The notes beneath the pieces were generated by a model. That model did no database searches, was not told the origin of the DNA, and saw nothing but the letters and a program-made list of their open reading frames with translations. From NCBI RefSeq assembly GCF_014879935.1, contig NZ_JACSRD010000222.1, positions 1 to 64,000 on the forward strand: a stretch of DNA of 64,000 nt. The letters are read 5' to 3'. This DNA comes from Prosthecobacter sp. (lineage in GTDB: Bacteria > Verrucomicrobiota > Verrucomicrobiia > Verrucomicrobiales > Verrucomicrobiaceae). Below are positions 1-64,000 of the stretch, one piece after another (positions within the stretch are counted from its first letter, which is position 1; each line of letters opens with the position of its first letter). Made by a program: the position numbers and the translations under genes.

Positions 1-455
1 CCGGCGGCGCTGAGCGCGTCGGCAAGCGTGCCAGACTGGTCGGGAGGCGCAGCGGGGCTGGATTCTGAACTCTCCGCCCTCTGCTCTCTGCCCTCGGCTT
101 CCAGCGCGGCCCGGAGGGCGCCTTCGACCATCTGACCACAGTGAATCTTCATCGGTGGCAGGGGGCCGAGCGGCTGGCTCAATTCTTCGGCAGACATCGC
201 GAGCGCCTCGTCCTTGGTTTTGCCGCGGATCAATTCGGTCGCGATGCTGGCGACGGCGATGGCGGTCTGGCAGCCGAAGCTCTGAAAGCTGGCTTTGTCG
301 ATCACCTTTTGGCCGTCCTTGTCCTTGTATTTGATCCACAGGCGCACCATGTCGCCGCAGTCCGGGCTGCCGACGGTGCCGACGGCATCCGCATCGGGCA
401 TTTCGCCGAGGTTTTGCGTGTTGGTGAGGGCTTGCTGGAGGGCGGCTTCGTCCAT
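1..455 (-). CDS. Fe-S cluster assembly scaffold, NifU/IscU N-terminal type (C-terminus cut by window edge)
   Basis: IscU/NifU-type scaffolds assemble a nascent Fe-S cluster from cysteine-desulfurase sulfur and hand it to apoproteins in the cytoplasm. The start ATG is at 455 and the frame stays open to base 1, so the end is missing. The three cluster-ligand cysteines are visible: Cys33 (PDCGD), Cys62 (GCQTA) and Cys106 (HCGQM), with the family pattern ATELIRGKTKDEA between the second and third. Beyond residue 115 the protein runs into a polar tail, and residues about 119-128 are encoded by a period-7 DNA repeat. The gene lies 8 bp downstream of the rhodanese-like gene, so the two probably share a sulfur-handling transcript. 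It could be the first domain of a longer modular NifU. Confidence 0.85.
   Translation of the reverse strand, partial: MDEAALQQALTNTQNLGEMPDADAVGTVGSPDCGDMVRLWIKYKDKDGQKVIDKASFQSFGCQTAIAVASIATELIRGKTKDEALAMSAEELSQPLGPLPPMKIHCGQMVEGALRAALEAEGREQRAESSESSPAAPPDQSGTLADALSAA
72..99. repeat. Heptanucleotide tandem repeat, CTCTGCC type, inside the NifU-like gene
   Basis: Four adjacent 7-base units follow the pattern CTC(T/C/G)GC(C/T) without interruption. They fall in the C-terminal tail of the NifU-like gene and are read there as polar residues after the conserved domain. Three other period-7 loci occur in this window (1081, 43601 and 55092) with different unit sequences. Confidence 0.7.
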
Positions 456-463
456 GATGGCGA

Positions 464-1045
464 TCAGGCTTCGATTTCGATACGATAGCGGGGCAGCGTC
501 GGATCAATCTCCTGGCTGTAGGCGTCGATTCCACCGGTGAGGCACTTCGTCTCGCCAAAGCCGTGGCCGATGAAGTAGGCGGCGGCATCGAGTGAACGGG
601 AACCGGTGTGATCGTAGAGCACGATGGGCTTCGTCTTGTCCCCGTGGGTGAAGATTTCCTGCACCAGCTCCTGCGTGAGAAGACGGGCGCCGGGAAGCTT
701 CACCGCGTCATGCTCCTCCCGTGTGCGGACATCCAGCAGCGTCAGATCTGGCAGGGCGCGGCGGAGTTGCTCGAAGTCATGCGGGGAAATCTGAAGTGAG
801 GAATCGCTCTGATGGCTCTCCTGGATGTGGGCGACGGCCTCCGCCACCGGGATGTTTTCATTCCGCTGGCAGACCTGCGCGAGCGTCTCCCCCGGCTGGA
901 AGCCGCAACTGCGGCATCCACCGATGTGGTAACGTGCGAACAGCGCCCGCTGCGCGCCAGGGTAGGCCTGGAGCACCTGGCTCATGGTCATGTCGCCGTT
1001 CAAAGGGGGAAGCGCGTCGGGCATGGGGTGGGCAGCATGGAGCAT
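464..1045 (-). CDS. CxxC redox-disulfide domain fused to a rhodanese-like domain lacking the catalytic Cys
   Basis: The N-terminal half resembles the DUF1858 / hybrid-cluster-associated redox-disulfide domain, with Cys44 and Cys47 in GGCRSCGF and a preceding helix (SQVLQAYPGA). The C-terminal half (residues about 88-190) is rhodanese-like: LLDVRTREEHD, a GARLL strand and the active-site loop YDHTGSRS. Active rhodaneses carry Cys at the first loop position. Here it is Asp145, so sulfur transfer by the usual persulfide is unlikely unless Cys44/Cys47 take over. The start is uncertain; in-frame ATGs at 1045, 1024, 988 and 982 are possible and none has a clear ribosome-binding site. Position just upstream of the Fe-S scaffold suggests a role in sulfur delivery or redox control of cluster assembly. 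Confidence 0.75.
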   Translation of the reverse strand: MLHAAHPMPDALPPLNGDMTMSQVLQAYPGAQRALFARYHIGGCRSCGFQPGETLAQVCQRNENIPVAEAVAHIQESHQSDSSLQISPHDFEQLRRALPDLTLLDVRTREEHDAVKLPGARLLTQELVQEIFTHGDKTKPIVLYDHTGSRSLDAAAYFIGHGFGETKCLTGGIDAYSQEIDPTLPRYRIEIEA

Positions 1046-1080
1046 CGAGGGCGGAGCACAAGTGTTCAGTGCCCTGAACC

Positions 1081-1129
1081 GTCATTCGGGCCGCATTCGT
1101 CATTCGACATTCCGTGATTCGTCATTCAC
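1081..1129. repeat. Heptanucleotide tandem repeat, ATTCGTC/ATTCGAC type, in a divergent promoter region
   Basis: Degenerate 7-base units of the form ATTCG(T/A)C alternate across about 49 bp, with one diverged unit (GGGCCGC) and one extra base. The tract lies between the rhodanese-like gene and pssA, and ends 11 bp before the pssA ATG. It is the same repeat family, in reverse complement, as the tract at 43601-43628 inside rfbB. Confidence 0.7.
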
Positions 1130-1140
1130 CTTCCGCCCTC

Positions 1141-2022
1141 ATGCCCCAGGCCCATGAACCTCGCATTCCGGTGCTGCCGACTCTGATGACGGCGGGAAAC
1201 ATTCTCTGCGGCTTTGTCGCCATCCTACACATCTTCGACGGCAAATACTACGAGGTGACCGCGCATTACCACTATGCGATCGTGTTCATCCTGCTGGCCT
1301 GCCTGTTTGACGCGCTGGATGGCCGTGTGGCACGCATGGGTGGCACGGAGAGCCCCTTCGGCCGGGAACTCGACTCGCTGGCGGACATCGTGAGCTTCGG
1401 CGTGGCGCCGGCGTTGCTCGTGCATGACATCGTTTTGAAGGAACTCGACACGCCCAAGGGCCTGGGCTGGCTCATCTCATGCGTTTACCTCGTCTGTGGT
1501 GCGATGCGGCTGGCACGCTTCAACTGCCTGGCCGCGGCGGATGTGAAGAGCAGCAGCAAGAGCTTCCGCGGCTGCCCGATCCCTGCCGCAGCCGGTGTCA
1601 TCTCTTCATTGACGCTGCTGATCCTGTGGCTGGACAGCAACGAGCGCGAGATCGGCAACTGGAAGTATGCCCTGGCGGGTCTGATGGCGCTGCTGTCGTA
1701 TCTGATGGTCAGCAATCTGGAGTACCCGAGCTTCAAGGCGGTGAACTGGCGCACGAAGCGCTCCTTTCACTGGGTGCTCATCAGCATCGTCGCCATCGCC
1801 TTCACGGTGATGAACTGGCACTGGATGCCCTCGGTCATCTTCGTGACCTATCTGCTCTACGGCCTCGTCCGGCCCTGGATCTCCCGCAAGTGGCGGCAGG
1901 AAATCGAAATCGAGCCTGAATCACCCGAGGTCGATCCAGAGGTGGAGACCCGCATCCTCACGGGAGAGATCGACGACGAGAGCGAATCCGTCGGCAGGAG
2001 CGATCCAGCAGCGCAGATTTGA
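1141..2022 (+). CDS. pssA: CDP-diacylglycerol-serine O-phosphatidyltransferase
   Basis: This enzyme transfers serine to CDP-diacylglycerol to make phosphatidylserine, the precursor of phosphatidylethanolamine, in the inner membrane. The CDP-alcohol phosphotransferase signature is complete: DALDGRVARM followed by FGRELDSLAD, i.e. the DG..AR...G...D...D pattern of the metal site. Several hydrophobic segments surround it, and the C-terminal 40 residues are acidic and hydrophilic. A GTG at 1114 is also in frame, but it lies inside the heptanucleotide repeat. ATG at 1141 gives a normal N-terminus and is preferred. No phosphatidylserine decarboxylase gene is adjacent. Confidence 0.92.
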   Translation: MPQAHEPRIPVLPTLMTAGNILCGFVAILHIFDGKYYEVTAHYHYAIVFILLACLFDALDGRVARMGGTESPFGRELDSLADIVSFGVAPALLVHDIVLKELDTPKGLGWLISCVYLVCGAMRLARFNCLAAADVKSSSKSFRGCPIPAAAGVISSLTLLILWLDSNEREIGNWKYALAGLMALLSYLMVSNLEYPSFKAVNWRTKRSFHWVLISIVAIAFTVMNWHWMPSVIFVTYLLYGLVRPWISRKWRQEIEIEPESPEVDPEVETRILTGEIDDESESVGRSDPAAQI

Positions 2023-2078
2023 ACAAAATCGTTTCACAAATGCGTGCGTCGGGTAATTGAGGATTCCCCACCGACCAC

Positions 2079-3299
2079 ATGGCAGATTTCTACCAGCACG
2101 CCCGCGTTCCGACCCTGCACCACCTCGCCCACGCGGACAGCTCCGCGCGCGAGACAGAGATGCAGTCCCTGGCGGACAAGCCGGTGGCGCTGCTGCTGCC
2201 CGCCCTCTACGCCGAATGCGAGCGTCCCGCGCTGCCCCGCATCCTTGAGGAGGTCTCCCAGGCCGGCCACATCAGCGAGGTCATCCTCAGCATGAACGGC
2301 ATGGATGCTGCCGAGCACGAACGCGCGCTGCGCATCTGCCGCCAGCATCTTCGAGGCAAACCGACCCACCTCCTGTGGAATGACGGTCCCCAGCTCACCC
2401 GCGTTTATCAACGCATGGAGGAGGCGGGGCTCGCTGGCTCGCATGCGGGCAAGGGCTCCAACATCTGGATGGGCATCGCCTACCTCCACGCCCGCGGCTT
2501 CAACGGCATCATCGTCAGCCACGACACCGACATCCTGAACTACAGCCGTGATGTCCTGTGGCGCCTGTGCTACCCGCTGCTGCATCCGCGCATGGGTTAC
2601 CACTTTGCCAAAGGCTACTACAGCCGCGTCTCCGACCGCCTGTATGGCCGCGTGACACGCCTGCTCATCTTTCCTCTCGTACAGGCTTGTCGCGATGTCC
2701 TCGGCACCAAGCCGCTGCTCGAACACCTCGAAAGCTTCCGCTATCCCCTGTCGGGTGAATTCGCCGCCGACATGAGCGCCCTTGAGCGCTTCAGCCTACC
2801 CGGCGGCTGGGGGCTGGAGGTCGCCATGCTCTGCGAAGTCTTCCGCCATCTGCCGGGAGAGCAGCAGTGCCAGGTGGACCTCGGTTTCCACTTCGAGCAC
2901 CGCCATCGCAACCTCACGCACGAACAGGTCGGCGTGAACGAACCCGGTCTGGTCTCCGCCGCCGCCGACGTGGCCCGCTGTCTGGCCTGGCAAGTGCTGC
3001 GAGAGGCCGAACCGCGTTCCGCGCACAGCCTCATGGACCGCATCATCGAACGCTATCGTCCACGCGCCTCTGAATGGCTGAGCCGCTACGAACACGTCGC
3101 ACTTCTCAACGGCCTGCATCACGATCTTGAAGAAGAGACCGCCGCCGTCACCGCCTTCGGCCGAGCACTCGACCAGCTTCTTCAAACCATCGACACCGAC
3201 GGTCTCCGCGTCCCCGCCATGCGTGAGCCACCAGCGAAAACTCTGGCCGCTATCCCGGGTCTCCCGGAAGAAATCGTCGCCAGCGCGACGAGATTGTGA
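2079..3299 (+). CDS. GT81-like glycosyltransferase (glucosyl-3-phosphoglycerate synthase type)
   Basis: The 406-residue protein resembles GT81 glucosyl/mannosyl-3-phosphoglycerate synthases, which transfer a sugar from a nucleotide sugar to 3-phosphoglycerate to start synthesis of the compatible solute glucosylglycerate. Supporting motifs are the nucleotide-sugar strand VALLLPALYAE, the phosphate-binding stretch HAGKGSNIWMG (about 122-132) and the metal-binding acid pair HDTD at Asp149/Asp151. The C-terminal half carries HRHRNL and a helical region typical of the family. No glucosylglycerate phosphatase or hydrolase gene is adjacent, so the actual acceptor is unproven. The gene is apparently monocistronic, 140 bp before polA. 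Confidence 0.7.
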   Translation: MADFYQHARVPTLHHLAHADSSARETEMQSLADKPVALLLPALYAECERPALPRILEEVSQAGHISEVILSMNGMDAAEHERALRICRQHLRGKPTHLLWNDGPQLTRVYQRMEEAGLAGSHAGKGSNIWMGIAYLHARGFNGIIVSHDTDILNYSRDVLWRLCYPLLHPRMGYHFAKGYYSRVSDRLYGRVTRLLIFPLVQACRDVLGTKPLLEHLESFRYPLSGEFAADMSALERFSLPGGWGLEVAMLCEVFRHLPGEQQCQVDLGFHFEHRHRNLTHEQVGVNEPGLVSAAADVARCLAWQVLREAEPRSAHSLMDRIIERYRPRASEWLSRYEHVALLNGLHHDLEEETAAVTAFGRALDQLLQTIDTDGLRVPAMREPPAKTLAAIPGLPEEIVASATRL

Positions 3300-3440
3300 G
3301 GGGCGTGTAAAGCCGCGCCATCACCGCTTTGATCACCGGCTCCCCGTCATTGGAAACTTCCCACGGCAAGCTGAATCCGGGGTGACGAACGTCCCATCCT
3401 CGTTTGCGCCTCTCTCGCATCCGCCTACCCTCGCGATCAC

Positions 3441-6236
3441 ATGTCCGACCGGCTTTTCCTCCTCGACGCGATGGCGCTGATCTATCGCGCCCACTTCGCT
3501 TTCATCAAAAACCCCATCCGCACGAGCGATGGCGTGAACACTTCCGCTCTCTACGGCTTTGCGAACACGCTGCTGGACATCCTGCACAACCAGAAGCCCA
3601 CGCACCTGGCCGTGGCCATCGACACCTCCGCGCCGACGCCGCGCCATGAGATGTTTCCGGCCTACAAGGCGCAGCGCGAGGAGATCCCCGAGGACATTGC
3701 CATGGCGATCCCGCAGGTGAAACGGCTGCTACAGGCCATGAACGTGCCGCTGCTCGTGCGCGACGGCTACGAGGCTGACGACATCATCGGCATCATGGCC
3801 GCCCGGGCGGACAAAGCGGGCCTGGAGACCTTCATGGTCACGCCGGACAAGGATTTCGGGCAACTCGTGACCGAGCACGTCAAAATCTACAAACCCGGCC
3901 GTCAGGGCAGCGACGTGGAAATCCTCGGTGTGAAGGAAGTCTGCGAACGCTGGGGCATTGAGCGCCCCGCGCAGGTCATCGACATCCTCGGGCTCATGGG
4001 CGATGCGGTGGACAACATCCCCGGCGTCAAAGGCTTCGGCGAAAAGACCGCCACCACGCTCATCCAGCAGTTTGGCAGTGTCGAAAACCTGCTCGCGAAC
4101 CTCGACCAGCTCAAAGGCAAGCAGAAGGAAAAGCTCGAAGCCAGCCGCGACGACGCCATCCTCTCCAAAAAGCTCGCCACGATCTTCACCGACATGCCCT
4201 TCGAGGCGGAGCTCGCCGATCTCGTCGTCAAACCGCACGACGACGAGGCGCTGAAGGCCTTTCTGACCGAATTCGAGTTCAACGCCCTCGGTCGCCGACT
4301 CTTCGGCGATGATTTCAAAGCCGGTCGCGGACGCAAAACAGCCGCGGAAGCCCCGGTGGGAGAATTGTTCGCCACCGAGGAGATCACGAAGCCCGTCGAG
4401 GCCAAGCTCACCACCATCGCCGACACGCCGCACGCGTATCACCTCGTCCAAACGGCCGAGGAACGTCAAAAACTGCTCCAACTGCTTGCGGGGCAGACAA
4501 GCTACTGTTTCGACCTCGAGACGACCGGACTCGATCCACGTGACACGCAGATCGTCGGCATCGCTTTCTCGTGGAAGGCCCACGAAGGCTGGTTCGTGCA
4601 CTTCCCACGGGAAAAAGCTGCGGCGAAGGCAGTGCTCGAAGATTTCCGCGAAGTGTTCACGCGCGATGGCATCGAGAAGATCGGCCACAATCTCAAGTTC
4701 GACCTCAGCGTGCTGCTGGCGCACGGCATCGAGGTGCGCGGGCCGTTTTTCGACACGATGCTCGCGCATTCACTGATCGATCCCGATCAGCGTCACGGCA
4801 TGGACTACCTCTCGGAGACGTATCTGCACTACACCCCCGTGCCCATCACTCAGGTCATCTGCACTGAGAAAGACGACCTTTTTGGCACCACCATGGCCCA
4901 GGCAGCCGATCAGGACGCGCAAAAGGTCGCAGACTATGCCGCAGAGGATGCCGACGTTACCTGGCAGCTCGCCGGGAAGATGCGCCCTGAGTTGAAGGAG
5001 CAAACTTACGTCTTCGAGTCCATCGAATCGCCGCTGCTGCCCGTGCTGACGAAGATGGAGAACTTTGGCGTGAAGATCGACGTTCAGGCGCTGCGCGAAT
5101 ACGGCATCGAACTCGAAAAGAAGGCCAGGGAACTGGAGAAGCGCATTCAGGAAAGCGCCGGCGGTCCCTTCAACCTCAACAGCCCCAAACAGCTCGGCGA
5201 GGTGCTTTTCGAACGCCTCAAACTCCTCGAAAAACCGAAAAAGACCGCCACGGGCCAGTATCAGACCAACGAGCAGGTTCTACAGTCGCTCCTCGGCCTG
5301 CATCCCATCATTCAGGACATCCTCGACTACCGTGAGGTCACGAAACTCAACAGCACCTACGTCGAGGCGCTGCCGCACGCCGTGTCCAAGGTCACCGGCC
5401 GCGTTCACACCACCTTCCATCAGCTCATGGCCGCCACCGGCCGCATGGCGAGCAGCAATCCGAACCTGCAAAACATTCCCATCCGCACCGATCTCGGCCG
5501 GGAGATTCGCAAAGCCTTCGTTCCCGGGCATGACGGCTGGATTTTGATGAGCGCTGACTACTCGCAGATCGAACTGCGCGTCATGGCAGCGCTCAGCGGC
5601 GATGCCGCGATGATCGAAGCTTTCGCGCAAGGCCACGACATTCATCAGGCCACCGCCGCGCGCGTGTATGGCGTCGAGCTCGACGGCGTGCTGCCCGAGA
5701 TGCGCCGAACGGCGAAAATGGTCAATTTCGGCATCATCTACGGCATCAGCGCCTTCGGATTGAGCCAGCGTCTGGGCATTCCACGCGGTGAGGCCGCCTC
5801 AATCATCGAGAACTACTTCAAGCAGTTCCCCGGCATCAAACGCTTCATGGATCAAATCGTCGCCGACACCAAAAAGCACGGCTACACGGAGACGCTCACC
5901 AAACGCCGCCGCACGATCCGCGACATCACCAGCGCCAACGCCACCGTTCGAGGCCAGGCCGAGCGCGTGGCCATGAACACACCGATTCAAGGCACCGCAG
6001 CCGACATGATCAAGCTCGCCATGATCCACGTCGATGCCGCTTTGACGAAAGCCGGCCTACAGGCCCGCATGCTGCTCCAGGTGCATGACGAACTTCTCTT
6101 CGAAATGCCCGCCAGCGAAGCTGAACAAGCCCGCGCCATCATCGTCGATGCCATGAAGAACGCCATCCAGCTCCCCCACGGCGTCCAGGCCGAGGTCGAG
6201 GCCGGCACCGGCACGAACTGGCTGCAGGCGCATTGA
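3441..6236 (+). CDS. polA: DNA polymerase I
   Basis: This 931-residue protein has all three Pol I activities. The N-terminal 300 residues form the 5'-3' flap nuclease (DAMALIYRAH, EADDIIG, DKDFGQL, GDAVDNIPGVKG). The central 3'-5' proofreading domain is intact, with Asp358/Glu360 in DLETTGLDP, HNLKFDL and YAAEDAD. The polymerase domain shows motif A DYSQIELR (from residue 706), motif B RRTAKMVNFGIIYG and motif C VHDE (881-884). It works in Okazaki-fragment maturation and excision repair. The start is preceded by a C-rich stretch without a Shine-Dalgarno sequence. Length is normal for the family. Confidence 0.97.
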   Translation: MSDRLFLLDAMALIYRAHFAFIKNPIRTSDGVNTSALYGFANTLLDILHNQKPTHLAVAIDTSAPTPRHEMFPAYKAQREEIPEDIAMAIPQVKRLLQAMNVPLLVRDGYEADDIIGIMAARADKAGLETFMVTPDKDFGQLVTEHVKIYKPGRQGSDVEILGVKEVCERWGIERPAQVIDILGLMGDAVDNIPGVKGFGEKTATTLIQQFGSVENLLANLDQLKGKQKEKLEASRDDAILSKKLATIFTDMPFEAELADLVVKPHDDEALKAFLTEFEFNALGRRLFGDDFKAGRGRKTAAEAPVGELFATEEITKPVEAKLTTIADTPHAYHLVQTAEERQKLLQLLAGQTSYCFDLETTGLDPRDTQIVGIAFSWKAHEGWFVHFPREKAAAKAVLEDFREVFTRDGIEKIGHNLKFDLSVLLAHGIEVRGPFFDTMLAHSLIDPDQRHGMDYLSETYLHYTPVPITQVICTEKDDLFGTTMAQAADQDAQKVADYAAEDADVTWQLAGKMRPELKEQTYVFESIESPLLPVLTKMENFGVKIDVQALREYGIELEKKARELEKRIQESAGGPFNLNSPKQLGEVLFERLKLLEKPKKTATGQYQTNEQVLQSLLGLHPIIQDILDYREVTKLNSTYVEALPHAVSKVTGRVHTTFHQLMAATGRMASSNPNLQNIPIRTDLGREIRKAFVPGHDGWILMSADYSQIELRVMAALSGDAAMIEAFAQGHDIHQATAARVYGVELDGVLPEMRRTAKMVNFGIIYGISAFGLSQRLGIPRGEAASIIENYFKQFPGIKRFMDQIVADTKKHGYTETLTKRRRTIRDITSANATVRGQAERVAMNTPIQGTAADMIKLAMIHVDAALTKAGLQARMLLQVHDELLFEMPASEAEQARAIIVDAMKNAIQLPHGVQAEVEAGTGTNWLQAH

Positions 6237-6250
6237 GGCTGACGACCGGG

Positions 6251-6283
6251 CAAGAAAAAGGCGGCTGGGGGAAACCAGCCGCC
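6251..6283 (-). terminator. Intrinsic terminator of the gld/DUF4340 operon
   Basis: A 9-bp perfect stem (GGCGGCTGG / CCAGCCGCC) with a 6-base loop is followed on the minus strand by a T-rich run (CTTTTTCTTG). It lies 30 bp after the DUF4340 stop codon and between two convergent genes, so it may also slow transcription coming from polA. Confidence 0.75.
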
Positions 6284-6312
6284 GTTGGACGAGATGAATG
6301 ATGGGCTGCTGA

Positions 6313-7701
6313 CTACTTCTTGGCGGCGTCGCCTTCCGGCTTGGCAGGCTCTGCCGGTTTCTCGCCCGTCACCGGATTGGCTCCGGGAGCAGGAGCTGGT
6401 TTGATCTCCGGCTTGGGTGCCTCTGGAAGCGGCGTGGCCGGAGTCGTAAGCGCGGGCGGTGTTGATGGCGGGGTGAGGCCAGGAATCATCTTTTTGATGT
6501 CTGGAAGGCTGCCTGGGGTGGCGGCACCGGCTCCGGGAGCGCCGGGAGCATCTGCCTTTGCCGGTTCGGCGAGGATTTCGCCCCGCTTCTTGAGCAGATT
6601 GCTGACGGTGTATTCGGAGACGTCGAAAACCCAGCCCTCAAGCTTCTTCTCGGCAGCAAGCTTGTCCTCCTTCTTTTTCTTTTCCTCGGCGAAGGCCGTG
6701 TCGTTCTTCTTTTTGTCCTCTTCCTTCTCATCCTTCACCGGAGCACGCTCTTTGGCGATGTCGGCGCTGACGGTGAACGCGACATAGTATTTGTCTCCGC
6801 CGTCCGCAGTCTTCTTCGCGACCTGGAGGTTGTAGGTGAAGCCGTCGAAGGTGACGATCTTGACCTTCACGCCGTCCTTGAAGGTCTCAGCGGCCTTGTC
6901 CTTGGCCAGCACGTCGTTGAACGTGGGGCTGGAGAGAAGGCTGGTGAGGTTGACCTTGCCGTTGTCGAGTTTTTCGCCGGCCTTGGCGCCTTCGAGGGTG
7001 AACTCCGTGTCGTCTTCCTTGGCACGGGAGGCCTTCCAGGAATCCTCCGGCTTCGCCGAGGTGACCTCGACGGACTTGATCTTCTGCACGTCGATGAAAG
7101 CCTTGTCGATCCAGGTCTCGGCCTTGCTTTCGAGGTCGGCGAAGGTGTTTCCGACGCTCCAGATGGTCTCGCCGTCATCGGGATTGACCATGCGCACGAG
7201 GCGCTCGTTGCTGCCGCCGAAGGGTGAACTGTTCGGATTGCCGGAGGTGGTGACATTGCTGCCCAGGACAAAGGACTTCTTGATGTTGCCTTTGCTGTCG
7301 AGCAATTCGACGAGGGTGCCGATGCCGTAGCCGTCCGGATGGCCGGGAGGCTGCACGCCGACCTTGGCCCAGGATTCCTTGCCGACGAACTGCTTGTCCT
7401 TGATCTTCTGTTCCTTGAGAGCCAGCAGCGCACGGCTGATCTTGTCAAAGCTGGCTTCATATCCGCCGCGTTCGGCGACGGTCCATGCGTTGCCGTTGAG
7501 GGCGACGTTGACTTCGTTGCTGGCGTCCTTGATGCGGATTTTCTGGATGCTGTTCACATCGAGATCAGGGATGAGCATGGTGCGCATGTCCACGCCACGG
7601 CGGGAACCGGTGCTGAGGCGGGATTTGCGGTCCTTTTTCACATAGACGGCAGCGCCGACGAGCCCGACGAGCACGATGATCAGAATGACGATTTTATTCA
7701 T
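6313..7701 (-). CDS. DUF4340 domain protein of a Gld-type ABC system
   Basis: The protein starts with a single membrane anchor (IVILIIVLVGLVGAAVYV) and continues as an extracytoplasmic domain with DUF4340 features, such as the repeated RIKDASNEVNVALNG- and WTVAERGGY-like strands. The last roughly 90 residues are a Pro/Ala/Lys-rich tail with low-complexity PAEPAK and PAPAPGANP segments. DUF4340 proteins are commonly encoded last in operons with GldF/GldG-like ABC components, as here: it follows gldG by 33 bp and ends the operon before a terminator. Its molecular role is not known. It may be a periplasmic or surface partner of the exporter. Confidence 0.8.
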   Translation of the reverse strand: MNKIVILIIVLVGLVGAAVYVKKDRKSRLSTGSRRGVDMRTMLIPDLDVNSIQKIRIKDASNEVNVALNGNAWTVAERGGYEASFDKISRALLALKEQKIKDKQFVGKESWAKVGVQPPGHPDGYGIGTLVELLDSKGNIKKSFVLGSNVTTSGNPNSSPFGGSNERLVRMVNPDDGETIWSVGNTFADLESKAETWIDKAFIDVQKIKSVEVTSAKPEDSWKASRAKEDDTEFTLEGAKAGEKLDNGKVNLTSLLSSPTFNDVLAKDKAAETFKDGVKVKIVTFDGFTYNLQVAKKTADGGDKYYVAFTVSADIAKERAPVKDEKEEDKKKNDTAFAEEKKKKEDKLAAEKKLEGWVFDVSEYTVSNLLKKRGEILAEPAKADAPGAPGAGAATPGSLPDIKKMIPGLTPPSTPPALTTPATPLPEAPKPEIKPAPAPGANPVTGEKPAEPAKPEGDAAKK

Positions 7702-7734
7702 GGTCTGAAAACGGGGTTGAGATGAATGACTGGA

Positions 7735-9861
7735 TCAAACCGCGGCAGTGGCGGCACGACGACGGATGGCGAGCAGGATGCCGGCGCAACTGACGAGCAG
7801 CGGAACGGCGAGGAAATTCAGCCACTTGAGGGTGGTCTTGATGTATTCGACCTCCTTGTTCTGCTCCTTTTTGATCTCGCGGACCTCGCGGGAGAGCTTC
7901 ACGTCGTTCTGCATGAGTTCCTCAAGGTCTTTCTGCTGCTGCGGATCGACGATGAAGCCTTTGCCCTTGGAGTCACGCTTCAGACGCAGAGCGCCCATTT
8001 TCTCAGCGATCTTCTGGCGCTCGGCTTCAAGGCTCATGAGTTTCGGGCGGAATCGCTTCTCCACTTCCTCACGCTTTTCCTTGAGGGTGCTGAAGGGACG
8101 CACGGCGGACTTGCGGTTGCGGACCTGGAGGAGGTCGCCGCCGCCGGCGAGGACTTCGACAGAGTTGAGGATCAGCGGCAGATTGCCCGTGCGGGAGACG
8201 AGCATGCCGGTCATCGGGTCCTGCTGCACGCAGAAGGCATCATAGAGCATGTCCACATCGGAGAGCAGAATGACGACGCCTTCGCTGTTGGCGGACTCTT
8301 TGAGCGAACCGTCATCCTTCTTCGGCTCTTCTTTTTTCGGCTGGTCGGCAGGAGCAGGCGTGGCAGGCGGAGCGGCCTCAGCAGCGGCAGGAACGGACAC
8401 CGGCGGTGTGGTGACCGAAATCGGCGGCGTGGTGACGGTGACTGGCGCTGGAGCGGCCGCAGGAGGCGTGGCCGCTGGCGTCGTGGGAGCGGCCGGAGCA
8501 GGGGCAGCCGCAGGTTTGGCTTCCTCCTGGGCACCGCCAGCCTCGGGCTTGGCTGCAGCTTTGGCGGGCTTGCCATTCGGGAAGGCGGTCTTGAATTTGC
8601 CCGTCAGACGGACGCCGAGGATCTGCTTGCGTCCGCTGGAGGTGAAGTTGCTCAGGCCCTGCGGGGAACGGGCTTTTTCAGCCTCGGTGAGGTCAATCAT
8701 GGCGGACTCCTCGGAACTGGTGGCCAGAGTCTCGGCCGAGATGCCTTCGCGGTTGTCGATGCTGAACGAGCCAGCGGTGACCATCACGAGCGAATTGAGG
8801 CCGGACGTGATGCGATCGTCACGATTGATGGCGTCCGCAGGCAGTTGCAGCGCGGTGGGATTGTTGCGCCCCTGCAGCATGCCGCGGTAGTTCATGTCAG
8901 CGACGACGAGGTCGTTTTTATAACCGATGCCCCAGGCCTTGAAGAGGTTTTTCAGGTCGGAGGTGGTGTTGATCATGTTCTGCTGCCCGGTCATCGGGTT
9001 CTGCTGGCCGCTGAAGGCCTGCGCAACGACGCTGTTCGGATCGACGAGGGCGATGACCTTGCCGCCGCCGAGCAGGAACTGATCGATGGCGTATTCGGCG
9101 CTCTCGGTGATGTCAGCCGGATGCAAGACGAGGAGCACTTTGATGTTCGGATCGATCTTGTCGGTGCTGATCGGCACCTCGACGACCTCATAGTCAGCCC
9201 GGAGCTGCTGGACGACCACCCAGGGCTCCTGACCACGCTGACGCTGGAACGGGAACATGGGCGAGCCCATCACCGGGATGGCGCTCATGACGCCGACGAC
9301 GTTCTTGGTGGGCTTGCTGACCTTCGCGATCGCACGTGCGATGTCGTATTCGATGGATGACCCCTCGTTCGGGGCGGGCGGATTGAGGAACGGGATGACT
9401 TCTTTCTGATCGAGGCACTGGATCGCCATGCCGAGGTAGATCTTGTCCCCTTCCTGATTCACGGGCCCCATGTCCTGGATTTCGTCCTCACGAGCCTTGT
9501 CTTCCTCCTCCGTGTTGGGATTTGGATGGATGGTTTCGAGGATGATCTTGTCATTGGAGGCCTTCACGAGTTCCAGCAGCAGATCTTCCACGGCACGGAC
9601 GTGCGGCTTGAGCACGTTCGGCATGACGCGGTCATCGGTGGTGTAGTAGAACCGGATGGTGACTGGCTCGTCCTCGTTGAGGCGGCTGAGGATGTTCTTC
9701 GTGCCCTGGGAGAGGGTGTAGATGCGGTCCTCGGTGAGATCGATGCGGAAATTGCCGAAGCCGAGGGCACCGACGAGGAAGTTCAGCACGACGACGATGG
9801 CGATCACCAGGATGGCGGTGATGCCAGTGGTGGCTTGTTTGCTTTTCAGATTCACGCTCAT
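7735..9861 (-). CDS. gldG: GldG-family ABC transporter auxiliary protein
   Basis: This 708-residue protein belongs to the GldG/ABC_transp_aux group. An N-terminal membrane helix (about 16-36) is followed by a large domain with the family opening RIDLTEDRIYTLSQGTKNIL and the VTIRFYYT strand. A second membrane helix lies near the C-terminus (WLNFLAVPLLVSCAGILLAI). Residues about 430-520 are an Ala/Pro linker with repeated VTTPP(I/V)SV units. A charged, probably coiled-coil stretch (ERQKIAEKMG to EVREIKKEQN) precedes the last helix. It is encoded between the permease (36 bp upstream) and the DUF4340 gene. In Bacteroidetes GldG works with GldA/GldF in gliding. Here no other gliding genes are visible, so the cargo is unknown. 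Confidence 0.85.
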   Translation of the reverse strand: MSVNLKSKQATTGITAILVIAIVVVLNFLVGALGFGNFRIDLTEDRIYTLSQGTKNILSRLNEDEPVTIRFYYTTDDRVMPNVLKPHVRAVEDLLLELVKASNDKIILETIHPNPNTEEEDKAREDEIQDMGPVNQEGDKIYLGMAIQCLDQKEVIPFLNPPAPNEGSSIEYDIARAIAKVSKPTKNVVGVMSAIPVMGSPMFPFQRQRGQEPWVVVQQLRADYEVVEVPISTDKIDPNIKVLLVLHPADITESAEYAIDQFLLGGGKVIALVDPNSVVAQAFSGQQNPMTGQQNMINTTSDLKNLFKAWGIGYKNDLVVADMNYRGMLQGRNNPTALQLPADAINRDDRITSGLNSLVMVTAGSFSIDNREGISAETLATSSEESAMIDLTEAEKARSPQGLSNFTSSGRKQILGVRLTGKFKTAFPNGKPAKAAAKPEAGGAQEEAKPAAAPAPAAPTTPAATPPAAAPAPVTVTTPPISVTTPPVSVPAAAEAAPPATPAPADQPKKEEPKKDDGSLKESANSEGVVILLSDVDMLYDAFCVQQDPMTGMLVSRTGNLPLILNSVEVLAGGGDLLQVRNRKSAVRPFSTLKEKREEVEKRFRPKLMSLEAERQKIAEKMGALRLKRDSKGKGFIVDPQQQKDLEELMQNDVKLSREVREIKKEQNKEVEYIKTTLKWLNFLAVPLLVSCAGILLAIRRRAATAAV

Positions 9862-9897
9862 GGGGTCAAATCAGGTGAGAGGTTGGTTTGATGAGCA

Positions 9898-10656
9898 TCA
9901 GGCACGCTTCGAACGAAGCGCCTGGTTGGTGATGAAGAGGGTCACGACGATGACAGACAGGAAGTAGAGCACGTCACGGAAGACGAAGATGCCTTTCGTG
10001 AGCTCATAGAAGTGGTCCATGAAGCTGAAGTAGCTCACGAAGCGGACGACTCCCTCCGCCCAGGAGGGAACGGTGCTGACGATGGTGTGAGTGACGCCCG
10101 GGTCACCGATCAAGGCGATCACAATGCAGAAGGCGACGCTGACGATGAAGCAGACGACCTGGCTGCGCGTGATGGCGCTGACGGCGCATGTCACCGAAAG
10201 GCAGGCCAGCGCGTAGAGGTAGCTGGCGATGTAACCGCTGATGATCGGCCCCATGTCCGGATTGCCAAGATAGCAGACCGTCCAGACGATGGGGAAGGTC
10301 AACGTGAGTCCGATGAGCCAGACACAGGCGGCGGCGAAGAATTTCCCCAGAATCGCCTGCCAGGGCGAAACCGGCATGGTGAGGAGCAACTCGATCGTGC
10401 CGAGGCGGTGCTCCTCAGACCACAGGCGCATGCCCACGGCGGGCGCGAGCACGGTGTAGATCCACGGATGCCAGACGAAGAAGCGCTCGGTGAGCGCGAC
10501 GTCCTCACTGTCCAGGATGCGTGAGAAAAAGAAGGGGAAGCCCATCGCCGCGAGGAGGAAGATGACGACGATGACGTACAACACGGGCGAGTTGAAGTAG
10601 GCCAGGAACTCCCGTTTGAAGACGGCCACGGTGTTTTGCAGGTCGCGTTTGCGCAT
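9898..10656 (-). CDS. gldF: ABC-2 type permease, GldF-like
   Basis: A 252-residue polytopic membrane protein with about six hydrophobic segments and the typical cytoplasmic loop WSEEHRLGTIELLLTMPV found in ABC-2 permeases of the GldF/NosY group. It should form the membrane channel driven by the ATPase encoded 40 bp upstream, with GldG as a membrane-anchored partner encoded downstream. The substrate cannot be told from sequence. Confidence 0.87.
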   Translation of the reverse strand: MRKRDLQNTVAVFKREFLAYFNSPVLYVIVVIFLLAAMGFPFFFSRILDSEDVALTERFFVWHPWIYTVLAPAVGMRLWSEEHRLGTIELLLTMPVSPWQAILGKFFAAACVWLIGLTLTFPIVWTVCYLGNPDMGPIISGYIASYLYALACLSVTCAVSAITRSQVVCFIVSVAFCIVIALIGDPGVTHTIVSTVPSWAEGVVRFVSYFSFMDHFYELTKGIFVFRDVLYFLSVIVVTLFITNQALRSKRA

Positions 10657-10696
10657 GTTCAGGTGGGTTGGGGTTGGAGATGGGAAAAGGGAGGGT

Positions 10697-11437
10697 TTAA
10701 GCGGCCTTCTTCAGCGCCGTCTCGGATTTCGTGATGCTGCGGAAGACTTCGTCGAGCGAGTTCGCACCTGGAACGAGCTTCTTGAGCTTGTCCGGCGTGC
10801 CGTCGGCGACGACCTTTCCACGGTCGATGATGATGGCGCGGGAACAGGCGGCCTCCACCTCCTCAAGGATGTGGGTGGAGAAGATGATGGCCTTGTTCTG
10901 GCCCATGCGCTTGATCATGCCGCGGACCTCGTGCTTCTGATTCGGATCGAGGCCGTCGGTGGGCTCGTCGAGAATGAGCACATCAGGATCGTGAATGATG
11001 CTCTGGGCGAAGCAGGTACGGTGGCGGTAGCCTTTCGAGAGGGTGTCCACGCTCTGGTTGCGGACGTTGTCGAGGAAGCACATGTCAAGCACGCGGTCGA
11101 TGGCCTTGGTGCGGTCAGCGCCATGGAGGCCGCGCATCTCGGCGCAGAAGCCCAGGAAGCTGGCGACTGTCATGTCGGAGTAGAGCGGGGCGTTCTCCGG
11201 CAGGTAGCCGAGGCGTTGCTTCGCATCCTCGGGATTTTCCAGCATGTCGATGCCGCACAGGCTGATGCTGCCGCTGCTGGGCCGGAAGTAACCGGTGACC
11301 ATGCGCATGGTGGTGGACTTGCCGGCACCGTTAGGACCGAGGAAGCCGAGGACCTCTCCTTTTTCCACGGAGAACGAGATGTCATCGACGGCCACTTTGG
11401 TGCCGAACACCTTGATAAGGTTTTTGACTTGAATCAT
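10697..11437 (-). CDS. gldA: ABC transporter ATP-binding protein, GldA-like
   Basis: A 246-residue ATPase with Walker A GPNGAGKST (34-42), a degenerate signature LSKGYRHR (132-139) and Walker B VLILDEP with catalytic Glu157, followed by the H-loop STH. The LSKGYRQR-like signature is typical of the GldA/NodI/CcmA-like group that energises ABC-2 permeases. It is the first gene of gldA-gldF-gldG-DUF4340. The 248 bp upstream, up to the divergent gene at 11686, contain no gene; they probably hold divergent promoters, but no clear -35/-10 pair stands out. Confidence 0.9.
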   Translation of the reverse strand: MIQVKNLIKVFGTKVAVDDISFSVEKGEVLGFLGPNGAGKSTTMRMVTGYFRPSSGSISLCGIDMLENPEDAKQRLGYLPENAPLYSDMTVASFLGFCAEMRGLHGADRTKAIDRVLDMCFLDNVRNQSVDTLSKGYRHRTCFAQSIIHDPDVLILDEPTDGLDPNQKHEVRGMIKRMGQNKAIIFSTHILEEVEAACSRAIIIDRGKVVADGTPDKLKKLVPGANSLDEVFRSITKSETALKKAA

Positions 11438-11685
11438 AACGTCGTTGGGTCGGTTGGGTTGGGAGTTAACGTCGCAGGAGAGCTGCCTTGTTTGCTCGCC
11501 CTCGCTCCGGACGTTCCATCGCGGAGCGGTGCTTTAGGAGGCCGCTATGGGTTTTCAACTGAATTTTCGAGCGCCGCGAAGCCTGCGCCTCACAACGGGT
11601 CATGATCGAAGCCCGTGCAAAAATTCAACGTGACGGGCCATTTCGATCACCTACACTTCCCGTTTCCCCCCGCCACCCTCCGTTC

Positions 11686-13524
11686 ATGCTCTGGCATCAG
11701 AAAATCGATCCCACCAAGGATTTCAATCCGAAGCCGTTCGTGCTGTGGCGGCCGTTCATCGCCGCCTGGGAGTGGCTGTTCCCGCCCACCGTCGCCCACC
11801 GGGACCGCCAGTCCCCGCTTTCGCGCTGGATCGCCACGTTCGTGATCGTGAGCTTCTGCACGGCGCTGCTGCTGCTGGGCATCCTTTACGCCCGCCCTCT
11901 CAAGAACGCCTACAAGAACATGCGGGCGGAAGGCATGGTGAAGGAAGCGCGGCAGATGGCGGAGAACGGCCAGGTGGTGAACGCGGTGATGAAGGCGCAG
12001 GAGGCCTATCAAAAGGCGCCGGAGAGCATTGATGCCATCCGTTTGAACTTTGAATACTTCACATTGATGAAGCGCGACACGGCGCTGTTTTTTTATGACA
12101 AGCTGAAGGACCTCGGCGTCCTGACATCGACGGATGAGCAGCTCCATGTGCGCTGCCTCATGAACCTTGGACGGCCGAAGGAGGCATCCGTGGCCCTGGA
12201 CAAGCTGATGCGAAGCGAGCAGCCGAGCGAGGCCCTGATGAAGCTGGCGGAGGATGTGTGGGGACAACGCGATCAAAACAAGCAGCTCCGCGATGTGCTC
12301 AAAGGCTACACAGAAGCCCATCCTGACGACAAGGAGAGCGTCTTCCGGCTGGCGAAAGTGCAGGTGGCCTCGGGAAATCCCTCCGAGATCAGCGAAGGCA
12401 TGGATGCGTTGTGGACGCTGGCAGCGCAGTCAGACGCGCTCAGCCTTCAAGCCTTGGAATTCCTCAACAGCCTGCCTTCGCTGACACCAGGGGATGCCCA
12501 CAAGCTCATCGAGCGCCTCAAGACGCACCCGAAAGGCAACGAGTGGCATTATGTGACCGCGTTGAAACGGGAAGTGCAGCAGTTCCCCGCCCGCAAAAAG
12601 GAAATCGTGATGGAGGCGACGATCCGTTATCGCGACAAAAAGCGTGACGAATTGCTGCCTTTCGTGCGCTGGCTGGTGGAGGAGGGCGAATTCCGCCAGG
12701 TGCTGGCCGTGGTGCCTGAGGAGGAGGCCAAAGCGCATCAAGGCCTGCTGGAGAACTATCTCAACGCGCTGACCATGCTGCAGCGCTTCCCGGACGTGGA
12801 ACGCCTGATCAACGATCCGGCGATCGCCAAGGTCATCGATCCGACCACGCTCGCGATGTTCCGGGCGCACCTGGCATACGTGCTGAAAAAACCAGCGGAG
12901 GAACTGCGCTCGAAGCTGATCCTGGCCAAGGACGCGGCCCAGGCGAACGGACGCTACCCTTCCCTGCTGCAAATCGCCCGCTATGCCGAGGAACGCGGCC
13001 ACTTTGACATCGCGGAAGACGCATTCCGGCTGACCGTGAAAGCCGCCCGCCGCGCATCCGCGGCACCACGCATCGAACGCGACGCTTTCACCGGCCTGAT
13101 CAAGGCCTGCACCGCCAATCACAACACCGAGGCCCTGCTTCAGGCCACGACGGAAGCGGTGCAGCGCTGGCCTGACGACAACGCCTTCATGGAGCGCCAC
13201 CTCTATGTGACACTGCTGGCCGGCAGAAACATCGAACTGGCGCTCAGCAACGCCAAAAACCTCCTGAAACTACAGCCCAAGGACAACGCCCGGAGACTCG
13301 CCGTGGCGCTGGCCCTGTGGCGCCTCAAAGACTTCCAGCAGGCCCTGTCTTACCTGCAATACATGGATCTGAACTTCCTGAGCGAAGGCCAGCGGGCAGT
13401 TTTCGCCGCGATTGCCCACAGTGGCGGCTTCACCGAGGAGGCACGGGGCGTCATCAAGGCGATCAACCCCAAGGCGGACATGCTGCCGGAGGAGCGCCGC
13501 TGCTATGAACTGCCGCTGAAGTAA
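11686..13524 (+). CDS. Membrane-anchored helical-repeat (TPR-like) protein, paralogue of 47863-49626
   Basis: From ATG 11686 the product has 612 residues. It has a cytoplasmic N-terminal segment of about 50 residues, one membrane helix (ATFVIVSFCTALLLLGILYA) and then a long array of alpha-helical repeats with TPR-like spacing (for example AENGQVVNAVMKAQEAYQKA, DALWTLAA, YLQYM). No catalytic motif is seen. The C-terminus (LSEGQRAVFAAIA ... MLPEER) matches that of the gene at 47863 (LPPGQRTVYAALL ... LLPEEK), so the two are paralogues. An earlier in-frame start at 11602 exists but lies in the likely promoter region. The function is unknown; a scaffold facing the periplasm is plausible. Confidence 0.75.
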   Translation: MLWHQKIDPTKDFNPKPFVLWRPFIAAWEWLFPPTVAHRDRQSPLSRWIATFVIVSFCTALLLLGILYARPLKNAYKNMRAEGMVKEARQMAENGQVVNAVMKAQEAYQKAPESIDAIRLNFEYFTLMKRDTALFFYDKLKDLGVLTSTDEQLHVRCLMNLGRPKEASVALDKLMRSEQPSEALMKLAEDVWGQRDQNKQLRDVLKGYTEAHPDDKESVFRLAKVQVASGNPSEISEGMDALWTLAAQSDALSLQALEFLNSLPSLTPGDAHKLIERLKTHPKGNEWHYVTALKREVQQFPARKKEIVMEATIRYRDKKRDELLPFVRWLVEEGEFRQVLAVVPEEEAKAHQGLLENYLNALTMLQRFPDVERLINDPAIAKVIDPTTLAMFRAHLAYVLKKPAEELRSKLILAKDAAQANGRYPSLLQIARYAEERGHFDIAEDAFRLTVKAARRASAAPRIERDAFTGLIKACTANHNTEALLQATTEAVQRWPDDNAFMERHLYVTLLAGRNIELALSNAKNLLKLQPKDNARRLAVALALWRLKDFQQALSYLQYMDLNFLSEGQRAVFAAIAHSGGFTEEARGVIKAINPKADMLPEERRCYELPLK

Positions 13525-13578
13525 TCAGCGCCGCTTTCCCGCGACACGAACACCGTGTCAGCTCCGCTGAATGAAAAA

Positions 13579-13610
13579 GGCCGCTTCTTTGACAAAGCGG
13601 CCGATTTTTT
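13579..13610. terminator. Bidirectional intrinsic terminator between the repeat-protein gene and tRNA-Asp
   Basis: An 8-bp stem (GGCCGCTT / AAGCGGCC) is flanked by T6 on the plus strand and by A5 on its left side, which reads as T5 on the minus strand. It can therefore stop plus-strand transcripts from the gene ending at 13524 and the minus-strand tRNA transcript. Confidence 0.75.
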
Positions 13611-13615
13611 CCCAG

Positions 13616-13692
13616 TGGCGGAGCGGACGGGGCTCGAACCCGCGACCTCCAACGTGACAGGCTGGCGTTCTAACCAACTGAACTACCGCTCC
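13616..13692 (-). tRNA. tRNA-Asp (anticodon GTC)
   Basis: Read on the minus strand, the sequence folds as a canonical tRNA. It has the acceptor stem GGAGCGG/CCGCTCC, a D arm with AGTTGGTTA, a 5-bp anticodon stem (CCAGC/GTTGG) with loop CTGTCAC giving anticodon GTC, and a T arm with GGGTTCGAGCCCC. Discriminator base G is followed by a genome-encoded CCA (13616-13618). Confidence 0.97.
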
Positions 13693-13767
13693 TTTGCCGT
13701 TTGGGGCCGCGATAGTAAACGCAGCCCCCTTTCTGGCAAACGGAAACTTCCATCTCGTGAAAATTCA

Positions 13768-14697
13768 TCACGGCACCTCCTCGCCGGAACCGAGGAAGTA
13801 CCAACCCATGACTTTGCCATCAAGGACGAGTGCCTGGGCCTCGACGGGCTGCGGGCCGAAGATCGTCTTTGCATTGAAGTTCAATTTCACCGCCCAGCCG
13901 TTTTTTCCCTGGATCGTGGCGGGTTGCGGCTCCTGCCAGCCGATGATGTTTTCCGGCGTGATCTCCGTGACCTGCCCACGCCTCATGCTGGCGATCAAAA
14001 GCGGATAACCGCCGTCCGAACCACGCACAGGTTTCCCGCTCGCATCGGCTTCGCTGCTGGAAGGGACAGCGCCGGCTCCTTGGGCTGCGGCCATCTGCCG
14101 TCTGGCAGCGGCTGCCTTCAATTCGGCGGCACGCAGCACCTTCCATTTCTCATACACGTCATTCAGGCGGGCCTTCAAATCAGTTCCATCGATCGGCACC
14201 TCCGCGCGTGCTGGCGAGGTCTTGGTGGGTGCGAGTGTCAGAAGGCCATTGCTGGCTGCCACGGCGAAAACTGTCGCCCCGGCGGCGATCTTGCTCGCAC
14301 CGACGCTCATCTTGAACATGGCGTCTTGAAGGAGCTTCACTTCCCGCGGCTCCGAGAACGCGGACGCCGGAATCTTCAGCCAGTTGCCGGTCAGCGCCTC
14401 GATCGGCTCAAACAAAGGCTCGTTGGAAGCAGACGCGGGAGGTTTCGCGGCCTCGCTGGGCATGACGGGCTTGACTTCTTCGGTGACCACCGGTTTTGCG
14501 GCCTCAGGCACCGGCATTGGCACCGCATCTGGTTCCACTGGCACAGGGTCCACCACCGTGGTGGCGGCCACCGTTTTGGGTTGTTTCGGTGGATTGAGGC
14601 TCTTGAAGACGATCTTTGTCCCAGGAGGTGCCACGAAGTAGTCGTAGCCAAGAAAAACGCCGCCGATGATGAGGATGGTGTAGAAGAGGGATTTCAT
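13768..14697 (-). CDS. Proline-rich single-pass membrane protein of unknown function
   Basis: 309 residues with an N-terminal membrane anchor or uncleaved signal (FYTILIIGGVFLGYDYFVA). A Pro/Val/Glu-rich linker follows (about 40-95, with VDPVPVEPDAVPMPVPEA-like repeats), then a hydrophilic C-terminal domain. Inside that domain is an Ala/Lys/Arg helix (VYEKWKVLRAAELKAAAARR). The end contains short beta-rich segments (GWAVKLNFNAKTIFG). No family is recognised. The layout of anchor, linker and domain suggests a periplasmic protein. The gene starts 150 bp from divergent pdxJ and ends 75 bp before the tRNA. Confidence 0.65.
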   Translation of the reverse strand: MKSLFYTILIIGGVFLGYDYFVAPPGTKIVFKSLNPPKQPKTVAATTVVDPVPVEPDAVPMPVPEAAKPVVTEEVKPVMPSEAAKPPASASNEPLFEPIEALTGNWLKIPASAFSEPREVKLLQDAMFKMSVGASKIAAGATVFAVAASNGLLTLAPTKTSPARAEVPIDGTDLKARLNDVYEKWKVLRAAELKAAAARRQMAAAQGAGAVPSSSEADASGKPVRGSDGGYPLLIASMRRGQVTEITPENIIGWQEPQPATIQGKNGWAVKLNFNAKTIFGPQPVEAQALVLDGKVMGWYFLGSGEEVP

Positions 14698-14794
14698 GAT
14701 GTTGAGGGTTTGAACGCCACCGAAGAAGGAGAGCGTGTGATTACTTCAGATTCTTGGGATGATGGTTACACTTTTCTGTCAAGATTACGCAAAA

Positions 14795-14815
14795 AAGCCG
14801 GGGGAACGCCGGCTT
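14795..14815. other. Hairpin in the pdxJ leader
   Basis: A 7-bp stem (AAGCCGG / CCGGCTT) lies 33 bp before the pdxJ start, with an A-run on its left side. On the minus strand this is a terminator-like hairpin plus T-run, but no minus-strand gene ends here. On the plus strand it would be an mRNA leader hairpin. Its function is unclear. Confidence 0.3.
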
Positions 14816-14847
14816 GCGGGACCGGTCGGCTCTGCTACATACCGCGC

Positions 14848-15603
14848 ATGCCCCAGCCCCACCTGCTTCTCGGCGTCAACATCGACCACGTCGTCACTCT
14901 GCGTCAGGCGCGTTACCGTGCCATGCTGGAGTCGCCGAACGCCGAACCTTCCGTGCTCCAGGCGGCGCTGGAGGCCGAGGCGGCGGGCGCCCACTCCATC
15001 ACGGTTCATCTGCGGGCGGACCGTCGCCACATCCAGGACGCGGACGTCCGCCTGCTGCGCCAGAGCATCAGCACTAAGCTGAACCTCGAAATGGGGAACA
15101 CGCGTGAGATTCTCGACATCGCCCTGGCGGTGCGTCCTGATTTTGTGTGCATGGTGCCGGAGAATCGCGAGGAGGTCACCACGGAAGGCGGGCTTGATGT
15201 CGCCGGACAGCGAGACAGCCTGAGAGCCACGGTGAAGGCGCTCAGCGACAACGGCACGCGTGTGAGCATGTTCATCGACCCCGATCTCGACCAGGTGCGT
15301 GCCAGCGCTGAAATCGGCGCGGCGATGATCGAACTGCACACCGGGACCTTCGCCAACCACAGCGGAGCGGAGCGTGAAGCCGAGGTGAGGCGCCTTTGCG
15401 CGGCGGCGGAGCTGGGCCATGCGCTGGGCCTGCAAATCAATGCCGGCCACGGTCTCACCACCCGGAATCTGCCCGACCTGTGGGCGGTGCCGCATCTCGC
15501 GGAGCTGAACATCGGCCACCACATCGTTTCTCGTGCGGTTTTCATCGGACTGCGGGCCGCCGTGAGGGAAATGCTCACAGTCATGGCCACTTATCGCGAT
15601 TGA
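14848..15603 (+). CDS. pdxJ: Pyridoxine 5'-phosphate synthase
   Basis: PdxJ condenses 3-amino-2-oxopropyl phosphate with 1-deoxyxylulose 5-phosphate to give pyridoxine 5'-phosphate in the DXP-dependent route. The 251-residue product has the expected TIM-barrel motifs. The N-terminal VNIDHVVTLRQAR carries the Asn-x-Asp-His and Arg residues of the active site. HSITVHLRADRRHI carries the catalytic His/Arg, and the phosphate site has INAGHGLT. The ATG at 14848 is chosen because upstream sequence in the same frame runs through the tRNA and an opposite-strand gene. It heads a same-strand series with acpS 5 bp downstream. Confidence 0.95.
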   Translation: MPQPHLLLGVNIDHVVTLRQARYRAMLESPNAEPSVLQAALEAEAAGAHSITVHLRADRRHIQDADVRLLRQSISTKLNLEMGNTREILDIALAVRPDFVCMVPENREEVTTEGGLDVAGQRDSLRATVKALSDNGTRVSMFIDPDLDQVRASAEIGAAMIELHTGTFANHSGAEREAEVRRLCAAAELGHALGLQINAGHGLTTRNLPDLWAVPHLAELNIGHHIVSRAVFIGLRAAVREMLTVMATYRD

Positions 15604-15608
15604 AGCGG

Positions 15609-15980
15609 ATGAATCCCACCGGTATCGGCATTGATCTGGTCGAAGTGTCCCGCATCCGCGAGATGCTGGAGAAACATGGGCGGCGCTTCACCGAACGCAC
15701 CTTCACACCGGACGAAATCGCCTATTGCAGCGCCTGCGCCGATCCCGCCATGCATTACGCCGCCCGTTTTGCCGCCAAAGAAGCCGTGGCAAAGGCCCTC
15801 GGCACCGGTCTCTGGGCGGAAGGAGTGATCTGGACCGACATCGAAGTCGTTCGCGATCCGAACGGCCGCCCATCGATCCGTCTGCATGGCGCGGCCAGGC
15901 AACATGCCGGGAGCGGCACCTGCCTGGTGAGCCTCACGCACACGCGCGAGCTGGCCATGGCGCAAGTCATCCTGGCCTGA
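15609..15980 (+). CDS. acpS: Holo-[acyl-carrier-protein] synthase
   Basis: AcpS transfers 4'-phosphopantetheine from CoA to the conserved Ser of acyl carrier protein. The 123-residue length is typical. The two Mg-binding motifs are present: GIGIDLVEV with Asp9, and RFAAKEAVAKALG with Glu58 and the CoA-contacting Lys. The ATG lies 5 bp after the pdxJ stop. With coaD next (CoA synthesis) and acpP 1.4 kb away, the neighbourhood groups the phosphopantetheine supplier, the transferase and the acceptor. Confidence 0.95.
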   Translation: MNPTGIGIDLVEVSRIREMLEKHGRRFTERTFTPDEIAYCSACADPAMHYAARFAAKEAVAKALGTGLWAEGVIWTDIEVVRDPNGRPSIRLHGAARQHAGSGTCLVSLTHTRELAMAQVILA

Positions 15981-16032
15981 GCTTTCGCTTTCCACGCGGA
16001 AACGCCGCCGTTAGAATCCGCGTCTCACCACC

Positions 16033-16512
16033 ATGCGACGTGCGATTTATCCCGGCAGCTTCGATCCCATCACCAACGGTCATCTTGATGTCCTGCAACG
16101 TGCAGCGGGCATTTTCGACCGCCTGATCATCGCCGTGGCACGTGACAACGCGAAACAGAGCCTTTTCAGCGTCGATGAACGCGTGGAACTGATCCGTTGC
16201 GCCACGGCGGAGATCAGCGGCATCGAGGTCGTCCCCTTCGAGGGTCTGCTGGTGAATTTTGCGAGACAGAACCAGGCCTGCGCCCTCGTGCGCGGCCTGC
16301 GGGCCGTGTCGGACTTCGAATTCGAGTTCCAGCTCGCCCTGATGAATCGTAAACTTGAACCGAACCTCGAGACTTTGTTTCTCATGCCCCGGGAAGAATA
16401 CACCTACATCAGCAGCCGGCTTGTGAAGGAAATCTGCCGCCTCGGAGGCCATGTCGAACAGTTCGTGCCGCCCAATGTCGCCACAGCGCTGCGCAACAAG
16501 CTCCAATCCTGA
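16033..16512 (+). CDS. coaD: Phosphopantetheine adenylyltransferase
   Basis: CoaD adenylylates 4'-phosphopantetheine to dephospho-CoA, the penultimate step of CoA synthesis. The 159-residue protein has the nucleotidyltransferase signature YPGSFDPITNGHLD (6-19, T/HxGH type), the pantetheine-contacting LVRGLR, the NRKLEP stretch and the phosphate loop EYTYISSRLVKEI. In most homologues the last motif reads ISSS; here it is ISSR, which is also common. It lies 52 bp after acpS and 9 bp before yceD. Confidence 0.96.
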   Translation: MRRAIYPGSFDPITNGHLDVLQRAAGIFDRLIIAVARDNAKQSLFSVDERVELIRCATAEISGIEVVPFEGLLVNFARQNQACALVRGLRAVSDFEFEFQLALMNRKLEPNLETLFLMPREEYTYISSRLVKEICRLGGHVEQFVPPNVATALRNKLQS

Positions 16513-16521
16513 CTCACCGCC

Positions 16522-17001
16522 ATGCACCGCCCTTTCCAAATCGATCTGCGATCCCTGCCCGATGACGGCAGGGACATTTCCGGCCAGGAACCGCCCTCGT
16601 TCTTCGCCCTGGACCCGAAAGACAGCATCCAGCCTGTCTCGCCGCTCAAGTACGACCTGCACCTCGAACGGGATGGCGGGGATCTGCTGGTGACGGGCAG
16701 CCTGGAGGCTGTGTTCAGCCTCGAATGCGGCCGCTGCCTGGAACGCTACGAGCACCGGGTGGCATTGAAGCATTACTCCGCCGAGGTGGAGATTACGAAG
16801 GACCCCACGATCAACTTGACGGATACCATCCGGGAAGATACTCTCGTGGCCCTTCCGAGCTACCCACGCTGCGAGGACGGCAATGTCCGCCCCCGTCAGT
16901 GTCCCGCCGAAGGCAGGTTTGAAAACGAGCTGGAGACAGCCGCTGAAGAACCTCAAAGCGCGGGCCCGGGTGTGTGGGAGGCATTGAACAAACTGAACTA
17001 G
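16522..17001 (+). CDS. YceD/DUF177 family protein
   Basis: A 159-residue member of the family almost always encoded just before rpmF, as here. Family features are the central Cys pair ECGRCLER and the acidic segment DTIREDTLVALP. A second Cys-containing stretch (YPRCEDGNVRPRQCP) gives a likely four-Cys metal site. YceD homologues have been linked to 23S rRNA processing and accumulation, so a ribosome-related role together with L32 is likely. Confidence 0.85.
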   Translation: MHRPFQIDLRSLPDDGRDISGQEPPSFFALDPKDSIQPVSPLKYDLHLERDGGDLLVTGSLEAVFSLECGRCLERYEHRVALKHYSAEVEITKDPTINLTDTIREDTLVALPSYPRCEDGNVRPRQCPAEGRFENELETAAEEPQSAGPGVWEALNKLN

Positions 17002-17021
17002 ACCCCCATCCCCGACATCTC

Positions 17022-17210
17022 ATGGCCAATCCCAAGCGCAGACAATCCAAGAGCCGCCAACGCATGCGCCAGGGCGCAAACCGCTGGAAGGCACCCACCC
17101 TCAAGAGCTGCCCTGAGTGCGGCACCACCGTTCCGGGCCACGTCGCCTGCCCATCCTGCGGCTACTACCGTGGTCGCCAGGTGATCAGCAAGGTCGCTGG
17201 CGAAGACTGA
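17022..17210 (+). CDS. rpmF: 50S ribosomal protein L32
   Basis: The 62-residue basic protein begins MANPKRRQSKSRQRMR, the standard L32 opening. It has a four-Cys zinc ribbon (CPEC ... CPSC) near the end, so it is the zinc-binding form. It follows yceD by 20 bp and is followed by a strong terminator. In many bacteria plsX and fabH come next; here the convergent acpP does instead. Confidence 0.96.
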   Translation: MANPKRRQSKSRQRMRQGANRWKAPTLKSCPECGTTVPGHVACPSCGYYRGRQVISKVAGED

Positions 17211-17237
17211 TCCCCTCAGGTCTCCTGATCCTTTCCA

Positions 17238-17274
17238 CCCCGCCCGGTCTCACGATCGGGCGGGGTTTTTCTTT
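17238..17274 (+). terminator. Intrinsic terminator after rpmF
   Basis: A 9-bp GC-rich perfect stem (CCCCGCCCG / CGGGCGGGG) is followed by TTTTTCTTT. It lies 27 bp after the L32 stop codon and ends the pdxJ-to-rpmF series. Confidence 0.9.
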
Positions 17275-17305
17275 TGGTGCTGAAAATCGTGCGGCCACCA
17301 AACAC

Positions 17306-17333
17306 AAAAAGCCAGGTGGCGGAACCACCTGGC
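17306..17333 (-). terminator. Intrinsic terminator after acpP
   Basis: A 9-bp perfect stem (GCCAGGTGG / CCACCTGGC) with a 5-base loop is followed on the minus strand by TTTTTG. It lies 28 bp past the acpP stop. Confidence 0.88.
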
Positions 17334-17361
17334 CTTTCAAAAGGGTGTTGAAGCGTGGAAA

Positions 17362-17601
17362 TTACTCCGCGTTTTCTTCGACATAGCGGACGACGTCGCC
17401 CACGGACTGAAGCTTTTCGGCTTCCTCATCCGGAACGTCGATGCCGAACTCTTCCTCGAAGGCCATCACCAGCTCGACGGTGTCGAGGGAGTCGGCGCCG
17501 AGGTCTTCGATGAACTTGGCTTCAGGAGTGACCTGCTCGGGGTTCACGCCAAGCTGTTCAACGATGATGTCTCTGACTTTGTCTGTGATGTTTTCTGCCA
17601 T
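17362..17601 (-). CDS. acpP: Acyl carrier protein
   Basis: A 79-residue acidic helical-bundle protein with the phosphopantetheine attachment site Ser38 in [19 protein letters not shown], the universal type II fatty-acid ACP motif. It carries growing acyl chains for fatty acid and lipid A synthesis. It is encoded alone, between its own promoter-like sequence and its own terminator, facing rpmF. acpS and coaD are on the opposite strand nearby. Confidence 0.97.
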
Positions 17602-17628
17602 AGAAGGGGGGTAGGTGAGTGGGGCGGA

Positions 17629-17656
17629 GCTTTAGCGGCTCGGTTTGGTTTGGCAA
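17629..17656 (-). promoter_or_regulatory. Candidate sigma-70-type promoter of acpP
   Basis: On the minus strand TTGCCA (17656-17651) and TAAAGC (17634-17629) are separated by 16 bp, 28 bp from the acpP ATG. The -35 matches consensus at four of six positions and the -10 is weak. The leader would be about 20 nt, C-rich and without a Shine-Dalgarno sequence. Confidence 0.35.
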
Positions 17657-17695
17657 GGGGAAAATCCGGCCTTTTTCGAGCGATGCAAAACGTCG

Positions 17696-18451
17696 CTATT
17701 TCACCTCTGTGGCGGGGGCGTCCACAGCCGGCCCCGATGCGCTGACTTTCTCGATCAACTCACCGCTGAACCGGCTCAAAAGCCGCTCCAGAATCTTGTC
17801 TGCACCGGCGAATTTCAGATCGTCGATGACCGCCCGTCCCGCCTTGGCGTTCACGCCCCGATGCCAGGCGTAGGCGAGCCCCTTGTGCTCCCACTTCCGC
17901 TTGTCCACCCGGAACACATCCGCGTAAGCGATCTTCACGCCTTCCGGCGTCACCCAGTGATCAGCCTCGCCCCGCAGCACCTTGCTGCGATTCAGGAGAA
18001 TGATGACACCGACCACGAACGCGCCAGCAGTGCAGCCGTAGCCAAACCAGAACTGCTCGGCGATCTCACGTTCACTGTAGAGCTTCGGATCCTCCTCCCA
18101 GCCATTCTGCGCCGCGTAGCTCACCCAGCGGGGAGGCTCTCCATCGATGCCCGTCGGCAGGCCCCTGGCCTTCTGCTCCGCGATCCACTGCTCCAGCCGC
18201 CCTTCCTTCTTCGCCACGTCAAATGAGGGTAGAAACTCGGAGGTGAACCACTCCTTCTTTTTGGCGATCTCGACCGTGGCCGGATAGCCCCGGAAGCCAT
18301 CGTAGAGAAACACCAGCCCGAAGACGAGCAGCAGCCCCGCCAGCATGCCCATCCGCCGGAAATACCAGGATGTGACCCGGCAGACGATGGGAGTCGTCGG
18401 ATGCATGGCGGGGGATACGGCTCCGGAAGGGCCTTGGGCTGAAGTTTCCAT
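17696..18451 (-). CDS. Membrane protein of unknown function with two helices
   Basis: From ATG 18451 the product has 251 residues. A hydrophobic helix (MLAGLLLVFGLVFLYDGF) and a second one (GCTAGAFVVGVIILLN) flank an aqueous segment of about 80 residues. A C-terminal soluble domain (DHWVTPEGVKIAYADVFRVD ... KAGRAVIDDLKF) resembles PH-like domains used by small membrane proteins, but this is only a visual likeness. The frame is open upstream to 18595, but that stretch lies in the divergent promoter region and is Cys/Arg rich, so the shorter form is preferred. No family is recognised. Confidence 0.65.
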   Translation of the reverse strand: METSAQGPSGAVSPAMHPTTPIVCRVTSWYFRRMGMLAGLLLVFGLVFLYDGFRGYPATVEIAKKKEWFTSEFLPSFDVAKKEGRLEQWIAEQKARGLPTGIDGEPPRWVSYAAQNGWEEDPKLYSEREIAEQFWFGYGCTAGAFVVGVIILLNRSKVLRGEADHWVTPEGVKIAYADVFRVDKRKWEHKGLAYAWHRGVNAKAGRAVIDDLKFAGADKILERLLSRFSGELIEKVSASGPAVDAPATEVK

Positions 18452-18593
18452 TGTGGGGCGACTCAATCGCAGACAGCGCCAGACGCAACACAGGTTTTTG
18501 TGTGACAAACCCGGCGGACATTTGCAACACCTCCACGCTTCCCAACGCGGGGTTGTTGCGTATGAGAAAACAAACCCAAAACACCTCCCTCCC

Positions 18594-19292
18594 ATGATTG
18601 TCTTCGATCCTGTCTATCTCCTCATCTGCATCGGCACCACTTTGCTGGCGCTCTGGGCCTCCTGGCGGGTCAAACATGCCTACCAGCAGTATTCCCAGGT
18701 CCCCGCGAGCTCCGGCCTCTCAGGTGCCGACATCGCCCGTCGCATCCTTGATCTCAACGGCATCCGCGATGTCGTCGTCGAGCCCACCCAGGGCCTCTTG
18801 AGCGATCATTACGACCCATCGAACAAGCGGCTCGTACTCTGCGAGGAGAACTTCTACGGCACAAATGTCGCCGCGCTCGGTGTGGCCGCACACGAGGCCG
18901 GACACGCCATCCAGCATCAGCAGCTCTACGCGCCGCTGCAATGGCGCATGGCCGCCGTGGGCATCACCACGATCGCGGGGAACATCATTCCTTTCGTCGG
19001 CATGGGTCTGTTCTACTTTGCGCCGAAGATCGCCATTCCCATCCTGGCTCTCTGCTTCGGTGTGGTCATGGTCTTCCAGCTCATCACCCTGCCCGTCGAA
19101 TTCGACGCCACCGCCCGCGCGAAACGCATCCTCGCCCACACCGGTGCCGTGGCCCCCGGCGCTGAAACCGCCGCCATGAGCAAGGTGCTCGACGCCGCCG
19201 CCCTCACTTACGTGGCGGCGTTCATCAGCGCCCTCGGCACCTTCCTCTACTATGTCATGCACATGCTCGGCGGTCAGCGCGACAACGAGTGA
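18594..19292 (+). CDS. YugP-type zinc metallopeptidase (membrane)
   Basis: A 232-residue member of the membrane zinc-peptidase family typified by Bacillus YugP. It has an N-terminal helix (LLICIGTTLLALWASW), the zinc-binding HEAGH at 100-104 and two central hydrophobic segments (GNIIPFVGMGLFYF, IPILALCFGVVMVFQLI). The likely third-ligand region follows (LPVEFDATARAK), then a last helix (YVAAFISALGTFLYYVM). The substrate is unknown. The start ATG at 18594 follows a pyrimidine-rich leader; upstream in-frame sequence overlaps the opposite gene. Confidence 0.88.
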   Translation: MIVFDPVYLLICIGTTLLALWASWRVKHAYQQYSQVPASSGLSGADIARRILDLNGIRDVVVEPTQGLLSDHYDPSNKRLVLCEENFYGTNVAALGVAAHEAGHAIQHQQLYAPLQWRMAAVGITTIAGNIIPFVGMGLFYFAPKIAIPILALCFGVVMVFQLITLPVEFDATARAKRILAHTGAVAPGAETAAMSKVLDAAALTYVAAFISALGTFLYYVMHMLGGQRDNE

Positions 19293-19325
19293 CAGGCGCG
19301 GACAAATGACTCCGGCAAGCGGCGT

Positions 19326-20408
19326 ATGAACCCCATGCGCCGCTTTCTTTTTGCCCTTGCAGTTCCTTGCTCGCTCCTTGCCGCTGACATTCCGCCGCTC
19401 CGCGGGCTCAGCCGCACCAACCTGCTCGAATACAAGGCAGCCGACGGCACCAAGAAGAACGCCACCACCACCGCCGAATGGGAGAACCGGCGGAAGGACG
19501 CCCTGGCAGCCTTTCAGCAGGTCGCCGGTCCCCTGCCCGGTCCGGAAATGCGCTCAGCGCTCGATCCGCAAGTGATCGAGGAGACCGACTGCGGCAGCTA
19601 CGTCCGCCGCCTCATTCATTACACGTCGCAACCGGGCGGCAAGGTGCCGGCCTACCTGTGCGTGCCTAAAACAGCCCTCACAGGAACCAAAACACCCGCC
19701 GTGCTTTGTCTGCATCCGACGGAAAACAAAATCGGCCACAAGGTCGTCGTCGGCCTCGGCGGCAAACCGCACCGCCAATATGCCTCAGAACTCGCAGAAC
19801 GCGGATTCGTCACCCTGGCGCCCAGTTATCCGCTGCTGGCGGACTATCAGCCGGATCTCAACGCCTTGAAGATGCCCAGCGGGACCATGAAGGCCATCTG
19901 GGACAACATCCGAGGCCTCGACTACCTCGACTCTCTGCCCTTCGTGGATGCGACCCGCGGTTTCGGCGTCATCGGTCACTCGCTCGGCGGCCACAACTCG
20001 ATCTACACCGCTGTATTCGATGACCGCATCAAGGTCATTGTCTCCAGTTGCGGCTTCGATTCCTTCCTCGACTACAAAGGCGGCGACATCCGCGGCTGGA
20101 ATCAGGAGCGCTACATGTCGAAGATGGGCGGCTACATCGGCAGACCGCAGGACGTGCCCTTCGACTTCTATGAGCTCATCGCCTGCCTCGCCCCACGCCA
20201 TGTTTATGTGAACGCACCGCTGCGGGACTCGAACTTCCAGTGGCAGAGCGTGGACCGCATCGCGGACGCAGCTCTGCCATTGTTCAGGCTCCACCAGGCC
20301 GGGTCACACCTCCAGATCGCCCACCCCGACTCCGACCACGACTTTCCAGACGCCGAGCGCCACGCCAGTTACGAGCTCATCAGCCGCGTTTTGCGGCCTG
20401 CTCGATGA
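19326..20408 (+). CDS. Secreted alpha/beta hydrolase, dienelactone hydrolase / acetyl-esterase-like
   Basis: 360 residues starting with a signal peptide (MRRFLFALAVPCSLLAAD). The fold is alpha/beta hydrolase: a core strand TPAVLCLHPT, the nucleophile elbow GHSLGG with Ser219, and a C-terminal acid/His region HPDSDHDFP with His338 as the likely catalytic base. The middle resembles acetyl-xylan-esterase-like and dienelactone-hydrolase-like enzymes of Verrucomicrobia and Planctomycetes. The substrate is probably a polysaccharide ester, by inference only. Its last 29 bp overlap the end of the convergent glycosyltransferase gene. Confidence 0.8.
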   Translation: MNPMRRFLFALAVPCSLLAADIPPLRGLSRTNLLEYKAADGTKKNATTTAEWENRRKDALAAFQQVAGPLPGPEMRSALDPQVIEETDCGSYVRRLIHYTSQPGGKVPAYLCVPKTALTGTKTPAVLCLHPTENKIGHKVVVGLGGKPHRQYASELAERGFVTLAPSYPLLADYQPDLNALKMPSGTMKAIWDNIRGLDYLDSLPFVDATRGFGVIGHSLGGHNSIYTAVFDDRIKVIVSSCGFDSFLDYKGGDIRGWNQERYMSKMGGYIGRPQDVPFDFYELIACLAPRHVYVNAPLRDSNFQWQSVDRIADAALPLFRLHQAGSHLQIAHPDSDHDFPDAERHASYELISRVLRPAR

Positions 20409-21597
20409 CGTCCGCCAGCCTCGGACACAACACTGACTGGGAAAACTCGGCCGCCAGCGCCTTGGAGGACTCACTCAATGGGCGGGGACCGAGGACCATC
20501 GCATCGTGAATCTGCGTCGCGATGCCCGCAGCATCGCCATTCCGCGCAAACCGGGCCTGCGCGGGGTCATTCAGCCGCTGCACCAGATCCCCGCCATGAC
20601 TCGCCCCCGGGCCGATGAACAGGAATGGAATCCCCAGCGTGAGGATGTTGTAAATCTTGCACGGGTGCACGATGCCCACGAACGGATCACCCATCACGAC
20701 AAGGTGCAGGTCCGCCGCGGACAGCGAGCCTGAGAGCTTCTCCATCGGCTGATACGGCAGACAGGTGATGTTTGGCAGCGTCCTTTCGCGTGCATAGGCC
20801 TGAACCTTCTGAAACTCGCTGCCTCCCCCCACAAACAGGAAATGAATCCGGTCATCCGTCCGCAGATCGTCCGCAGCCGCCAGCACCGCATCGAGCGGAT
20901 GGCAGGGACTGTGATTCCCTGAGTACATCACCACGAATTTGCCCGTGAGCCCGTGTTCGGCCCGAAACGCCTCTCGAGCGGCCGCATCATACTTGATCGC
21001 ATGATCGTGCGACCAGGGAGCATCCGTGTGGATCACCTCCTCCCGCACTCCTTTGGCTTTCAAGCGGTTCGCCATGAAGCGGTCCAGCGCGATGATGCGC
21101 GACGCACGTTGGAAGCTCCAGTTTTGAATCCACGTCATGATGCGCACAAACCAACTGTCCGCCTTGAACCAGCCTGCCGCGACCGCCTCATCGGGATTCA
21201 GGTCCATCACCCATGGCACCACCGCCCCGCCTTTCACCTTCGCCACCACCGTGCCCAAGGTGGAAATGAGCGGCGGCGAGGTCAGGCACACCGTCACATC
21301 ATGCCGTGGCAGAAAGAACAGAATGCGCTTCGCATTCCCCCAGAAAGTCGCGAAATCGACCAGTCGGCGCCATTTCGACTTTTTGCCAAGTCCGGGAGTC
21401 CAGATGCGCCGGATGTCGATCCCCTGCCACTTCTCACGCGTGGGATAGCGGATCTCCGGATTGTCATACCCTCGTGAGGAAGCCACGACGGTGACTTGAT
21501 GCCCCCGTTTCACCAATTCGTGCGCCAGATCCGTCAAATGCTGCGCCGTGGCGACATGATCCGGGTGGAAGCATTGATTCAGGAGGAGGATCTTCAC
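20380..21597 (-). CDS. GT4 glycosyltransferase, WbuB-like; last gene of the polysaccharide locus
   Basis: A 405-residue GT-B glycosyltransferase with the family opening LLLNQCFHPDHVATAQHLTDLAHELVKRG in outline, as in WbuB-type L-fucosamine/deoxysugar transferases. The Rossmann strand FVVMYSGNHSP starts the donor domain. The usual EX7E donor site is replaced by the WbuB-like VGIVHPCKIYNILTLGIP segment. It probably adds a sugar to the lipid-linked repeat unit at the cytoplasmic membrane face. A 60-bp gap separates it from the upstream GT2 gene. Confidence 0.82.
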   Translation of the reverse strand: MKILLLNQCFHPDHVATAQHLTDLAHELVKRGHQVTVVASSRGYDNPEIRYPTREKWQGIDIRRIWTPGLGKKSKWRRLVDFATFWGNAKRILFFLPRHDVTVCLTSPPLISTLGTVVAKVKGGAVVPWVMDLNPDEAVAAGWFKADSWFVRIMTWIQNWSFQRASRIIALDRFMANRLKAKGVREEVIHTDAPWSHDHAIKYDAAAREAFRAEHGLTGKFVVMYSGNHSPCHPLDAVLAAADDLRTDDRIHFLFVGGGSEFQKVQAYARERTLPNITCLPYQPMEKLSGSLSAADLHLVVMGDPFVGIVHPCKIYNILTLGIPFLFIGPGASHGGDLVQRLNDPAQARFARNGDAAGIATQIHDAMVLGPRPLSESSKALAAEFSQSVLCPRLADVIEQAAKRG

Positions 21598-21657
21598 TGC
21601 TGATAACTTGAAAATGGCTGGCAGCTGCGACGCGGCACGTGCGTCAGTGGCCAGGCG

Positions 21658-22515
21658 CTAGTTCCCGCCCTTCCTTGCTTCAAGGATCTTCAGACGCACC
21701 TCGTGGAAGTATCTCTTCTTCAATCCAGCAAGCCTGAAACCCGCAATCCCATCGCGTATTCCTTGTTTCAACACAAGAATGGCAAACCAATAAAACGCGG
21801 CAAACCACCATCGGTGGAGATTTCCATACTTGAAGCGCTGCCGCTCATTCAATGCAGCCCAAGCTTCGCGCGGGGCGGTCTGGAGCCACAAAAATCGTTG
21901 GGCTTCCCAGGTGGAGTACTCGTTGTGACGCGCCAGGTAGCTTTTGAGGCCGCGAAAATCATGGTGTTCGAGCGGCGTCTTCAGATCCCCCACCGTTCCC
22001 TTCAAGACCGGATGCTCATGCACCTCCATGTCCAGCGTGGTCCAGGACACCTCTGGGAACTTCTCGTACTCGCCAGCGCCGATTCGGAAGAGTGACAATT
22101 TGCGAAAAACATCCCCATGGCGCAGTTGAGCGCCCATGAACCAGTTGATGAATGACACATGGAATCCCACATGCGGGGTCGAGGGCAGAACCTGCCTCAA
22201 TTCTTCGACGAAAGCACCATTCATCCGCTCATCGGCATCGAGAAACAAAACCCACGGATGATCAAACGCATGATTGCGGAGCATCCAGTTCCGCTTCTTC
22301 GGGAACTGTCCGTTCCACTGAAACTGAACAACTTTCGCGCCTGCGCCATGGGCGATGGCGACGGTCTGATCTTCGCTGCCAGAATCCACCACCACCACGT
22401 CGTCGAAATCTCCCAGCAATGGCAGGCACGCGGCGAGATTGACCTCCTCATTCTTGACCGGAATGCACACCGACACTGGAAGACCTGACGTGGCCTTATT
22501 CATGGGTTTTGACAT
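21658..22515 (-). CDS. GT2 glycosyltransferase, WaaE/KdtX-like
   Basis: 285 residues. The GT-A domain opens VSVCIPVKNEEVNLAACL, has the nucleotide-binding VVVDSGSEDQT and the metal-binding DADER. The second half (YEKFPEVSWTTLDMEVHEHP, NEYSTWEAQRF) matches the WaaE-like beta-glycosyltransferase group, and a short hydrophobic helix lies near the end (WFAAFYWFAILVLK). ATG 22515 overlaps the stop of the upstream WcaF-like gene by 20 bp. ATG 22503 (MNKATSG) is an equally good start with an 8-bp overlap. The overlap indicates translational coupling. Confidence 0.83.
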   Translation of the reverse strand: MSKPMNKATSGLPVSVCIPVKNEEVNLAACLPLLGDFDDVVVVDSGSEDQTVAIAHGAGAKVVQFQWNGQFPKKRNWMLRNHAFDHPWVLFLDADERMNGAFVEELRQVLPSTPHVGFHVSFINWFMGAQLRHGDVFRKLSLFRIGAGEYEKFPEVSWTTLDMEVHEHPVLKGTVGDLKTPLEHHDFRGLKSYLARHNEYSTWEAQRFLWLQTAPREAWAALNERQRFKYGNLHRWWFAAFYWFAILVLKQGIRDGIAGFRLAGLKKRYFHEVRLKILEARKGGN

Positions 22516-23065
22516 CCGGGCTCATCGTCCTGGGTTTGATTGGCCTCGCAGGATTCCCAGCCACGACGGTCCATTCAGGAACATTCTTCACCACCACAGA
22601 CCGTGCGCCAACGACTGCACCCTCGCACACCGTGACATCTGGCCCCACGTAAGCATCGGCACAGATCCAGGTGGAGTCTTGGATCACCACTGGCGGCTTC
22701 AGCAAAGGCATCGAGGGGTCCGTGTAGTCATGCGTTCCAGCGCAAACATGCACGCGCTGGGAGATCGTTGCCCGTTCACCGATCGTGACACACCCCAGGT
22801 TGTAAATCAGCGCCCACTCGCCAATCGCAGACCAGTCGCCGATCTGCAGGTTCCACGGGCAGTAGATCATGGCTGAGGGGTAAATGTGGACTTCCTGCCC
22901 GACCGTCGCTCCAAACAGGCGCAGCCACCAGCGGCGGAAGGCAAAGCAAGGCCGTGGACTCAGCCGGAAAACCCACGCTCCCGCGATCCAGAGCACCCGC
23001 CGCAAAAGCTCCGCCTTGCTGTACTTCACAGCGGCTCGGTTCTGGTCGATGCGAGGGGCGGACAT
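22496..23065 (-). CDS. WcaF-like O-acetyltransferase (left-handed beta-helix)
   Basis: 189 residues with hexapeptide-repeat character (IGDWSAIGEW, VTIGERATIS, VGPDVTVCEGAVVGARSVV). The start SKAELLRRVLWIAGAWVFRLSPRP and the motif HDYTDPSMPLL are typical of the colanic-acid acetyltransferase WcaF group. It should acetylate a sugar of the exopolysaccharide from acetyl-CoA in the cytoplasm. It lies 6 bp after the upstream GT4 gene. Confidence 0.85.
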   Translation of the reverse strand: MSAPRIDQNRAAVKYSKAELLRRVLWIAGAWVFRLSPRPCFAFRRWWLRLFGATVGQEVHIYPSAMIYCPWNLQIGDWSAIGEWALIYNLGCVTIGERATISQRVHVCAGTHDYTDPSMPLLKPPVVIQDSTWICADAYVGPDVTVCEGAVVGARSVVVKNVPEWTVVAGNPARPIKPRTMSPDVKTHE

Positions 23066-23071
23066 AAAAGA

Positions 23072-24313
23072 TCAGGCGGTTGCGTCCTCAAGCGTGAACA
23101 CAGAATCCGGGCGCGGCCCCTTGCGCACAAGCCAGAAGTTTACCTCGCGCATACGACGAGCCACCTGATCCCAGGCGAAACGCGTCTCAGCAAGGCGACG
23201 GCCGCTTGCACCCATCTCCTGGCGGGCCGAGGCTGACAGGGCCGACAGGGATCTCAGCCCCTCCGCCACCGAAGGAACGCTGGATTCGATCCGGATCGCC
23301 GCTCCCGCAGAAAAGCCTTCGGGGAGATTGCACATCGGCGTCATGACCACGGGTTTTGCGTGAGACCACGCCTCCAGCACCACCATCGGGAGTCCTTCGC
23401 TGAAGGAAGGCAGCACAAAAGCGTCACATTGCTGGTAGAGCCGGTTCTTCGCCGCCTCGAAACACGGCCCAGCGAACACCACGGACGGCAGCGCATCCAG
23501 ACAGTTCTGCTCCAGTGCCTCCATCGTGTCTGGATGCTCCCTTGCATCCTTCCAATCGAGTCTGGACGCGATGGCCAAACTCTTGAGTTCATCCTCATGC
23601 CCGCCCTGGTCCCAGCCAGCGATCACCAGCGTCCAGTCGGACAGACATCCGTTCTGTCTCAACTGACCAAAGGCACGGACGAGCAAATCGATGCCCTTCT
23701 TGGGATGAAGCCGGCCGAGATAGAGCAGCAGTTTACGCTCCGAACCGCGTGAAACTGCCGTCGGTCCCGGTAGCACAGGCAGGTTCACGCCATTCGGAAT
23801 CACGCAAACGGGATTCCGCAGCCCAAGCGCCCGGATGGACTCCAGTTCCGGCTGACACAGGGCGCGAATGCACGCCGCCTGCTTAAGATTGCGTCGTTCA
23901 TAGAGCAGCATGGCCAGACGTTTTCTCCACCGGGAGTTTTTCAGAGCCCAGGCATCCAGCATGCCGTGTGGGTGGATGATCACCGGCCTTCGCGTCTTCC
24001 GCTGCCAGTTCATGCTCACCAGAGAGGTGTAGGTCCAAAGGCCGTGGCTGTGCAGGATGTCCGCCGAATAGTCTTCCAGCGCACGATCCAAAGTCGGTGC
24101 ATAGGCAAACTTTCGCGGCCCTTTCGCCTTGGCCAGATAGAGTTCAAATTCAGCCCACTGTTTTTGATCTTCAGACGAGTAGGCGTCTGCCACTGAAAAA
24201 ATGCACAGTTCATCGCCTTGACGCTGCATCGCGGACATCAAGCCCTGCAAGCTTCCAGCCAATCCACCGGCATTACGCGAGATGGTATCGATCACACAGG
24301 CTATGCGCTTCAT
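23072..24313 (-). CDS. GT4 glycosyltransferase
   Basis: 414 residues from ATG 24313. The N-terminal domain begins KRIACVIDTISRNAGGLAGS. The C-terminal donor domain has KLLLYLGRLHPKKGIDLLVR and an intact EX7E motif (EGLPMVVLEAW). ATG 24313 overlaps the stop of the upstream glycosyltransferase as ATGA, which fixes the start; a longer form from 24352 would overlap it by 43 bp. The linkage formed cannot be predicted. Confidence 0.85.
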   Translation of the reverse strand: MKRIACVIDTISRNAGGLAGSLQGLMSAMQRQGDELCIFSVADAYSSEDQKQWAEFELYLAKAKGPRKFAYAPTLDRALEDYSADILHSHGLWTYTSLVSMNWQRKTRRPVIIHPHGMLDAWALKNSRWRKRLAMLLYERRNLKQAACIRALCQPELESIRALGLRNPVCVIPNGVNLPVLPGPTAVSRGSERKLLLYLGRLHPKKGIDLLVRAFGQLRQNGCLSDWTLVIAGWDQGGHEDELKSLAIASRLDWKDAREHPDTMEALEQNCLDALPSVVFAGPCFEAAKNRLYQQCDAFVLPSFSEGLPMVVLEAWSHAKPVVMTPMCNLPEGFSAGAAIRIESSVPSVAEGLRSLSALSASARQEMGASGRRLAETRFAWDQVARRMREVNFWLVRKGPRPDSVFTLEDATA

Positions 24314-25488
24314 GAGCGTGCGAGGAAGGCCAGCAGCATGGCATCCAGCCATGACGTCGGTTTGAATGTACCCGAGCTGGCAAGTCTGGCGGCTTGCGAA
24401 AGCCCCTCGCCGAAACGCTCAGGGCCCCAGTTGGCGATTATCTGCCCGCTTGCTTGTCCCATGCCCGCCCGCTGCTCCTCGGGCAGGCGGGTCACGCGTT
24501 CCATGACCGATCGGATGGCATTCACATTGAAAGGATCAAAAACAAACCCGTTGAGTTCAGGCCTCACCAGATCTGGAGCGCACCCGCAGCGGTCAGAAAC
24601 CAGCACAGGCAGGCTGCTGGCCATCGCCTCGTTCACCACCAGCCCCCACTGCTCCGTCGTGCTGGCATGGATGAAGGCCGAAGCTCGGGCGTAATAGCCG
24701 GGCAGTTCGTCGTACTGCTTGAACCCGGGCATCGTCACCACCTCAGCCAATTGAAGCTCTTTCACCGAGGCCTCAATGTCCGGCCGAAGCTCCCCGTCAC
24801 CGAGGAGCACTAGACTCCAAGGCTCCAGGCCCAGACGGAGCACGGAATGCCGATAGTCTGCAAATCCTTGCAGCAGACGAAACAGGTTCTTCTTCTCGAT
24901 GAACCGTGCGCTGGCCAGGAAGTGACGAGGCTGCGGCCGCTCCGTTTGCGTTTCCCGAAGGACCGCCACACGCTTGCGGAAGAACTCGTTGTCGATCGCA
25001 TCGTAGCCGAGGAAAACCCGGCTCCGTGGCATGCCCAAGGCTTCCAGGTAGTCTGCATGCAGGCTGCCACCAGCCAGCGCCGTCGAGAACATTCCCCCCA
25101 GGCGACGTTTGACCCACTCCTTCCACGCTTGGCGCCTCTCATCGTGTCTGGAGCTCTCTGTCATCAGCACGGCAGGAATCCGCCGCCCCAGGCACCACCG
25201 CAGAGCCCGCAGCGCCCAGGGACTGCTCCAGCCTGGAATGGCCACCGCATCCGGTGCGAAGTCACCGAGCACCGACGCCAGTTTCGCGTCCAGGACACCC
25301 GGCGTTTCACGGTCGCCAGCATCCAGGGTCGTGAGCGGGACATCTCCGCGCTTCCCCACCTCCCATGCATAGTCCCGACTGCGACCCCGGATTTCGATGC
25401 CGAGCACATCAGCGTGCTTGGCCACCCCACGCAGCCGCGCCAAGTGGTAAGGACCAAAATGGTCAAACAACACCGCCAGTTTCATCAT
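24310..25488 (-). CDS. GT4 glycosyltransferase
   Basis: 392 residues. A short N-terminal domain starts KLAVLFDHFGPYHLARLRG. The donor domain has HFLASARFIEKKNLFRLLQG and a variant EX7E (EQWGLVVNEAMASSLPVL) with a DRCG loop. It resembles capsular and O-antigen glycosyltransferases that act on membrane-bound lipid intermediates. It is translationally coupled to the next gene by an ATGA overlap. Confidence 0.83.
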   Translation of the reverse strand: MMKLAVLFDHFGPYHLARLRGVAKHADVLGIEIRGRSRDYAWEVGKRGDVPLTTLDAGDRETPGVLDAKLASVLGDFAPDAVAIPGWSSPWALRALRWCLGRRIPAVLMTESSRHDERRQAWKEWVKRRLGGMFSTALAGGSLHADYLEALGMPRSRVFLGYDAIDNEFFRKRVAVLRETQTERPQPRHFLASARFIEKKNLFRLLQGFADYRHSVLRLGLEPWSLVLLGDGELRPDIEASVKELQLAEVVTMPGFKQYDELPGYYARASAFIHASTTEQWGLVVNEAMASSLPVLVSDRCGCAPDLVRPELNGFVFDPFNVNAIRSVMERVTRLPEEQRAGMGQASGQIIANWGPERFGEGLSQAARLASSGTFKPTSWLDAMLLAFLARS

Positions 25489-25508
25489 ACCTTTTCAAGC
25501 GACCGCTG

Positions 25509-26846
25509 CTACCTCCGCAGGCCGCGCCCTCTGAACTGGACCGGTCTCCTGCCCTGAGCGGAGCCGCGCACCTGCCCTCGTAGTAGCAGATCACGCTCAG
25601 GAATTTTGGCGTAAACATAGCACCCCCCCAGGAAGATCATTTGATAGACCATGCCAGGCAGGAAATCGACTGTTTGATGTGTGATCGTCCGCATGGCGGA
25701 ACTGCAGACCATGATGTAAAACACCTGCAGGAAGACTGCGTCGTGGGAAAGCGTCGAAGTCCAGATGGATTTGAAGAACATTCCCAAGACGGCAAAAAAC
25801 AAGCAGCCAAACCAGCCAAACTGCTCATAAGAGTCTCCCATTCCGGTATTGGTGGATCCCGCTGAAATCTCGTAATTGTTTACCAACTCTGTGATATAGA
25901 GATGGCGTGATGATGTCTTTCCGATCATCAGAGCATCCTTGACGTCACGTCCCACAATTTGCGCTGGCACAAACCGGAACACGAGCTGATTCCAATAAGC
26001 AGCCCCCCAGCCGAACGTGTCCCGGATTCGCGTCGAATTGATCAACGCGGCTGCGTTTCGTAGTTCGAGGACCGATTCCTGGGTGAAGAAGTCAACAAAG
26101 TTGTCTATGGGGCGGATTTTTGTCACCATATCCATTCTTCCTTGTCCCACTAAGCCCCGATAAGTGCCCGTGGCCGGGATGGCAATCATGGCGAAAAACA
26201 GTGCTCCGAAGATAACAATCCGGCTGGGAACCTTTCTATTTTTGTAGAAGGAACTCAGCACCAGTGACAGCGCAAAGGTCACGGCCACCTCCCGCCGTCC
26301 GCCGAATACAATAGCAGAGATTGGCACATAAGCCCCCAGCAGCACCGCCGCCAGGCGGCCTTTCGTGAACTTCTCCCGCAGCAGGCGGACGCAAATGGCA
26401 AATCCGGGAAGAGTAAGACTGCCAAAAAACATGTAGATGGTCAGCGCTCCTGTTAGTCCCCCTCGCTCAGCGATTTGAATCTCCGCCTTTGGCATCAGTA
26501 TGGTGGACACCACGCCGACAACAATCAGACCGACGCCCATTGTGAGAAGCCTTGATGGGTCAACTGGCCGGGAGAACAACTTGTCGGTGGACTCCGACGG
26601 ACGGAGCGAATAGCCGAACACAGCTGCGGCGAGGCAGAGGATGCACATGAGAAGGACGTCCTGCACATCGTCGGAGCCCACACCTCCTGGGAAATTGGCC
26701 AGCGAGTATGCCTGTGGCAATACGAAGACGGCGTACACAGCCGCCATGAAATAGGGATATTCAAAGATGCGCTGGGGCTTGGCCGCCACCTGGGCCAGCA
26801 GGCAGGCCACAAACGCAAATAAGACGAAAAGGAAAAAAGGAATCAT
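25509..26846 (-). CDS. Wzy-like oligosaccharide repeat-unit polymerase
   Basis: A 445-residue integral membrane protein with about ten to twelve hydrophobic helices and one large loop (about 230-330: IRPIDNFVDFFTQESVLELR ... IGKTSSRHLYITEL). The FGGRREVAVTFALSLVLSSF region resembles O-antigen polymerases, which join lipid-linked repeat units on the periplasmic face. It is the only polymerase candidate in the locus and complements the Wzx-like flippase at 40651. Base composition is more AT-rich than the flanks, as usual for Wzy genes. Confidence 0.78.
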   Translation of the reverse strand: MIPFFLFVLFAFVACLLAQVAAKPQRIFEYPYFMAAVYAVFVLPQAYSLANFPGGVGSDDVQDVLLMCILCLAAAVFGYSLRPSESTDKLFSRPVDPSRLLTMGVGLIVVGVVSTILMPKAEIQIAERGGLTGALTIYMFFGSLTLPGFAICVRLLREKFTKGRLAAVLLGAYVPISAIVFGGRREVAVTFALSLVLSSFYKNRKVPSRIVIFGALFFAMIAIPATGTYRGLVGQGRMDMVTKIRPIDNFVDFFTQESVLELRNAAALINSTRIRDTFGWGAAYWNQLVFRFVPAQIVGRDVKDALMIGKTSSRHLYITELVNNYEISAGSTNTGMGDSYEQFGWFGCLFFAVLGMFFKSIWTSTLSHDAVFLQVFYIMVCSSAMRTITHQTVDFLPGMVYQMIFLGGCYVYAKIPERDLLLRGQVRGSAQGRRPVQFRGRGLRR

Positions 26847-26937
26847 GACTTGTTTTCAGCGCCTCTTAGAACAACACCATCCTGGGCAATGAACCGCACC
26901 GGAGAGCACGTTTACACCCACAGCAACACCTCGCTTG

Positions 26938-28098
26938 CTAAACCGACCGGAGGGCGGGAAACGGTGCGTCGTGGCACGCCTGGAACATGGCCATGTACTC
27001 GGCACGGAGCACACCCCAGCTAAACCGGGAGCGGATGGATTCCCGGCGCCTGACCCGCATGCCGTCGGAAGCAGCCTCCGGATCCCCAAGCGCCTGCGTC
27101 AACACCGCAGCCAGATTGCCCGGTGCCGAAAGATCTGCAAGCAGGCCCACATCTCCCAGGACGTATTCGATGACGGGGTGCCTGTGGCCAACGGTCGGAA
27201 GTCCGCGCATCAGTGCCTCCAAGTAAACACGGCCAAATCCTTCCGCCAGAGAGCCTAGGACAAAGATGTCCGCCGCTTGGTAGTAGCCCGCCACCTCTTC
27301 ATATTTGACCGACCGTGCCGAAAAATTCTCCGCGCCCAACAGGCGGTTTCCGAGCTCGATGACTTCCCGGCTGTCCTCGTCGATGGCACCGAGCAACTGC
27401 AGAAAGGGACGGGGACCACTCATTTTTGCGACCTCCTCGATTACATAGTCCATGCGTTTATGCCGTCTGGCGATCCAGCCGACGCTGAGCACGACAGGCC
27501 GGTTCTGCGGCAGGCCCAACGTAGCGCGCCGTCCTCGTTTCGCAGGCTCGTCGGTCATCGGTGGCTCGGACGGAACTTGAATGCCATAGGGCACCAAAAA
27601 GTGCTTCTCCGCAGGCTCGCCTGCGGCGAGAGCCTCCTCGAGATAAAGAGGGGCCACCTGGTGGACAAAGTCGTAACGGTCAAAGGGCGGATGACATGGC
27701 CCGCCATTGGAGAACAAAAGTTTGAACGGCACACCGATCCATTTGCGGAAACGATACAGCAGGAAGCCTAGATTCGCGTCGCTGTAAAAAACCACATGCG
27801 GCCGGAATTTCCGAATCCAGCGCACGACACCGGGGAAGCTGCTCCACTGCTCCACGACATAAGAGGATCGCGAGACAGCCTTCCCAATGACCGACGCTAG
27901 CGATGAGGTCTTGGCAAAACAGGCCACCACCTTCTCATCATGCGTCTCCTGACCGCCTCCCTTCAGAAGAAGCATATCCATCTCCGGCACCTGCTTCAAC
28001 CCGTCAAACGCCTCGCGGAAAAAGGATTCGATCCCCCGCTGAGTTATGCCCACGCTGCTGCATGAAAACAGCACTCGCAACTTGTTGCCACCGGTCAT
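26938..28098 (-). CDS. GT4 glycosyltransferase
   Basis: 386 residues. The N-terminal domain has LRVLFSCSSVGITQRGIESFF. The donor domain has VVLSVGWIARRHKRMDYVIEE and the EX7E motif EGFGRVYLEALMRGLPTV. The start ATG overlaps the stop of the upstream methyltransferase (ATGA), so the two are coupled. A gap of about 90 bp follows before the Wzy gene. Confidence 0.84.
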   Translation of the reverse strand: MTGGNKLRVLFSCSSVGITQRGIESFFREAFDGLKQVPEMDMLLLKGGGQETHDEKVVACFAKTSSLASVIGKAVSRSSYVVEQWSSFPGVVRWIRKFRPHVVFYSDANLGFLLYRFRKWIGVPFKLLFSNGGPCHPPFDRYDFVHQVAPLYLEEALAAGEPAEKHFLVPYGIQVPSEPPMTDEPAKRGRRATLGLPQNRPVVLSVGWIARRHKRMDYVIEEVAKMSGPRPFLQLLGAIDEDSREVIELGNRLLGAENFSARSVKYEEVAGYYQAADIFVLGSLAEGFGRVYLEALMRGLPTVGHRHPVIEYVLGDVGLLADLSAPGNLAAVLTQALGDPEAASDGMRVRRRESIRSRFSWGVLRAEYMAMFQACHDAPFPALRSV

Positions 28099-28766
28099 CG
28101 TGCAGACTTTCTATACACACAGGTGTTGCTGGAAAACCAGGACGAAACCTGAGCGCTTTGGAAGGCGGTGCGCAGGGCCTGCGTCGTCGGCTCATCAAGT
28201 TCGAAGCCGGCCCGCCCGAACTTCTCCACCCAGTAGGAAACCGGCTGCTCATTGATGTGGCCAATGCCGCCCTGTCCGGGCTGGGCCGCCGCAAAAACCA
28301 CCACCGGGCCGAGGGCGCAGGCAAACCTCACGAAATGGTCCGCCAGCGCCGCCGGCACATGCTCGGCAACCTCAAATGAATACACCAAGTCCGCTTTCTC
28401 CGAGATCTGGGCCTCCACCGGCAGTGCGACATCGAAAGGCCGGCAATCCACGCCCTGCTGCCGCGCCAGCGCCACACCATGAGGGGAATGCTCCAGCCCA
28501 ATGGCCTTCACACCGGCACGATTGAACTCCGCTGCAAAGGCTCCTCCGCCGCATCCGACATCAATGACCGATGAAAATCCCGGGATCACTTGACGGACAA
28601 CCTTTACCACCGCAGGGGCGTTTTCGAGCGCAAGGCGGTGAAACAGTTCTAGAATGACCGCGTTGTAGGTCCATGACTCGATGCCCAGAACCTCACCCAG
28701 GCGCGAGAGCTTGAACCCCAGGCCGTTTCTAACGTACTGTTTCCACGTATGATCTTTAGGCTTCAT
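28095..28766 (-). CDS. Class I SAM-dependent methyltransferase
   Basis: 223 residues with the SAM-binding motif I SVIDVGCGGGAF, an acidic motif II (IGLEHSPHGVALA) and the post-I motif ADLVYSFEVAEHVP typical of UbiG/Methyltransf_11-like enzymes. Its place between glycosyltransferases points to methylation of a sugar or sugar intermediate. ATGA overlap with the following GT4 gene. Confidence 0.8.
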   Translation of the reverse strand: MKPKDHTWKQYVRNGLGFKLSRLGEVLGIESWTYNAVILELFHRLALENAPAVVKVVRQVIPGFSSVIDVGCGGGAFAAEFNRAGVKAIGLEHSPHGVALARQQGVDCRPFDVALPVEAQISEKADLVYSFEVAEHVPAALADHFVRFACALGPVVVFAAAQPGQGGIGHINEQPVSYWVEKFGRAGFELDEPTTQALRTAFQSAQVSSWFSSNTCVYRKSAR

Positions 28767-28795
28767 GTTGCAAAAAATGGCTCGCGTTCAGTTCA

Positions 28796-29587
28796 TCATG
28801 ATCCGGCCGCATCGCTTTGAAGCGGTTCCATCCAGAACCACGCCATCCGGACGGGACGCCACTCGCTGACAGACCAGTCCAGATACCGGCCCGGCAGAAG
28901 AGAGGTGCCCAACGAGCGCCACGGAAAGTCCGCACGGGCACGCGGTTCCTGCCAGATGTGGGTGATGTGATGCGTCCCGCCAAATCGCTCGCTCAAAACC
29001 TCGGTGATCTGCGGAATGATGAAGTCGTGCAACTCCACCAAGATCGGCACTCGCTTGAGTGCCGGAACGGCGACCGGATCGAGCAGCTTCTCCTCATATC
29101 CCTCGACATCACAGACGACCACAGCATCCGTTTCATCCCCCAACGTGGCGGCGAGATCCGCCGCCTCGCATTTGCCCCGGATGTCAACCCGTTCGGACAC
29201 TCCGTTAAGCGCGGCCATGTCGTGCAGGGCCTGCCTGCCCACAGCTTCCATCTCAAAGGCGACGACCCGCGTCTGCGGCAGGCGGCAGGCCAGCCCGACC
29301 GCGTAATATCCCTCCCCCGCCCCCAGGTCCACCACTAACCGGGGAGCCCGGGCTATCAAAGCTTCCACCTGAGTGACAAGCTCCCGCTCATAGATGCCCA
29401 GCAGCTTGGGAATGTAGGCGCTGCCCTGGGAGACTTTCACATAGCGCATTCCTTCGAAGGGCCCCTGCCTGACCTCTCCACGGCAGTTTTTACGCGTCAA
29501 ATGATTCAGGTAACCTATCGGGCGAAACCGTTCAGGAACAATCTTGCGGACAAGCCGGGAGGTGAAATGGCTTAGATTAACCAACAT
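28796..29587 (-). CDS. SAM-dependent methyltransferase, FkbM-like
   Basis: 263 residues. Motif I is RLVVDLGAGEGYYAVGLA, with an acidic residue at VVAFEME. The DxEG motif VVVCDVEGYEEKLL resembles the FkbM family signature. It begins inside the end of the acyltransferase gene (11-bp overlap), so it is co-translated with it. Probably methylates a hydroxyl of the polysaccharide repeat. Confidence 0.75.
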   Translation of the reverse strand: MLVNLSHFTSRLVRKIVPERFRPIGYLNHLTRKNCRGEVRQGPFEGMRYVKVSQGSAYIPKLLGIYERELVTQVEALIARAPRLVVDLGAGEGYYAVGLACRLPQTRVVAFEMEAVGRQALHDMAALNGVSERVDIRGKCEAADLAATLGDETDAVVVCDVEGYEEKLLDPVAVPALKRVPILVELHDFIIPQITEVLSERFGGTHHITHIWQEPRARADFPWRSLGTSLLPGRYLDWSVSEWRPVRMAWFWMEPLQSDAAGS

Positions 29588-30728
29588 AGCGGAATCTTTT
29601 CTTCATCTGGTTAAACGGGGCCTCGATCCATCTCCAGGACAAAAACGCGGCGGCTGTTGAACAAAGAAACACGACCACAAAAAAAGCGTGCAGACCCCAG
29701 CCCGACAAATAAGGGATGTTCAAAATACGAAAGCCCAGCGCCACAAATGACATGCAAAAGGCGTGATAGAGGTAGAAACCATAGGAGACCTTGCCCAACT
29801 GTCTGAGCGGACGCCAGCACATCAAAGCCTTGAACCAGCTCTCGTCTTTTGAAATGCATATCATCACGAGCAAGACCAAAAAGGGCGTCTCAATCGTACC
29901 CAGCGTGAGCGATGCAACCAAAGACTGACCCGTTGCCTCTCTGTTCAAGAAAGGAATCGTCAAGTACTGGCCGTCTTCCACCCATCGTCCCTGCAGCCCA
30001 GCAATCAACAACAGTCCGCACATAATCAAGATCATCCGCATGGTCCATCTCGAAGGCAGCCGGAAGGCTTCCGGCTGCCACCGGTAAAGCGCCATCAGCG
30101 CACCCGCCCCCAAACAGTCGACCGAGGCCCAGAACGGTTTGCGGATCCACAGCTCATTCAGACCCATGCAGGAGGCAAGCCCCCTCCAAAGCGGGGCCAA
30201 AGCGATGACCTGCAGCAGGGCGGGCAGCAGCCAGCGCCGCGGCAGGCACAAGATCACAAACGGCCAAATCAGATAAAACTGCTCCTCCACCGCCAAGGTC
30301 CACAGGTGCCCGTAATATGTGTCTTGGGTGTTGTGTAGCGCCATGTGGAAGTTGGTAAGGTAGCCAAGCCGCCAAAGGTGATGGCCCTGGAGTCCATTCA
30401 CCCAGGGGGACAGAGCGATCATTACCGCTAGGGTGAGATAATAGATGGGGAAAATCCGGATTGCCCTGCGCAAGTAGAAGACCCCAAGAACCCTGCGGAA
30501 TGATCCTCCCTCCACCGCTTCAGGCCGGTTGTTGAGCAATACCCGGGTGATCAGAAACCCGCTCAAAACGAAAAAAAGCTCCACGCCCAAGTGGGCCGGA
30601 CGCAACCAGACCACCGGGTCCCAGTTTTGATACACATGCTCAAAAAGCACAGCCAGCACGGCGGTTCCGCGCAGTCCGTCAAGCGCCGGCCAGTGCTCTG
30701 CCTTGGATTCGTCAACTGCGTGCGCCAT
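29577..30728 (-). CDS. OafA/YrhL-type membrane acyltransferase
   Basis: A polytopic protein of the acyltransferase-3 family. It has the N-terminal active-site region PALDGLRGTAVLAVLFEH, with the family Arg of the first loop and a His-containing helix, then HLGVELFFVLSGFLITRVLL, and about ten hydrophobic helices. Such enzymes O-acylate surface polysaccharides from the cytoplasmic donor. Start choice is uncertain. ATG 30728 gives the family-like N-terminus, but a TTG at 30845 overlaps the upstream stop as TTGA and would add 39 Cys/Arg-rich residues. It precedes the FkbM-like gene with an 11-bp overlap. Confidence 0.82.
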   Translation of the reverse strand: MAHAVDESKAEHWPALDGLRGTAVLAVLFEHVYQNWDPVVWLRPAHLGVELFFVLSGFLITRVLLNNRPEAVEGGSFRRVLGVFYLRRAIRIFPIYYLTLAVMIALSPWVNGLQGHHLWRLGYLTNFHMALHNTQDTYYGHLWTLAVEEQFYLIWPFVILCLPRRWLLPALLQVIALAPLWRGLASCMGLNELWIRKPFWASVDCLGAGALMALYRWQPEAFRLPSRWTMRMILIMCGLLLIAGLQGRWVEDGQYLTIPFLNREATGQSLVASLTLGTIETPFLVLLVMICISKDESWFKALMCWRPLRQLGKVSYGFYLYHAFCMSFVALGFRILNIPYLSGWGLHAFFVVVFLCSTAAAFLSWRWIEAPFNQMKKRFRYVG

Positions 30729-30841
30729 GGTTTGTCCACGGCCTTGTTCATCTGCAGCTCTCTTCGCCCACGCCATGGTACAAAGACGCGGGCCTGGATT
30801 GCAGTCATTCATGCGGCAGTGCACCGAGTCCGCAGCATGTG

Positions 30842-31804
30842 TCAAAGCCGAAGCTCCGCTTCAAGCCGTTGAACGATTTCCGCAGGGATCTGCTGCGGAC
30901 TGGTGCCGTTGTTGAATGCAGGACGTCGGGCATCCAGCAGAGGCAGGAGGAAGGCGTGTGTGAGCCGCTGCGCCGCCCTGGTGAGGGGCCCGCGCAGATG
31001 ATTAAGCTGCCGCACATGGGGCAAATCGGTGCCGGGCATCCAGACTTCCAACTCAGGCAGGTCATCCGGGGTGATGAACTTGCGCCATTCCGCCTCCGCC
31101 CAGTGGTGGAGTTCGGGGCGGCTCCAGTTGCTGCGGTTTTCCTTGTCGGCCATCATCACGGCCCGCAGCCGGCACCGGCGTTCCAACTGAGCAGGATCAC
31201 GGTGGGGATAGTGCCTGATGGGAAGGCGTTCGCGGGCCACATAGCCCGCATTGAATGGAAAGGAGACTGTCGCGGGCCACTGCATGGTGCTGCGGTAGCG
31301 GCAGAGACGCGGTTCTGCGTAAACGCTCACGGTGTAGTGCCGCCTCCGGTCCTCAATCGGCCTTGCCCGGTCGCGCAATGACTCCTGGCCCTCCTCCCAT
31401 CCTTTGACCTCAGACTGTAGCAGCCTGAAGTCGAAATATTGGTGGTATGCGATGGTCTCGTGGGCGCTCATCCGCGTTTTGATGAACTCTGGCGGAGGCA
31501 CATGATGAAACTCGTCAGCGTCCATGCGCAGAAACCAGTCCCCGTCCCGCATGCGTGAACGCGCCAGGTGGAACATCCCCCCCCGCAGCCGCGTCTCGGA
31601 GAAGTACACAGGCTCCTTGCGCAGCGGCACCACCCGCTTGTCCCGGGCGGCGGCCTGCTGCACAATGTCCCACGTGTCATCGACGCTACCTGTGTCGAAG
31701 ACATAGATGGCATCCGCCCAAGTGAGCGCATGCTGGAGGTTCTGGCCAATGATGTCAGCCTCGTCACGAACGGGCAGCAGACAATGAAATGCGGGCATAA
31801 ACAA
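30842..31804 (-). CDS. GT2 glycosyltransferase
   Basis: 320 residues. The GT-A core has HCLLPVRDEADIIGQNL, the motif IYVFDTGSVDDTWD and the metal site RMDADEFHH. The second half is rich in Arg and Trp with no membrane helix. It resembles bacterial GT2 enzymes that decorate exopolysaccharides. A second in-frame ATG two codons downstream is equally plausible as the start. Confidence 0.8.
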   Translation of the reverse strand: MFMPAFHCLLPVRDEADIIGQNLQHALTWADAIYVFDTGSVDDTWDIVQQAAARDKRVVPLRKEPVYFSETRLRGGMFHLARSRMRDGDWFLRMDADEFHHVPPPEFIKTRMSAHETIAYHQYFDFRLLQSEVKGWEEGQESLRDRARPIEDRRRHYTVSVYAEPRLCRYRSTMQWPATVSFPFNAGYVARERLPIRHYPHRDPAQLERRCRLRAVMMADKENRSNWSRPELHHWAEAEWRKFITPDDLPELEVWMPGTDLPHVRQLNHLRGPLTRAAQRLTHAFLLPLLDARRPAFNNGTSPQQIPAEIVQRLEAELRL

Positions 31805-31880
31805 ATTTCATGACTTTACGGATGTCCTGGAAACTTCCGACTCTGAACGCTGGAGAACTCTGCGCCCACCCAGGTGTTCG

Positions 31881-32801
31881 TCAGCTTTTGTGGCCTTCGC
31901 GCTCCCTGCCCAGCGGCAGGTCCTTCGCATGAAACACCGGGCGACGGGACAGTTTCATCCAGGCCCAATAGTCACTCCACCTCACCGTGTTGCGATGGTT
32001 CCAACATCTGCTGATTCCCCCTAGCGCGGCCAGCCACCACACAGGCTCACGAATAATGAAACTCCATCCTTCAGAACATGAATAGCAAAACTGGCGGCCG
32101 ATTCGATAGAATGAAACCATTGGCAGCCAGGGCCAGGGACAGCGCATCCACACACTCCATAGCTCGTTGCGGGCATTTTGGTGATGCCGCCTCACCGCCT
32201 GTCTTTGCACTGGACTCAGCCGGTGACGGATGATCAAGGTAGGTTCAAACCAGACCGCCGCTCCGGCAGCGTAACATTGGAGGGAATAGTCAGGCTCCTC
32301 ATACATATGCACAAAATGGTGAGGGAACCCTGGCTGCTCCAGGTAGAATGAGCGGTTCATCACCGCGGCACAGTTAGGATATGCAGGAACGTAATGTCCC
32401 GGCGACTCCGGCGTCTTGCTGGATGAAGCATAGAGCCCGCCTTCACGCTGTTCGGGAAACGTGATGACGACCGCCTCCGGATGGGCCGCGATGACCGAGC
32501 CGACCTGGCTGAAAAAGTTCTCCACGAGGGGATAGCTGTCGTCATCCAAAGAAAGGATCCAGTCCCCTGCCGCCATACGGACCATACGGTCGCGTGAAGC
32601 GACAGACCCCATCCCAGCATCGTTTACCAGGAGCAGGACATGGGGAAATTCATGCTGCAGCATGGCAACCGTCCCGTCGGTGCAACCGTCCGCACATACG
32701 ATCACTTCTACCGGAGGGGGACTAAGCGTGGCGACGCGCGTCAAGGTGCTCCGCAGGTCGTCACACCGGTTTCGCGTGGTGATCATGATGGAGAACGTCA
32801 T
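31881..32801 (-). CDS. GT2 glycosyltransferase, paralogue of 36978-37946
   Basis: 306 residues. The GT-A domain opens FSIMITTRNRCDDLRSTL, with ADGCTDGT and the metal-binding SLDDDSYPLV. The second half contains the long conserved stretch RNELWSVWMRCPWPWLP, which is shared almost exactly with the GT2 gene at 36978. The pair therefore arose by duplication within the locus. It is coupled to the upstream GT4 gene by an ATGA overlap. Confidence 0.85.
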   Translation of the reverse strand: MTFSIMITTRNRCDDLRSTLTRVATLSPPPVEVIVCADGCTDGTVAMLQHEFPHVLLLVNDAGMGSVASRDRMVRMAAGDWILSLDDDSYPLVENFFSQVGSVIAAHPEAVVITFPEQREGGLYASSSKTPESPGHYVPAYPNCAAVMNRSFYLEQPGFPHHFVHMYEEPDYSLQCYAAGAAVWFEPTLIIRHRLSPVQRQAVRRHHQNARNELWSVWMRCPWPWLPMVSFYRIGRQFCYSCSEGWSFIIREPVWWLAALGGISRCWNHRNTVRWSDYWAWMKLSRRPVFHAKDLPLGREREGHKS

Positions 32802-34048
32802 GATCTCATGTTTTGCAACGCTGCCACCAGCCTTGTCCCATACTGTTCCCAGGTGAACTCTCGTGCGCGACGTCTTGCCGCCTGTCCCAATTGGTCCCGC
32901 AATGTCCTGTCCTCAACAAGCTGCTCGATGGCATCGGCGAGCGCAACGGGATCGCGTTCAGGAATGATTCGCCCTTCCACCCCATCCCGGGCCACAGATC
33001 CGGCCGCTTTGGTAACGACCAATGGAACTCCTGAGGCGAGAGCCTCGTAAGTCACTTCAGCTGAGCCTTCAGCCAGCGAGGGCAATACAAACACATCGGC
33101 CATTTGAAACTCATCGCGGATGCGGTCGCGCGGCACCCGTCCAAGAAAACTGAGATGCGCGCAGGCTGGCTGCCGCAGCACTTCGGTGGAGACGTTCCCA
33201 GCCACGCGAAACTCGTAGCGCCTTCCACGCTTGGCCAGTTCTTCGGCCGCCATTGCGAGATAGTGAATGCCCTTGCGAAGGTCAGCTGTTCCGACGAAAA
33301 GTATGCGTCCCGGGCATGGCCGGGGTTCCAGTTCGAGCCACGAAGCATTCATCCCGTACGGAACCACAACCGTGGCAGATGCAGCAACCCCCCAGCGCTC
33401 CACCAGATCAGCCGCCACCGCTTCCGAGGGGCACAAATAGTAGTCGCAGTCCCCTACGGGAGCCCCCTCCCAGCCTGCCGCCCTAGTCACGCCGTCCCAG
33501 TCTGGCGCCACGCGTTCCCATTCGGGGAACCGCTGCCGTTCTTCTTCCTGCAAGCGCTGGGAACTCATCAGGATATAAATCTCTGAAACAACCTTGATGC
33601 CACGTGCCCGCGCCGCACGCATGAGAGGGGTAAACTCCCCAAGCATTCCATAGAGGTGCGTGGCCCGCCCAAAACCTCTGCCTGCGGCGGCTTTGGAAAG
33701 CTCGGTAAAAAGCCTCAGCTTGAGCCGGAATCGTTGCGTTGGATCACGCAGTGCACCGAGGCTGCGTATGGCCCAGTCGATATTGGGCCAGGCAAAGGTC
33801 ACCGTGTGCTCCACCAGCGCTGCAGGCACCCTGCGGTTGGCCAGTCCCCGCAACTTGCCGCCCATTCCACCCGCAAACCGTGCCAGCCTGACCAGCCATT
33901 TTCCCCAGCCTACATTGCCACAGACATCGGTGTAAAAACGCTCCAACATACCAGCTTGCTCAAGAATCAAAGGCACCGCATAGCTCCGTCGCGCACCGGT
34001 CTGAGCGACCACGAAACGAGGAACATTCACAGGCTCAGTGGCACTCAT
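32798..34048 (-). CDS. GT4 glycosyltransferase, paralogue of 38650-39891
   Basis: 416 residues from ATG 34048; the frame is open to 34090, but homology with the paralogue supports the later start. The N-terminal domain has VAQTGARRSYAVPLILEQAG and FYTDVCGNVGWGK. The paralogue has VVQNGARHNYAVPQALAGAG and FYTDACGNEGLGR. The donor domain has GRILFVGTADLRKGIHYLAM and the EX7E motif EGSAEVTYEALASGVPLV. Together with the following GT2 gene it forms a duplicated two-gene module. Confidence 0.85.
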   Translation of the reverse strand: MSATEPVNVPRFVVAQTGARRSYAVPLILEQAGMLERFYTDVCGNVGWGKWLVRLARFAGGMGGKLRGLANRRVPAALVEHTVTFAWPNIDWAIRSLGALRDPTQRFRLKLRLFTELSKAAAGRGFGRATHLYGMLGEFTPLMRAARARGIKVVSEIYILMSSQRLQEEERQRFPEWERVAPDWDGVTRAAGWEGAPVGDCDYYLCPSEAVAADLVERWGVAASATVVVPYGMNASWLELEPRPCPGRILFVGTADLRKGIHYLAMAAEELAKRGRRYEFRVAGNVSTEVLRQPACAHLSFLGRVPRDRIRDEFQMADVFVLPSLAEGSAEVTYEALASGVPLVVTKAAGSVARDGVEGRIIPERDPVALADAIEQLVEDRTLRDQLGQAARRRAREFTWEQYGTRLVAALQNMRS

Positions 34049-34090
34049 GGCAATGACCAAAAAGACCGGTAAAAAAGGGGAGCCAAGCAC

Positions 34091-36976
34091 TCAGGGCTGG
34101 ACAACCCTAAGTCGTACAAAACCACGGACGCCGGAAGGAGGTGTGATCACGGCCCGCATCTCCTGCACAGCGGGTTCGGTCGCAATCACCTGCTGAGCAC
34201 CGGCAGGCACGGCGTCCCACTGGACCAGGTTTTCGCTGAACTGCAGCTCGACCGACAAATCACCGGCCCAGGGGGAGCGCTGATAATGGACATTCATTAC
34301 CGGAGCCGCCGGGGTGGTCTTATCAAGACTGATGAGCGGCGCAGCAGCAGATGCCAGTTCATCGGCATGCAGGCCAAGGGCGTACTTGACGAGGTTGGGC
34401 ACGCCGTCTCCGAGATAACTGGCGGAGGCCCCCACCAAAGCGGGGTAGGCCATCTGCGCCGGCGTGAAATTTTCCGCCTGCCACAAGGCATAGCTTGTTG
34501 GGTAAGCCTCATAGGCGCCGATGTCATTGCGCTTGCGGAACGTGGCACCGCTGTAGTCGGTTAGCGTGGCAAGGTTCAGCCCAGCATTGATCAGCGGACT
34601 GCCCGGCCCCGGGGCAAGACCGTTCAAGGTCATGCTGGCAGATTGAAAGCTGCTTGCGTCAAAGCCCAGTGCTTGCCATTCAGCGAGGCTCCGGTTCTGC
34701 GCCGAAGTGCCATCATGATATTGGTATACCAGAGCGTTCCCTCCCAGAGAATAGGCATTGTGGCTCATCTGCAGCTGGTCCGTGCTTCTGAAATTGCTGA
34801 ACACATTCGCCCACACAGGGGTGGCGGGCATGAGCACAAGATTGTTCCGGAAGACGAAATTCAGAGGCTGTTCCCGAGTGAACAGTGACGCCTGAGGCAC
34901 GCCTCCCTGGATGCCGGTGATCTGGCGCGCATCAAAGGTGCAGCCTTGAAGGTCCAGCGCGCCTCCAGCGGGGTTCCTGCGAAGCTCTCCTTGAACGACA
35001 TGGATGCAGTTGCGTTCGGTCAAAGACCATCCTGGAACCCCGACGTTCATTCCCCGGAAAAAACATTGCTCCGCCACGACCTCAGCCCCCATCCAAACCG
35101 ATCCGCACCGCGTGCGTTGAAGTTCCACCCGCTTCACGGCTTCGCCTTCGATACCGCCGTTGCCGAAATCGCAGTCGAAAAACTCAAATCGCTTGAATTG
35201 AGGCTGCTGCCCCCCTCCCATATTATGCGCATAAAAAACCGGATAGGCCAGACTCATGACACCTTCGGTCGAGCCGATCAGTCCGGCATTTGCTACGGTA
35301 CGGCATCTGTGGTAGCGATGGATGATCCCCAAGTCTGCGTCCTGGTGGTTGTAAGACACCCACGCAGTTTGGTATCCAGCCGGAGGATAGGGCGAGGCCT
35401 GCTCCGCCTGCACATCTTCGATGAGCACGTCGTCCGCAACGTCACCCACGGTGATGCCAATAATATGTTTGGCTCCATAGTAAAGATAGCAATGCTTGAT
35501 GACAGCCTTACCGGGAGGCATCGAGCCGCCGAGACAATAGTTTCCCAACGGATCGTTGGTGACCCAGTCTGCGAGGCAAGTCTTGCCGGCATGGATGTCC
35601 TGCAAGTTCATGTCGCGCGCGTTTATAACCACCGCTGCGCCTTCCGTGAACTTGTAGCTGCGCTCATAGCGTTTGCCATCGGTTCGTGGATCGGTGCTTC
35701 CAAAGGGGTGGACATAGAGCAAGGTGCCATCTGTCCAGAACGACCCGGGGACGGAGGATAACTGCGCCGCAACGGCGGCGAAGCTGGTGCCCACTGGATG
35801 GTTCATGAACTTATCATCCTCCCATAGCACAGCGCTTGCCTGCGTGTCAGCACACGAATAGACGTGGGGCGTGCCTGTCGCCTGCCAGACGCCCGGCTGC
35901 AGGCTGCGGTAGCTTTTGATGCGTATCCACTCCTGGCCGGACGCAGCCCGAACATTGAGCCCCGGTGTACGCAGGTTCAGGGCGACCCCATTGAGATCAA
36001 GCGGCTGGCCGCCGGTGTTGATGACCAACGTGTCGCCTGTGGCATAGCCCGGGGCCGGCAGCATGCCCGTCTCTAGGCTCTCCTCATTGATTTTAGCGGC
36101 GGTCTTCCAGGCAGTCAGCGGCGTGGTGCCGTCAGCCAGATCGTTGCCTGACTCGGGGTCACAGAACCAAGTACGGCCGGTGGCGGGTTCAATGAGGTCA
36201 GTGGGATAAACAATATCCGAAAAATCGGCCTCATCGAAGGTGTAAACAGCAGGTGCGCCCATACGGCCTTTTACCAAAGGACCAAAGGCCCAGCTCCCAG
36301 CGATGACCTGCGCCATGTCAGTCATGCCGATGGGACTGTCGTTGATGGCTCCCCAGGATTGCATGGCCCCACCGGGATACTTACAGTAGTAGCGGACATC
36401 GGCGTTGGAATCAGGTCTTATATGAACCGCCACGCCAATGAAGACCCAACGACTGGTCCATTCCATGTTGCTTGGCATAAACGTGGTGTATGGACTCCAA
36501 GAAATGGCAGCGCCAAGCTGGCCATTCACTATGGAAACCGAGGGAGATAAGCCTCCATTAACATTGCAGATGCCAATCAAGTCCGTACGCTGGCCCAATA
36601 CTTCTTTGATTAAGAACCAGCCACACGCAAAGATCTTCTTGTGCGTGTTGGGAAACAGGTAGCGACCTATCGCATGCCCATTTGAATACCGAATGTCCGC
36701 ACTTGCGGCAGGCCCGCCGGCTAGGTGTGGTCCGCCAGGCCGCGGCATCAGATTGCCCTCCACCTGGGCGAAGTTGACCCCAGGGGAGTCGGCCGTCAGG
36801 CTGACCGGCGTGTCAAACATCTCGCGCCCAAGGAGCTCCATAGCCCCCCGAGAGGGCGAGGGATGCAAACACAGCACGCAGGCGGCCAGACGAACTAAAT
36901 TGAAGGTCCGGGCTGAAATAGCAGAACTCAAATTGAGACAACGAAGAAACATGAACAAGCAGCAGCAGCGCATCAC
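34091..36976 (-). CDS. Large secreted beta-helix protein with LamG-like N-terminal region
   Basis: 961 residues with an N-terminal signal-like region (LVRLAACVLCLHPSPSRGA). Residues about 60-260 look like a LamG/concanavalin-type beta-sandwich (SADIRYSNG, VSIVNGQLGAAISWSP, RWVFIGVAVHIRP). Residues about 280-800 look like a right-handed parallel beta-helix (VIKHCYLYYGAKH, VLIEDVQAEQ, FEFFDCDFGNGG, FRNNLVLMP). The C-terminal end has the verrucomicrobial pattern YLGDGVPNLVKYALG followed by a beta-rich tail. Beta-helix proteins include polysaccharide lyases and surface adhesins, but no catalytic residues are identifiable. It is embedded between glycosyltransferase genes and starts 2 bp after the upstream stop, at GTG 36976 or ATG 36973. 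Confidence 0.75.
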   Translation of the reverse strand: MMRCCCLFMFLRCLNLSSAISARTFNLVRLAACVLCLHPSPSRGAMELLGREMFDTPVSLTADSPGVNFAQVEGNLMPRPGGPHLAGGPAASADIRYSNGHAIGRYLFPNTHKKIFACGWFLIKEVLGQRTDLIGICNVNGGLSPSVSIVNGQLGAAISWSPYTTFMPSNMEWTSRWVFIGVAVHIRPDSNADVRYYCKYPGGAMQSWGAINDSPIGMTDMAQVIAGSWAFGPLVKGRMGAPAVYTFDEADFSDIVYPTDLIEPATGRTWFCDPESGNDLADGTTPLTAWKTAAKINEESLETGMLPAPGYATGDTLVINTGGQPLDLNGVALNLRTPGLNVRAASGQEWIRIKSYRSLQPGVWQATGTPHVYSCADTQASAVLWEDDKFMNHPVGTSFAAVAAQLSSVPGSFWTDGTLLYVHPFGSTDPRTDGKRYERSYKFTEGAAVVINARDMNLQDIHAGKTCLADWVTNDPLGNYCLGGSMPPGKAVIKHCYLYYGAKHIIGITVGDVADDVLIEDVQAEQASPYPPAGYQTAWVSYNHQDADLGIIHRYHRCRTVANAGLIGSTEGVMSLAYPVFYAHNMGGGQQPQFKRFEFFDCDFGNGGIEGEAVKRVELQRTRCGSVWMGAEVVAEQCFFRGMNVGVPGWSLTERNCIHVVQGELRRNPAGGALDLQGCTFDARQITGIQGGVPQASLFTREQPLNFVFRNNLVLMPATPVWANVFSNFRSTDQLQMSHNAYSLGGNALVYQYHDGTSAQNRSLAEWQALGFDASSFQSASMTLNGLAPGPGSPLINAGLNLATLTDYSGATFRKRNDIGAYEAYPTSYALWQAENFTPAQMAYPALVGASASYLGDGVPNLVKYALGLHADELASAAAPLISLDKTTPAAPVMNVHYQRSPWAGDLSVELQFSENLVQWDAVPAGAQQVIATEPAVQEMRAVITPPSGVRGFVRLRVVQP

Positions 36977-36977
36977 C

Positions 36978-37946
36978 TCACTTTGACACTTTGCAGGAGT
37001 CCTTGATCAAAGATGACGAAGCCGCCTCGGTGTCGTGAGACCTCGGACCGAAGACTTTGTCCAGCTCTTCCGGGCCGAACAAAGGATGGCGCGCCAGACG
37101 CATCCAAGCAAGATAGATGCGCCATGAAATGGGGGCTCGTGCCTTCCATGAGGTGGACGCCCCTTTGAGCGCGCCCCACCACCATTGCGGTTCAAGGAAC
37201 ACCCAGGAGACGCCTTCCCGGCAGGCGTGGCAAAATTGTCTGTAGAGCCGGAACAGCGAGACTAAGGGCAACCAAGGCCAGGGGCAGCGCATCCAAACGC
37301 TCCACAGCTCGTTGCGCGCATTGAGATGATGCGTGCGCAGGCTGTTACGGTTCGTTGGTGAGAAATGATGTCGAATCACCAAGCTCGGCTCGAACCAGAC
37401 GGCACTACCTTGGCTGTAGGCTTGCAAGGCGTAGTCAGGCTCCTCGTAGGCATGCACAAAGAAGGCCGGAAACCCAGGGGCTTTCAAATAGTCGTCCCGC
37501 CGCATGGCAGCCGCTCCGTTCGGATAGGCAGACACGTAGTGCCCCGGTGACTGATTCGATTTGTTGGCCGGGAGATAGACACCGCCGTCCCGAAGTTCTG
37601 GGAAGGTCATTACTGCTACTTCCGGATGCCGGGCGAAAACTTCCCGCAGCCGTTCTACAAAGTCATCGTCCAACGGGTAGCTGTCGTCATCCAGACTCAG
37701 CACAAGCTCGCCTTTTGCCTGACGCAGCATGTGGTCACGGGCGGGGATGGAGCCCTCGCCGGGATCAATCACCCAGAGCCGACAATGAGGGAATTCCTGG
37801 CGGACCATCTGCGCGGTACCGTCGGTGCAACCGTCCGCTGTCACGAGGATCTCGTCGGCAGCCGGTTCCAGCCGTCCAAGCCGCTCTAGCGTCCGCCGCA
37901 AGTCAGCGACTCGATCGCGGGAAGTGATCATCACGGAGACGGTCAT
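36978..37946 (-). CDS. GT2 glycosyltransferase, paralogue of 31881-32801
   Basis: 322 residues from ATG 37946 (MTVSVMITSRDR), chosen by alignment with the paralogue (MTFSIMITTRNR). An upstream TTG would add nine residues. It has TADGCTDGT, the metal site LDDDSYPLD and the long shared stretch ARNELWSVWMRCPWPWLP. A Trp-rich segment (FLEPQWWWGALKG) near the end also matches the paralogue (REPVWWLAALGG). The gene is followed within 2 bp by the beta-helix gene. Confidence 0.85.
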   Translation of the reverse strand: MTVSVMITSRDRVADLRRTLERLGRLEPAADEILVTADGCTDGTAQMVRQEFPHCRLWVIDPGEGSIPARDHMLRQAKGELVLSLDDDSYPLDDDFVERLREVFARHPEVAVMTFPELRDGGVYLPANKSNQSPGHYVSAYPNGAAAMRRDDYLKAPGFPAFFVHAYEEPDYALQAYSQGSAVWFEPSLVIRHHFSPTNRNSLRTHHLNARNELWSVWMRCPWPWLPLVSLFRLYRQFCHACREGVSWVFLEPQWWWGALKGASTSWKARAPISWRIYLAWMRLARHPLFGPEELDKVFGPRSHDTEAASSSLIKDSCKVSK

Positions 37947-37982
37947 TAGAGTTTTTGAGGATTTTAGGGCCAACTAAGATTA

Positions 37983-38642
37983 TTACTCACCAAGGGAGGC
38001 ACTCCGTGTCGCTTTCAGGACCATCGTCATCCACAGCCATGGAATACGACCGGCACCTCGAAACGAGATGTCCTGAAAACCTGTTTCAATCAAGAGTTGC
38101 GTCAAAGTTTTCCTACTCCAAAGCTTGATGTGTCCACCATCCCACAACGGGTTCGCATGAAAGTCCCATTTCCCCAGCAAGGAAAGTGACAGATTCTTCA
38201 GATAACCGTGGTAGGGCGTCGAACAGATCAGATGCCCGCCCGGCTTCAGGGCGCTCCAGCAGCCTTTCGCCCAGGATCGCGGAGCATAGACGTGCTCCAC
38301 AACCTCAGTGCTGATGACCAGATCGAAGGGGGCCTCATCGAGGCGTTCGAGAATCCGGTCATCGGCCTCCATGAGTTCGAAACGTCCCTGCGGATGCGCT
38401 CTGCGGGCTTGAGCAATGCCTTCCACGCTGAGATCAATGCCGACCACCTGGCAGCCCCGACGCAACATTTCGCCGCAGATAGCCCCGTTTCCGCAACCAA
38501 CGTCCAGCACACGCGTGCCGGGTGGGATGGGAGCGGCCAACTCCAGAACCTTCGGCATCAGGTGCCGGAACATGTGCGAGCCTGTCGCGTCCTTGTAGCC
38601 GAAGTCCTTGTATTGAAAGCTCGTGACCATGTCAGTTTCCAT
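37983..38642 (-). CDS. Class I SAM-dependent methyltransferase
   Basis: 219 residues from ATG 38642 (METDMVTSF), which sits 8 bp after the stop of the upstream GT4 gene; longer in-frame starts would overlap it heavily. Motif I is TRVLDVGCGNGAICGEM, motif II VVGIDLSVEGIAQAR, and the post-I motif FDLVISTEVVEHV, as in UbiG-like and glycan methyltransferases. It separates the GT4 and GT2 members of the duplicated module, which are directly coupled in the other copy. Confidence 0.82.
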   Translation of the reverse strand: METDMVTSFQYKDFGYKDATGSHMFRHLMPKVLELAAPIPPGTRVLDVGCGNGAICGEMLRRGCQVVGIDLSVEGIAQARRAHPQGRFELMEADDRILERLDEAPFDLVISTEVVEHVYAPRSWAKGCWSALKPGGHLICSTPYHGYLKNLSLSLLGKWDFHANPLWDGGHIKLWSRKTLTQLLIETGFQDISFRGAGRIPWLWMTMVLKATRSASLGE

Positions 38643-38649
38643 TTTGAGT

Positions 38650-39891
38650 TCAGACCTTGGCTGAAGCTGCTGGCTGGCCGCTCTTGTGGATGTCCCGCAA
38701 GGTGGAGGTGAGCAGCCGGGCATTTGCTTCGGTGGTGAATTGATGTGCGCGAACTTTTGCCGCTTCCGACATCTGGGTCCTCAGCGGCCGGTCATTGATG
38801 ATCGTGTGAATCGCGTCCGCCAGTCGCTCCGAGTCACTTGGATAGACCACCAGGCCGCTCACGCCATGCTCCACCACCTCACCGCAGTAGGGGGAGCAAA
38901 TGACCGGGATGCCAGCCGCCATCGCCTCCAGCATGACCATGCCAAACGCGTCGGAAAGAGTGGGGAAGACGAGGACATCTGCATCCGCATACAGGCGGTT
39001 GACCTCCATCCGCGGCACCCGGCCCAGGAACTTCACCTGAGAACAGGCAGGATGCTGCCGGACGCGTTCCGTCACCTCACCTGCGGCAATAAATTCAGGG
39101 GAAACGCTGCCCGGGAGTTTGGCTACAATCTCTGAAGCCAGCGCCAGGCAGTGGATGCCTTTGACGAGCGTGCAACTCCCGACGAACAGCACCCGGCCAG
39201 GCACCGGTCGGTTTTCGATATCGAAGAACTCCTGCCCGATCCCATAAGGAACGATGTGGATACGGCTGGCATCGAAGAGCCCTTCGTTGACAATGTCATT
39301 TTTGACCCCCTGAGCAGGAACAAGCAAATGGTCGGAGTAGTCTCTTAAAGCAAGCCCCTCCTCCGTCGATTCCTCGACATTCGCGTAGGGCATGACCTCC
39401 TCCCATTCCGGGAACTGGAGGTACTCCTCCTGATGCACCCGCCAGAGCGATGGACGCACATAAAACTCCGTGACCACGGTGAGCCCCCGTGACTTGGCCC
39501 TTGCCAGGAAGTGGGTGGACCAGCCCAGGGAGGAGTAAATCATGTTGGCGCCACAGTCACCCGCCAGCGTCATCGCCAGTCCCAGAGTGCGTGACTGTGG
39601 TGTGAAGGTCGTGCCCGAATTGAGCAGGTGATCCGTGGCGGTCGCCAAGGGAAAAGAGTGTGTGAAGGGAAGGACCGACTGAGGAACGCTTCTATTTTTC
39701 AGCAACCGCGCTTTGGAGCCCAAACTTGAGAGCCAAGAGAGGCACCTCCCCAGGCCCTCATTCCCGCACGCGTCTGTGTAAAAACCTGCAAGCATCCCTG
39801 CACCAGCCAAAGCTTGCGGAACCGCATAATTGTGGCGCGCGCCGTTCTGGACCACGAGGACGCGGCAATCTTTTGCGTGCGTGTCTGCCAT
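38650..39891 (-). CDS. GT4 glycosyltransferase, paralogue of 32798-34048
   Basis: 413 residues from ATG 39891; a GTG at 39909 would add six residues. The N-terminal domain carries VVQNGARHNYAVPQALAGAG and FYTDACGNEG. The donor domain has GRVLFVGSCTLVKGIHCLALA. The EX7E-like site DAFGMVMLEAMAAGIPVI has Asp in place of the first Glu, a common substitution. It is clearly related to the enzyme at 32798 along its whole length, so a related linkage is likely. Confidence 0.84.
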   Translation of the reverse strand: MADTHAKDCRVLVVQNGARHNYAVPQALAGAGMLAGFYTDACGNEGLGRCLSWLSSLGSKARLLKNRSVPQSVLPFTHSFPLATATDHLLNSGTTFTPQSRTLGLAMTLAGDCGANMIYSSLGWSTHFLARAKSRGLTVVTEFYVRPSLWRVHQEEYLQFPEWEEVMPYANVEESTEEGLALRDYSDHLLVPAQGVKNDIVNEGLFDASRIHIVPYGIGQEFFDIENRPVPGRVLFVGSCTLVKGIHCLALASEIVAKLPGSVSPEFIAAGEVTERVRQHPACSQVKFLGRVPRMEVNRLYADADVLVFPTLSDAFGMVMLEAMAAGIPVICSPYCGEVVEHGVSGLVVYPSDSERLADAIHTIINDRPLRTQMSEAAKVRAHQFTTEANARLLTSTLRDIHKSGQPAASAKV

Positions 39892-39970
39892 AATGATAAG
39901 GCTCTGCACACGGCAGGATCCCTGTTATAAAGCCAAATTTTGTCTCCCTTACACGGATTGCCTTATGCGA

Positions 39971-40654
39971 TTAAGCAGAACGAAGTTTTACCAACCACTT
40001 AGCAATGTGCTGCACGAAAAATCGATCTAGGAACGTCAAATGAAGGTGTCGGGAATTTACAAACAGAACGTCGCCGTGGGTTCGGAAAGCGAAATTGGCG
40101 CAAATGAAGCCCAGGGATTCGAGGCGGGCGCGGGCAAGTTCATAGAAACGTTGCCCTTGGAATTCGGGAACAAAATCGTGGAACTCAACGGTGACTTGGC
40201 GAATGTCAGACAAGATATGGTCTGGCGTCTGATCCAGCAGCGCAAACTCGGCACCTTCAACGTCAAGTTTCAATACATCAATCCGGTTCAAATTGAAACG
40301 GCGACGCAAGGTGCCGAGCGAAATCACCTCAACAGGAGTGGTAGGATAATGCACATCAAATGACCGACTGTTTATGCTCCCCCCCTCGGGATTCTCTCGA
40401 AACACGAAGGATGCCTCACCATCTACAGCCCCGAGGGCTGCGTGGACCACTTCACCGCCAGGTGGTGCCGCCAAGCGCCCGGCCAGAACTGGGTTAGCCT
40501 CAATTAATACGCAGCGTCCCCCACACATATCGTGGACGATTTGGCTAAACTGTCCGGCATGTGCGCCGGCGTCCACGATTACGGACTGGGCATCTAGTGG
40601 GGTGATCCAAAGGGCGTGACCACGGATGCGACGCAGTTGACTTAGGGTGATCAT
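39971..40654 (-). CDS. FkbM family methyltransferase
   Basis: 227 residues. SAM motif I is SVIVDAGAHAGQFSQIV and the second acidic motif VLIEANPVLAG. The FkbM signature DVLKLDVEGAEFALLD is clear. FkbM-type enzymes O-methylate sugars or polyketides. It is coupled to the flippase gene by an ATGA overlap. Base composition is lower in GC than the window average, as in the flippase. Confidence 0.85.
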   Translation of the reverse strand: MITLSQLRRIRGHALWITPLDAQSVIVDAGAHAGQFSQIVHDMCGGRCVLIEANPVLAGRLAAPPGGEVVHAALGAVDGEASFVFRENPEGGSINSRSFDVHYPTTPVEVISLGTLRRRFNLNRIDVLKLDVEGAEFALLDQTPDHILSDIRQVTVEFHDFVPEFQGQRFYELARARLESLGFICANFAFRTHGDVLFVNSRHLHLTFLDRFFVQHIAKWLVKLRSA

Positions 40655-42201
40655 GTTTCAACAGGCGTACGTCGGCACCATTGCCAGAAACGTTCCCTAT
40701 GAGACCGCTCCAATACCAGCCACCAAAGTCCCATGACAAAACACAATGCTGTGATTAGGACCGTAATCGCCAACTGAACCCTTGGCATTCCTTCGCCGAC
40801 TTGATTCTGAAAGAGGGCGACAAGAAGTGCAGCTGGCGTAGTGAAGGCGACACAGGGAAGAACCGCGTCCCGCAGGAATTGGGACTTTGAAAAGCGCAGC
40901 CGAGTGAGTCCCCGCCATGGCACATACCAATGGTTGGTGACGAGCAAGGCGAACAGAGTGCCAAACGCTACGCCCAAGAGGCCAAACCGCGCAGCGAGGT
41001 TGACAGACAGGACGATCTTCACCAGACCTGCAGCAAGAGAAGAGAACGGGAAGGCCTCATCACCGGTTGCCCTGGTGGCGCAGGCGATGATATAGCACTG
41101 AGTTTCAAGCGTCTCAGTGATCAGAAAAGCGATGAGCAGAGGCAAGCCGACGAAATGTCCCGGCCCCAGCCATATGTCAAACAACGATTTGCCGGCAAAG
41201 CACAAGACCGTTGAACTTCCTAGCATTACCAGCCAACCAAGCCTAATGTTACGCAGGAGCAAGCGATGCACTTGTGCAAACTTCTGCTCCTGCCAAAGGT
41301 GACTCACAAACACGCTCGAGGCGGCACCAAAAGTGATTGCCACAATGGTAAGGTTGTGAACTAACACCCACGCTGCCCGGTAGGAAGGAAGTTCTGCTGC
41401 GCCCTCAAGTGAAGCGATCACAAACTGATCTGTGTAGAGAATCAAAGATCCACCCACTGCCGTCACCCATGCACGCAGGGCGAGGGGGCACATGTGACGA
41501 AAAGCGTCTGCCTGCCACGTGCCCTTGAGATGGAATAGCTCCGGCCGATTACGGCGGGCGAACGCAAAAAAGACAAAGCGTTGTGCCAACGCGCCCGCCA
41601 CGGCGATAATGGCCAGACTGACGAGCCCGCCTCCGAGGAGGGCGGCGATGATTTGACCGACGAGGGTAAGGGCGTTGACAAACGAGTTTAGCAGGGCATC
41701 CCAGCCGACGTAGCCAACACCTTGCAGTAGACACGTCCAGGGGGTTGCCCAGATATTTAAGGCAAAACTAACGCACAGGATCGTCCAGGCGCTCCAGACG
41801 GAGACGGCGGGCACATCAATGAGCGTGAGGGTGCGCAGGTAGAAAGCTCCCAAGGTGAAGGCCAGGAGCAGCGAGACGACGGAAAGCACGCGATAGATTC
41901 GACAGCCAGTGGATAGCAGGTCGGCGATCTCCTGCAGAGTACTAGCGGTGAGGCGTGTGTTCGGATCGGAACCGCTTTTGCCTTTGGCAAATGCGATATG
42001 ACGCGTCAACGTCACCCCAAAGCCGAGGTCGAGAATGCCGAATGAAGCCCAAGTTTGTCCGAGCAGCAACCACACACCCAGTTCCTCCTTGGGAAGTGTG
42101 CGAAAGAGCACAGGCAGCAGAACGAGTCCAAGAAGGATCGTTACGCCACGACTAAACCAACTGGCGGTTGCGCCGAAGAAAATGCTACGAGTGGCAGACA
42201 T
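40651..42201 (-). CDS. Wzx-like polysaccharide flippase
   Basis: A 516-residue polytopic membrane protein with 12-14 hydrophobic helices and the MVF/Wzx-like opening ATASWFSRGVTILLGLVLLPVLF. It would flip the undecaprenyl-linked repeat unit to the periplasmic face, where the Wzy-like protein (25509) polymerises it. It is the only flippase candidate in the locus. A 94-bp AT-rich gap upstream (42202-42295) may hold an internal promoter. Confidence 0.83.
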   Translation of the reverse strand: MSATRSIFFGATASWFSRGVTILLGLVLLPVLFRTLPKEELGVWLLLGQTWASFGILDLGFGVTLTRHIAFAKGKSGSDPNTRLTASTLQEIADLLSTGCRIYRVLSVVSLLLAFTLGAFYLRTLTLIDVPAVSVWSAWTILCVSFALNIWATPWTCLLQGVGYVGWDALLNSFVNALTLVGQIIAALLGGGLVSLAIIAVAGALAQRFVFFAFARRNRPELFHLKGTWQADAFRHMCPLALRAWVTAVGGSLILYTDQFVIASLEGAAELPSYRAAWVLVHNLTIVAITFGAASSVFVSHLWQEQKFAQVHRLLLRNIRLGWLVMLGSSTVLCFAGKSLFDIWLGPGHFVGLPLLIAFLITETLETQCYIIACATRATGDEAFPFSSLAAGLVKIVLSVNLAARFGLLGVAFGTLFALLVTNHWYVPWRGLTRLRFSKSQFLRDAVLPCVAFTTPAALLVALFQNQVGEGMPRVQLAITVLITALCFVMGLWWLVLERSHRERFWQWCRRTPVET

Positions 42202-42295
42202 CTATCTGGAAGCGCTCACTAGTGCCTCAGAAAACCGTTTGGGCTGTTTCGTGGCAAAAGATAATTACCAGGAAAATATACCAAATTGGCTATGC

Positions 42296-42946
42296 TTAAC
42301 CGGATGTGCAGGCGGAATGCGGCTTCCAATACACATCCGTTTGGCCCGTGCCCCGGGCGCAGGGGATCAATCCGCTGAACACTTTCCGGTCCCAGCCCGC
42401 CAGGAGCTTGGGTGCGTCGGCAAAGGCGGGCCAGTCGGCATTGTCCAGCACAATGAACCCACCGGCATTCACGAAAGGCATGGCACGTCGGATGCACTCA
42501 ACGCGGGAGATTTCTCCCGGGCCATCGACGAGCACCAAATCCCAGCAGGCAGGATCTTCGACCGCCTGGAGGTAGGCCGTAGCCGCTGCCTCGCCTGCGG
42601 ACGGGTGAGCCATCAGCCGCAATTCGAGCTGTCCGGAGGTTCCGCTGGACTTGGAGCGAGACCTCAGGCCCTCTGCCCAGCCGGAATCGGTTTCGATCGT
42701 GGTCACACGGCAGCCCCGATCGAGGAAATACAACGTGGAGCCGCCGCCGCCCCACTCGAGCACGCGCATGCCGGGACGCACGACCTTTCCCAGATGATCC
42801 ACAGCCCCCCAGGTCAGCCACGGAATCCGCCGGTCGAGCATGTCTTTCCGCACCAGCCGGTCAGACAGCCACCGGGGCGCATGCCTGTAGTCACGGAAGA
42901 GATGATAAAGCAACCGGAGACCGTTGACTAGTTTCGCAGGGATCAT
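42296..42946 (-). CDS. SAM-dependent methyltransferase-like protein
   Basis: 216 residues from ATG 42946 (MIPAKLVNG); a longer form would overlap rfbB. A Rossmann motif MRVLEWGGGGSTLYFLD and an acidic motif VTTIETDSGWAEGL are followed by WDLVLVDGPGEISR and GGFIVLDNADW, typical of class I methyltransferases of the O-methyltransferase type. The second motif I residues are Trp-Gly rather than the usual Gly-x-Gly, but the fold pattern is clear. It probably methylates a repeat-unit sugar. Confidence 0.72.
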   Translation of the reverse strand: MIPAKLVNGLRLLYHLFRDYRHAPRWLSDRLVRKDMLDRRIPWLTWGAVDHLGKVVRPGMRVLEWGGGGSTLYFLDRGCRVTTIETDSGWAEGLRSRSKSSGTSGQLELRLMAHPSAGEAAATAYLQAVEDPACWDLVLVDGPGEISRVECIRRAMPFVNAGGFIVLDNADWPAFADAPKLLAGWDRKVFSGLIPCARGTGQTDVYWKPHSACTSG

Positions 42947-42972
42947 GTTTTTCTTCTTCGAGGCGATTGCCC

Positions 42973-43983
42973 TCACAAGGTCTGTGTCAGATACCACGTC
43001 ACTGTCTCGCGAATGCCAGACTCAAAGCTGTGAGCTGGTTTCCAGCCCAGCTCACGGTCAATTTTGGATGCATCGATGGCATAGCGGCGGTCGTGCCCGG
43101 GGCGATCGGTGACGAAGGTGATGAGGTTGCGGGAATCGCCTCCCAGTTCCGGCTTCAACTCATCAATGAGGTCGCAAATCTGCTGCACGAGGTCGAGGTT
43201 GGCCTTTTCGTTGCAGCCACCGATGTTGTAGGTCTCACCGTCTTTCCCGGTGGTCAGCACCGTCCACAGAGCCTCGCAGTGGTCGCCCACATGAAGCCAG
43301 TCACGCACGTTCATGCCATCGCCGTAAACAGGAACCGGTTTGCGGGCGAGAATGCTCTGGATGACGACCGGAATGAGTTTTTCCGGGAACTGACGCGGCC
43401 CGTAGTTGTTCGAGCAATTCGTGATGACCGCCGCCAGACCGTAGGTGTGGTGGTAGGCACGCACCAGCAGGTCGCTGGAGGCCTTGGAGGCGGAGTAAGG
43501 TGAATTGGGCGCGTAGGGCGTGGTTTCGGTGAAGAAGCCGGTTTCGCCGAGCGAGCCGAAAACCTCATCCGTGCTGACGTGGTGAAAGCGGGGCTTCAAT
43601 GTCGAATGACGAATGTCGAATGACGAATCCAACCAGTGAGCGCGGCAGGCTTCGAGCAGGTGGAAGGTGCCGTTGATGTTTGTGGTGATGAAATCCGCCG
43701 GACCGGAGATGCTGCGATCAACATGCGATTCCGCCGCCAGGTGCATGACATGAGTGATGTCGTGTTCACGGACAACCCGGATGACCTCGCCCTTGTCCCG
43801 CAGATCGACCTTTTCGAACACGTAACGAGGATGAATACCGTGAATGCCATCGAGGTTCTCAAGCCGGCCGGCATACGTGAGGCAGTCGAGATTGACCAGT
43901 TTCGCGATGCCGCCCTTGTCAATGACTTGGCGAACAAGGTTGGAGCCGATGAAGCCCGCGCCTCCGGTGATGAGAAGATTCAT
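42973..43983 (-). CDS. rfbB: dTDP-glucose 4,6-dehydratase with a repeat-encoded loop
   Basis: RmlB/RfbB converts dTDP-glucose to dTDP-4-keto-6-deoxyglucose. The 336-residue product has the NAD motif [22 protein letters not shown], the catalytic YSASK and the [12 protein letters not shown] signature of the family. Residues about 119-128, in the loop before RFHHVS, are encoded by the heptanucleotide repeat at 43601-43628. That loop varies in length among homologues. It sits 5 bp after the epimerase/reductase gene, in the order rfbA, reductase, rfbB. The start ATG at 43983 is set by the NAD motif. Confidence 0.95.
43601..43628. repeat. Heptanucleotide tandem repeat, GTCGAAT/GACGAAT type, inside rfbB
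   Basis: Four perfect 7-base units alternate GTCGAAT and GACGAAT. In reverse complement they are ATTCGAC/ATTCGTC, the same family as the tract at 1081-1129. The tract is in frame in rfbB and encodes a Ser/Phe/Asp/Ile/Arg/His-rich loop segment. Confidence 0.85.
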
Positions 43984-43988
43984 TTCAG

Positions 43989-44948
43989 TCAAAGGTCCGG
44001 GCGTCCGGTGGTCCAACGGTCGAGGGCATCTTCCACCGCATCCATCACCGGTCGCATGCGCACGCCGGCGGCGAGCAGCTTCGAGGAGTCCAGGACGCAA
44101 TTGGACCGCAAAGCCACGGCGGCATGGCGGTAGAACTCCTCGTCACCTTCCCAAAAAGCGAACGGCCGCGAAAGCTTCCAGACCCGCTGCATGCAGGCGA
44201 TGACCTGACGGGTGGTGACAAATCCAGGATTGGTGATGTTGTAGATGCCTGGCGCGGCCTGCCGCTCCCACAAGTCAATGCAAGCACGCACGAAGTCGCC
44301 CCGGTGGGAGAGCGAGTTGACGTTGTCGTAAACCCGCTCGTAGCGCAGCAGTTTGGAAAGGTAATTGGCAGGTCCCGGCACTTCGTCGAACGGCATGCGC
44401 AGGCGCCAGACGTACACGCCGGGAGCGCCAGCGAGGCTTTCCTCCGCAAGCGCCTTGGTGCCGCTGTAAAAGCTGCACGGAGGCTCCCTGAAACTGAAGT
44501 TCGGCACATCTTCCTCCCGGTAACCAGCCACGCACTCAGGCCGCTCGTCCACAAGACAGCGCAGGTGCGGAAGAGCGAGGTTCTTTTCCACACGGAAGCA
44601 GCCGTCCTCCAAGATGCGGCCGCCTGAGTACACACAACCGGACGAAACATGCGCCCAGGGCACTCCGGCGGTCTCGCAGGCATTCGCGACGACCTGCGGA
44701 AACACCACGTTGGCCAACAGCACATCAGCGCGTTTTGTCTCACAAGCATCGACGTTGGGTTTGCCGGTGTAACCGGCCGCATTGATCAAAAACCGGGGCT
44801 TTTCGCGGCGGAGAAAACGGGTGAGCGCGGCGAACGAGGTGTAGTCCAGCTCCGACCGGGAAAGAACCCGAAATGCAAGTCCCCGGCGCTCCAGTTCGGC
44901 CGCAAATGCGCTGCTGACATGCCCGTTTCCACCGAGAACCGCAATCAT
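43989..44948 (-). CDS. NRS/ER-like sugar-nucleotide 3,5-epimerase/4-reductase (RmlD superfamily)
   Basis: 319 residues of the extended SDR fold: [10 protein letters not shown] dinucleotide motif, the catalytic YSGTK (Tyr161, Lys165) and [12 protein letters not shown]. The stretches [21 protein letters not shown]...[12 protein letters not shown] and [21 protein letters not shown] resemble the plant and fungal bifunctional rhamnose synthase NRS/ER more than ordinary RmlD. Cys105 (SSGCVYS) and Lys199 align with the Cys and Lys proposed as epimerase residues there. It lies between rfbA (ATGA overlap) and rfbB. No rmlC is present, so it may perform both last steps of dTDP-rhamnose synthesis. Residues about 111-142 form an extra Cys-containing segment. 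Confidence 0.8.
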
Positions 44949-45835
44949 TCCGGCCGCCCTTGTGGCAGCCAGTGCGATTGTTCGATCACACTTCTGAGAT
45001 AGCTGCTGTATTCACATTCCGGCATGGCGCTGACCACGCTCTCAAACTGGTCCCGGCTGAGAAACTTGCGATGCAACGCAGCCTCCTCCGGACACCCAAG
45101 CTTCACGCCCTGGCGTTTCTCAATCGTCTGAACATAGGCGGAGGCCTCGTGAAGACTGGAACTGGTCCCGGCATCGAGCCACGCAGTGCCACGACTGAGG
45201 CGCTGCACGCGCAAGGTGCCGCGACGGAGGTATTCCTTGTTCACGTCGGTGATTTCCAGCTCGCCACGATCCGACGGCTTCAACTCGCGGGCGATGGCGA
45301 CAACGTCGTTGTCGTAGAGATACACACCGGGCACGGCGTAGTTGCCGCGCGGCACCTTTGGCTTTTCCTCCAACGACATCACGTGTCCCTCCGCATCAAA
45401 CTCGACCACCCCATAGCGCTCGGGGTCGTTCACATGGTAAGCGAAGATGGTCGCGCCCGATTTGAAATCGGCAACGGCGCGTGGGAAGGCGTCGCCACCA
45501 AAAAAGAGGTTGTCGCCGAGGATCAAGGTGACGGGATCACTGCCGATGAAGCTTTCGGCGATCAAAAAAGCCTGCGCGATGCCTTCGGGCCTGGCCTGCT
45601 CGCGATACTCGATGGAGATGCCCCAGCGTTTTCCATCGCCGAGAAGCTGCTGAAAGCGCGGGATGTCCTGCGGAGTCGAGATGAGGCAGAACTCGCGAAT
45701 GCCCGAGGCGATGAGCACCGTGAGCGGATAATACACCATCGGCTTGTCATACACCGGCTGAAGCTGCTTCGAGGCAACCTGCGTCAGCGGGTAAAGGCGG
45801 GAACCTGCTCCGCCTGCAAGGATGATGCCTTTCAC
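44945..45835 (-). CDS. rfbA: Glucose-1-phosphate thymidylyltransferase
   Basis: RmlA/RfbA makes dTDP-glucose from dTTP and glucose 1-phosphate, the committed step of dTDP-rhamnose synthesis. The 296 residues contain GIILAGGAGSRLYPLT, SKQLQPVYDKPMVYYPL, EGIAQAFLIAESFIG, LGDNLFFG and SLEEKPKVPRGNYAVPGVYL, all typical. The start is GTG 45835. It is the first gene of the polysaccharide locus and overlaps the next gene as ATGA. Confidence 0.95.
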   Translation of the reverse strand: MKGIILAGGAGSRLYPLTQVASKQLQPVYDKPMVYYPLTVLIASGIREFCLISTPQDIPRFQQLLGDGKRWGISIEYREQARPEGIAQAFLIAESFIGSDPVTLILGDNLFFGGDAFPRAVADFKSGATIFAYHVNDPERYGVVEFDAEGHVMSLEEKPKVPRGNYAVPGVYLYDNDVVAIARELKPSDRGELEITDVNKEYLRRGTLRVQRLSRGTAWLDAGTSSSLHEASAYVQTIEKRQGVKLGCPEEAALHRKFLSRDQFESVVSAMPECEYSSYLRSVIEQSHWLPQGRPE

Positions 45836-46128
45836 AGTGTGTTAGATGCCAAAAACCAACCCGCCTGGAACCGGAATCCAGAGCCAGAAGGCTTCACATC
45901 TGCCTGCCGGACAAGCTGCCGCCATCGGTCGCATCCACGTGCGGCCGGGAGTGGATGCCGGGGCTGGAGCGGCATTTTCAAGAAAAAGAGCGCGACTGTA
46001 CCATGCTCATTTACAGCGCAAAGCATAAAGTCACCGGGTGCGTTAACTCTTTGACACGATCCCGGGCTGGCCTGTCAAACTTCGCCGGAACACATTGCCG
46101 GTCAGACCTGCTCCAACGCTTTTTTTAG
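45836..46128. promoter_or_regulatory. Divergent intergenic region upstream of the polysaccharide locus and the SUMF1 gene
   Basis: 293 bp without a gene between the two divergent starts. The only clear structure is a 7-bp inverted repeat TTTGACA (46050-46056) / TGTCAAA (46073-46079) with a 16-bp spacer. Each arm contains a TTGACA that could serve as a -35 box in opposite directions, but no good -10 is spaced correctly. No JUMPstart/ops element (GGCGGTAG) was found. Confidence 0.35.
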
Positions 46129-47847
46129 ATGAACTCCCCCCGCATTCCATGTAGCAAATCCGCCATGCAATCCTTCATGTCAGGTTTGGGTGTCCTGGTT
46201 CTCACGCTGGCCGCCGCTTCAGCCGTCCGGGCGCAGGTGATCGCCCCCGCCGGCGACGCCGCTCCGGTCCCGCCCCACACCAGCAGCCTCGGCACACGTT
46301 TTGTCAGCGTTCCGGGCACCACGGTGATGTTTGCGATCTGGGAGACACGGCTGTCCGAGTGGACCGAGTTTTTGCGCCAGCGGAAGCACCCCTGGTCCTA
46401 CCAGACGCACTTCCAGCAGACGCCCGAGCATCCCGTCGTGGGCGTGAATCTCCAGGACGCCGTGGCCTTCTGCAACTGGCTGACCGAAACCGAGCGCGCG
46501 AAGCAAGTGATCGACAGCTCCCAGGCCTATCGCCTGCCCACGCCGGACGAGTGGGACGCCGCCGTCGGACTGGCCCGCGGACGAAAAAAACTGGGCCTCA
46601 CGGCCGAGGAGCACCTGCAGGATGACCGCATCTATCCGTGGGGCCAGGAATGGCCGCCGCCTGACAAGGCGGGCAACTTCGCCGATGGCGAGATTCCAGG
46701 TTACAAAGATGGTTATCCCTACACCTCGCCCGTGGGCAGTTTCAGCCCGTCGAAAGAAGGCCTGTTCGACCTCGCTGGCAATGTCTGGGAGTGGACACAG
46801 CCGGCGGAGATCCGCGCCCAGCCGACGGGCATCCTGCGTGGCGGCTCCTGGGCCTACTTCCGCGCGGAATGCCTCACGTCCGCCTACCAATACGTCGTGC
46901 CGGTCGATCTACGTGCGCCGACCACCGGCTTCCGCTGTGTGTTTGATGACAAGCGCCGCACCGCCAGCCTGCTGGCCGCCACGGCCGCCGCCGACAAACA
47001 GGCGGTGGAGGAACGCATGAAAGCCATGGCGGAAAGCCGCAAGGTGGACAGCTCCGCCATCGAGGAACTGCGCAAAAAGATGCAGGGCAAAGGAGGCGAC
47101 GACGCCCTGCCCGATGCCGCCAGCCTGAAACCGGCCGCGGCCGATGGCAGCACCTTCCTGAACGCCCTGGGCATGCGTTTTGTGCCGCTGGACGAGAAGA
47201 GCCCGCTGCTGATCTGCGCCACTGAGACCAGCGTGCGCGACTTCGAGGCCTGGCTGCGGGACACTGGCAGGTCGTGGCCGAGCCGGCCGTCCTTCCTGCT
47301 CGGTGGAAATCACCCGGCTGCCAGTGTCTCCTGGGAGGATGCCACCGCTTTCTGCGCCTGGCTGACGGAGCGTGACCGTGCCAGCAAGCTCATTCCGGCC
47401 AACGCCAGCTACCGTCTCCCCCGGGACACTGAATGGAGTACTGCCGCAGGCTTGAAGTCCGAGCAGGGGGCCGATCCCGCCGCACGTCATCTCGGCGACA
47501 AGTCCCATTATCCGTGGACGCCGAAAGCCGGTGACTGGAAGCCGCCGACTCTGGCCGTGAACCTCGACGCCACCAAGATCCCAGGCACGGCGGACAGCTA
47601 CTCCTACACCGCTCCGGTCAACAGCTCGACGCCGAACGCCCTCGGACTGCATGAGATGGGCGGAAACGTCTCGGAATGGTGCGTGGACGCCTGGCCCGGT
47701 GCTCCCGAGGAACGGGTGATCCGTGGTGGAAGCTGGCTGGCCTTTGACAAGGACGCGCTGCTCACCTCCGCCCGCAGCCACGCTCTGAAAAACTCCTCCC
47801 GCGCCGACCTCGGGTTCCGTTGTGTCCTCGATCTGGGCACGCTATGA
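46129..47847 (+). CDS. Secreted protein with two SUMF1/FGE-like domains
   Basis: 572 residues with a signal peptide (VLVLTLAAASAVRAQ) and two tandem formylglycine-generating-enzyme-fold domains (about 50-275 and 340-572). Each has an F(C/S)xWL segment, RLPTPDEWDAAV / RLPRDTEWSTAAG, a GN(V)xEW segment and RGGSW...GFRCV. The paired catalytic Cys residues of true FGEs are not both present: domain 1 keeps only the second (RAEC) and domain 2 has neither. A structural or ligand-binding role is therefore likelier than sulfatase activation. The charged linker between the domains is helical. It is followed after 15 bp by the repeat-protein gene, suggesting an operon. Confidence 0.85.
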   Translation: MNSPRIPCSKSAMQSFMSGLGVLVLTLAAASAVRAQVIAPAGDAAPVPPHTSSLGTRFVSVPGTTVMFAIWETRLSEWTEFLRQRKHPWSYQTHFQQTPEHPVVGVNLQDAVAFCNWLTETERAKQVIDSSQAYRLPTPDEWDAAVGLARGRKKLGLTAEEHLQDDRIYPWGQEWPPPDKAGNFADGEIPGYKDGYPYTSPVGSFSPSKEGLFDLAGNVWEWTQPAEIRAQPTGILRGGSWAYFRAECLTSAYQYVVPVDLRAPTTGFRCVFDDKRRTASLLAATAAADKQAVEERMKAMAESRKVDSSAIEELRKKMQGKGGDDALPDAASLKPAAADGSTFLNALGMRFVPLDEKSPLLICATETSVRDFEAWLRDTGRSWPSRPSFLLGGNHPAASVSWEDATAFCAWLTERDRASKLIPANASYRLPRDTEWSTAAGLKSEQGADPAARHLGDKSHYPWTPKAGDWKPPTLAVNLDATKIPGTADSYSYTAPVNSSTPNALGLHEMGGNVSEWCVDAWPGAPEERVIRGGSWLAFDKDALLTSARSHALKNSSRADLGFRCVLDLGTL

Positions 47848-47862
47848 CCTGACCTACAAGCG

Positions 47863-49626
47863 ATGACCTCCGCGTCGCCAGACGACTCCAGCAACGCCAC
47901 GCAACAGACGCGGCGGGAGGCCCGATGGCTGCTGTTGTTTGCCCTGGCGATGATGGGCGGCGGCCTGGGCGTCTGGCTGGCTTTTCCGCACGTGGCGCCG
48001 GCCGTGAAAGGCTGGCTCGGCCGCCGTCACGTGCCAGCGGCCCACGAAGCGATGCAAAAGCGGGACTGGCCTGCGGCGGCGGCGGCTCTGCGTGCTGCCC
48101 GGCGCTGGGCTCCTGATGATCCCGCCGTCATCCACGCCAGCATTGATGTCATGGTGGCCGCGAATGGCGATCCACGCGCCATCATTTCGCTCGTCCGCCA
48201 GTTGCGGGACAATGGTGAGGCGACCTCCGAGGATCTCGCTCTGCTGGGCCGGCTGCATGTCATTTCCGGCCAGTCAGGTGAAGGACGCGCGATTTATGAG
48301 GCCTTGCCAGCGGCAGATCGCAGCCGGCCTGAGGCTCTCCGTTTGCAGGCATCACTCCTCGCTGCGGAAGGAAAAAAGGATGATGCCATGGAAGTCCGTC
48401 GGGCCGCCATGCTGGCGGACCTGGAGCGTGATCCTGTGATCCTTCTCCGTCTGGCCGCGATTGATCTGACCAGTGCAGATCCGGCCCGGCGCGATGACAT
48501 CCGCGCACGCCTCTGGAAGGCGGCCCGTGAAACGGGTGATCTGGCGCTCCCTGCCATCGATCTCATCGCCGGCACGAAGGACCTCACCGCACCGCAAGCG
48601 GGCGAACTCCTCAAGCTCATCGATTCGCACCCGGACCAGGCAGAAAAGAAAATTCCCGGCCGGCTGAACGTGCTCTCCGCCCAGATGCGCGTCAGCCCTC
48701 ACCTGCGCACCGACATTCTCCAGCAGGAACTCACTCGTTGGGCACATCGTTCCCCCGCAGAGGCGGAGCCCCTGGTGAACTGGCTGGCCGCCGAGCGCGA
48801 ACACGCACGCCTCCTCCGTCTCGTCCCTGCGGCGACCGCTGCCCGCCACACCGGACTGCTTCCGGGCTACGTCACCGCCCTGCGTGGCGAAAAACGCTGG
48901 GACGAGCTGGACCGCCTTCTCAAACCGGGAAAAATCGATGCCGCCTTCCCCGTGCAGAAAATCCGTCTGTGGCGGGCCGAGGCACGGTGGCACCTGGATG
49001 GAGGCGATGCCTCCCAGGCCCGTCAAAGTCTCTCACAGGTGCTGGAGGACTCCGGACGCGGAGAAAACGCGGAAGAAGCCCTCGAAGCAGGCGGCCTCGC
49101 GGAAAGCCTTCATCTTTGGGACCTGGCGCAGCGCTGCTACCAGGCGGTCGTCACCCGCCACTCGCGGCTCCGGCCCTCGCTGCTGCCCAAACTTTATGAA
49201 CTGGCCGAATTCCAGCACGATGGCGCGGCCATGCTTCAGGCCTGCACGGCCATGCTGGAGTTTCAGCCGGACAGCGCTGCCTTCCAATTGCAGCAGCTTT
49301 ACCTCCAGATGGTCATCGGCAGTGAGATCGAGCTGGCCGCGCAGCGCCTGCAGAAGCTGGCTCTCACCGGCCCGGCGGAGCGCACCGATTTCATCCATCT
49401 GCTCCATGCCCTCGCCGCCTATCGCCAGGGCCACGCTGACGACATGCTCGCGGCCATGCCCAAAATCACCCGGCCTGAAAACCTCCCGCCCGGCCAGCGC
49501 ACCGTGTACGCCGCCTTGCTGAAGCTTTCCAAGGGCGATGCAGGCCGCGTTTTCCGATTGATCGAACGCGTCCCGCCCGTGCTGCTGCTGCCGGAGGAAA
49601 AAACCTTCCTGCAACGTGCGCTGTAA
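47863..49626 (+). CDS. Membrane-anchored helical-repeat (TPR-like) protein, paralogue of 11686-13524
   Basis: 587 residues with a membrane helix near the N-terminus (WLLLFALAMMGGGLGVWLAF) and a long array of alpha-helical repeats rich in Ala and Leu. Recognisable TPR-like segments are HVPAAHEAMQKRDWPAAAAA, GRAIYEALPA and YELAEFQHDGAAMLQACTAM. The C-terminus matches the paralogue at 11686. It is coupled by position to the double SUMF1 protein, which may be its periplasmic partner. The function is unknown. Confidence 0.75.
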   Translation: MTSASPDDSSNATQQTRREARWLLLFALAMMGGGLGVWLAFPHVAPAVKGWLGRRHVPAAHEAMQKRDWPAAAAALRAARRWAPDDPAVIHASIDVMVAANGDPRAIISLVRQLRDNGEATSEDLALLGRLHVISGQSGEGRAIYEALPAADRSRPEALRLQASLLAAEGKKDDAMEVRRAAMLADLERDPVILLRLAAIDLTSADPARRDDIRARLWKAARETGDLALPAIDLIAGTKDLTAPQAGELLKLIDSHPDQAEKKIPGRLNVLSAQMRVSPHLRTDILQQELTRWAHRSPAEAEPLVNWLAAEREHARLLRLVPAATAARHTGLLPGYVTALRGEKRWDELDRLLKPGKIDAAFPVQKIRLWRAEARWHLDGGDASQARQSLSQVLEDSGRGENAEEALEAGGLAESLHLWDLAQRCYQAVVTRHSRLRPSLLPKLYELAEFQHDGAAMLQACTAMLEFQPDSAAFQLQQLYLQMVIGSEIELAAQRLQKLALTGPAERTDFIHLLHALAAYRQGHADDMLAAMPKITRPENLPPGQRTVYAALLKLSKGDAGRVFRLIERVPPVLLLPEEKTFLQRAL

Positions 49627-49631
49627 GGTGC

Positions 49632-50012
49632 TCAGTCGAGCGCCACGATCACTTCGATCTCCACCAGCGCCCCCAGCGGCAATCCAGCCACCGCCACGGT
49701 CGAACGCGCCGGTTTGTGGCCCTCAAACGCCGCGTCGTAGAGCGGATTCACCTTCGGAAAATCCGCCATCGAGGTCAGGAAGACCGTCGCCTTCACCACA
49801 TCGCTCATCTTCCGCCCCTGCGACTCCAGCAGCGCACGAATGTTCGCCAGCACCTGCGTCGCCTGCCCTTCCACGTCAGTCGCCTCAATCTTCCCCGCCG
49901 CCGGATCGATCGGAATCTGGCCGGAGCAAAACAGAAAACCGCCCTGCTTCACAGCTTGCGAATAAGGTCCGACCGCAGCGGGCACATTGGGAGCATTGTT
50001 GATGAGTTCCAT
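49632..50012 (-). CDS. ridA: RidA family enamine/imine deaminase
   Basis: 126 residues of the Rid/YjgF family, which hydrolyses reactive 2-aminoacrylate and related enamines formed by PLP enzymes. The conserved substrate-binding Arg103 lies in PARSTV. The family motifs GPYSQAV near the start, FLFCSGQIPIDP and VEIEVIVALD at the end are all present. The gene ends 5 bp from the convergent repeat-protein gene. Confidence 0.93.
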   Translation of the reverse strand: MELINNAPNVPAAVGPYSQAVKQGGFLFCSGQIPIDPAAGKIEATDVEGQATQVLANIRALLESQGRKMSDVVKATVFLTSMADFPKVNPLYDAAFEGHKPARSTVAVAGLPLGALVEIEVIVALD

Positions 50013-50125
50013 GGACGGACTGTGATAACGAACGACCGGGACGATTCAACTCCCGATGCCAAGCAGAGCAGAAAATACCGAATGAAGGCCCAACGCCCAA
50101 ACCTCGCAATGCACCATCGTCATTC

Positions 50126-50680
50126 CTACCCGATCTTCGAAAGCACCGGCACCGGCGTCCGCCTGAACCTCTCATCCGGCTCCGGCAGCGAATCCACCGG
50201 CGGCGGACCCGGAAAATTGTCGTCCACAAAGCGCCGCCAAGTGTCCCGCGTCTTCTGCGAGATCATGCCCTGCACCGTGTCGCCACAGTTCCCGCAGATC
50301 ATCACACTGTGCAGCAGGGAGATGCCCTCGCACACGCCTGTGATCACAAAATCATCCATCCCGGGCGCATCCCGCCGCGCATCGCACACCGCGCAGGATT
50401 CCAGCCCGCGATCCAGGGTGACCTCGTCATTCTGGAACTGCGCCAGACGCTGTTTCGACTCCTGGGAAAACTCCTCCATCATCTTCGTGCGGCAGTGGTC
50501 GCACAGCGCATACTCCATCACGCACTCGCCACGCTTGTAGGCCTTCGAGATCTGAAATCCGCCTGGAAAATCCGGCAGCGATTCGCCACAGCGCGTGCAG
50601 TTTTGGAACGGACGCTCCTCGTACTCGCATCCCAGTTCAGGCGGGATCGGCGGCGGCTGCTGGAGATCGTGATCAGACAT
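50126..50680 (-). CDS. Cys-rich zinc-finger-like protein of unknown function
   Basis: 184 residues with four CxxC pairs: CTRC (28-31), CDHC, CAVC and CGNC, consistent with two zinc sites. There is an isolated Cys at position 18. The segments between them are charged and there is no signal peptide or membrane helix, so it should be cytoplasmic. It is encoded alone and is divergent from the propeller gene 51 bp away. No family is recognised with confidence. Confidence 0.65.
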   Translation of the reverse strand: MSDHDLQQPPPIPPELGCEYEERPFQNCTRCGESLPDFPGGFQISKAYKRGECVMEYALCDHCRTKMMEEFSQESKQRLAQFQNDEVTLDRGLESCAVCDARRDAPGMDDFVITGVCEGISLLHSVMICGNCGDTVQGMISQKTRDTWRRFVDDNFPGPPPVDSLPEPDERFRRTPVPVLSKIG

Positions 50681-50731
50681 CGGCTTGTTTGCAACAAAGC
50701 CCAGCTCAGACCAGTTTCACAGTTCAAACTC

Positions 50732-51865
50732 ATGCGCTCCACGATTTTCCTGCTCCTCGCACTCACTCTCCGCCTGCACGCCCAGAACACCGACTGGCCC
50801 GACTCACGCGGCAATGCCGCCATGACCGGCACCTCGCCTGTGGAGCTCAAATTCCCGCTCGATCTCGCCTGGCAGTTCAAGCTCATGGACAAACCGAAGG
50901 GCCAGGCCGAGATGCTCGTCTCCAGCGCCGTCGTGCGTGCCGGCAAAGTCTATGTCGGCTGCAAGGACGGCCACTTCTTCTGCCTCGAACTCGCCACCGG
51001 GAAGGAACTCTGGAAAAACTCCGCCAAAGGAGCCTTCGACGGTGCCGCCGCCTTCGCGGGCGATCTCGTCGTCGCAGGCTGCCAGGACGGCTTCGTCTAT
51101 GCCTGGAACGCCGACACCGGCAAAGAAGCGTGGAAGTTCGAAACCGAGGCCGAGATCCACGCCGCCGCCAACGCCTGGACCGATCCCGACACGAAAGCGC
51201 AGAAGATCATCATCGGCTCCTACGACTACAAGGTCTATTGCCTCGACGCCAAGACCGGCAAACAGGACTGGGCCGCCGAAACCGGCTACTACGTCAACGG
51301 CGGCGCTGCCATCGGCGAAGGCAAGGTCGTCTTCGGCGGCTGCGACAGCGTCCTGCATGTGCACGACGTGAAAACCGGCAAAGAGGAGAAGCAGATCGAA
51401 GTCGGCGCCTACATCGGCAACAACGTCGCCATCGCCGACGGCGTCATCTACGTCAGCCACTACGGCAACCGCGTCGGTGCCTACAGCATCGCCGACGGCA
51501 TGCAGGTCTGGGAATACGGCGAACGCGAATTCGAATACTACGCCGCCCCCGCCATCTGGGAAAAAGCCGTCTATGTCGGCGGCAGAGACAAGCGTTTCCA
51601 CGCCATCGACCGCGTCACCGGCAAGCAGCTCTGGGAATTCCGCGCCCGCGACCGCATCGACAGCAGCGCCGTCATCTGCGCCGGCAAAACCGCCCTCTTT
51701 GGCTGCGACGACGGCTACGTTTACGCCCTCGACCTCGCCACCGGCAAAGAAGTCTGGCACAACGAAATCGGTGCCCCCGTCAAAACAAACCCCGCCATCG
51801 CCGGTGACCACATCCTCATCGGCGCGGACGACGGCGTCCTGTATGCCTTCAAGAATGGGAAGTAA
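50732..51865 (+). CDS. Secreted PQQ-type beta-propeller protein
   Basis: 377 residues with a signal peptide (RSTIFLLLALTLRLHAQ) and seven or eight repeats of the WD/PQQ pattern (V)Y(A)L(D)xxTGKExW, for example CLELATGKELW, AWNADTGKEAW, CLDAKTGKQDW and ALDLATGKEVW. This gives an outer-membrane-assembly-like or PQQ-like eight-bladed propeller without obvious quinone-binding residues. Such proteins are common in Verrucomicrobia and Planctomycetes as extracytoplasmic scaffolds or sensors. ATG 50732 is chosen because the signal peptide starts there. Confidence 0.88.
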   Translation: MRSTIFLLLALTLRLHAQNTDWPDSRGNAAMTGTSPVELKFPLDLAWQFKLMDKPKGQAEMLVSSAVVRAGKVYVGCKDGHFFCLELATGKELWKNSAKGAFDGAAAFAGDLVVAGCQDGFVYAWNADTGKEAWKFETEAEIHAAANAWTDPDTKAQKIIIGSYDYKVYCLDAKTGKQDWAAETGYYVNGGAAIGEGKVVFGGCDSVLHVHDVKTGKEEKQIEVGAYIGNNVAIADGVIYVSHYGNRVGAYSIADGMQVWEYGEREFEYYAAPAIWEKAVYVGGRDKRFHAIDRVTGKQLWEFRARDRIDSSAVICAGKTALFGCDDGYVYALDLATGKEVWHNEIGAPVKTNPAIAGDHILIGADDGVLYAFKNGK

Positions 51866-51943
51866 CCACATTGCAGTTAAGCACCCGGATTTTCCCGCTC
51901 AATATCCTTGCCGTTTCATCGAGGGTGTATAGTTGATGCGGCG

Positions 51944-52135
51944 ATGAAAACAAAACGTCGCCCCTGGACTCCTGAGCAGCACCGACGCTACATGGAAACG
52001 CTGGGACCACACCTGCCTGCCACTCTTCGTTCACTGAGCTATCTCGTTTTAGCCACGGGAACTGCCGTCGGCCTGATTTTAAACCACGTCGATGCTTCCA
52101 CATGGGCAGGCAAACTCCTGACATGGCTCCGCTAG
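51944..52135 (+). CDS. Small membrane protein of 63 residues
   Basis: From ATG 51944 the product is a basic N-terminal segment (MKTKRRPWTPEQHRRYMETL) followed by a hydrophobic helix (SLSYLVLATGTAVGLILNHV). A short tail ends LLTWLR. It is likely a single-pass membrane protein. It is too small for a confident call, but the gene has its own start in an otherwise non-coding gap and normal base composition. No homologue is recognised. Confidence 0.5.
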   Translation: MKTKRRPWTPEQHRRYMETLGPHLPATLRSLSYLVLATGTAVGLILNHVDASTWAGKLLTWLR

Positions 52136-52178
52136 CTTCACGCCTTGCATCCCCTTCCCTCACCGCTAAAGACAGCGC

Positions 52179-52760
52179 GTGCGCATCATTTCCGGCACAG
52201 CAGGCGGCATCCCGCTCGAAGTTCCCAAGACCGTCACGCGGCCCACGCAGGATCGTGTGCGGCAGGCGGTGTTTTCGATGATCGGTGAGCTCGTGATCGA
52301 CGCGAAGGTGCTGGATCTGTTCGCCGGAACGGGCGCATTCGGTCTCGAATGCCTCAGCCGCGGGGCGAAATCGGTGGTAATGGTCGATGAGAACCGCAAC
52401 GCCTGCGAAGTCATCCGTCGCAACATGACCAAAACCCGCCTCAGCGGCGGAACGGTGCGCCAGGGCGATGTGTTCCGCATTTTGCCCCAGCTGCGCGATG
52501 AAGGCCGCCGTTTTGACCTCATCTTCGCCGATCCGCCTTATGCGCATCGTGCCGATGATGAAGACCTCACGGCCAAACTGCTCACCCAGGAGGCGCTGCC
52601 ATCGCTCCTCACTGACAAAGGCCATCTCATTCTCGAAAGCCTCTTTTCCAAACGACAAACCGCAAGCTGGCCCGGCTGGCAGGTGCTGACCGACCGCACC
52701 TATGGCTCCACCCGCATCGTCTGGCTGCATCAACCCACGCATGGCATCGAAAGCGCTTAG
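52179..52760 (+). CDS. rsmD: 16S rRNA (guanine966-N2)-methyltransferase
   Basis: 193 residues. RsmD methylates G966 of 16S rRNA in assembled 30S subunits using SAM. The start GTG gives MRIISGTAGGIPLEVP, the usual opening. SAM motif I is VLDLFAGTGAFGLE, and the catalytic NPPY-type motif is DPPY in LIFADPPYA. The reading frame overlaps the start of waaA by 20 bp, so the two are coupled. Confidence 0.93.
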   Translation: MRIISGTAGGIPLEVPKTVTRPTQDRVRQAVFSMIGELVIDAKVLDLFAGTGAFGLECLSRGAKSVVMVDENRNACEVIRRNMTKTRLSGGTVRQGDVFRILPQLRDEGRRFDLIFADPPYAHRADDEDLTAKLLTQEALPSLLTDKGHLILESLFSKRQTASWPGWQVLTDRTYGSTRIVWLHQPTHGIESA

Positions 52761-54078
52761 CCTCACCCTCTACAACCTGCTGCTGCCCTTTGGTCTCGTG
52801 TTCATGCTTCCGGGCGCGATCATCAAGATGCGCCGTCGCAACGGCCGCTGGCGTGATCTGGCACAACGAGTCGGTTGTTTTGATGAGACGACGCAGAAAG
52901 CCATCAACGCCCTGCCGCAGCGCGAACGCCTCTGGGTGCACGCCGTCAGCGTCGGCGAAGTCAACGTCGCGAAAAAACTCATCACGCGTCTGCTCAAAAC
53001 GCAGCCAGATCTCGGCATCGTCCTCAGCACCACCACGCCCACGGGTCATGCGCTCGCCGCTGAACTGGCGGCACAACACGCGGGCCGCCTCGTCGCCATC
53101 TTCAGCCCCGTGGATCTTCCCGGCGTCGGCCGTCTCATGCTGGAGCGGATTCAGCCGACGCAACTGGTGCTCGTGGAAGCCGAAGTGTGGCCGAATCTGA
53201 CGAACTCCGCCGGGCGCCTTGGCATTCCAGTGTCGCTCGTCAACGCTCGACTGTCACCGCGCAGCGAGCGTCGCTATCGGAAGTTCCAATGGCTGACCGG
53301 TCCGATCTTCCGCATGCTCAAGCAGGTGCTCGTGCAGGAGGAGGACGACATCGCCCGCTGGGAAGGTCTGGGTGTCGCTCGCGAGCGCATTCATCTCACC
53401 GGCAGCATCAAATACGATCCCGAAGGTGCGAGCGTCGCACCTGCGAAGATCGAGGAACTGCGCAATGTGCTCACGCAAACCGGCATTTCGACATCACAGC
53501 CCATCCTCCTCGCCGCCAGCACGCATGCAGGCGAGGAAATCGAGTTCGCGCGCGTTTTCCAACGCCTGCGCGAACAAATCCGCGACCTCGCGTTGCTCAT
53601 CGTGCCGCGTCATGTCGAGCGCCGCGCTGAGATCACCGCCGCGCTCAAAACCATCGGCCTCTCCACTGCCCTGCGCAGCATTCCCGCCTCACGCGTCGAT
53701 CCCAACGCATCCGTCTTCATCATCGACACCACCGGCGAGCTGGCCGCATGGCAGCACCTCGCCACGCTCGTCGTCGTCGGCAAAAGTTTCCTCGCCGAAG
53801 GCGGTCAAAACCCTGCCGAGGCCGCGCTGGCGGAGAAACCCGTTCTCTTCGGCCCGCATATGGAGAACTTCACACCGCTCGTCGAACTGCTGCTCAAAAA
53901 GAAAGGCGCGCAGCAGGTCGGGAACTTCGACGAACTCGGCACCGCCTGCCTCGCCTTGCTTCAAGACTCAGCCAAGGCGATCCAGATGGGACAAGCTGGC
54001 CAACGAGCGCTGCAAGCGCATCAAGGTGCGACGCAGCGGAGTGTGGAGCGTTTGATCCATGGAGTGGGGATCTCCTGA
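52741..54078 (+). CDS. waaA: 3-deoxy-D-manno-octulosonic acid (Kdo) transferase
   Basis: WaaA/KdtA transfers Kdo from CMP-Kdo to lipid IVA at the inner membrane, the first step of the LPS core. 445 residues from ATG 52741: an N-terminal membrane anchor (YNLLLPFGLVFMLPGAI), the acceptor-domain motifs HAVSVGEVNVAKKL and VEAEVWPNL, and the donor-domain GSIKYD, AASTHAGEE and VGKSFLAEGGQNPAEA. Its presence implies an outer membrane with LPS. The last six residues (HGVGIS) and the stop codon fall inside a GC hairpin element at 54061. Confidence 0.93.
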   Translation: MASKALSLTLYNLLLPFGLVFMLPGAIIKMRRRNGRWRDLAQRVGCFDETTQKAINALPQRERLWVHAVSVGEVNVAKKLITRLLKTQPDLGIVLSTTTPTGHALAAELAAQHAGRLVAIFSPVDLPGVGRLMLERIQPTQLVLVEAEVWPNLTNSAGRLGIPVSLVNARLSPRSERRYRKFQWLTGPIFRMLKQVLVQEEDDIARWEGLGVARERIHLTGSIKYDPEGASVAPAKIEELRNVLTQTGISTSQPILLAASTHAGEEIEFARVFQRLREQIRDLALLIVPRHVERRAEITAALKTIGLSTALRSIPASRVDPNASVFIIDTTGELAAWQHLATLVVVGKSFLAEGGQNPAEAALAEKPVLFGPHMENFTPLVELLLKKKGAQQVGNFDELGTACLALLQDSAKAIQMGQAGQRALQAHQGATQRSVERLIHGVGIS

Positions 54079-54114
54079 TCCCCTCCGATCCTGGGGGACA
54101 GAGTCCCCCGCTCC
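54061..54114. repeat. Double GC hairpin overlapping the waaA stop codon
   Basis: Two perfect 7-bp stems lie in tandem: GGGGATC (54066-54072) with GATCCCC (54077-54083), and GGGGGAC (54093-54099) with GTCCCCC (54103-54109). They are flanked by GGAG and CTCC. The waaA stop TGA (54076-54078) lies in the first hairpin. The element sits between convergent genes, so it may act as a terminator, but there is no T-run after the stems. A mobile REP-like repeat is the alternative. Confidence 0.6.
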
Positions 54115-54119
54115 TTGTT

Positions 54120-55031
54120 TCACCCCCACAGCGACTGCGGATACTCGCCCGCATCGATCAGCTCGCGAATGCTGGCGACGACCTCGGCTTTGTCTTCGGG
54201 ATAGGTGACACCGAACCACTTGCCAGTCGTTTCAAGCACGCGCACCTCGGCTTTGCCAGCGCTGATGAGCGCATCGACTTCGGCGGGCACGTAGCACTCG
54301 GATTTGAGTTCGGTGCCGCGTTTGGAGAGGAATTCGACGAAGGCTTTGCGCAGTTGCGGGAAGATGTCCGGCGTGAAGCCGAAGAAGTTCATCGAGACGA
54401 CTTCATCGCCCGTCAGCGGCACATAAGCGCCCTCCACCTCGCGGTTTTCGGCGACGTCGCCGTGTTTGAAGATCTTCGTCATCTCCAGGACGGTGGTGAG
54501 CATGCCGTTGGCATCGCGGGTGCAAACGCCACGTGAGACGCTGCCGTGATCCGAGAGCGTGTTCTTCAAGTAAAAGCCCACCATGGACCAATGGCTCTTC
54601 CCGTCGTTCGGACGCGGCTGCACGAGGTCGGCGGCGATCTTCTTGTAGGCGTCCTGGCCGTAGAAGTCGTCGGCGTTGATCATGAGGAAAGGCTCGTTCA
54701 CCACATTCGCGGCGGAAAGCAGCGCATGCGCCGTGCCCCAGGGCTTCGTGCGGCCTTCGGGCACCGAGAAGCCCTCTGGCAGGTCGTTCAAATCCTGAAA
54801 CGCATACTCCACCGCGATGCGGCCTTCGAATTTCGAGCCGATCTGCGTGCGAAAAAGCTCCTCGAAGTCGCGACGGATCACGAACACCACTTTGCCGAAG
54901 CCGGCGCGGATCGCGTCATACACGGAGTAGTCCAGCACCACTTCCCCGGAGGGCCCCATCGCATCGAGTTGTTTCAGGCCGCCGTAACGGCTGCCCATGC
55001 CGGCAGCGAGGATGAGAAGGGTGGGTTTCAT
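54120..55031 (-). CDS. NDP-sugar nucleotidyltransferase (GlmU/RmlA superfamily)
   Basis: 303 residues with the nucleotidyltransferase opening LLILAAGMGSRYGGLKQL, the Lys-containing LDYSVYDAI and the metal-binding NADDFYG. A PWGTAHALL segment is typical of sugar-nucleotide pyrophosphorylases of the GlmU/UGP-like group. The end (TTGKWFGVTYPEDKAEV) is characteristic of a family seen in Planctomycetes and Verrucomicrobia. Sugar and nucleotide specificity cannot be told. It is convergent with waaA and its start at 55031 is fixed by the nucleotide-binding motif. Confidence 0.82.
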   Translation of the reverse strand: MKPTLLILAAGMGSRYGGLKQLDAMGPSGEVVLDYSVYDAIRAGFGKVVFVIRRDFEELFRTQIGSKFEGRIAVEYAFQDLNDLPEGFSVPEGRTKPWGTAHALLSAANVVNEPFLMINADDFYGQDAYKKIAADLVQPRPNDGKSHWSMVGFYLKNTLSDHGSVSRGVCTRDANGMLTTVLEMTKIFKHGDVAENREVEGAYVPLTGDEVVSMNFFGFTPDIFPQLRKAFVEFLSKRGTELKSECYVPAEVDALISAGKAEVRVLETTGKWFGVTYPEDKAEVVASIRELIDAGEYPQSLWG

Positions 55032-55091
55032 TAATGACGTGAGAGGAAGGTGAGGGCGTACCTTTTCGTGGGCTGGCGGACTGGTCAAGAA

Positions 55092-55167
55092 GTTCGCGGT
55101 TCCCGGTTCGCTGTTCTCAGTTCCCAGAAACCGCGAACGGCGAACGGCGAACCGAGAACTGTGAACT
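55092..55167. repeat. Heptanucleotide repeat arranged as an inverted repeat
   Basis: Five units of the form GTTCxCx (55092-55126) are followed after 6 bases by five units of the form GxGAACx (55133-55167). The right half is the reverse complement pattern of the left, so the whole tract can form a long imperfect hairpin. It occupies the divergent intergenic region between the nucleotidyltransferase gene and the CdsZ-like gene, ending 36 bp before the latter start. Confidence 0.8.
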
Positions 55168-55203
55168 TGTGCTTCTTCCACGACTCGGCTTACATGCGGC
55201 CAC

Positions 55204-55908
55204 ATGCATCCGGCCATTCCGAAACTTCTCCAGGTTCAAGAGCGCGACCAGCGCATCCGCCAGCTCCAAAAAGACCTCAAGGACGTGCCCAACCAGCAAA
55301 CCCGGGCCAGGATGCAGCTCGCAGGGGACCAGGCGACTGTCGATGCCGACACACAGGCCGTGAAGGAGACGGAGGTGAAGATCAAGAGCATCCAGCTCGA
55401 CGTCCAGACCCGCCAGACGACCATCAAACGCCTGCAGGACCAGCAATTTGAGACGCGGAAGAACGACGAATTCGCCGCCCTCGGCCATGAGATCAAACGT
55501 TACCAGGAAGACGTCACGAAGCTCGAAGACGGGGAACTGGAGCAGATGGAACTGCTCGAAGGCACCAAGGCGAAGCTCAAGGAGGCCCAGGCCAAGCTGG
55601 CCGAAACGCAGAAACGCGTGAACGACGAGCTCAAGGCCCTCGACGAGCGGGCCGAGGGCACCAAAAAGCGCCTGGAGGAGCTGAATGCCGAGCGCAAGGA
55701 ACTCGCCACCCCGATCGATGAGGACACGCTGGACCTTTACACCCGCATCTTCACCAAAAAGGGCGACGCCGCCGTGGTGCCGATGGAAAACGCCCAGTGC
55801 GGCGGCTGCCACATGAAGGTGGTCGTCGGCGTCATCCAGTCGCTCAAGCAGTCCGAATCACTCACGCAGTGCGAGAGCTGCGGACGCATTCTTTACCTGG
55901 TCGAATAG
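55204..55908 (+). CDS. CdsZ-like coiled-coil protein with C-terminal C4 zinc ribbon
   Basis: 234 residues. Residues about 10-170 form a long coiled coil (heptad-rich KEAQAKLAETQKRVNDELKA region). The C-terminus has two Cys pairs, CGGC and CESC, in the zf-RING_7 arrangement ending CGRILYLVE. This matches the CdsZ family (Chlamydia CdsZ and relatives), coiled-coil zinc-ribbon proteins. The molecular role outside chlamydial type III secretion is unknown; no type III genes are present here. Confidence 0.85.
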   Translation: MHPAIPKLLQVQERDQRIRQLQKDLKDVPNQQTRARMQLAGDQATVDADTQAVKETEVKIKSIQLDVQTRQTTIKRLQDQQFETRKNDEFAALGHEIKRYQEDVTKLEDGELEQMELLEGTKAKLKEAQAKLAETQKRVNDELKALDERAEGTKKRLEELNAERKELATPIDEDTLDLYTRIFTKKGDAAVVPMENAQCGGCHMKVVVGVIQSLKQSESLTQCESCGRILYLVE

Positions 55909-55914
55909 GACGCG

Positions 55915-57444
55915 CTACACCGTGACGCCGAGCGCCGCGAGCGTCTTGAGCACGATGGGCTCGCCGGGCTGTAGTTTTGCACGTTCCTCAAACAGCGTGC
56001 GTGTCACCCGTTCGTAGCCGGGAAGCTTGCCGGTCCGGCGTTGCGCGAGCAGGCGCACATAGCGCACGGAACGGTCGATGAGCTTGTTGTTGCTCGGCTT
56101 CACGAAGGTCATGAGGTTGTCGAGATAGCGGCCCAGACGGCCCATGACGAGGGTGGAATGGATGTTGATGAGCATCTTGAGAAGCAGATGCGCGTGGAAC
56201 TCGTTCACGCCCGTCAGATCCACCCGGGCGCGAAGTCCCTCGAACTCCCAGAGGACCTCGTCTGCGCCACCGGTGATGCGGAAGGGCAGATGTTCGGCGC
56301 CCTGCGTGCGGACTTCCCTCCGGCCGACGAGTTGCGCGGAGAAGTCGTAGCAAGCCAGCACCTCCGCTCCGGCGGCATGCCGCACGTCCGGCCATTCCAA
56401 CGTGCGCGGCTCACGATGCAGCAGAGCCCTCCACGCCGCACGCGCGTCCGGCTGCTCTGGCATGATGAAATGGCACCACGAGGCCGGAGCAGCGGCATCA
56501 TCCTGCTTCTCAAACGCTGCGAGGCTGAAGGTGGGGGCGCGTTCCGTCGTGTCGGTGACGACGGTGATGCCAAAGCGGTCGCTTTCATACAAAACGAAGG
56601 CCCCACGCTCATACGTGGCGGCCTCATGTTTGATGAAAGGCAGCAGAAACTGGCCGTCGCAGTGCGCCACGTGGCGCAGCAGTTGCAGCACCTCCTTGGG
56701 AGCATTCTCCGGGTCACGCTGATGCAGGAAGGCAAAACCGATCGCCGCCATCAGCACCGTGCTGGCTTGCATGCGCGTGCTGCCAGCCACCGCCATGGCA
56801 CCGACGGCGAGGTTCAGCTTCTGAATCTTCGGATTCTCGATCACGCGCTTCGACCGGACGGCGGCTTTGACCAGTTGCTCGTCAGGATTGCAATACAGGA
56901 ACCACGGATGATTCGCGGAAAGCTCGGCCGCCCGTTCGGTGGCACCGATGACGAAGGGCGTCTCGCCGCCCTCGGTGGAGGCGATGAGCAGATCGCCCGG
57001 CGCAAAGCCCAGCTCCTCAAGCTGACGCGCCCCATGTTCGGGGTGATCTTCAAAGTTCTCGATGGCCTTGATCAAAGCGAGATCGCCACCGGCCATGAAG
57101 GCCACCACGCGCTCCGGGTCGGGGCACGGAAGAACGCCCATGCGGCAGAAGATTTCGATGCTGAGCGACAGTCGCCCGGTGGCCCCGCAACCGCACAGGA
57201 AGACCTTCCTTCCCGCATCGAACGTGGCCGCCACCGCGCGGGCGAGATCGGCCAGCGGGGCGGACTTGGCCTGCATCTGCCGGATCGCGTGGACGTCCAC
57301 CTGATGCATGAGCTTGACGGCCTCTCCGACATCCGTCCGCGCCATCTGTGAAAGCGACAGCGTGAAGGGATGCTGCGACTCCGTGTCGAGCGCTCCGAGC
57401 TGGTAGTCGGATGCCACACGCAGGAACTCATCAGCGGCATTCAT
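55915..57444 (-). CDS. SIS-domain protein of the MurQ / glucokinase-regulator type
   Basis: 509 residues from ATG 57444; an in-frame TTG six codons upstream is less likely. The first SIS domain has KVFLCGCGATGRLSLSIEIF and LIASTEGGETPFVIG, resembling N-acetylmuramic acid 6-phosphate etherase (MurQ). MurQ is about 300 residues. The extra C-terminal half (FRITGGADEVLWEFEGLRARVDLTG and EFHAHLLLKMLINIHSTLVMGR) makes the overall layout more like eukaryotic glucokinase regulatory protein. It could be a sugar-phosphate-binding regulator or an etherase. It is convergent with the CdsZ-like gene and divergent from menF. Confidence 0.75.
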   Translation of the reverse strand: MNAADEFLRVASDYQLGALDTESQHPFTLSLSQMARTDVGEAVKLMHQVDVHAIRQMQAKSAPLADLARAVAATFDAGRKVFLCGCGATGRLSLSIEIFCRMGVLPCPDPERVVAFMAGGDLALIKAIENFEDHPEHGARQLEELGFAPGDLLIASTEGGETPFVIGATERAAELSANHPWFLYCNPDEQLVKAAVRSKRVIENPKIQKLNLAVGAMAVAGSTRMQASTVLMAAIGFAFLHQRDPENAPKEVLQLLRHVAHCDGQFLLPFIKHEAATYERGAFVLYESDRFGITVVTDTTERAPTFSLAAFEKQDDAAAPASWCHFIMPEQPDARAAWRALLHREPRTLEWPDVRHAAGAEVLACYDFSAQLVGRREVRTQGAEHLPFRITGGADEVLWEFEGLRARVDLTGVNEFHAHLLLKMLINIHSTLVMGRLGRYLDNLMTFVKPSNNKLIDRSVRYVRLLAQRRTGKLPGYERVTRTLFEERAKLQPGEPIVLKTLAALGVTV

Positions 57445-57476
57445 GCTAAAGATTCGACTCAAGAGCGCTGATGGAT

Positions 57477-57496
57477 GTTCACTTGTGAACTTTCAC
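57477..57496. promoter_or_regulatory. Candidate operator, GTTCAC/GTGAAC palindrome
   Basis: GTTCAC, TT and GTGAAC form a 14-bp inverted repeat, followed directly by TT and TCAC, giving three half-sites at 8-bp spacing. It lies in the 97-bp divergent region between the SIS gene and menF. The spacing suggests regulator binding, but no regulator gene is adjacent. Confidence 0.3.
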
Positions 57497-57541
57497 ATCT
57501 TGCGCGGAGCGAGCCGCGTTTCACTATGGACCCAAAATCGC

Positions 57542-58561
57542 ATGACGGAATTCGCTTTGTTCAGGCTGCCCGACGGAAGGGCGTGGCTGGGAGAAGGCCC
57601 CTTCACCGAGCTGGCCGCCGCGCCGGCGGGAGGAGGAGCCTTCTACATCAATGACTTCGATCTGACCGACCCGCAGCCTTGGAAGGTGCCCGCACGTCTG
57701 CATGCGGTCACGCCGGAAAGCCTGCCAGCAACGATTCATCTGAACGGCTCGCAAACGCCGCAGATCAGTTGGGCCAAACCGGCCACGGAGTGGTTCAAAA
57801 TGGCCTTCCGCCGCATCCGCCGGGAGGTCTTGTCCAAGAAGATCGAGAAGATGGTGCCGGTGCTCACCGAATGCGGCACCCTGATGTCCGGCAGCCCGAA
57901 AAGGCTGCTGGAGGCAGTCATGAAGGCACCCGCGAACATGTGGGGCTACGCGCACGTCACCGGATCCGGCGGCTTTCTCGGCGCCACTCCGGAATTGCTC
58001 TTCAAAACGCACGCGGACGAACTGGAGACCATGGCTCTGGCCGGAACCGCCAAACCCGGACACCAGGACGCCTTTCTGACAGATGTGAAGGAGATCGAGG
58101 AGCACGAGATCGTGGTTCGTTTCCTCACCGAACGCCTGCAAACCCTGGGTGCAGTCGAACGCCAGCCGCGAACGCTCTGCCAGACCTCCGGCCTGGTGCA
58201 TTTTCAGTCCCGTTTGAGCGTGAAACTGCGCCAGAACGTCGATCCAGCCGAGCTTGTGCCGCTGCTGCATCCGACCCCTGCGGTTGGCTGTTTGCCGCGC
58301 GATGAGGGATCGCTCTCGAAACTGCGCGAGTATCGCCAGCAGTTGCAGGCGCCGGGCTTTTTCGGCGCCCCCTTCGGTTTCATCGAGAACGACGGCACCA
58401 CGCACGTCGTCGTCGCCATCCGCGGCATTTGCTGGGAAGGCGACAAGATCAGCCTGCCCTCGGGCTGTGGCATCGTGGGCGGCAGCGCCTTCGACCATGA
58501 GTGGCGCGAACTGCGCCTGAAACGCGAGGCGGTGCTGCGTCTGCTGGCACTTCATTCATGA
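57542..58561 (+). CDS. menF: Isochorismate synthase
   Basis: MenF converts chorismate to isochorismate, the first step of menaquinone synthesis. From ATG 57542 the product has 339 residues, short for the family because the variable N-terminal part is reduced. The chorismate-binding core is complete: GSGGFLGATPELLF, ETMALAGTA, EEHEIVVRFL, HPTPAVGCLPRDE, FFGAPFGF and SGCGIVGGSAFDHEW. It overlaps menD as ATGA, so isochorismate is made and used by co-translated enzymes. Confidence 0.92.
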   Translation: MTEFALFRLPDGRAWLGEGPFTELAAAPAGGGAFYINDFDLTDPQPWKVPARLHAVTPESLPATIHLNGSQTPQISWAKPATEWFKMAFRRIRREVLSKKIEKMVPVLTECGTLMSGSPKRLLEAVMKAPANMWGYAHVTGSGGFLGATPELLFKTHADELETMALAGTAKPGHQDAFLTDVKEIEEHEIVVRFLTERLQTLGAVERQPRTLCQTSGLVHFQSRLSVKLRQNVDPAELVPLLHPTPAVGCLPRDEGSLSKLREYRQQLQAPGFFGAPFGFIENDGTTHVVVAIRGICWEGDKISLPSGCGIVGGSAFDHEWRELRLKREAVLRLLALHS

Positions 58562-60102
58562 CGCAGGAACAGCTCATCCGACAGTCCCTGAGCGTGCTCG
58601 CCCACTTCGGTGTGCGGGAGGTCTGCATCGCCGCTGGTGCGCGGAACGCACCGCTGGTGGCCGCCTTGCTCACCAGCAAGGGCATCAAGATCTGGCACTT
58701 CTTCGAGGAGCGCTGCGCGGCTTTTTTTGCGCTCGGGCGGATGCTGGCCGACCGCCAGCCCGTCGCGGTCCTCACCACCAGCGGAACCGCCGCCGCCGAG
58801 TGCCTGCCAGCGGTCATTGAGGCTCACTATCAAGGTCTGCCGCTGTTCGTGCTGACCGCCGACCGGCCGAAGAGCTATCGCGGCAGCGGAGCGCCGCAAG
58901 CCATCGAGCAGCACGGGTTGTTCGGCGTTTACGCCCAGACCGTGGGTGACTGGGACGCCACTGACGAGGCTTTGGAGATGTATCAGACCCAGTGTGACCG
59001 TCCACGGCACCTGAACGTGTGCCTGGATGAACCGCTGGAGACCAACGTCATCGGCGTGGACTTTTCGCGGGCTCATGCCGCAGCCACAACTCAGGCCGAA
59101 GTGCCCGCTTGCTCCGTGGAATGCGATCTTGTGCTGGTTTCCGGGCTGCATCCTGCGGACGCGGCTCAAGCGGCTCCGCTGCTGGCCAGACTGGGTGCAC
59201 CCATCGTGGCGGAGGCGACCGCCAATCTGCACGGCTTCCCCGAATTGCAGCGGCTTCTCATTCCCGGCGGCGAACGTGCGCTACAATCGGCCCGACCCGC
59301 GCATGTGCTGCGGCTTGGCGCAGTGCCGAGCTGGCGCTGGTGGCGCGATCTGGAGGAACAAACCAAGACTCACGTCACCAACCTCACGCGTTCTGGCTTC
59401 AGCGGCCTGGCACGGCAGGCCAATGTGCAGACGCTGCCATGGGAAGCCTTGTGCAACGTCCAGTTCGCAGCGCTGGGCAATCCGTGCGGCATTCTGAAGT
59501 TTGAGCCGGAACTGGACAAGTTTGAGCAGTCGGAGCCCGCGTGGATTCGCTATTTGATCGACGTGATTCCGGAAGGTTCGCGAGTCTTCCTGGGCAACAG
59601 CCTGCCGATCCGCGAGGCGGGACTCGTATTGAAGTCAGCTCAGCGAGGCGTTGAATTCTTTGCCAATCGCGGCGCCAACGGCATCGACGGGCTGATCTCA
59701 ACCTTCCTGGGCACCAGCGCCGCTCATCCGGCCGAAAGCTGGCTGATTCTGGGTGATCTCAGCACGCTCTACGATCTGGCCGGCCCGTGGATCATTTCGC
59801 AGATGGATCACCCGAAACTGCGCATCGTGGTGATCAACAACGGAGGCGGAAAGATCTTCTCCCGCGTGAACAGCCTGCGCTCGCTGCCCGACCCGGCCCG
59901 CAGCGTGATCGAAAACCGCCATTCGCTCAGCTTTGAGCCATGGGCGCAGCTTTGGGGTATGGAATATGTGCAGACGGATGATCCGATGGACCTCCAAGAT
60001 TTGATCCAGGTGCCGATCGTGATCGAAATCCGGCCCGATCCTCTGCAAACCGAGGCGTTTTGGAAGGATTGGCAGAAGCCGGTGATTCGACCTCGCTCGT
60101 AG
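58558..60102 (+). CDS. menD: 2-succinyl-5-enolpyruvyl-6-hydroxy-3-cyclohexene-1-carboxylate synthase
   Basis: MenD is the ThDP-dependent enzyme that adds 2-oxoglutarate-derived succinic semialdehyde to isochorismate. 514 residues: the ThDP Glu lies in FFEERCAAFFALG, with TTSGTAAAECLPA, LTADRPKSYRGSGAPQAIEQ, the family motif ANRGANGIDGLISTFLG and the ThDP/Mg motif GDLSTLYDLAG ... NNGGG. The start ATG overlaps the menF stop. The stop TAG at 60100-60102 is contributed by the GTAG head of a REP-like hairpin. Confidence 0.94.
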   Translation: MTQEQLIRQSLSVLAHFGVREVCIAAGARNAPLVAALLTSKGIKIWHFFEERCAAFFALGRMLADRQPVAVLTTSGTAAAECLPAVIEAHYQGLPLFVLTADRPKSYRGSGAPQAIEQHGLFGVYAQTVGDWDATDEALEMYQTQCDRPRHLNVCLDEPLETNVIGVDFSRAHAAATTQAEVPACSVECDLVLVSGLHPADAAQAAPLLARLGAPIVAEATANLHGFPELQRLLIPGGERALQSARPAHVLRLGAVPSWRWWRDLEEQTKTHVTNLTRSGFSGLARQANVQTLPWEALCNVQFAALGNPCGILKFEPELDKFEQSEPAWIRYLIDVIPEGSRVFLGNSLPIREAGLVLKSAQRGVEFFANRGANGIDGLISTFLGTSAAHPAESWLILGDLSTLYDLAGPWIISQMDHPKLRIVVINNGGGKIFSRVNSLRSLPDPARSVIENRHSLSFEPWAQLWGMEYVQTDDPMDLQDLIQVPIVIEIRPDPLQTEAFWKDWQKPVIRPRS

Positions 60103-60275
60103 GCCGGGAGTGTCCGGCGGAAGGAGACCTCGCATCACTCTGCGCCATGTCCGCCGGACTTCCCGGCTGCTTTGGGAGGCAACGAAAGCACGGAGACGTT
60201 CGCAACGCCGGGAAGTTTGGCGAAGGCAGCCGTGATTGGATCGACGCACAAGGCGCCAAACACTCCCGGCCTACG
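60098..60275. repeat. Pair of inverted REP-like hairpins (BIME-like)
   Basis: The element begins with CGTAGGCCGGGAGTGT (60098) and ends with its exact reverse complement (60275). The left unit (60103-60166) folds as GCCGGGAGTGTCCGGCGGA with TCCGCCGGACTTCCCGGC. The right unit (60207-60270) folds as GCCGGGAAGTTTGGCG with CGCCAAACACTCCCGGC. The GTAG heads resemble those of known REP sequences. It fills the entire menD-dhaL gap between convergent genes. Confidence 0.85.
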
Positions 60276-60911
60276 TCAGGCGGCGATAAAGTCGCGGAAT
60301 GCCTCGATGATCACGACCACGGAGCAGGCTCCAGCGTCCGGGAAGCCGATGCAGGCTTCGCCGAGTGTCTTTGCACGACCAAATTTCGCGATCATCGCCT
60401 TGCTGGCGTCTTTTCCAGCAACGGTGGCGTCCGTGACAGCCTGGATGGCCTCAGAAAGAGACGATTCAGCGACTTCAGCAGCCTTGTTCGCCGCAGGCTC
60501 CATGGCGTCCACGCAGGTCTTGTCGCCCACGGCGGCTCCACCACGCTGTTTCACGCCATCGACGCCTGCTTTGAGAAAAGCGGCCAGTGCGGCGGCATCG
60601 AAGCTGTCCTTGCCAGCGAGCGCCTTTCCTCCATTGCGGAAGAAGGTGCCAAAGATCGCACCGCTGGCACCGCCCATGCTGCTCATCATCGCCATGCCGA
60701 CCGTTGAAAAGGCTTTCTCGATGCTTTCGACCTCGGCGGCTTCGAGCTTTTCCTTCGCGGCGGTCATGCCACGCTGCATGCCCAGGCCGTGGTCGCCATC
60801 TCCCAGGTTGCGGTCGGCTTCGGACAGCATCGGCTCAGCGGCGATGATGCGCTCGCAGGCGAGGATGAGCATGGCTTTGACTTCGTCTTTGGAGAGGCTG
60901 GCTTTGGACAT
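60276..60911 (-). CDS. dhaL: Dihydroxyacetone kinase subunit DhaL
   Basis: 211 residues. DhaL carries ADP/ATP and phosphorylates the dihydroxyacetone bound to DhaK. The ADP/Mg site RNLGDGDHG (34-42) is intact. The helical-barrel motifs MMSSMGGASGAIFGTFF, GDKTCVDAMEPA and AGKDASKAMIAKFGRAKTLGE are typical. It is the third gene of dhaK - cNMP-binding protein - dhaL, 52 bp after the middle gene. No PTS subunit DhaM is present, so the phosphoryl donor (ATP or a distant DhaM) is unknown. Confidence 0.93.
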   Translation of the reverse strand: MSKASLSKDEVKAMLILACERIIAAEPMLSEADRNLGDGDHGLGMQRGMTAAKEKLEAAEVESIEKAFSTVGMAMMSSMGGASGAIFGTFFRNGGKALAGKDSFDAAALAAFLKAGVDGVKQRGGAAVGDKTCVDAMEPAANKAAEVAESSLSEAIQAVTDATVAGKDASKAMIAKFGRAKTLGEACIGFPDAGACSVVVIIEAFRDFIAA

Positions 60912-60963
60912 GGGACGGCGATAGTTGGCGCTGCCGCCGGGAAGTCAAATGCGAAGCCTGCGC

Positions 60964-61326
60964 CTACATCTCCGCCCGTTTGTCCGCCCGGCGCAGGCGG
61001 TCGGCCATGCCTTTCATGACGTGAAGGGCGAACTGCGGCATCTCATCGACCATGTAGAGGAAGTGATGCTTGTTCACGGGAAGCAGGCGGCAGTCCTCAC
61101 GCGCGATGGCATCGGCAGCGCGAGGAGCATCCTCAATCAGCGAGATCTCGCCGAAGAAACCATCCGTGCCGACGGTTTCGACGACTGTGCCGTTGAGGAT
61201 GATGTCCACCGATCCGCTCTGAACCACGAACATCTCGCCCGAATCGTCGCCGGCTTTGAAAATGGGCGTCCCTGCGGCAAAGGAACGGACATTGACCGGG
61301 TTGGCGAAGATTTCGGGCAGTTTCAT
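60964..61326 (-). CDS. Single-domain cyclic-nucleotide-binding protein between dhaK and dhaL
   Basis: 120 residues that make up one cyclic-nucleotide-binding domain and little else. The phosphate-binding cassette is FFGEISLIEDAPRAADA, with the ligand-contacting Glu60 and Arg69 both present, so cAMP or cGMP binding is plausible. There is no DNA-binding domain, so it is not a CRP-type regulator. It lies 13 bp after dhaK and 52 bp before dhaL. It may bind and regulate the kinase complex, by inference from position only. Confidence 0.82.
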   Translation of the reverse strand: MKLPEIFANPVNVRSFAAGTPIFKAGDDSGEMFVVQSGSVDIILNGTVVETVGTDGFFGEISLIEDAPRAADAIAREDCRLLPVNKHHFLYMVDEMPQFALHVMKGMADRLRRADKRAEM

Positions 61327-61339
61327 GGCCGTGGGCCGC

Positions 61340-62353
61340 TTAAAGTTTGGTGTAGCCCACGCTCTCGCAGGGCATGTCCCAGAGTTTCTTCAGTTCGGCG
61401 TCGAGTTTGGTGATGCTGAAGCTCACGCCGGCCATTTCCTGGCAGGTGACGATGTTATCGACGATGGTCTGGTGGATCTTGATGCCACGAGCTTCGAGGA
61501 TCGGCTTCGCCCCGCGGAGGAGAATCAGCAGCTCCATCATGTGCGTGCTGCCGAGGCTGTTGACGAAGAAGATGATCTCGTCACCAGCGTTGAGCGCCAG
61601 GTCGTCGCCGAAGAGAAGGTCGAGAATCTTCGCCGCGAGTTCGTCGGCGGTGCACATCGGGATGAGCCCCACGCCTTTTTCGCCGTGAATGCCCATGCCG
61701 AGGCCGATCACGTCGTCAGCGAGTTCAAAGGTCGGCTTGCCCGTGGCCGGAATGCTGCCCGGCTTGGTCGAAACGCCGACGGTGCGGGTGTTATCGACGG
61801 CCTTCTGGGCGATACGAGCCAGTTCATCCAACGAATCGACCGTGGCGGCAGCCGCGCCGGCGATCTTGGTGATCGGCACCAGCCCCGCCACGCCGCGGCG
61901 CTTGCCCTTGTCCGTCGGCGGAGCGGAGCAGACATCGTCGTTGATGATGACGGTTTTCACGGTGATGCCCTCCTCGGCAGCGAGTTCCGCGCCAATGTCG
62001 AAGTTCATCACGTCACCTGCGTAGTTGCCGTAGAGGAAGAGCACGCCCTTGCCGCGATTCACCGCCTGCGTGGCTTCGAGAACGATGTCGGGAGGGGGAG
62101 CGGCGAAGATTTCGCCCACGGCGGCACCATCGGCCATGCCCTTGCCAATCAGGCCGTGATAAATCGGCTCGTGGCCGGCGCCACCACCGACGAGCAGCGC
62201 CGGTGCATCCGGACGGAGATCATTCATCACGATCGAGCGGGTGCCGACGCGGCGGGCCTTGCCGTCATAGGCGAGCACGAGGCCTTCAAACAGTTCGTCA
62301 GCGCACTTGAGCGGGTTGTTGATGATCTTCTTGGCGGAGTTGGCGTGGCTCAT
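61340..62353 (-). CDS. dhaK: Dihydroxyacetone kinase subunit DhaK
   Basis: 337 residues from ATG 62353. DhaK binds dihydroxyacetone covalently through a His as a hemiaminal. The substrate region is GGGAGHEPIYHGLIGKGMADGA and the covalent His is His223 in GLGMGIHGEKG. Also present are NYAGDVMNFD and DDVCSAPPTDKGKRRG. It heads the operon dhaK - cNMP-binding protein - dhaL. Upstream in-frame codons to 62413 lack family similarity. Confidence 0.94.
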   Translation of the reverse strand: MSHANSAKKIINNPLKCADELFEGLVLAYDGKARRVGTRSIVMNDLRPDAPALLVGGGAGHEPIYHGLIGKGMADGAAVGEIFAAPPPDIVLEATQAVNRGKGVLFLYGNYAGDVMNFDIGAELAAEEGITVKTVIINDDVCSAPPTDKGKRRGVAGLVPITKIAGAAAATVDSLDELARIAQKAVDNTRTVGVSTKPGSIPATGKPTFELADDVIGLGMGIHGEKGVGLIPMCTADELAAKILDLLFGDDLALNAGDEIIFFVNSLGSTHMMELLILLRGAKPILEARGIKIHQTIVDNIVTCQEMAGVSFSITKLDAELKKLWDMPCESVGYTKL

Positions 62354-62421
62354 GGTCGGGAGGGTGGATGTGGGAAAGGGCGTGCAGTTTGAAGCATGCC
62401 CCCGTGCTGTCAAAGCACGAT

Positions 62422-62955
62422 TCAGCGCCCTGCCGTGGAGCTGTCGGGCAGTTGGAAGGCATTCTCGATGACGTGGACCTGCGGCAACTCGCCTTCAATG
62501 AGCACGACCTCGGCGATGTCGAAGCGGAACTTGATGCGCGGATGGCCGAGCAGGCGCAACCAGTCCTGGGCACCGCGTTGGATGAGCCGCTGCTTGTCAG
62601 TGCCGACGGCATCCGCCGGCCGTCCGAAAGCCGTGCTGGTGCGTGTTTTGACCTCCACAAAGGTGAGCACATCGCGATGACGGGCGACGATGTCCACCTC
62701 TCCCCGGTTCACACCGCTATAGTTGCGATACAGGACGCGTCGGCCGTGTGCGGACAGCCAGCGCGCGGCGATCCATTCACCGAGGCGGCCGATTTCAGAG
62801 CGGTTCATGACGCGACCGGCGAGACGACGCCGGAACAGCCGCAAGTGGCGCCCACACAACCACAGAAACGCGGAACGCACGCGCCTGTCGCCTGAGATCC
62901 GCCGCCGCAGCCAGCGCCACAGGGTTTCAGGACGGAACGGGCGCGGCTTTTTCAT
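62422..62955 (-). CDS. YraN/UPF0102 family endonuclease-like protein
   Basis: 177 residues from ATG 62955. The C-terminal 120 residues are the YraN domain, a restriction-endonuclease-like fold: GRLGEWIAARWLSAHG, then RGEVDIVARHRDVLTFVEVKTR, which contains the Asp, Glu and Lys of the PD-(D/E)xK active-site pattern. The N-terminal 50 residues are an Arg-rich extension. Cellular role is not established; it often sits beside rnhB, as here with an ATGA overlap. Start choice follows that overlap. Confidence 0.87.
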   Translation of the reverse strand: MKKPRPFRPETLWRWLRRRISGDRRVRSAFLWLCGRHLRLFRRRLAGRVMNRSEIGRLGEWIAARWLSAHGRRVLYRNYSGVNRGEVDIVARHRDVLTFVEVKTRTSTAFGRPADAVGTDKQRLIQRGAQDWLRLLGHPRIKFRFDIAEVVLIEGELPQVHVIENAFQLPDSSTAGR

Positions 62956-63569
62956 GCCAGATCGAATTCCAACTGCGCCACAGGCGCGAACGTGCGCCGA
63001 TGATGCGGACAGGGGCCATGCTTTCGCAAAGCCGCGAGATGCGCCGGCGTGGGATAGCCTTTGTGGCATTCAAAGCCGTACTCGGGATGGGCCTGCGCGA
63101 GCGCCATCATCAGGCGGTCACGGGTGACTTTGGCGATGATGCTGGCCGCGGCGATCGAGTAGCTGAGGCTGTCACCTTTGACGAGCGCCACATGATGCAG
63201 CGGGTACTGCTTCACCGGCTTGCCATCGATCAGGACGGCATCCGGTTTGGGATCGAGCGCCAAGGCGGCGCTGCGCATGCCTTTCCAGGTGGCCTGGAGG
63301 ATGTTGATGCGGTCGATTTCATCCACCTCGATGCTCACACAGTGCCAGCGGATGCGATCATCGCCGGTGATCTCCTCATATAAACGCTCCCGCGTGCTCT
63401 CACTGAGCTGTTTGGAGTCATTCAACACGCGATGGCGGAAATTCTCCGGCAGCACCACCGCGGCGACACACACCGGACCGGCCAGCGGCCCGCGGCCCGC
63501 CTCATCGACACCGGCGATGACACGGAAGCCGGAGGCACGGAGGGTATTCTCGTGTTTGAGCGTGGGCAT
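62952..63569 (-). CDS. rnhB: Ribonuclease HII
   Basis: 205 residues from ATG 63569 (MPTLKHENTLRASG). RNase HII removes ribonucleotides from DNA. The active-site Asp and Glu are in VIAGVDEAGRGPLAGPV, a further Asp in VLIDGKP, and the last conserved region is SIIAKVTRDRLM. Typical for the family in length. It is followed by yraN with an ATGA overlap, and lies 31 bp after the truncated gene upstream. Confidence 0.95.
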   Translation of the reverse strand: MPTLKHENTLRASGFRVIAGVDEAGRGPLAGPVCVAAVVLPENFRHRVLNDSKQLSESTRERLYEEITGDDRIRWHCVSIEVDEIDRINILQATWKGMRSAALALDPKPDAVLIDGKPVKQYPLHHVALVKGDSLSYSIAAASIIAKVTRDRLMMALAQAHPEYGFECHKGYPTPAHLAALRKHGPCPHHRRTFAPVAQLEFDLA

Positions 63570-63600
63570 GAGCGCGGGAGGAGAGCAGGGCGGGAAAGCT

Positions 63601-64000
63601 TCAGGGCCGCACTTCAATGGGCAGCGTGATCTCGGCAGGAGCACCTGAGGCGGGGGCGATCCAGCGCATCACCTCCCTGCCCGGCTGTTCGGGATCACTG
63701 CCCAGAACGTAAATCCGGATCTGCAGCGATGCCTTCTCTCCCTGCGGCACTTCCACGGGCTTCATCTTGAGCTGGATCTCGTTGGCCCCTTTCACCAGGC
63801 CGCCGATGATCATCTCCTGCGCGATGCCATCCTGCACCGGATCGTATTGGAAGCCGTTCATGCTGATCGTGGTCTCGTAGCCGAAGGACTCGATCTTGTA
63901 TCCCGCCTTGTAGTCAGGCACGCGACAGAGCGGAGGCACGGGCGGAGCCTTTCCCGGTGGCGTGTATTCGGGTGTGTCGAGAAACTCCGGACGCTCGCCG
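63601..64000 (-). CDS. Protein of unknown function, N-terminus cut by window edge
   Basis: The frame is open from the stop at 63601 to the last base, about 133 codons. An in-frame GTG at 63939 is probably internal because Pro-rich residues continue upstream (LDTPEYTPPGKAPPVPPL). The visible part is beta-rich (YETTISMNGFQYDP, NEIQLKMKPVEVP, SLQIRIYVLGSD) and could be an immunoglobulin-like or lectin-like extracytoplasmic domain. No family is recognised. It is cotranscribed with rnhB by position. Confidence 0.6.
   Translation of the reverse strand, partial: GERPEFLDTPEYTPPGKAPPVPPLCRVPDYKAGYKIESFGYETTISMNGFQYDPVQDGIAQEMIIGGLVKGANEIQLKMKPVEVPQGEKASLQIRIYVLGSDPEQPGREVMRWIAPASGAPAEITLPIEVRP

Follow-up and report, generated by a model that had tools for sequence, protein, structure and literature searches.

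The rfbB gene of a Prosthecobacter sp. carries a tandem array of 7-base units, which raises the question of how a repeat with such a unit comes to be read in frame within an enzyme, and whether it stands alone or is one copy of a larger family. The gene lies in a 64-kb stretch of contig NZ_JACSRD010000222.1 (positions 1 to 64,000), hereafter the window, in which the following features were delineated.

42973..43983, minus strand: rfbB (rmlB), predicted dTDP-glucose 4,6-dehydratase, 336 aa, intact (TIGR01181, PDB sequence matches, AlphaFold2 model)
43598..43628, minus strand: heptanucleotide array ATTCGTC/ATTCGAC in RmlB, D119-L129 (TRF, ORF translation, shuffles)
1094..1135, plus strand: second array, AATGACG family, 5-13 bp upstream of a putative start ATG at 1141 (TRF rows, pattern matches)
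55092..55167, unstranded: inverted pair of another heptamer family, GTTCGCG / AACCGCG (TRF and array comparison)

A further heptamer array was seen at 63479-63500.

On the plus strand, 43598-43628 comprises 4.4 copies of the 7-base unit AATGACG, alternating between GAATGAC and GAATGTC, and can equally be described as 2.2 perfect copies of the 14-mer AATGTCGAATGACG (TRF score for the 14-mer, 62). The coding (minus) strand of the array is ATTCGTCATTCGACATTCGTCATTCGACATT, within the intact 336-aa ORF 43983..42973; in the sense of rfbB it reads ATTCGTCATTCGACATTCGTCATTCGAC, in units ATTCGTC and ATTCGAC, and encodes D119-L129. The pattern ATTCGWCATTCGWC, with up to one mismatch allowed, had four matches in the window, all of them exact; 100 dinucleotide shuffles of the window gave a mean of 0.10 matches and none reached four, which excludes chance for the array. 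The alternating units that an earlier note on this DNA had described inside rfbB are thus borne out, and the coding-strand reading agrees with its statement that the array sits in the loop directly before the 10-residue segment that it named. The same note had placed a second copy of the unit family at 1081; the copy exists, and its coordinates are better given as 1094-1135. Because this second array ends 5-13 bp before the candidate ATG, it looks like a leader.

By sequence, the rfbB product appears to be a full dTDP-glucose 4,6-dehydratase, scoring 465 bits against TIGR01181 (cut-off 365) and giving near full-length matches to PDB 1bxk and 1g1a. In an AlphaFold2 model built from 36 sequences, the mean pLDDT was 91 overall and 61 for residues 121-130, a block located between a helix (95-118) and a strand (132-138) that runs into STDEV. 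The array residues are accordingly predicted to form a low-confidence loop before that strand. A unit of 7 bases cannot be divided into whole codons, and successive copies are accordingly read in each of the three frames in turn; the peptide cycle of the ATTCGTC repeat is IRHSSFV and holds no stop. In the GAATGAC sense, each of the frames runs into a TGA by the third unit at the latest; the ATTCGTC sense is open, which explains its occurrence in the longer coding arrays.

We next turned to the RmlB loop of relatives. The loop has 24 codons in the source genome. Its length ranged from 12 to 38 codons across 26 genes of the genus and from 14 to 30, with a median of 21, across 82 loci from outside the genus. 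Aligned with relatives, the repeat-encoded residues were absent there and the flanks aligned, as the earlier note had proposed, and the loop sequence varied among genera rather than being conserved. The array therefore fills a loop of already variable length, so that the notion of an expanding loop is only partly right for rfbB: the array does lie in the loop, but the loop already spans 12-38 codons in the genus. A period-7 segment scoring at least 9 was present in the loop of 7 of the 26 genus rfbB genes and elsewhere in the gene in none of the 26; codon-shuffled loops gave a mean of 0.005 of 26 at this score, with a maximum of 1 in 200 rounds. None of six genus loci read later had a loop array scoring at least 9, bringing the total to 7/32. 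Outside the genus, one of 82 loci had such a loop array (L053, Desulfuromonadales), and 14 further loci of the order had no RmlB loop array.

The loop units differed between genomes, being ATTCGTC in the source genome, CATCCAG-like in G032 and G025, GAACCAG in G008, AAATCTC in G010, GAGGTCA in G015 and TTCGAAT-type in G009. The loops of G027, G011, G030, G002 and G020 resemble decayed CATCCAG arrays by eye, at scores below the threshold. G026, the sister of the source species (support 100/99 on the gcpE tree), has a 21-nt repeat in the loop instead. Some of these units were dispersed in their own genomes (42 matches in G015, 14 in G032 and 4 in G025), and the exact loop-unit patterns of G008 and G010 matched only at rfbB; both capture from a dispersed family and local growth therefore fit. 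On the rfbB tree the loop families required 7 changes, a count that is uninformative because shuffled labels gave 6-7; the labels of G004, G012, G027, G011, G030, G002 and G020, all scoring below 9, were assigned by eye. Three rfbB loci had other peculiarities. In L048 (a Thioalkalivibrio MAG, one of the 82 loci outside the genus), a CACTCAT-type heptamer array lies at rfbB nt 829-852, not in the loop; in L161 (G016, 906-1970), the loop has 47 codons and no clear heptamer period; and in L162 (G023, 2493-3404), rfbB aligns without the STDEV-bearing stretch, as a gap, a misassembly or a damaged gene would produce.

The distribution of the family was then determined. Two tandem AATGACG-family units matched 194 times in the 7.74-Mb assembly and a reversed control pattern not once, so that the rfbB array has many other copies in its genome, where the earlier note had asked for a search. 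At least one match was found in 30 of the 34 other genus members and in 4 of 21 genomes from other genera of the order. In a wider draw from the phylum, 47 of 288 genomes (source genome included) had a match, most with 1-4; the largest counts were those of the source genome (194), G210 (70), G251 (65), G231 (16), G073 (14) and G017 (11).

The arrays were also examined for period. In 656 kb of the source genome, 39 exact arrays had period 7, every other period from 4 to 13 had at most 4, and periods 14 and 21, multiples of 7, had 14 each; one Markov simulation of the sample gave no array at period 7. Per-kb array rates in this sample are biased upward, because 36 of its 40 stretches were picked for known AATGACG arrays; array positions were taken from the first places in the match lists of the source genome and its relatives. 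In 399 kb of genus relatives not selected for repeats, period 7 had 26 arrays, period 15 had 11, period 14 had 9, periods 9 and 10 had 4 each, and all remaining periods had at most 4. The counts in 454 kb of other phyla were 5 at period 7 and 7 at period 8. As 104 kb of the source genome not selected for arrays held one period-7 array (score at least 12) and two period-12 arrays, all small counts, the whole-genome excess of period 7 rests on the pattern counts and the relatives. Dispersed heptanucleotide repeats, which in cyanobacteria are called STRR, are defined by features that are all present here: a 7-nt period, found in the array-picked stretches and in genus relatives, occurrence at many genomic places and an intergenic bias.

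Several unrelated units share the 7-nt period. Among arrays outside the AATGACG family, similar units were found in 11 of 11 pairs from the same stretch versus 55 of 199 pairs from different stretches, the pairs not being independent. Arrays lay at or near the starts of contigs C27, C28, C43, C69, C110, C133, C147 and C153 of the source genome (G000) and at the end of C120. Since the assembly seems to break at such places, the true number and length of arrays are probably underestimated.

Regarding placement, 36 of 51 AATGACG arrays were outside genes and 15 inside, in a sample that was 90.5% coding. Genes were called by a home-made program, and of 62 arrays 11 were left out because they lay too close to a stretch end; some of the 15 genic arrays are near uncertain gene ends. 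Near 3' gene ends, 16 of 20 arrays had the gene's own sense; near 5' ends, 14 of 16 had the opposite sense. Sixteen neighbour pairs were less than 250 bp apart, 15 of them head-to-head (GAATGAC> <GTCATTC), one in the same direction and none reversed, and 31 arrays of the family were single, without a neighbour partner. In the 15 inverted pairs, the spacers between arms ranged from 10 to 119 bp, and no common spacer sequence was seen by eye. The arms of a pair matched each other no better than they matched the arms of other pairs (permutation p 0.60, 15 pairs). Selection for the hairpin as such was therefore rejected, own-pair arms being no more complementary than cross-pair arms.

Besides that of rfbB, genic arrays were found in the following proteins, those of the AATGACG family being in genes with Pfam or NCBIfam support.

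B12 radical SAM protein: AATGACG-family array, residues 183-193, between its two domains
Squalene-cyclase-like protein: AATGACG-family array, residues 367-377
GcpE: two AATGACG-family arrays
Molybdopterin oxidoreductase: AATGACG-family array, residues 598-609, between domains
CbiX/DR2241 protein: AATGACG-family array, residues 318-328, between domains
Redoxin-type protein: AATGACG-family array, residues 23-32; may precede the true start
ThiC: other-family array, residues 178-189
1318-residue protein: other-family array, residues 304-316
Another protein: other-family array just after its DUF7133 domain, residues 477-487

As background, the home-made caller gave an array in 18 of 510 coding sequences and at 20 of 484 gene starts of the array-rich source-genome sample.

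The proposal that repeats seed peptides into proteins found its best support in gcpE (ispG). An in-frame insertion of 38-39 residues separates RLLVA.L from WNYPIHLGVTEA in the source species, G031 and G014. Of the 39 genomes, 37 matched gcpE and 30 loci were read, with 7 matched genomes left out; the site was filled in 3 of these 30 loci, and the other 27 had the same 40-residue stretch without the insertion. The insertion consists of an inverted array pair and, judged by eye, about 45 nt of non-repeat sequence. An in-frame insertion with an empty site in relatives, as expected of a Rickettsia-type palindromic element, is thus present at gcpE. A clade uniting the carriers (G000, G031 and G014) was rejected for the gcpE tree (AU p 0.0015), and the site was empty in G026, a relative of the source species, and in G057 and G008, relatives of G014. 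This distribution requires that the insertion moved by exchange, arose more than once or was replaced by empty alleles.

In ThiC, the corresponding stretch could be read in 25 of 30 loci with the anchors used; it was 47 residues long in 16 and longer in 9. Arrays scoring at least 12 occurred in 5 of the 25 readable loci, belonged to three families and accounted for five of the nine long loci. Two sites carried GTTTCAA-type units and their complement in G000 and G011, GGAATGC-type units and their complement were found in G015 and one G028 copy, and in G031 the second site alone was filled, with CATCACG-type units. The longer loci L187, L200, L202 and L204 had no period-7 segment with a score of 9; at site 1 of L187 (G024), a 21-residue insertion is not a heptamer array.

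The leader of thiC was also analysed. A TPP riboswitch (Rfam) was located upstream of thiC in all eight loci tested. Thirty leader loci were collected, one of which had no readable start, and 29 were scored. Within 60 bp before the start, a period-7 segment scoring at least 9 was found in 15 of 29 species, and periods 5, 6 and 8-11 reached this score in none of the 29. The units were of AACTTGA, GAACCAA, GAACCGC, CATCTAG and CTCAGCC types. Different unit families are therefore found at the same RmlB loop, the same ThiC sites and the same thiC leader. In L183 (G015), a heptamer array of about 100 bp (CTCCGCC/CTCAGCC) fills the leader to 4 bp before the start codon.

On a thiC tree of 21 species, the leader family needed 12 changes, and shuffled labels needed 9-13, with 168 of 200 shuffles at 12 or fewer; the unit family of the leader carries no detectable inheritance or phylogenetic signal. 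Merging the two GAACC families reduced the count to 9 changes, with shuffles at 7-10. Six of the 21 labels (G000, G057, G032, G003, G005 and G002), scoring below 9 in the 60-bp window, were assigned by eye, and the trees carried no label for 8 of the 29 scored leaders, among them those of G030 and G059, which look AACTTGA-like. An earlier labelling of 17 species, some by eye, needed 11 changes, as many as those label counts permit. Exchange of the leader together with its flanks was rejected as an explanation: for the 21 species, 11 changes were needed on the riboswitch tree, 12 on that of the first 450 nt of thiC, 11 on both combined and 12 on that of 1900 nt, indicating that unit and flanks are not transferred together.

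The arrays are dispersed, share a 7-nt period, lie in frame in several enzymes and, at gcpE, are matched by empty sites in relatives. We consider it rather probable (about 60%) that the rfbB array, lodged in a tolerant surface loop of RmlB, belongs to a family of short heptanucleotide arrays of 7-bp-quantum origin found throughout the genome. The genus would make or copy arrays with a 7-bp quantum in many unit families, of which the AATGACG family would have spread to many loci of the source genome, chiefly between genes; coding arrays would survive only if the total change keeps the frame, the orientation is open and the place tolerant. The simplest account would combine a high rate of 7-bp-quantum growth, shrinkage and homogenisation with copying of arrays between loci. 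Arrays would then arise and be replaced by 7-bp slippage and array-array recombination, rather than by a dedicated transposase; we infer both the slippage and the inter-locus copying, and the encoded peptides would presumably be near-neutral passengers. A unit length that three does not divide is no bar to a repeat's entry into coding sequence, and the data suggest continual rewriting of short segments, in proteins and in gene leaders, by a process that generates repeats. One enzyme loop with different repeat families, together with empty sites and flanks, provides a natural series for tracing how new protein segments originate. The inverted pair and the approximately 45 nt of non-repeat sequence at gcpE are more than slippage by itself produces, and because the gcpE carriers are not a clade, the account also needs exchange or repeated gain.

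A further reading, which we hold to be doubtful, is that sites rather than sequences are inherited. The RmlB loop, the two ThiC sites and the riboswitch-thiC linker would keep 7-bp arrays, and an as yet undescribed process that writes heptamers would replace their units wholesale, more rapidly than species separate. If so, the genus would continually invent peptides and leader sequences in place.

Known systems resemble parts of this picture. The TAACTGA arrays of Beggiatoaceae are dispersed 7-nt tandem repeats, mostly intergenic, often just before start codons and in some cases in ORFs, one set falling in a region where the RNA polymerase beta prime subunit has a surface loop (PMC4679880). 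The arrays described here are alike in dispersal, intergenic bias, pre-start positions and presence in some ORFs, but there a single unit is involved, and here the families are many and can differ at a single loop, inverted pairs occur and empty sites are available for comparison. The GGGAATC and GGGGA(C/T)T arrays of Xanthomonas and Nostoc, 11% and 7% intragenic in two xanthomonads and 68% intergenic in Nostoc, share the heptamer, dispersal, intergenic bias, location near gene ends and length variation between close species (PMC4692102, which also mentions Calothrix heptanucleotides in this context). Those arrays are, however, G-quadruplex-forming, with one main unit per organism, whereas the units here have no G-tracts. 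Borg tandem repeats likewise evolve fast and create new protein segments, which in Borgs are disordered regions, but the unit lengths of their ORF repeats are all divisible by three, and 7 cycles through all frames (PMC9879509). Polymerase slippage favouring 7-nt steps was proposed by Mrazek and colleagues (cited in PMC4692102 and PMC4679880), and the present arrays make that older proposal testable in one genus. Dispersed bacterial heptamers, one of them in an RNA-polymerase loop region (PMC4679880), and palindromic repeats in ORFs (PMC3733652) are already published according to these texts. Our literature search found no paper in which different heptamer families recur at a single orthologous loop or leader, nor one on heptamer arrays in Verrucomicrobia proteins.

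REP and BIME elements are imperfect palindromes that end in a GTAG or CGTC tag, and the ATTCGTC unit contains CGTC. It is possible, if not the reading we favour, that the inverted GAATGAC arms bound a small, non-autonomous palindromic element of REP or RPE type, inserted in and between genes by a Y1 (RAYT/IS200-type) or other transposase. The fixed polarity of the inverted pairs and the in-frame gcpE insertion with empty sites are as such an element would predict. The source genome also has 27 Y1_Tnp matches, more than any other of the 35 genus members searched, and array counts correlate with Y1-transposase counts (rank rho 0.54, n=35; 0.48 per Mb), a correlation confounded with genome size and kinship. 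Both the polarity and this correlation look transposon-like and count against the 7-bp-quantum account. Rickettsia palindromic elements and CGTC REPs are, as the text of PMC3733652 describes them, palindromic repeats inside unrelated genes, and no dedicated transposase was found for the CGTC REPs; they have a defined stem-loop consensus, in contrast to the degenerate heptamer arms with variable spacers, or the single arrays, seen here. Against a mobile element, the 10-119 bp spacers have no common sequence by eye, own-pair arms match no better than others, and the RmlB and thiC-leader copies are single arrays. Three observations speak against the simple mobility that the earlier note suggested: no cognate transposase was found at the Y1 loci read, the exact loop units of G008 and G010 are confined to rfbB in their own genomes, and the units at one site change without phylogenetic pattern, as local turnover would explain no less well than insertion.

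Two other explanations fared less well. dTDP-sugar synthesis is linked to surface polysaccharide, and a 7-bp step in rfbB shifts the frame, so that array copy number might switch or tune RmlB and other enzymes in the manner of phase variation; we regard such a selected contingency repeat as improbable, considering that arrays of this family and others also occur in thiC, gcpE and other housekeeping enzymes and mostly between genes, and that the rfbB array is mid-gene, in a loop and not at the start. Several arrays do lie at contig ends, where lengths are unreliable, but chance or an assembly artefact is scarcely credible given that the reversed control was zero, that the gcpE insertion appears in three assemblies and that the rfbB array is in an intact ORF within the 64-kb window.

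Candidate enzymes were also considered. The reverse transcriptase DRT10, described in a preprint (PMC12632851), was weighed among them. A telomerase-like or other RVT_1 reverse transcriptase was disfavoured as the array writer: no PF00078 (RVT_1) match was obtained in G029 (41 array matches, 95% complete), G008 (23, 96%) or G005 (17, 99%), indicating that a resident RVT_1 enzyme is not required. A cognate RAYT was likewise disfavoured. Twenty Y1 loci were read, comprising 10 of the 27 in the source genome and 10 from G012, G014 and G015, and a heptamer array lay less than 1 kb from just one of them, at a distance of 742 bp. Five of the 20 had other inverted repeats within 400 bp (L245, L248, L251, L259 and L260, at 170-370 bp), those of L248 and L260 with AGCCCTGAAAGGGC-type arms; these are possibly the REP or terminal repeats of the Y1 loci themselves.
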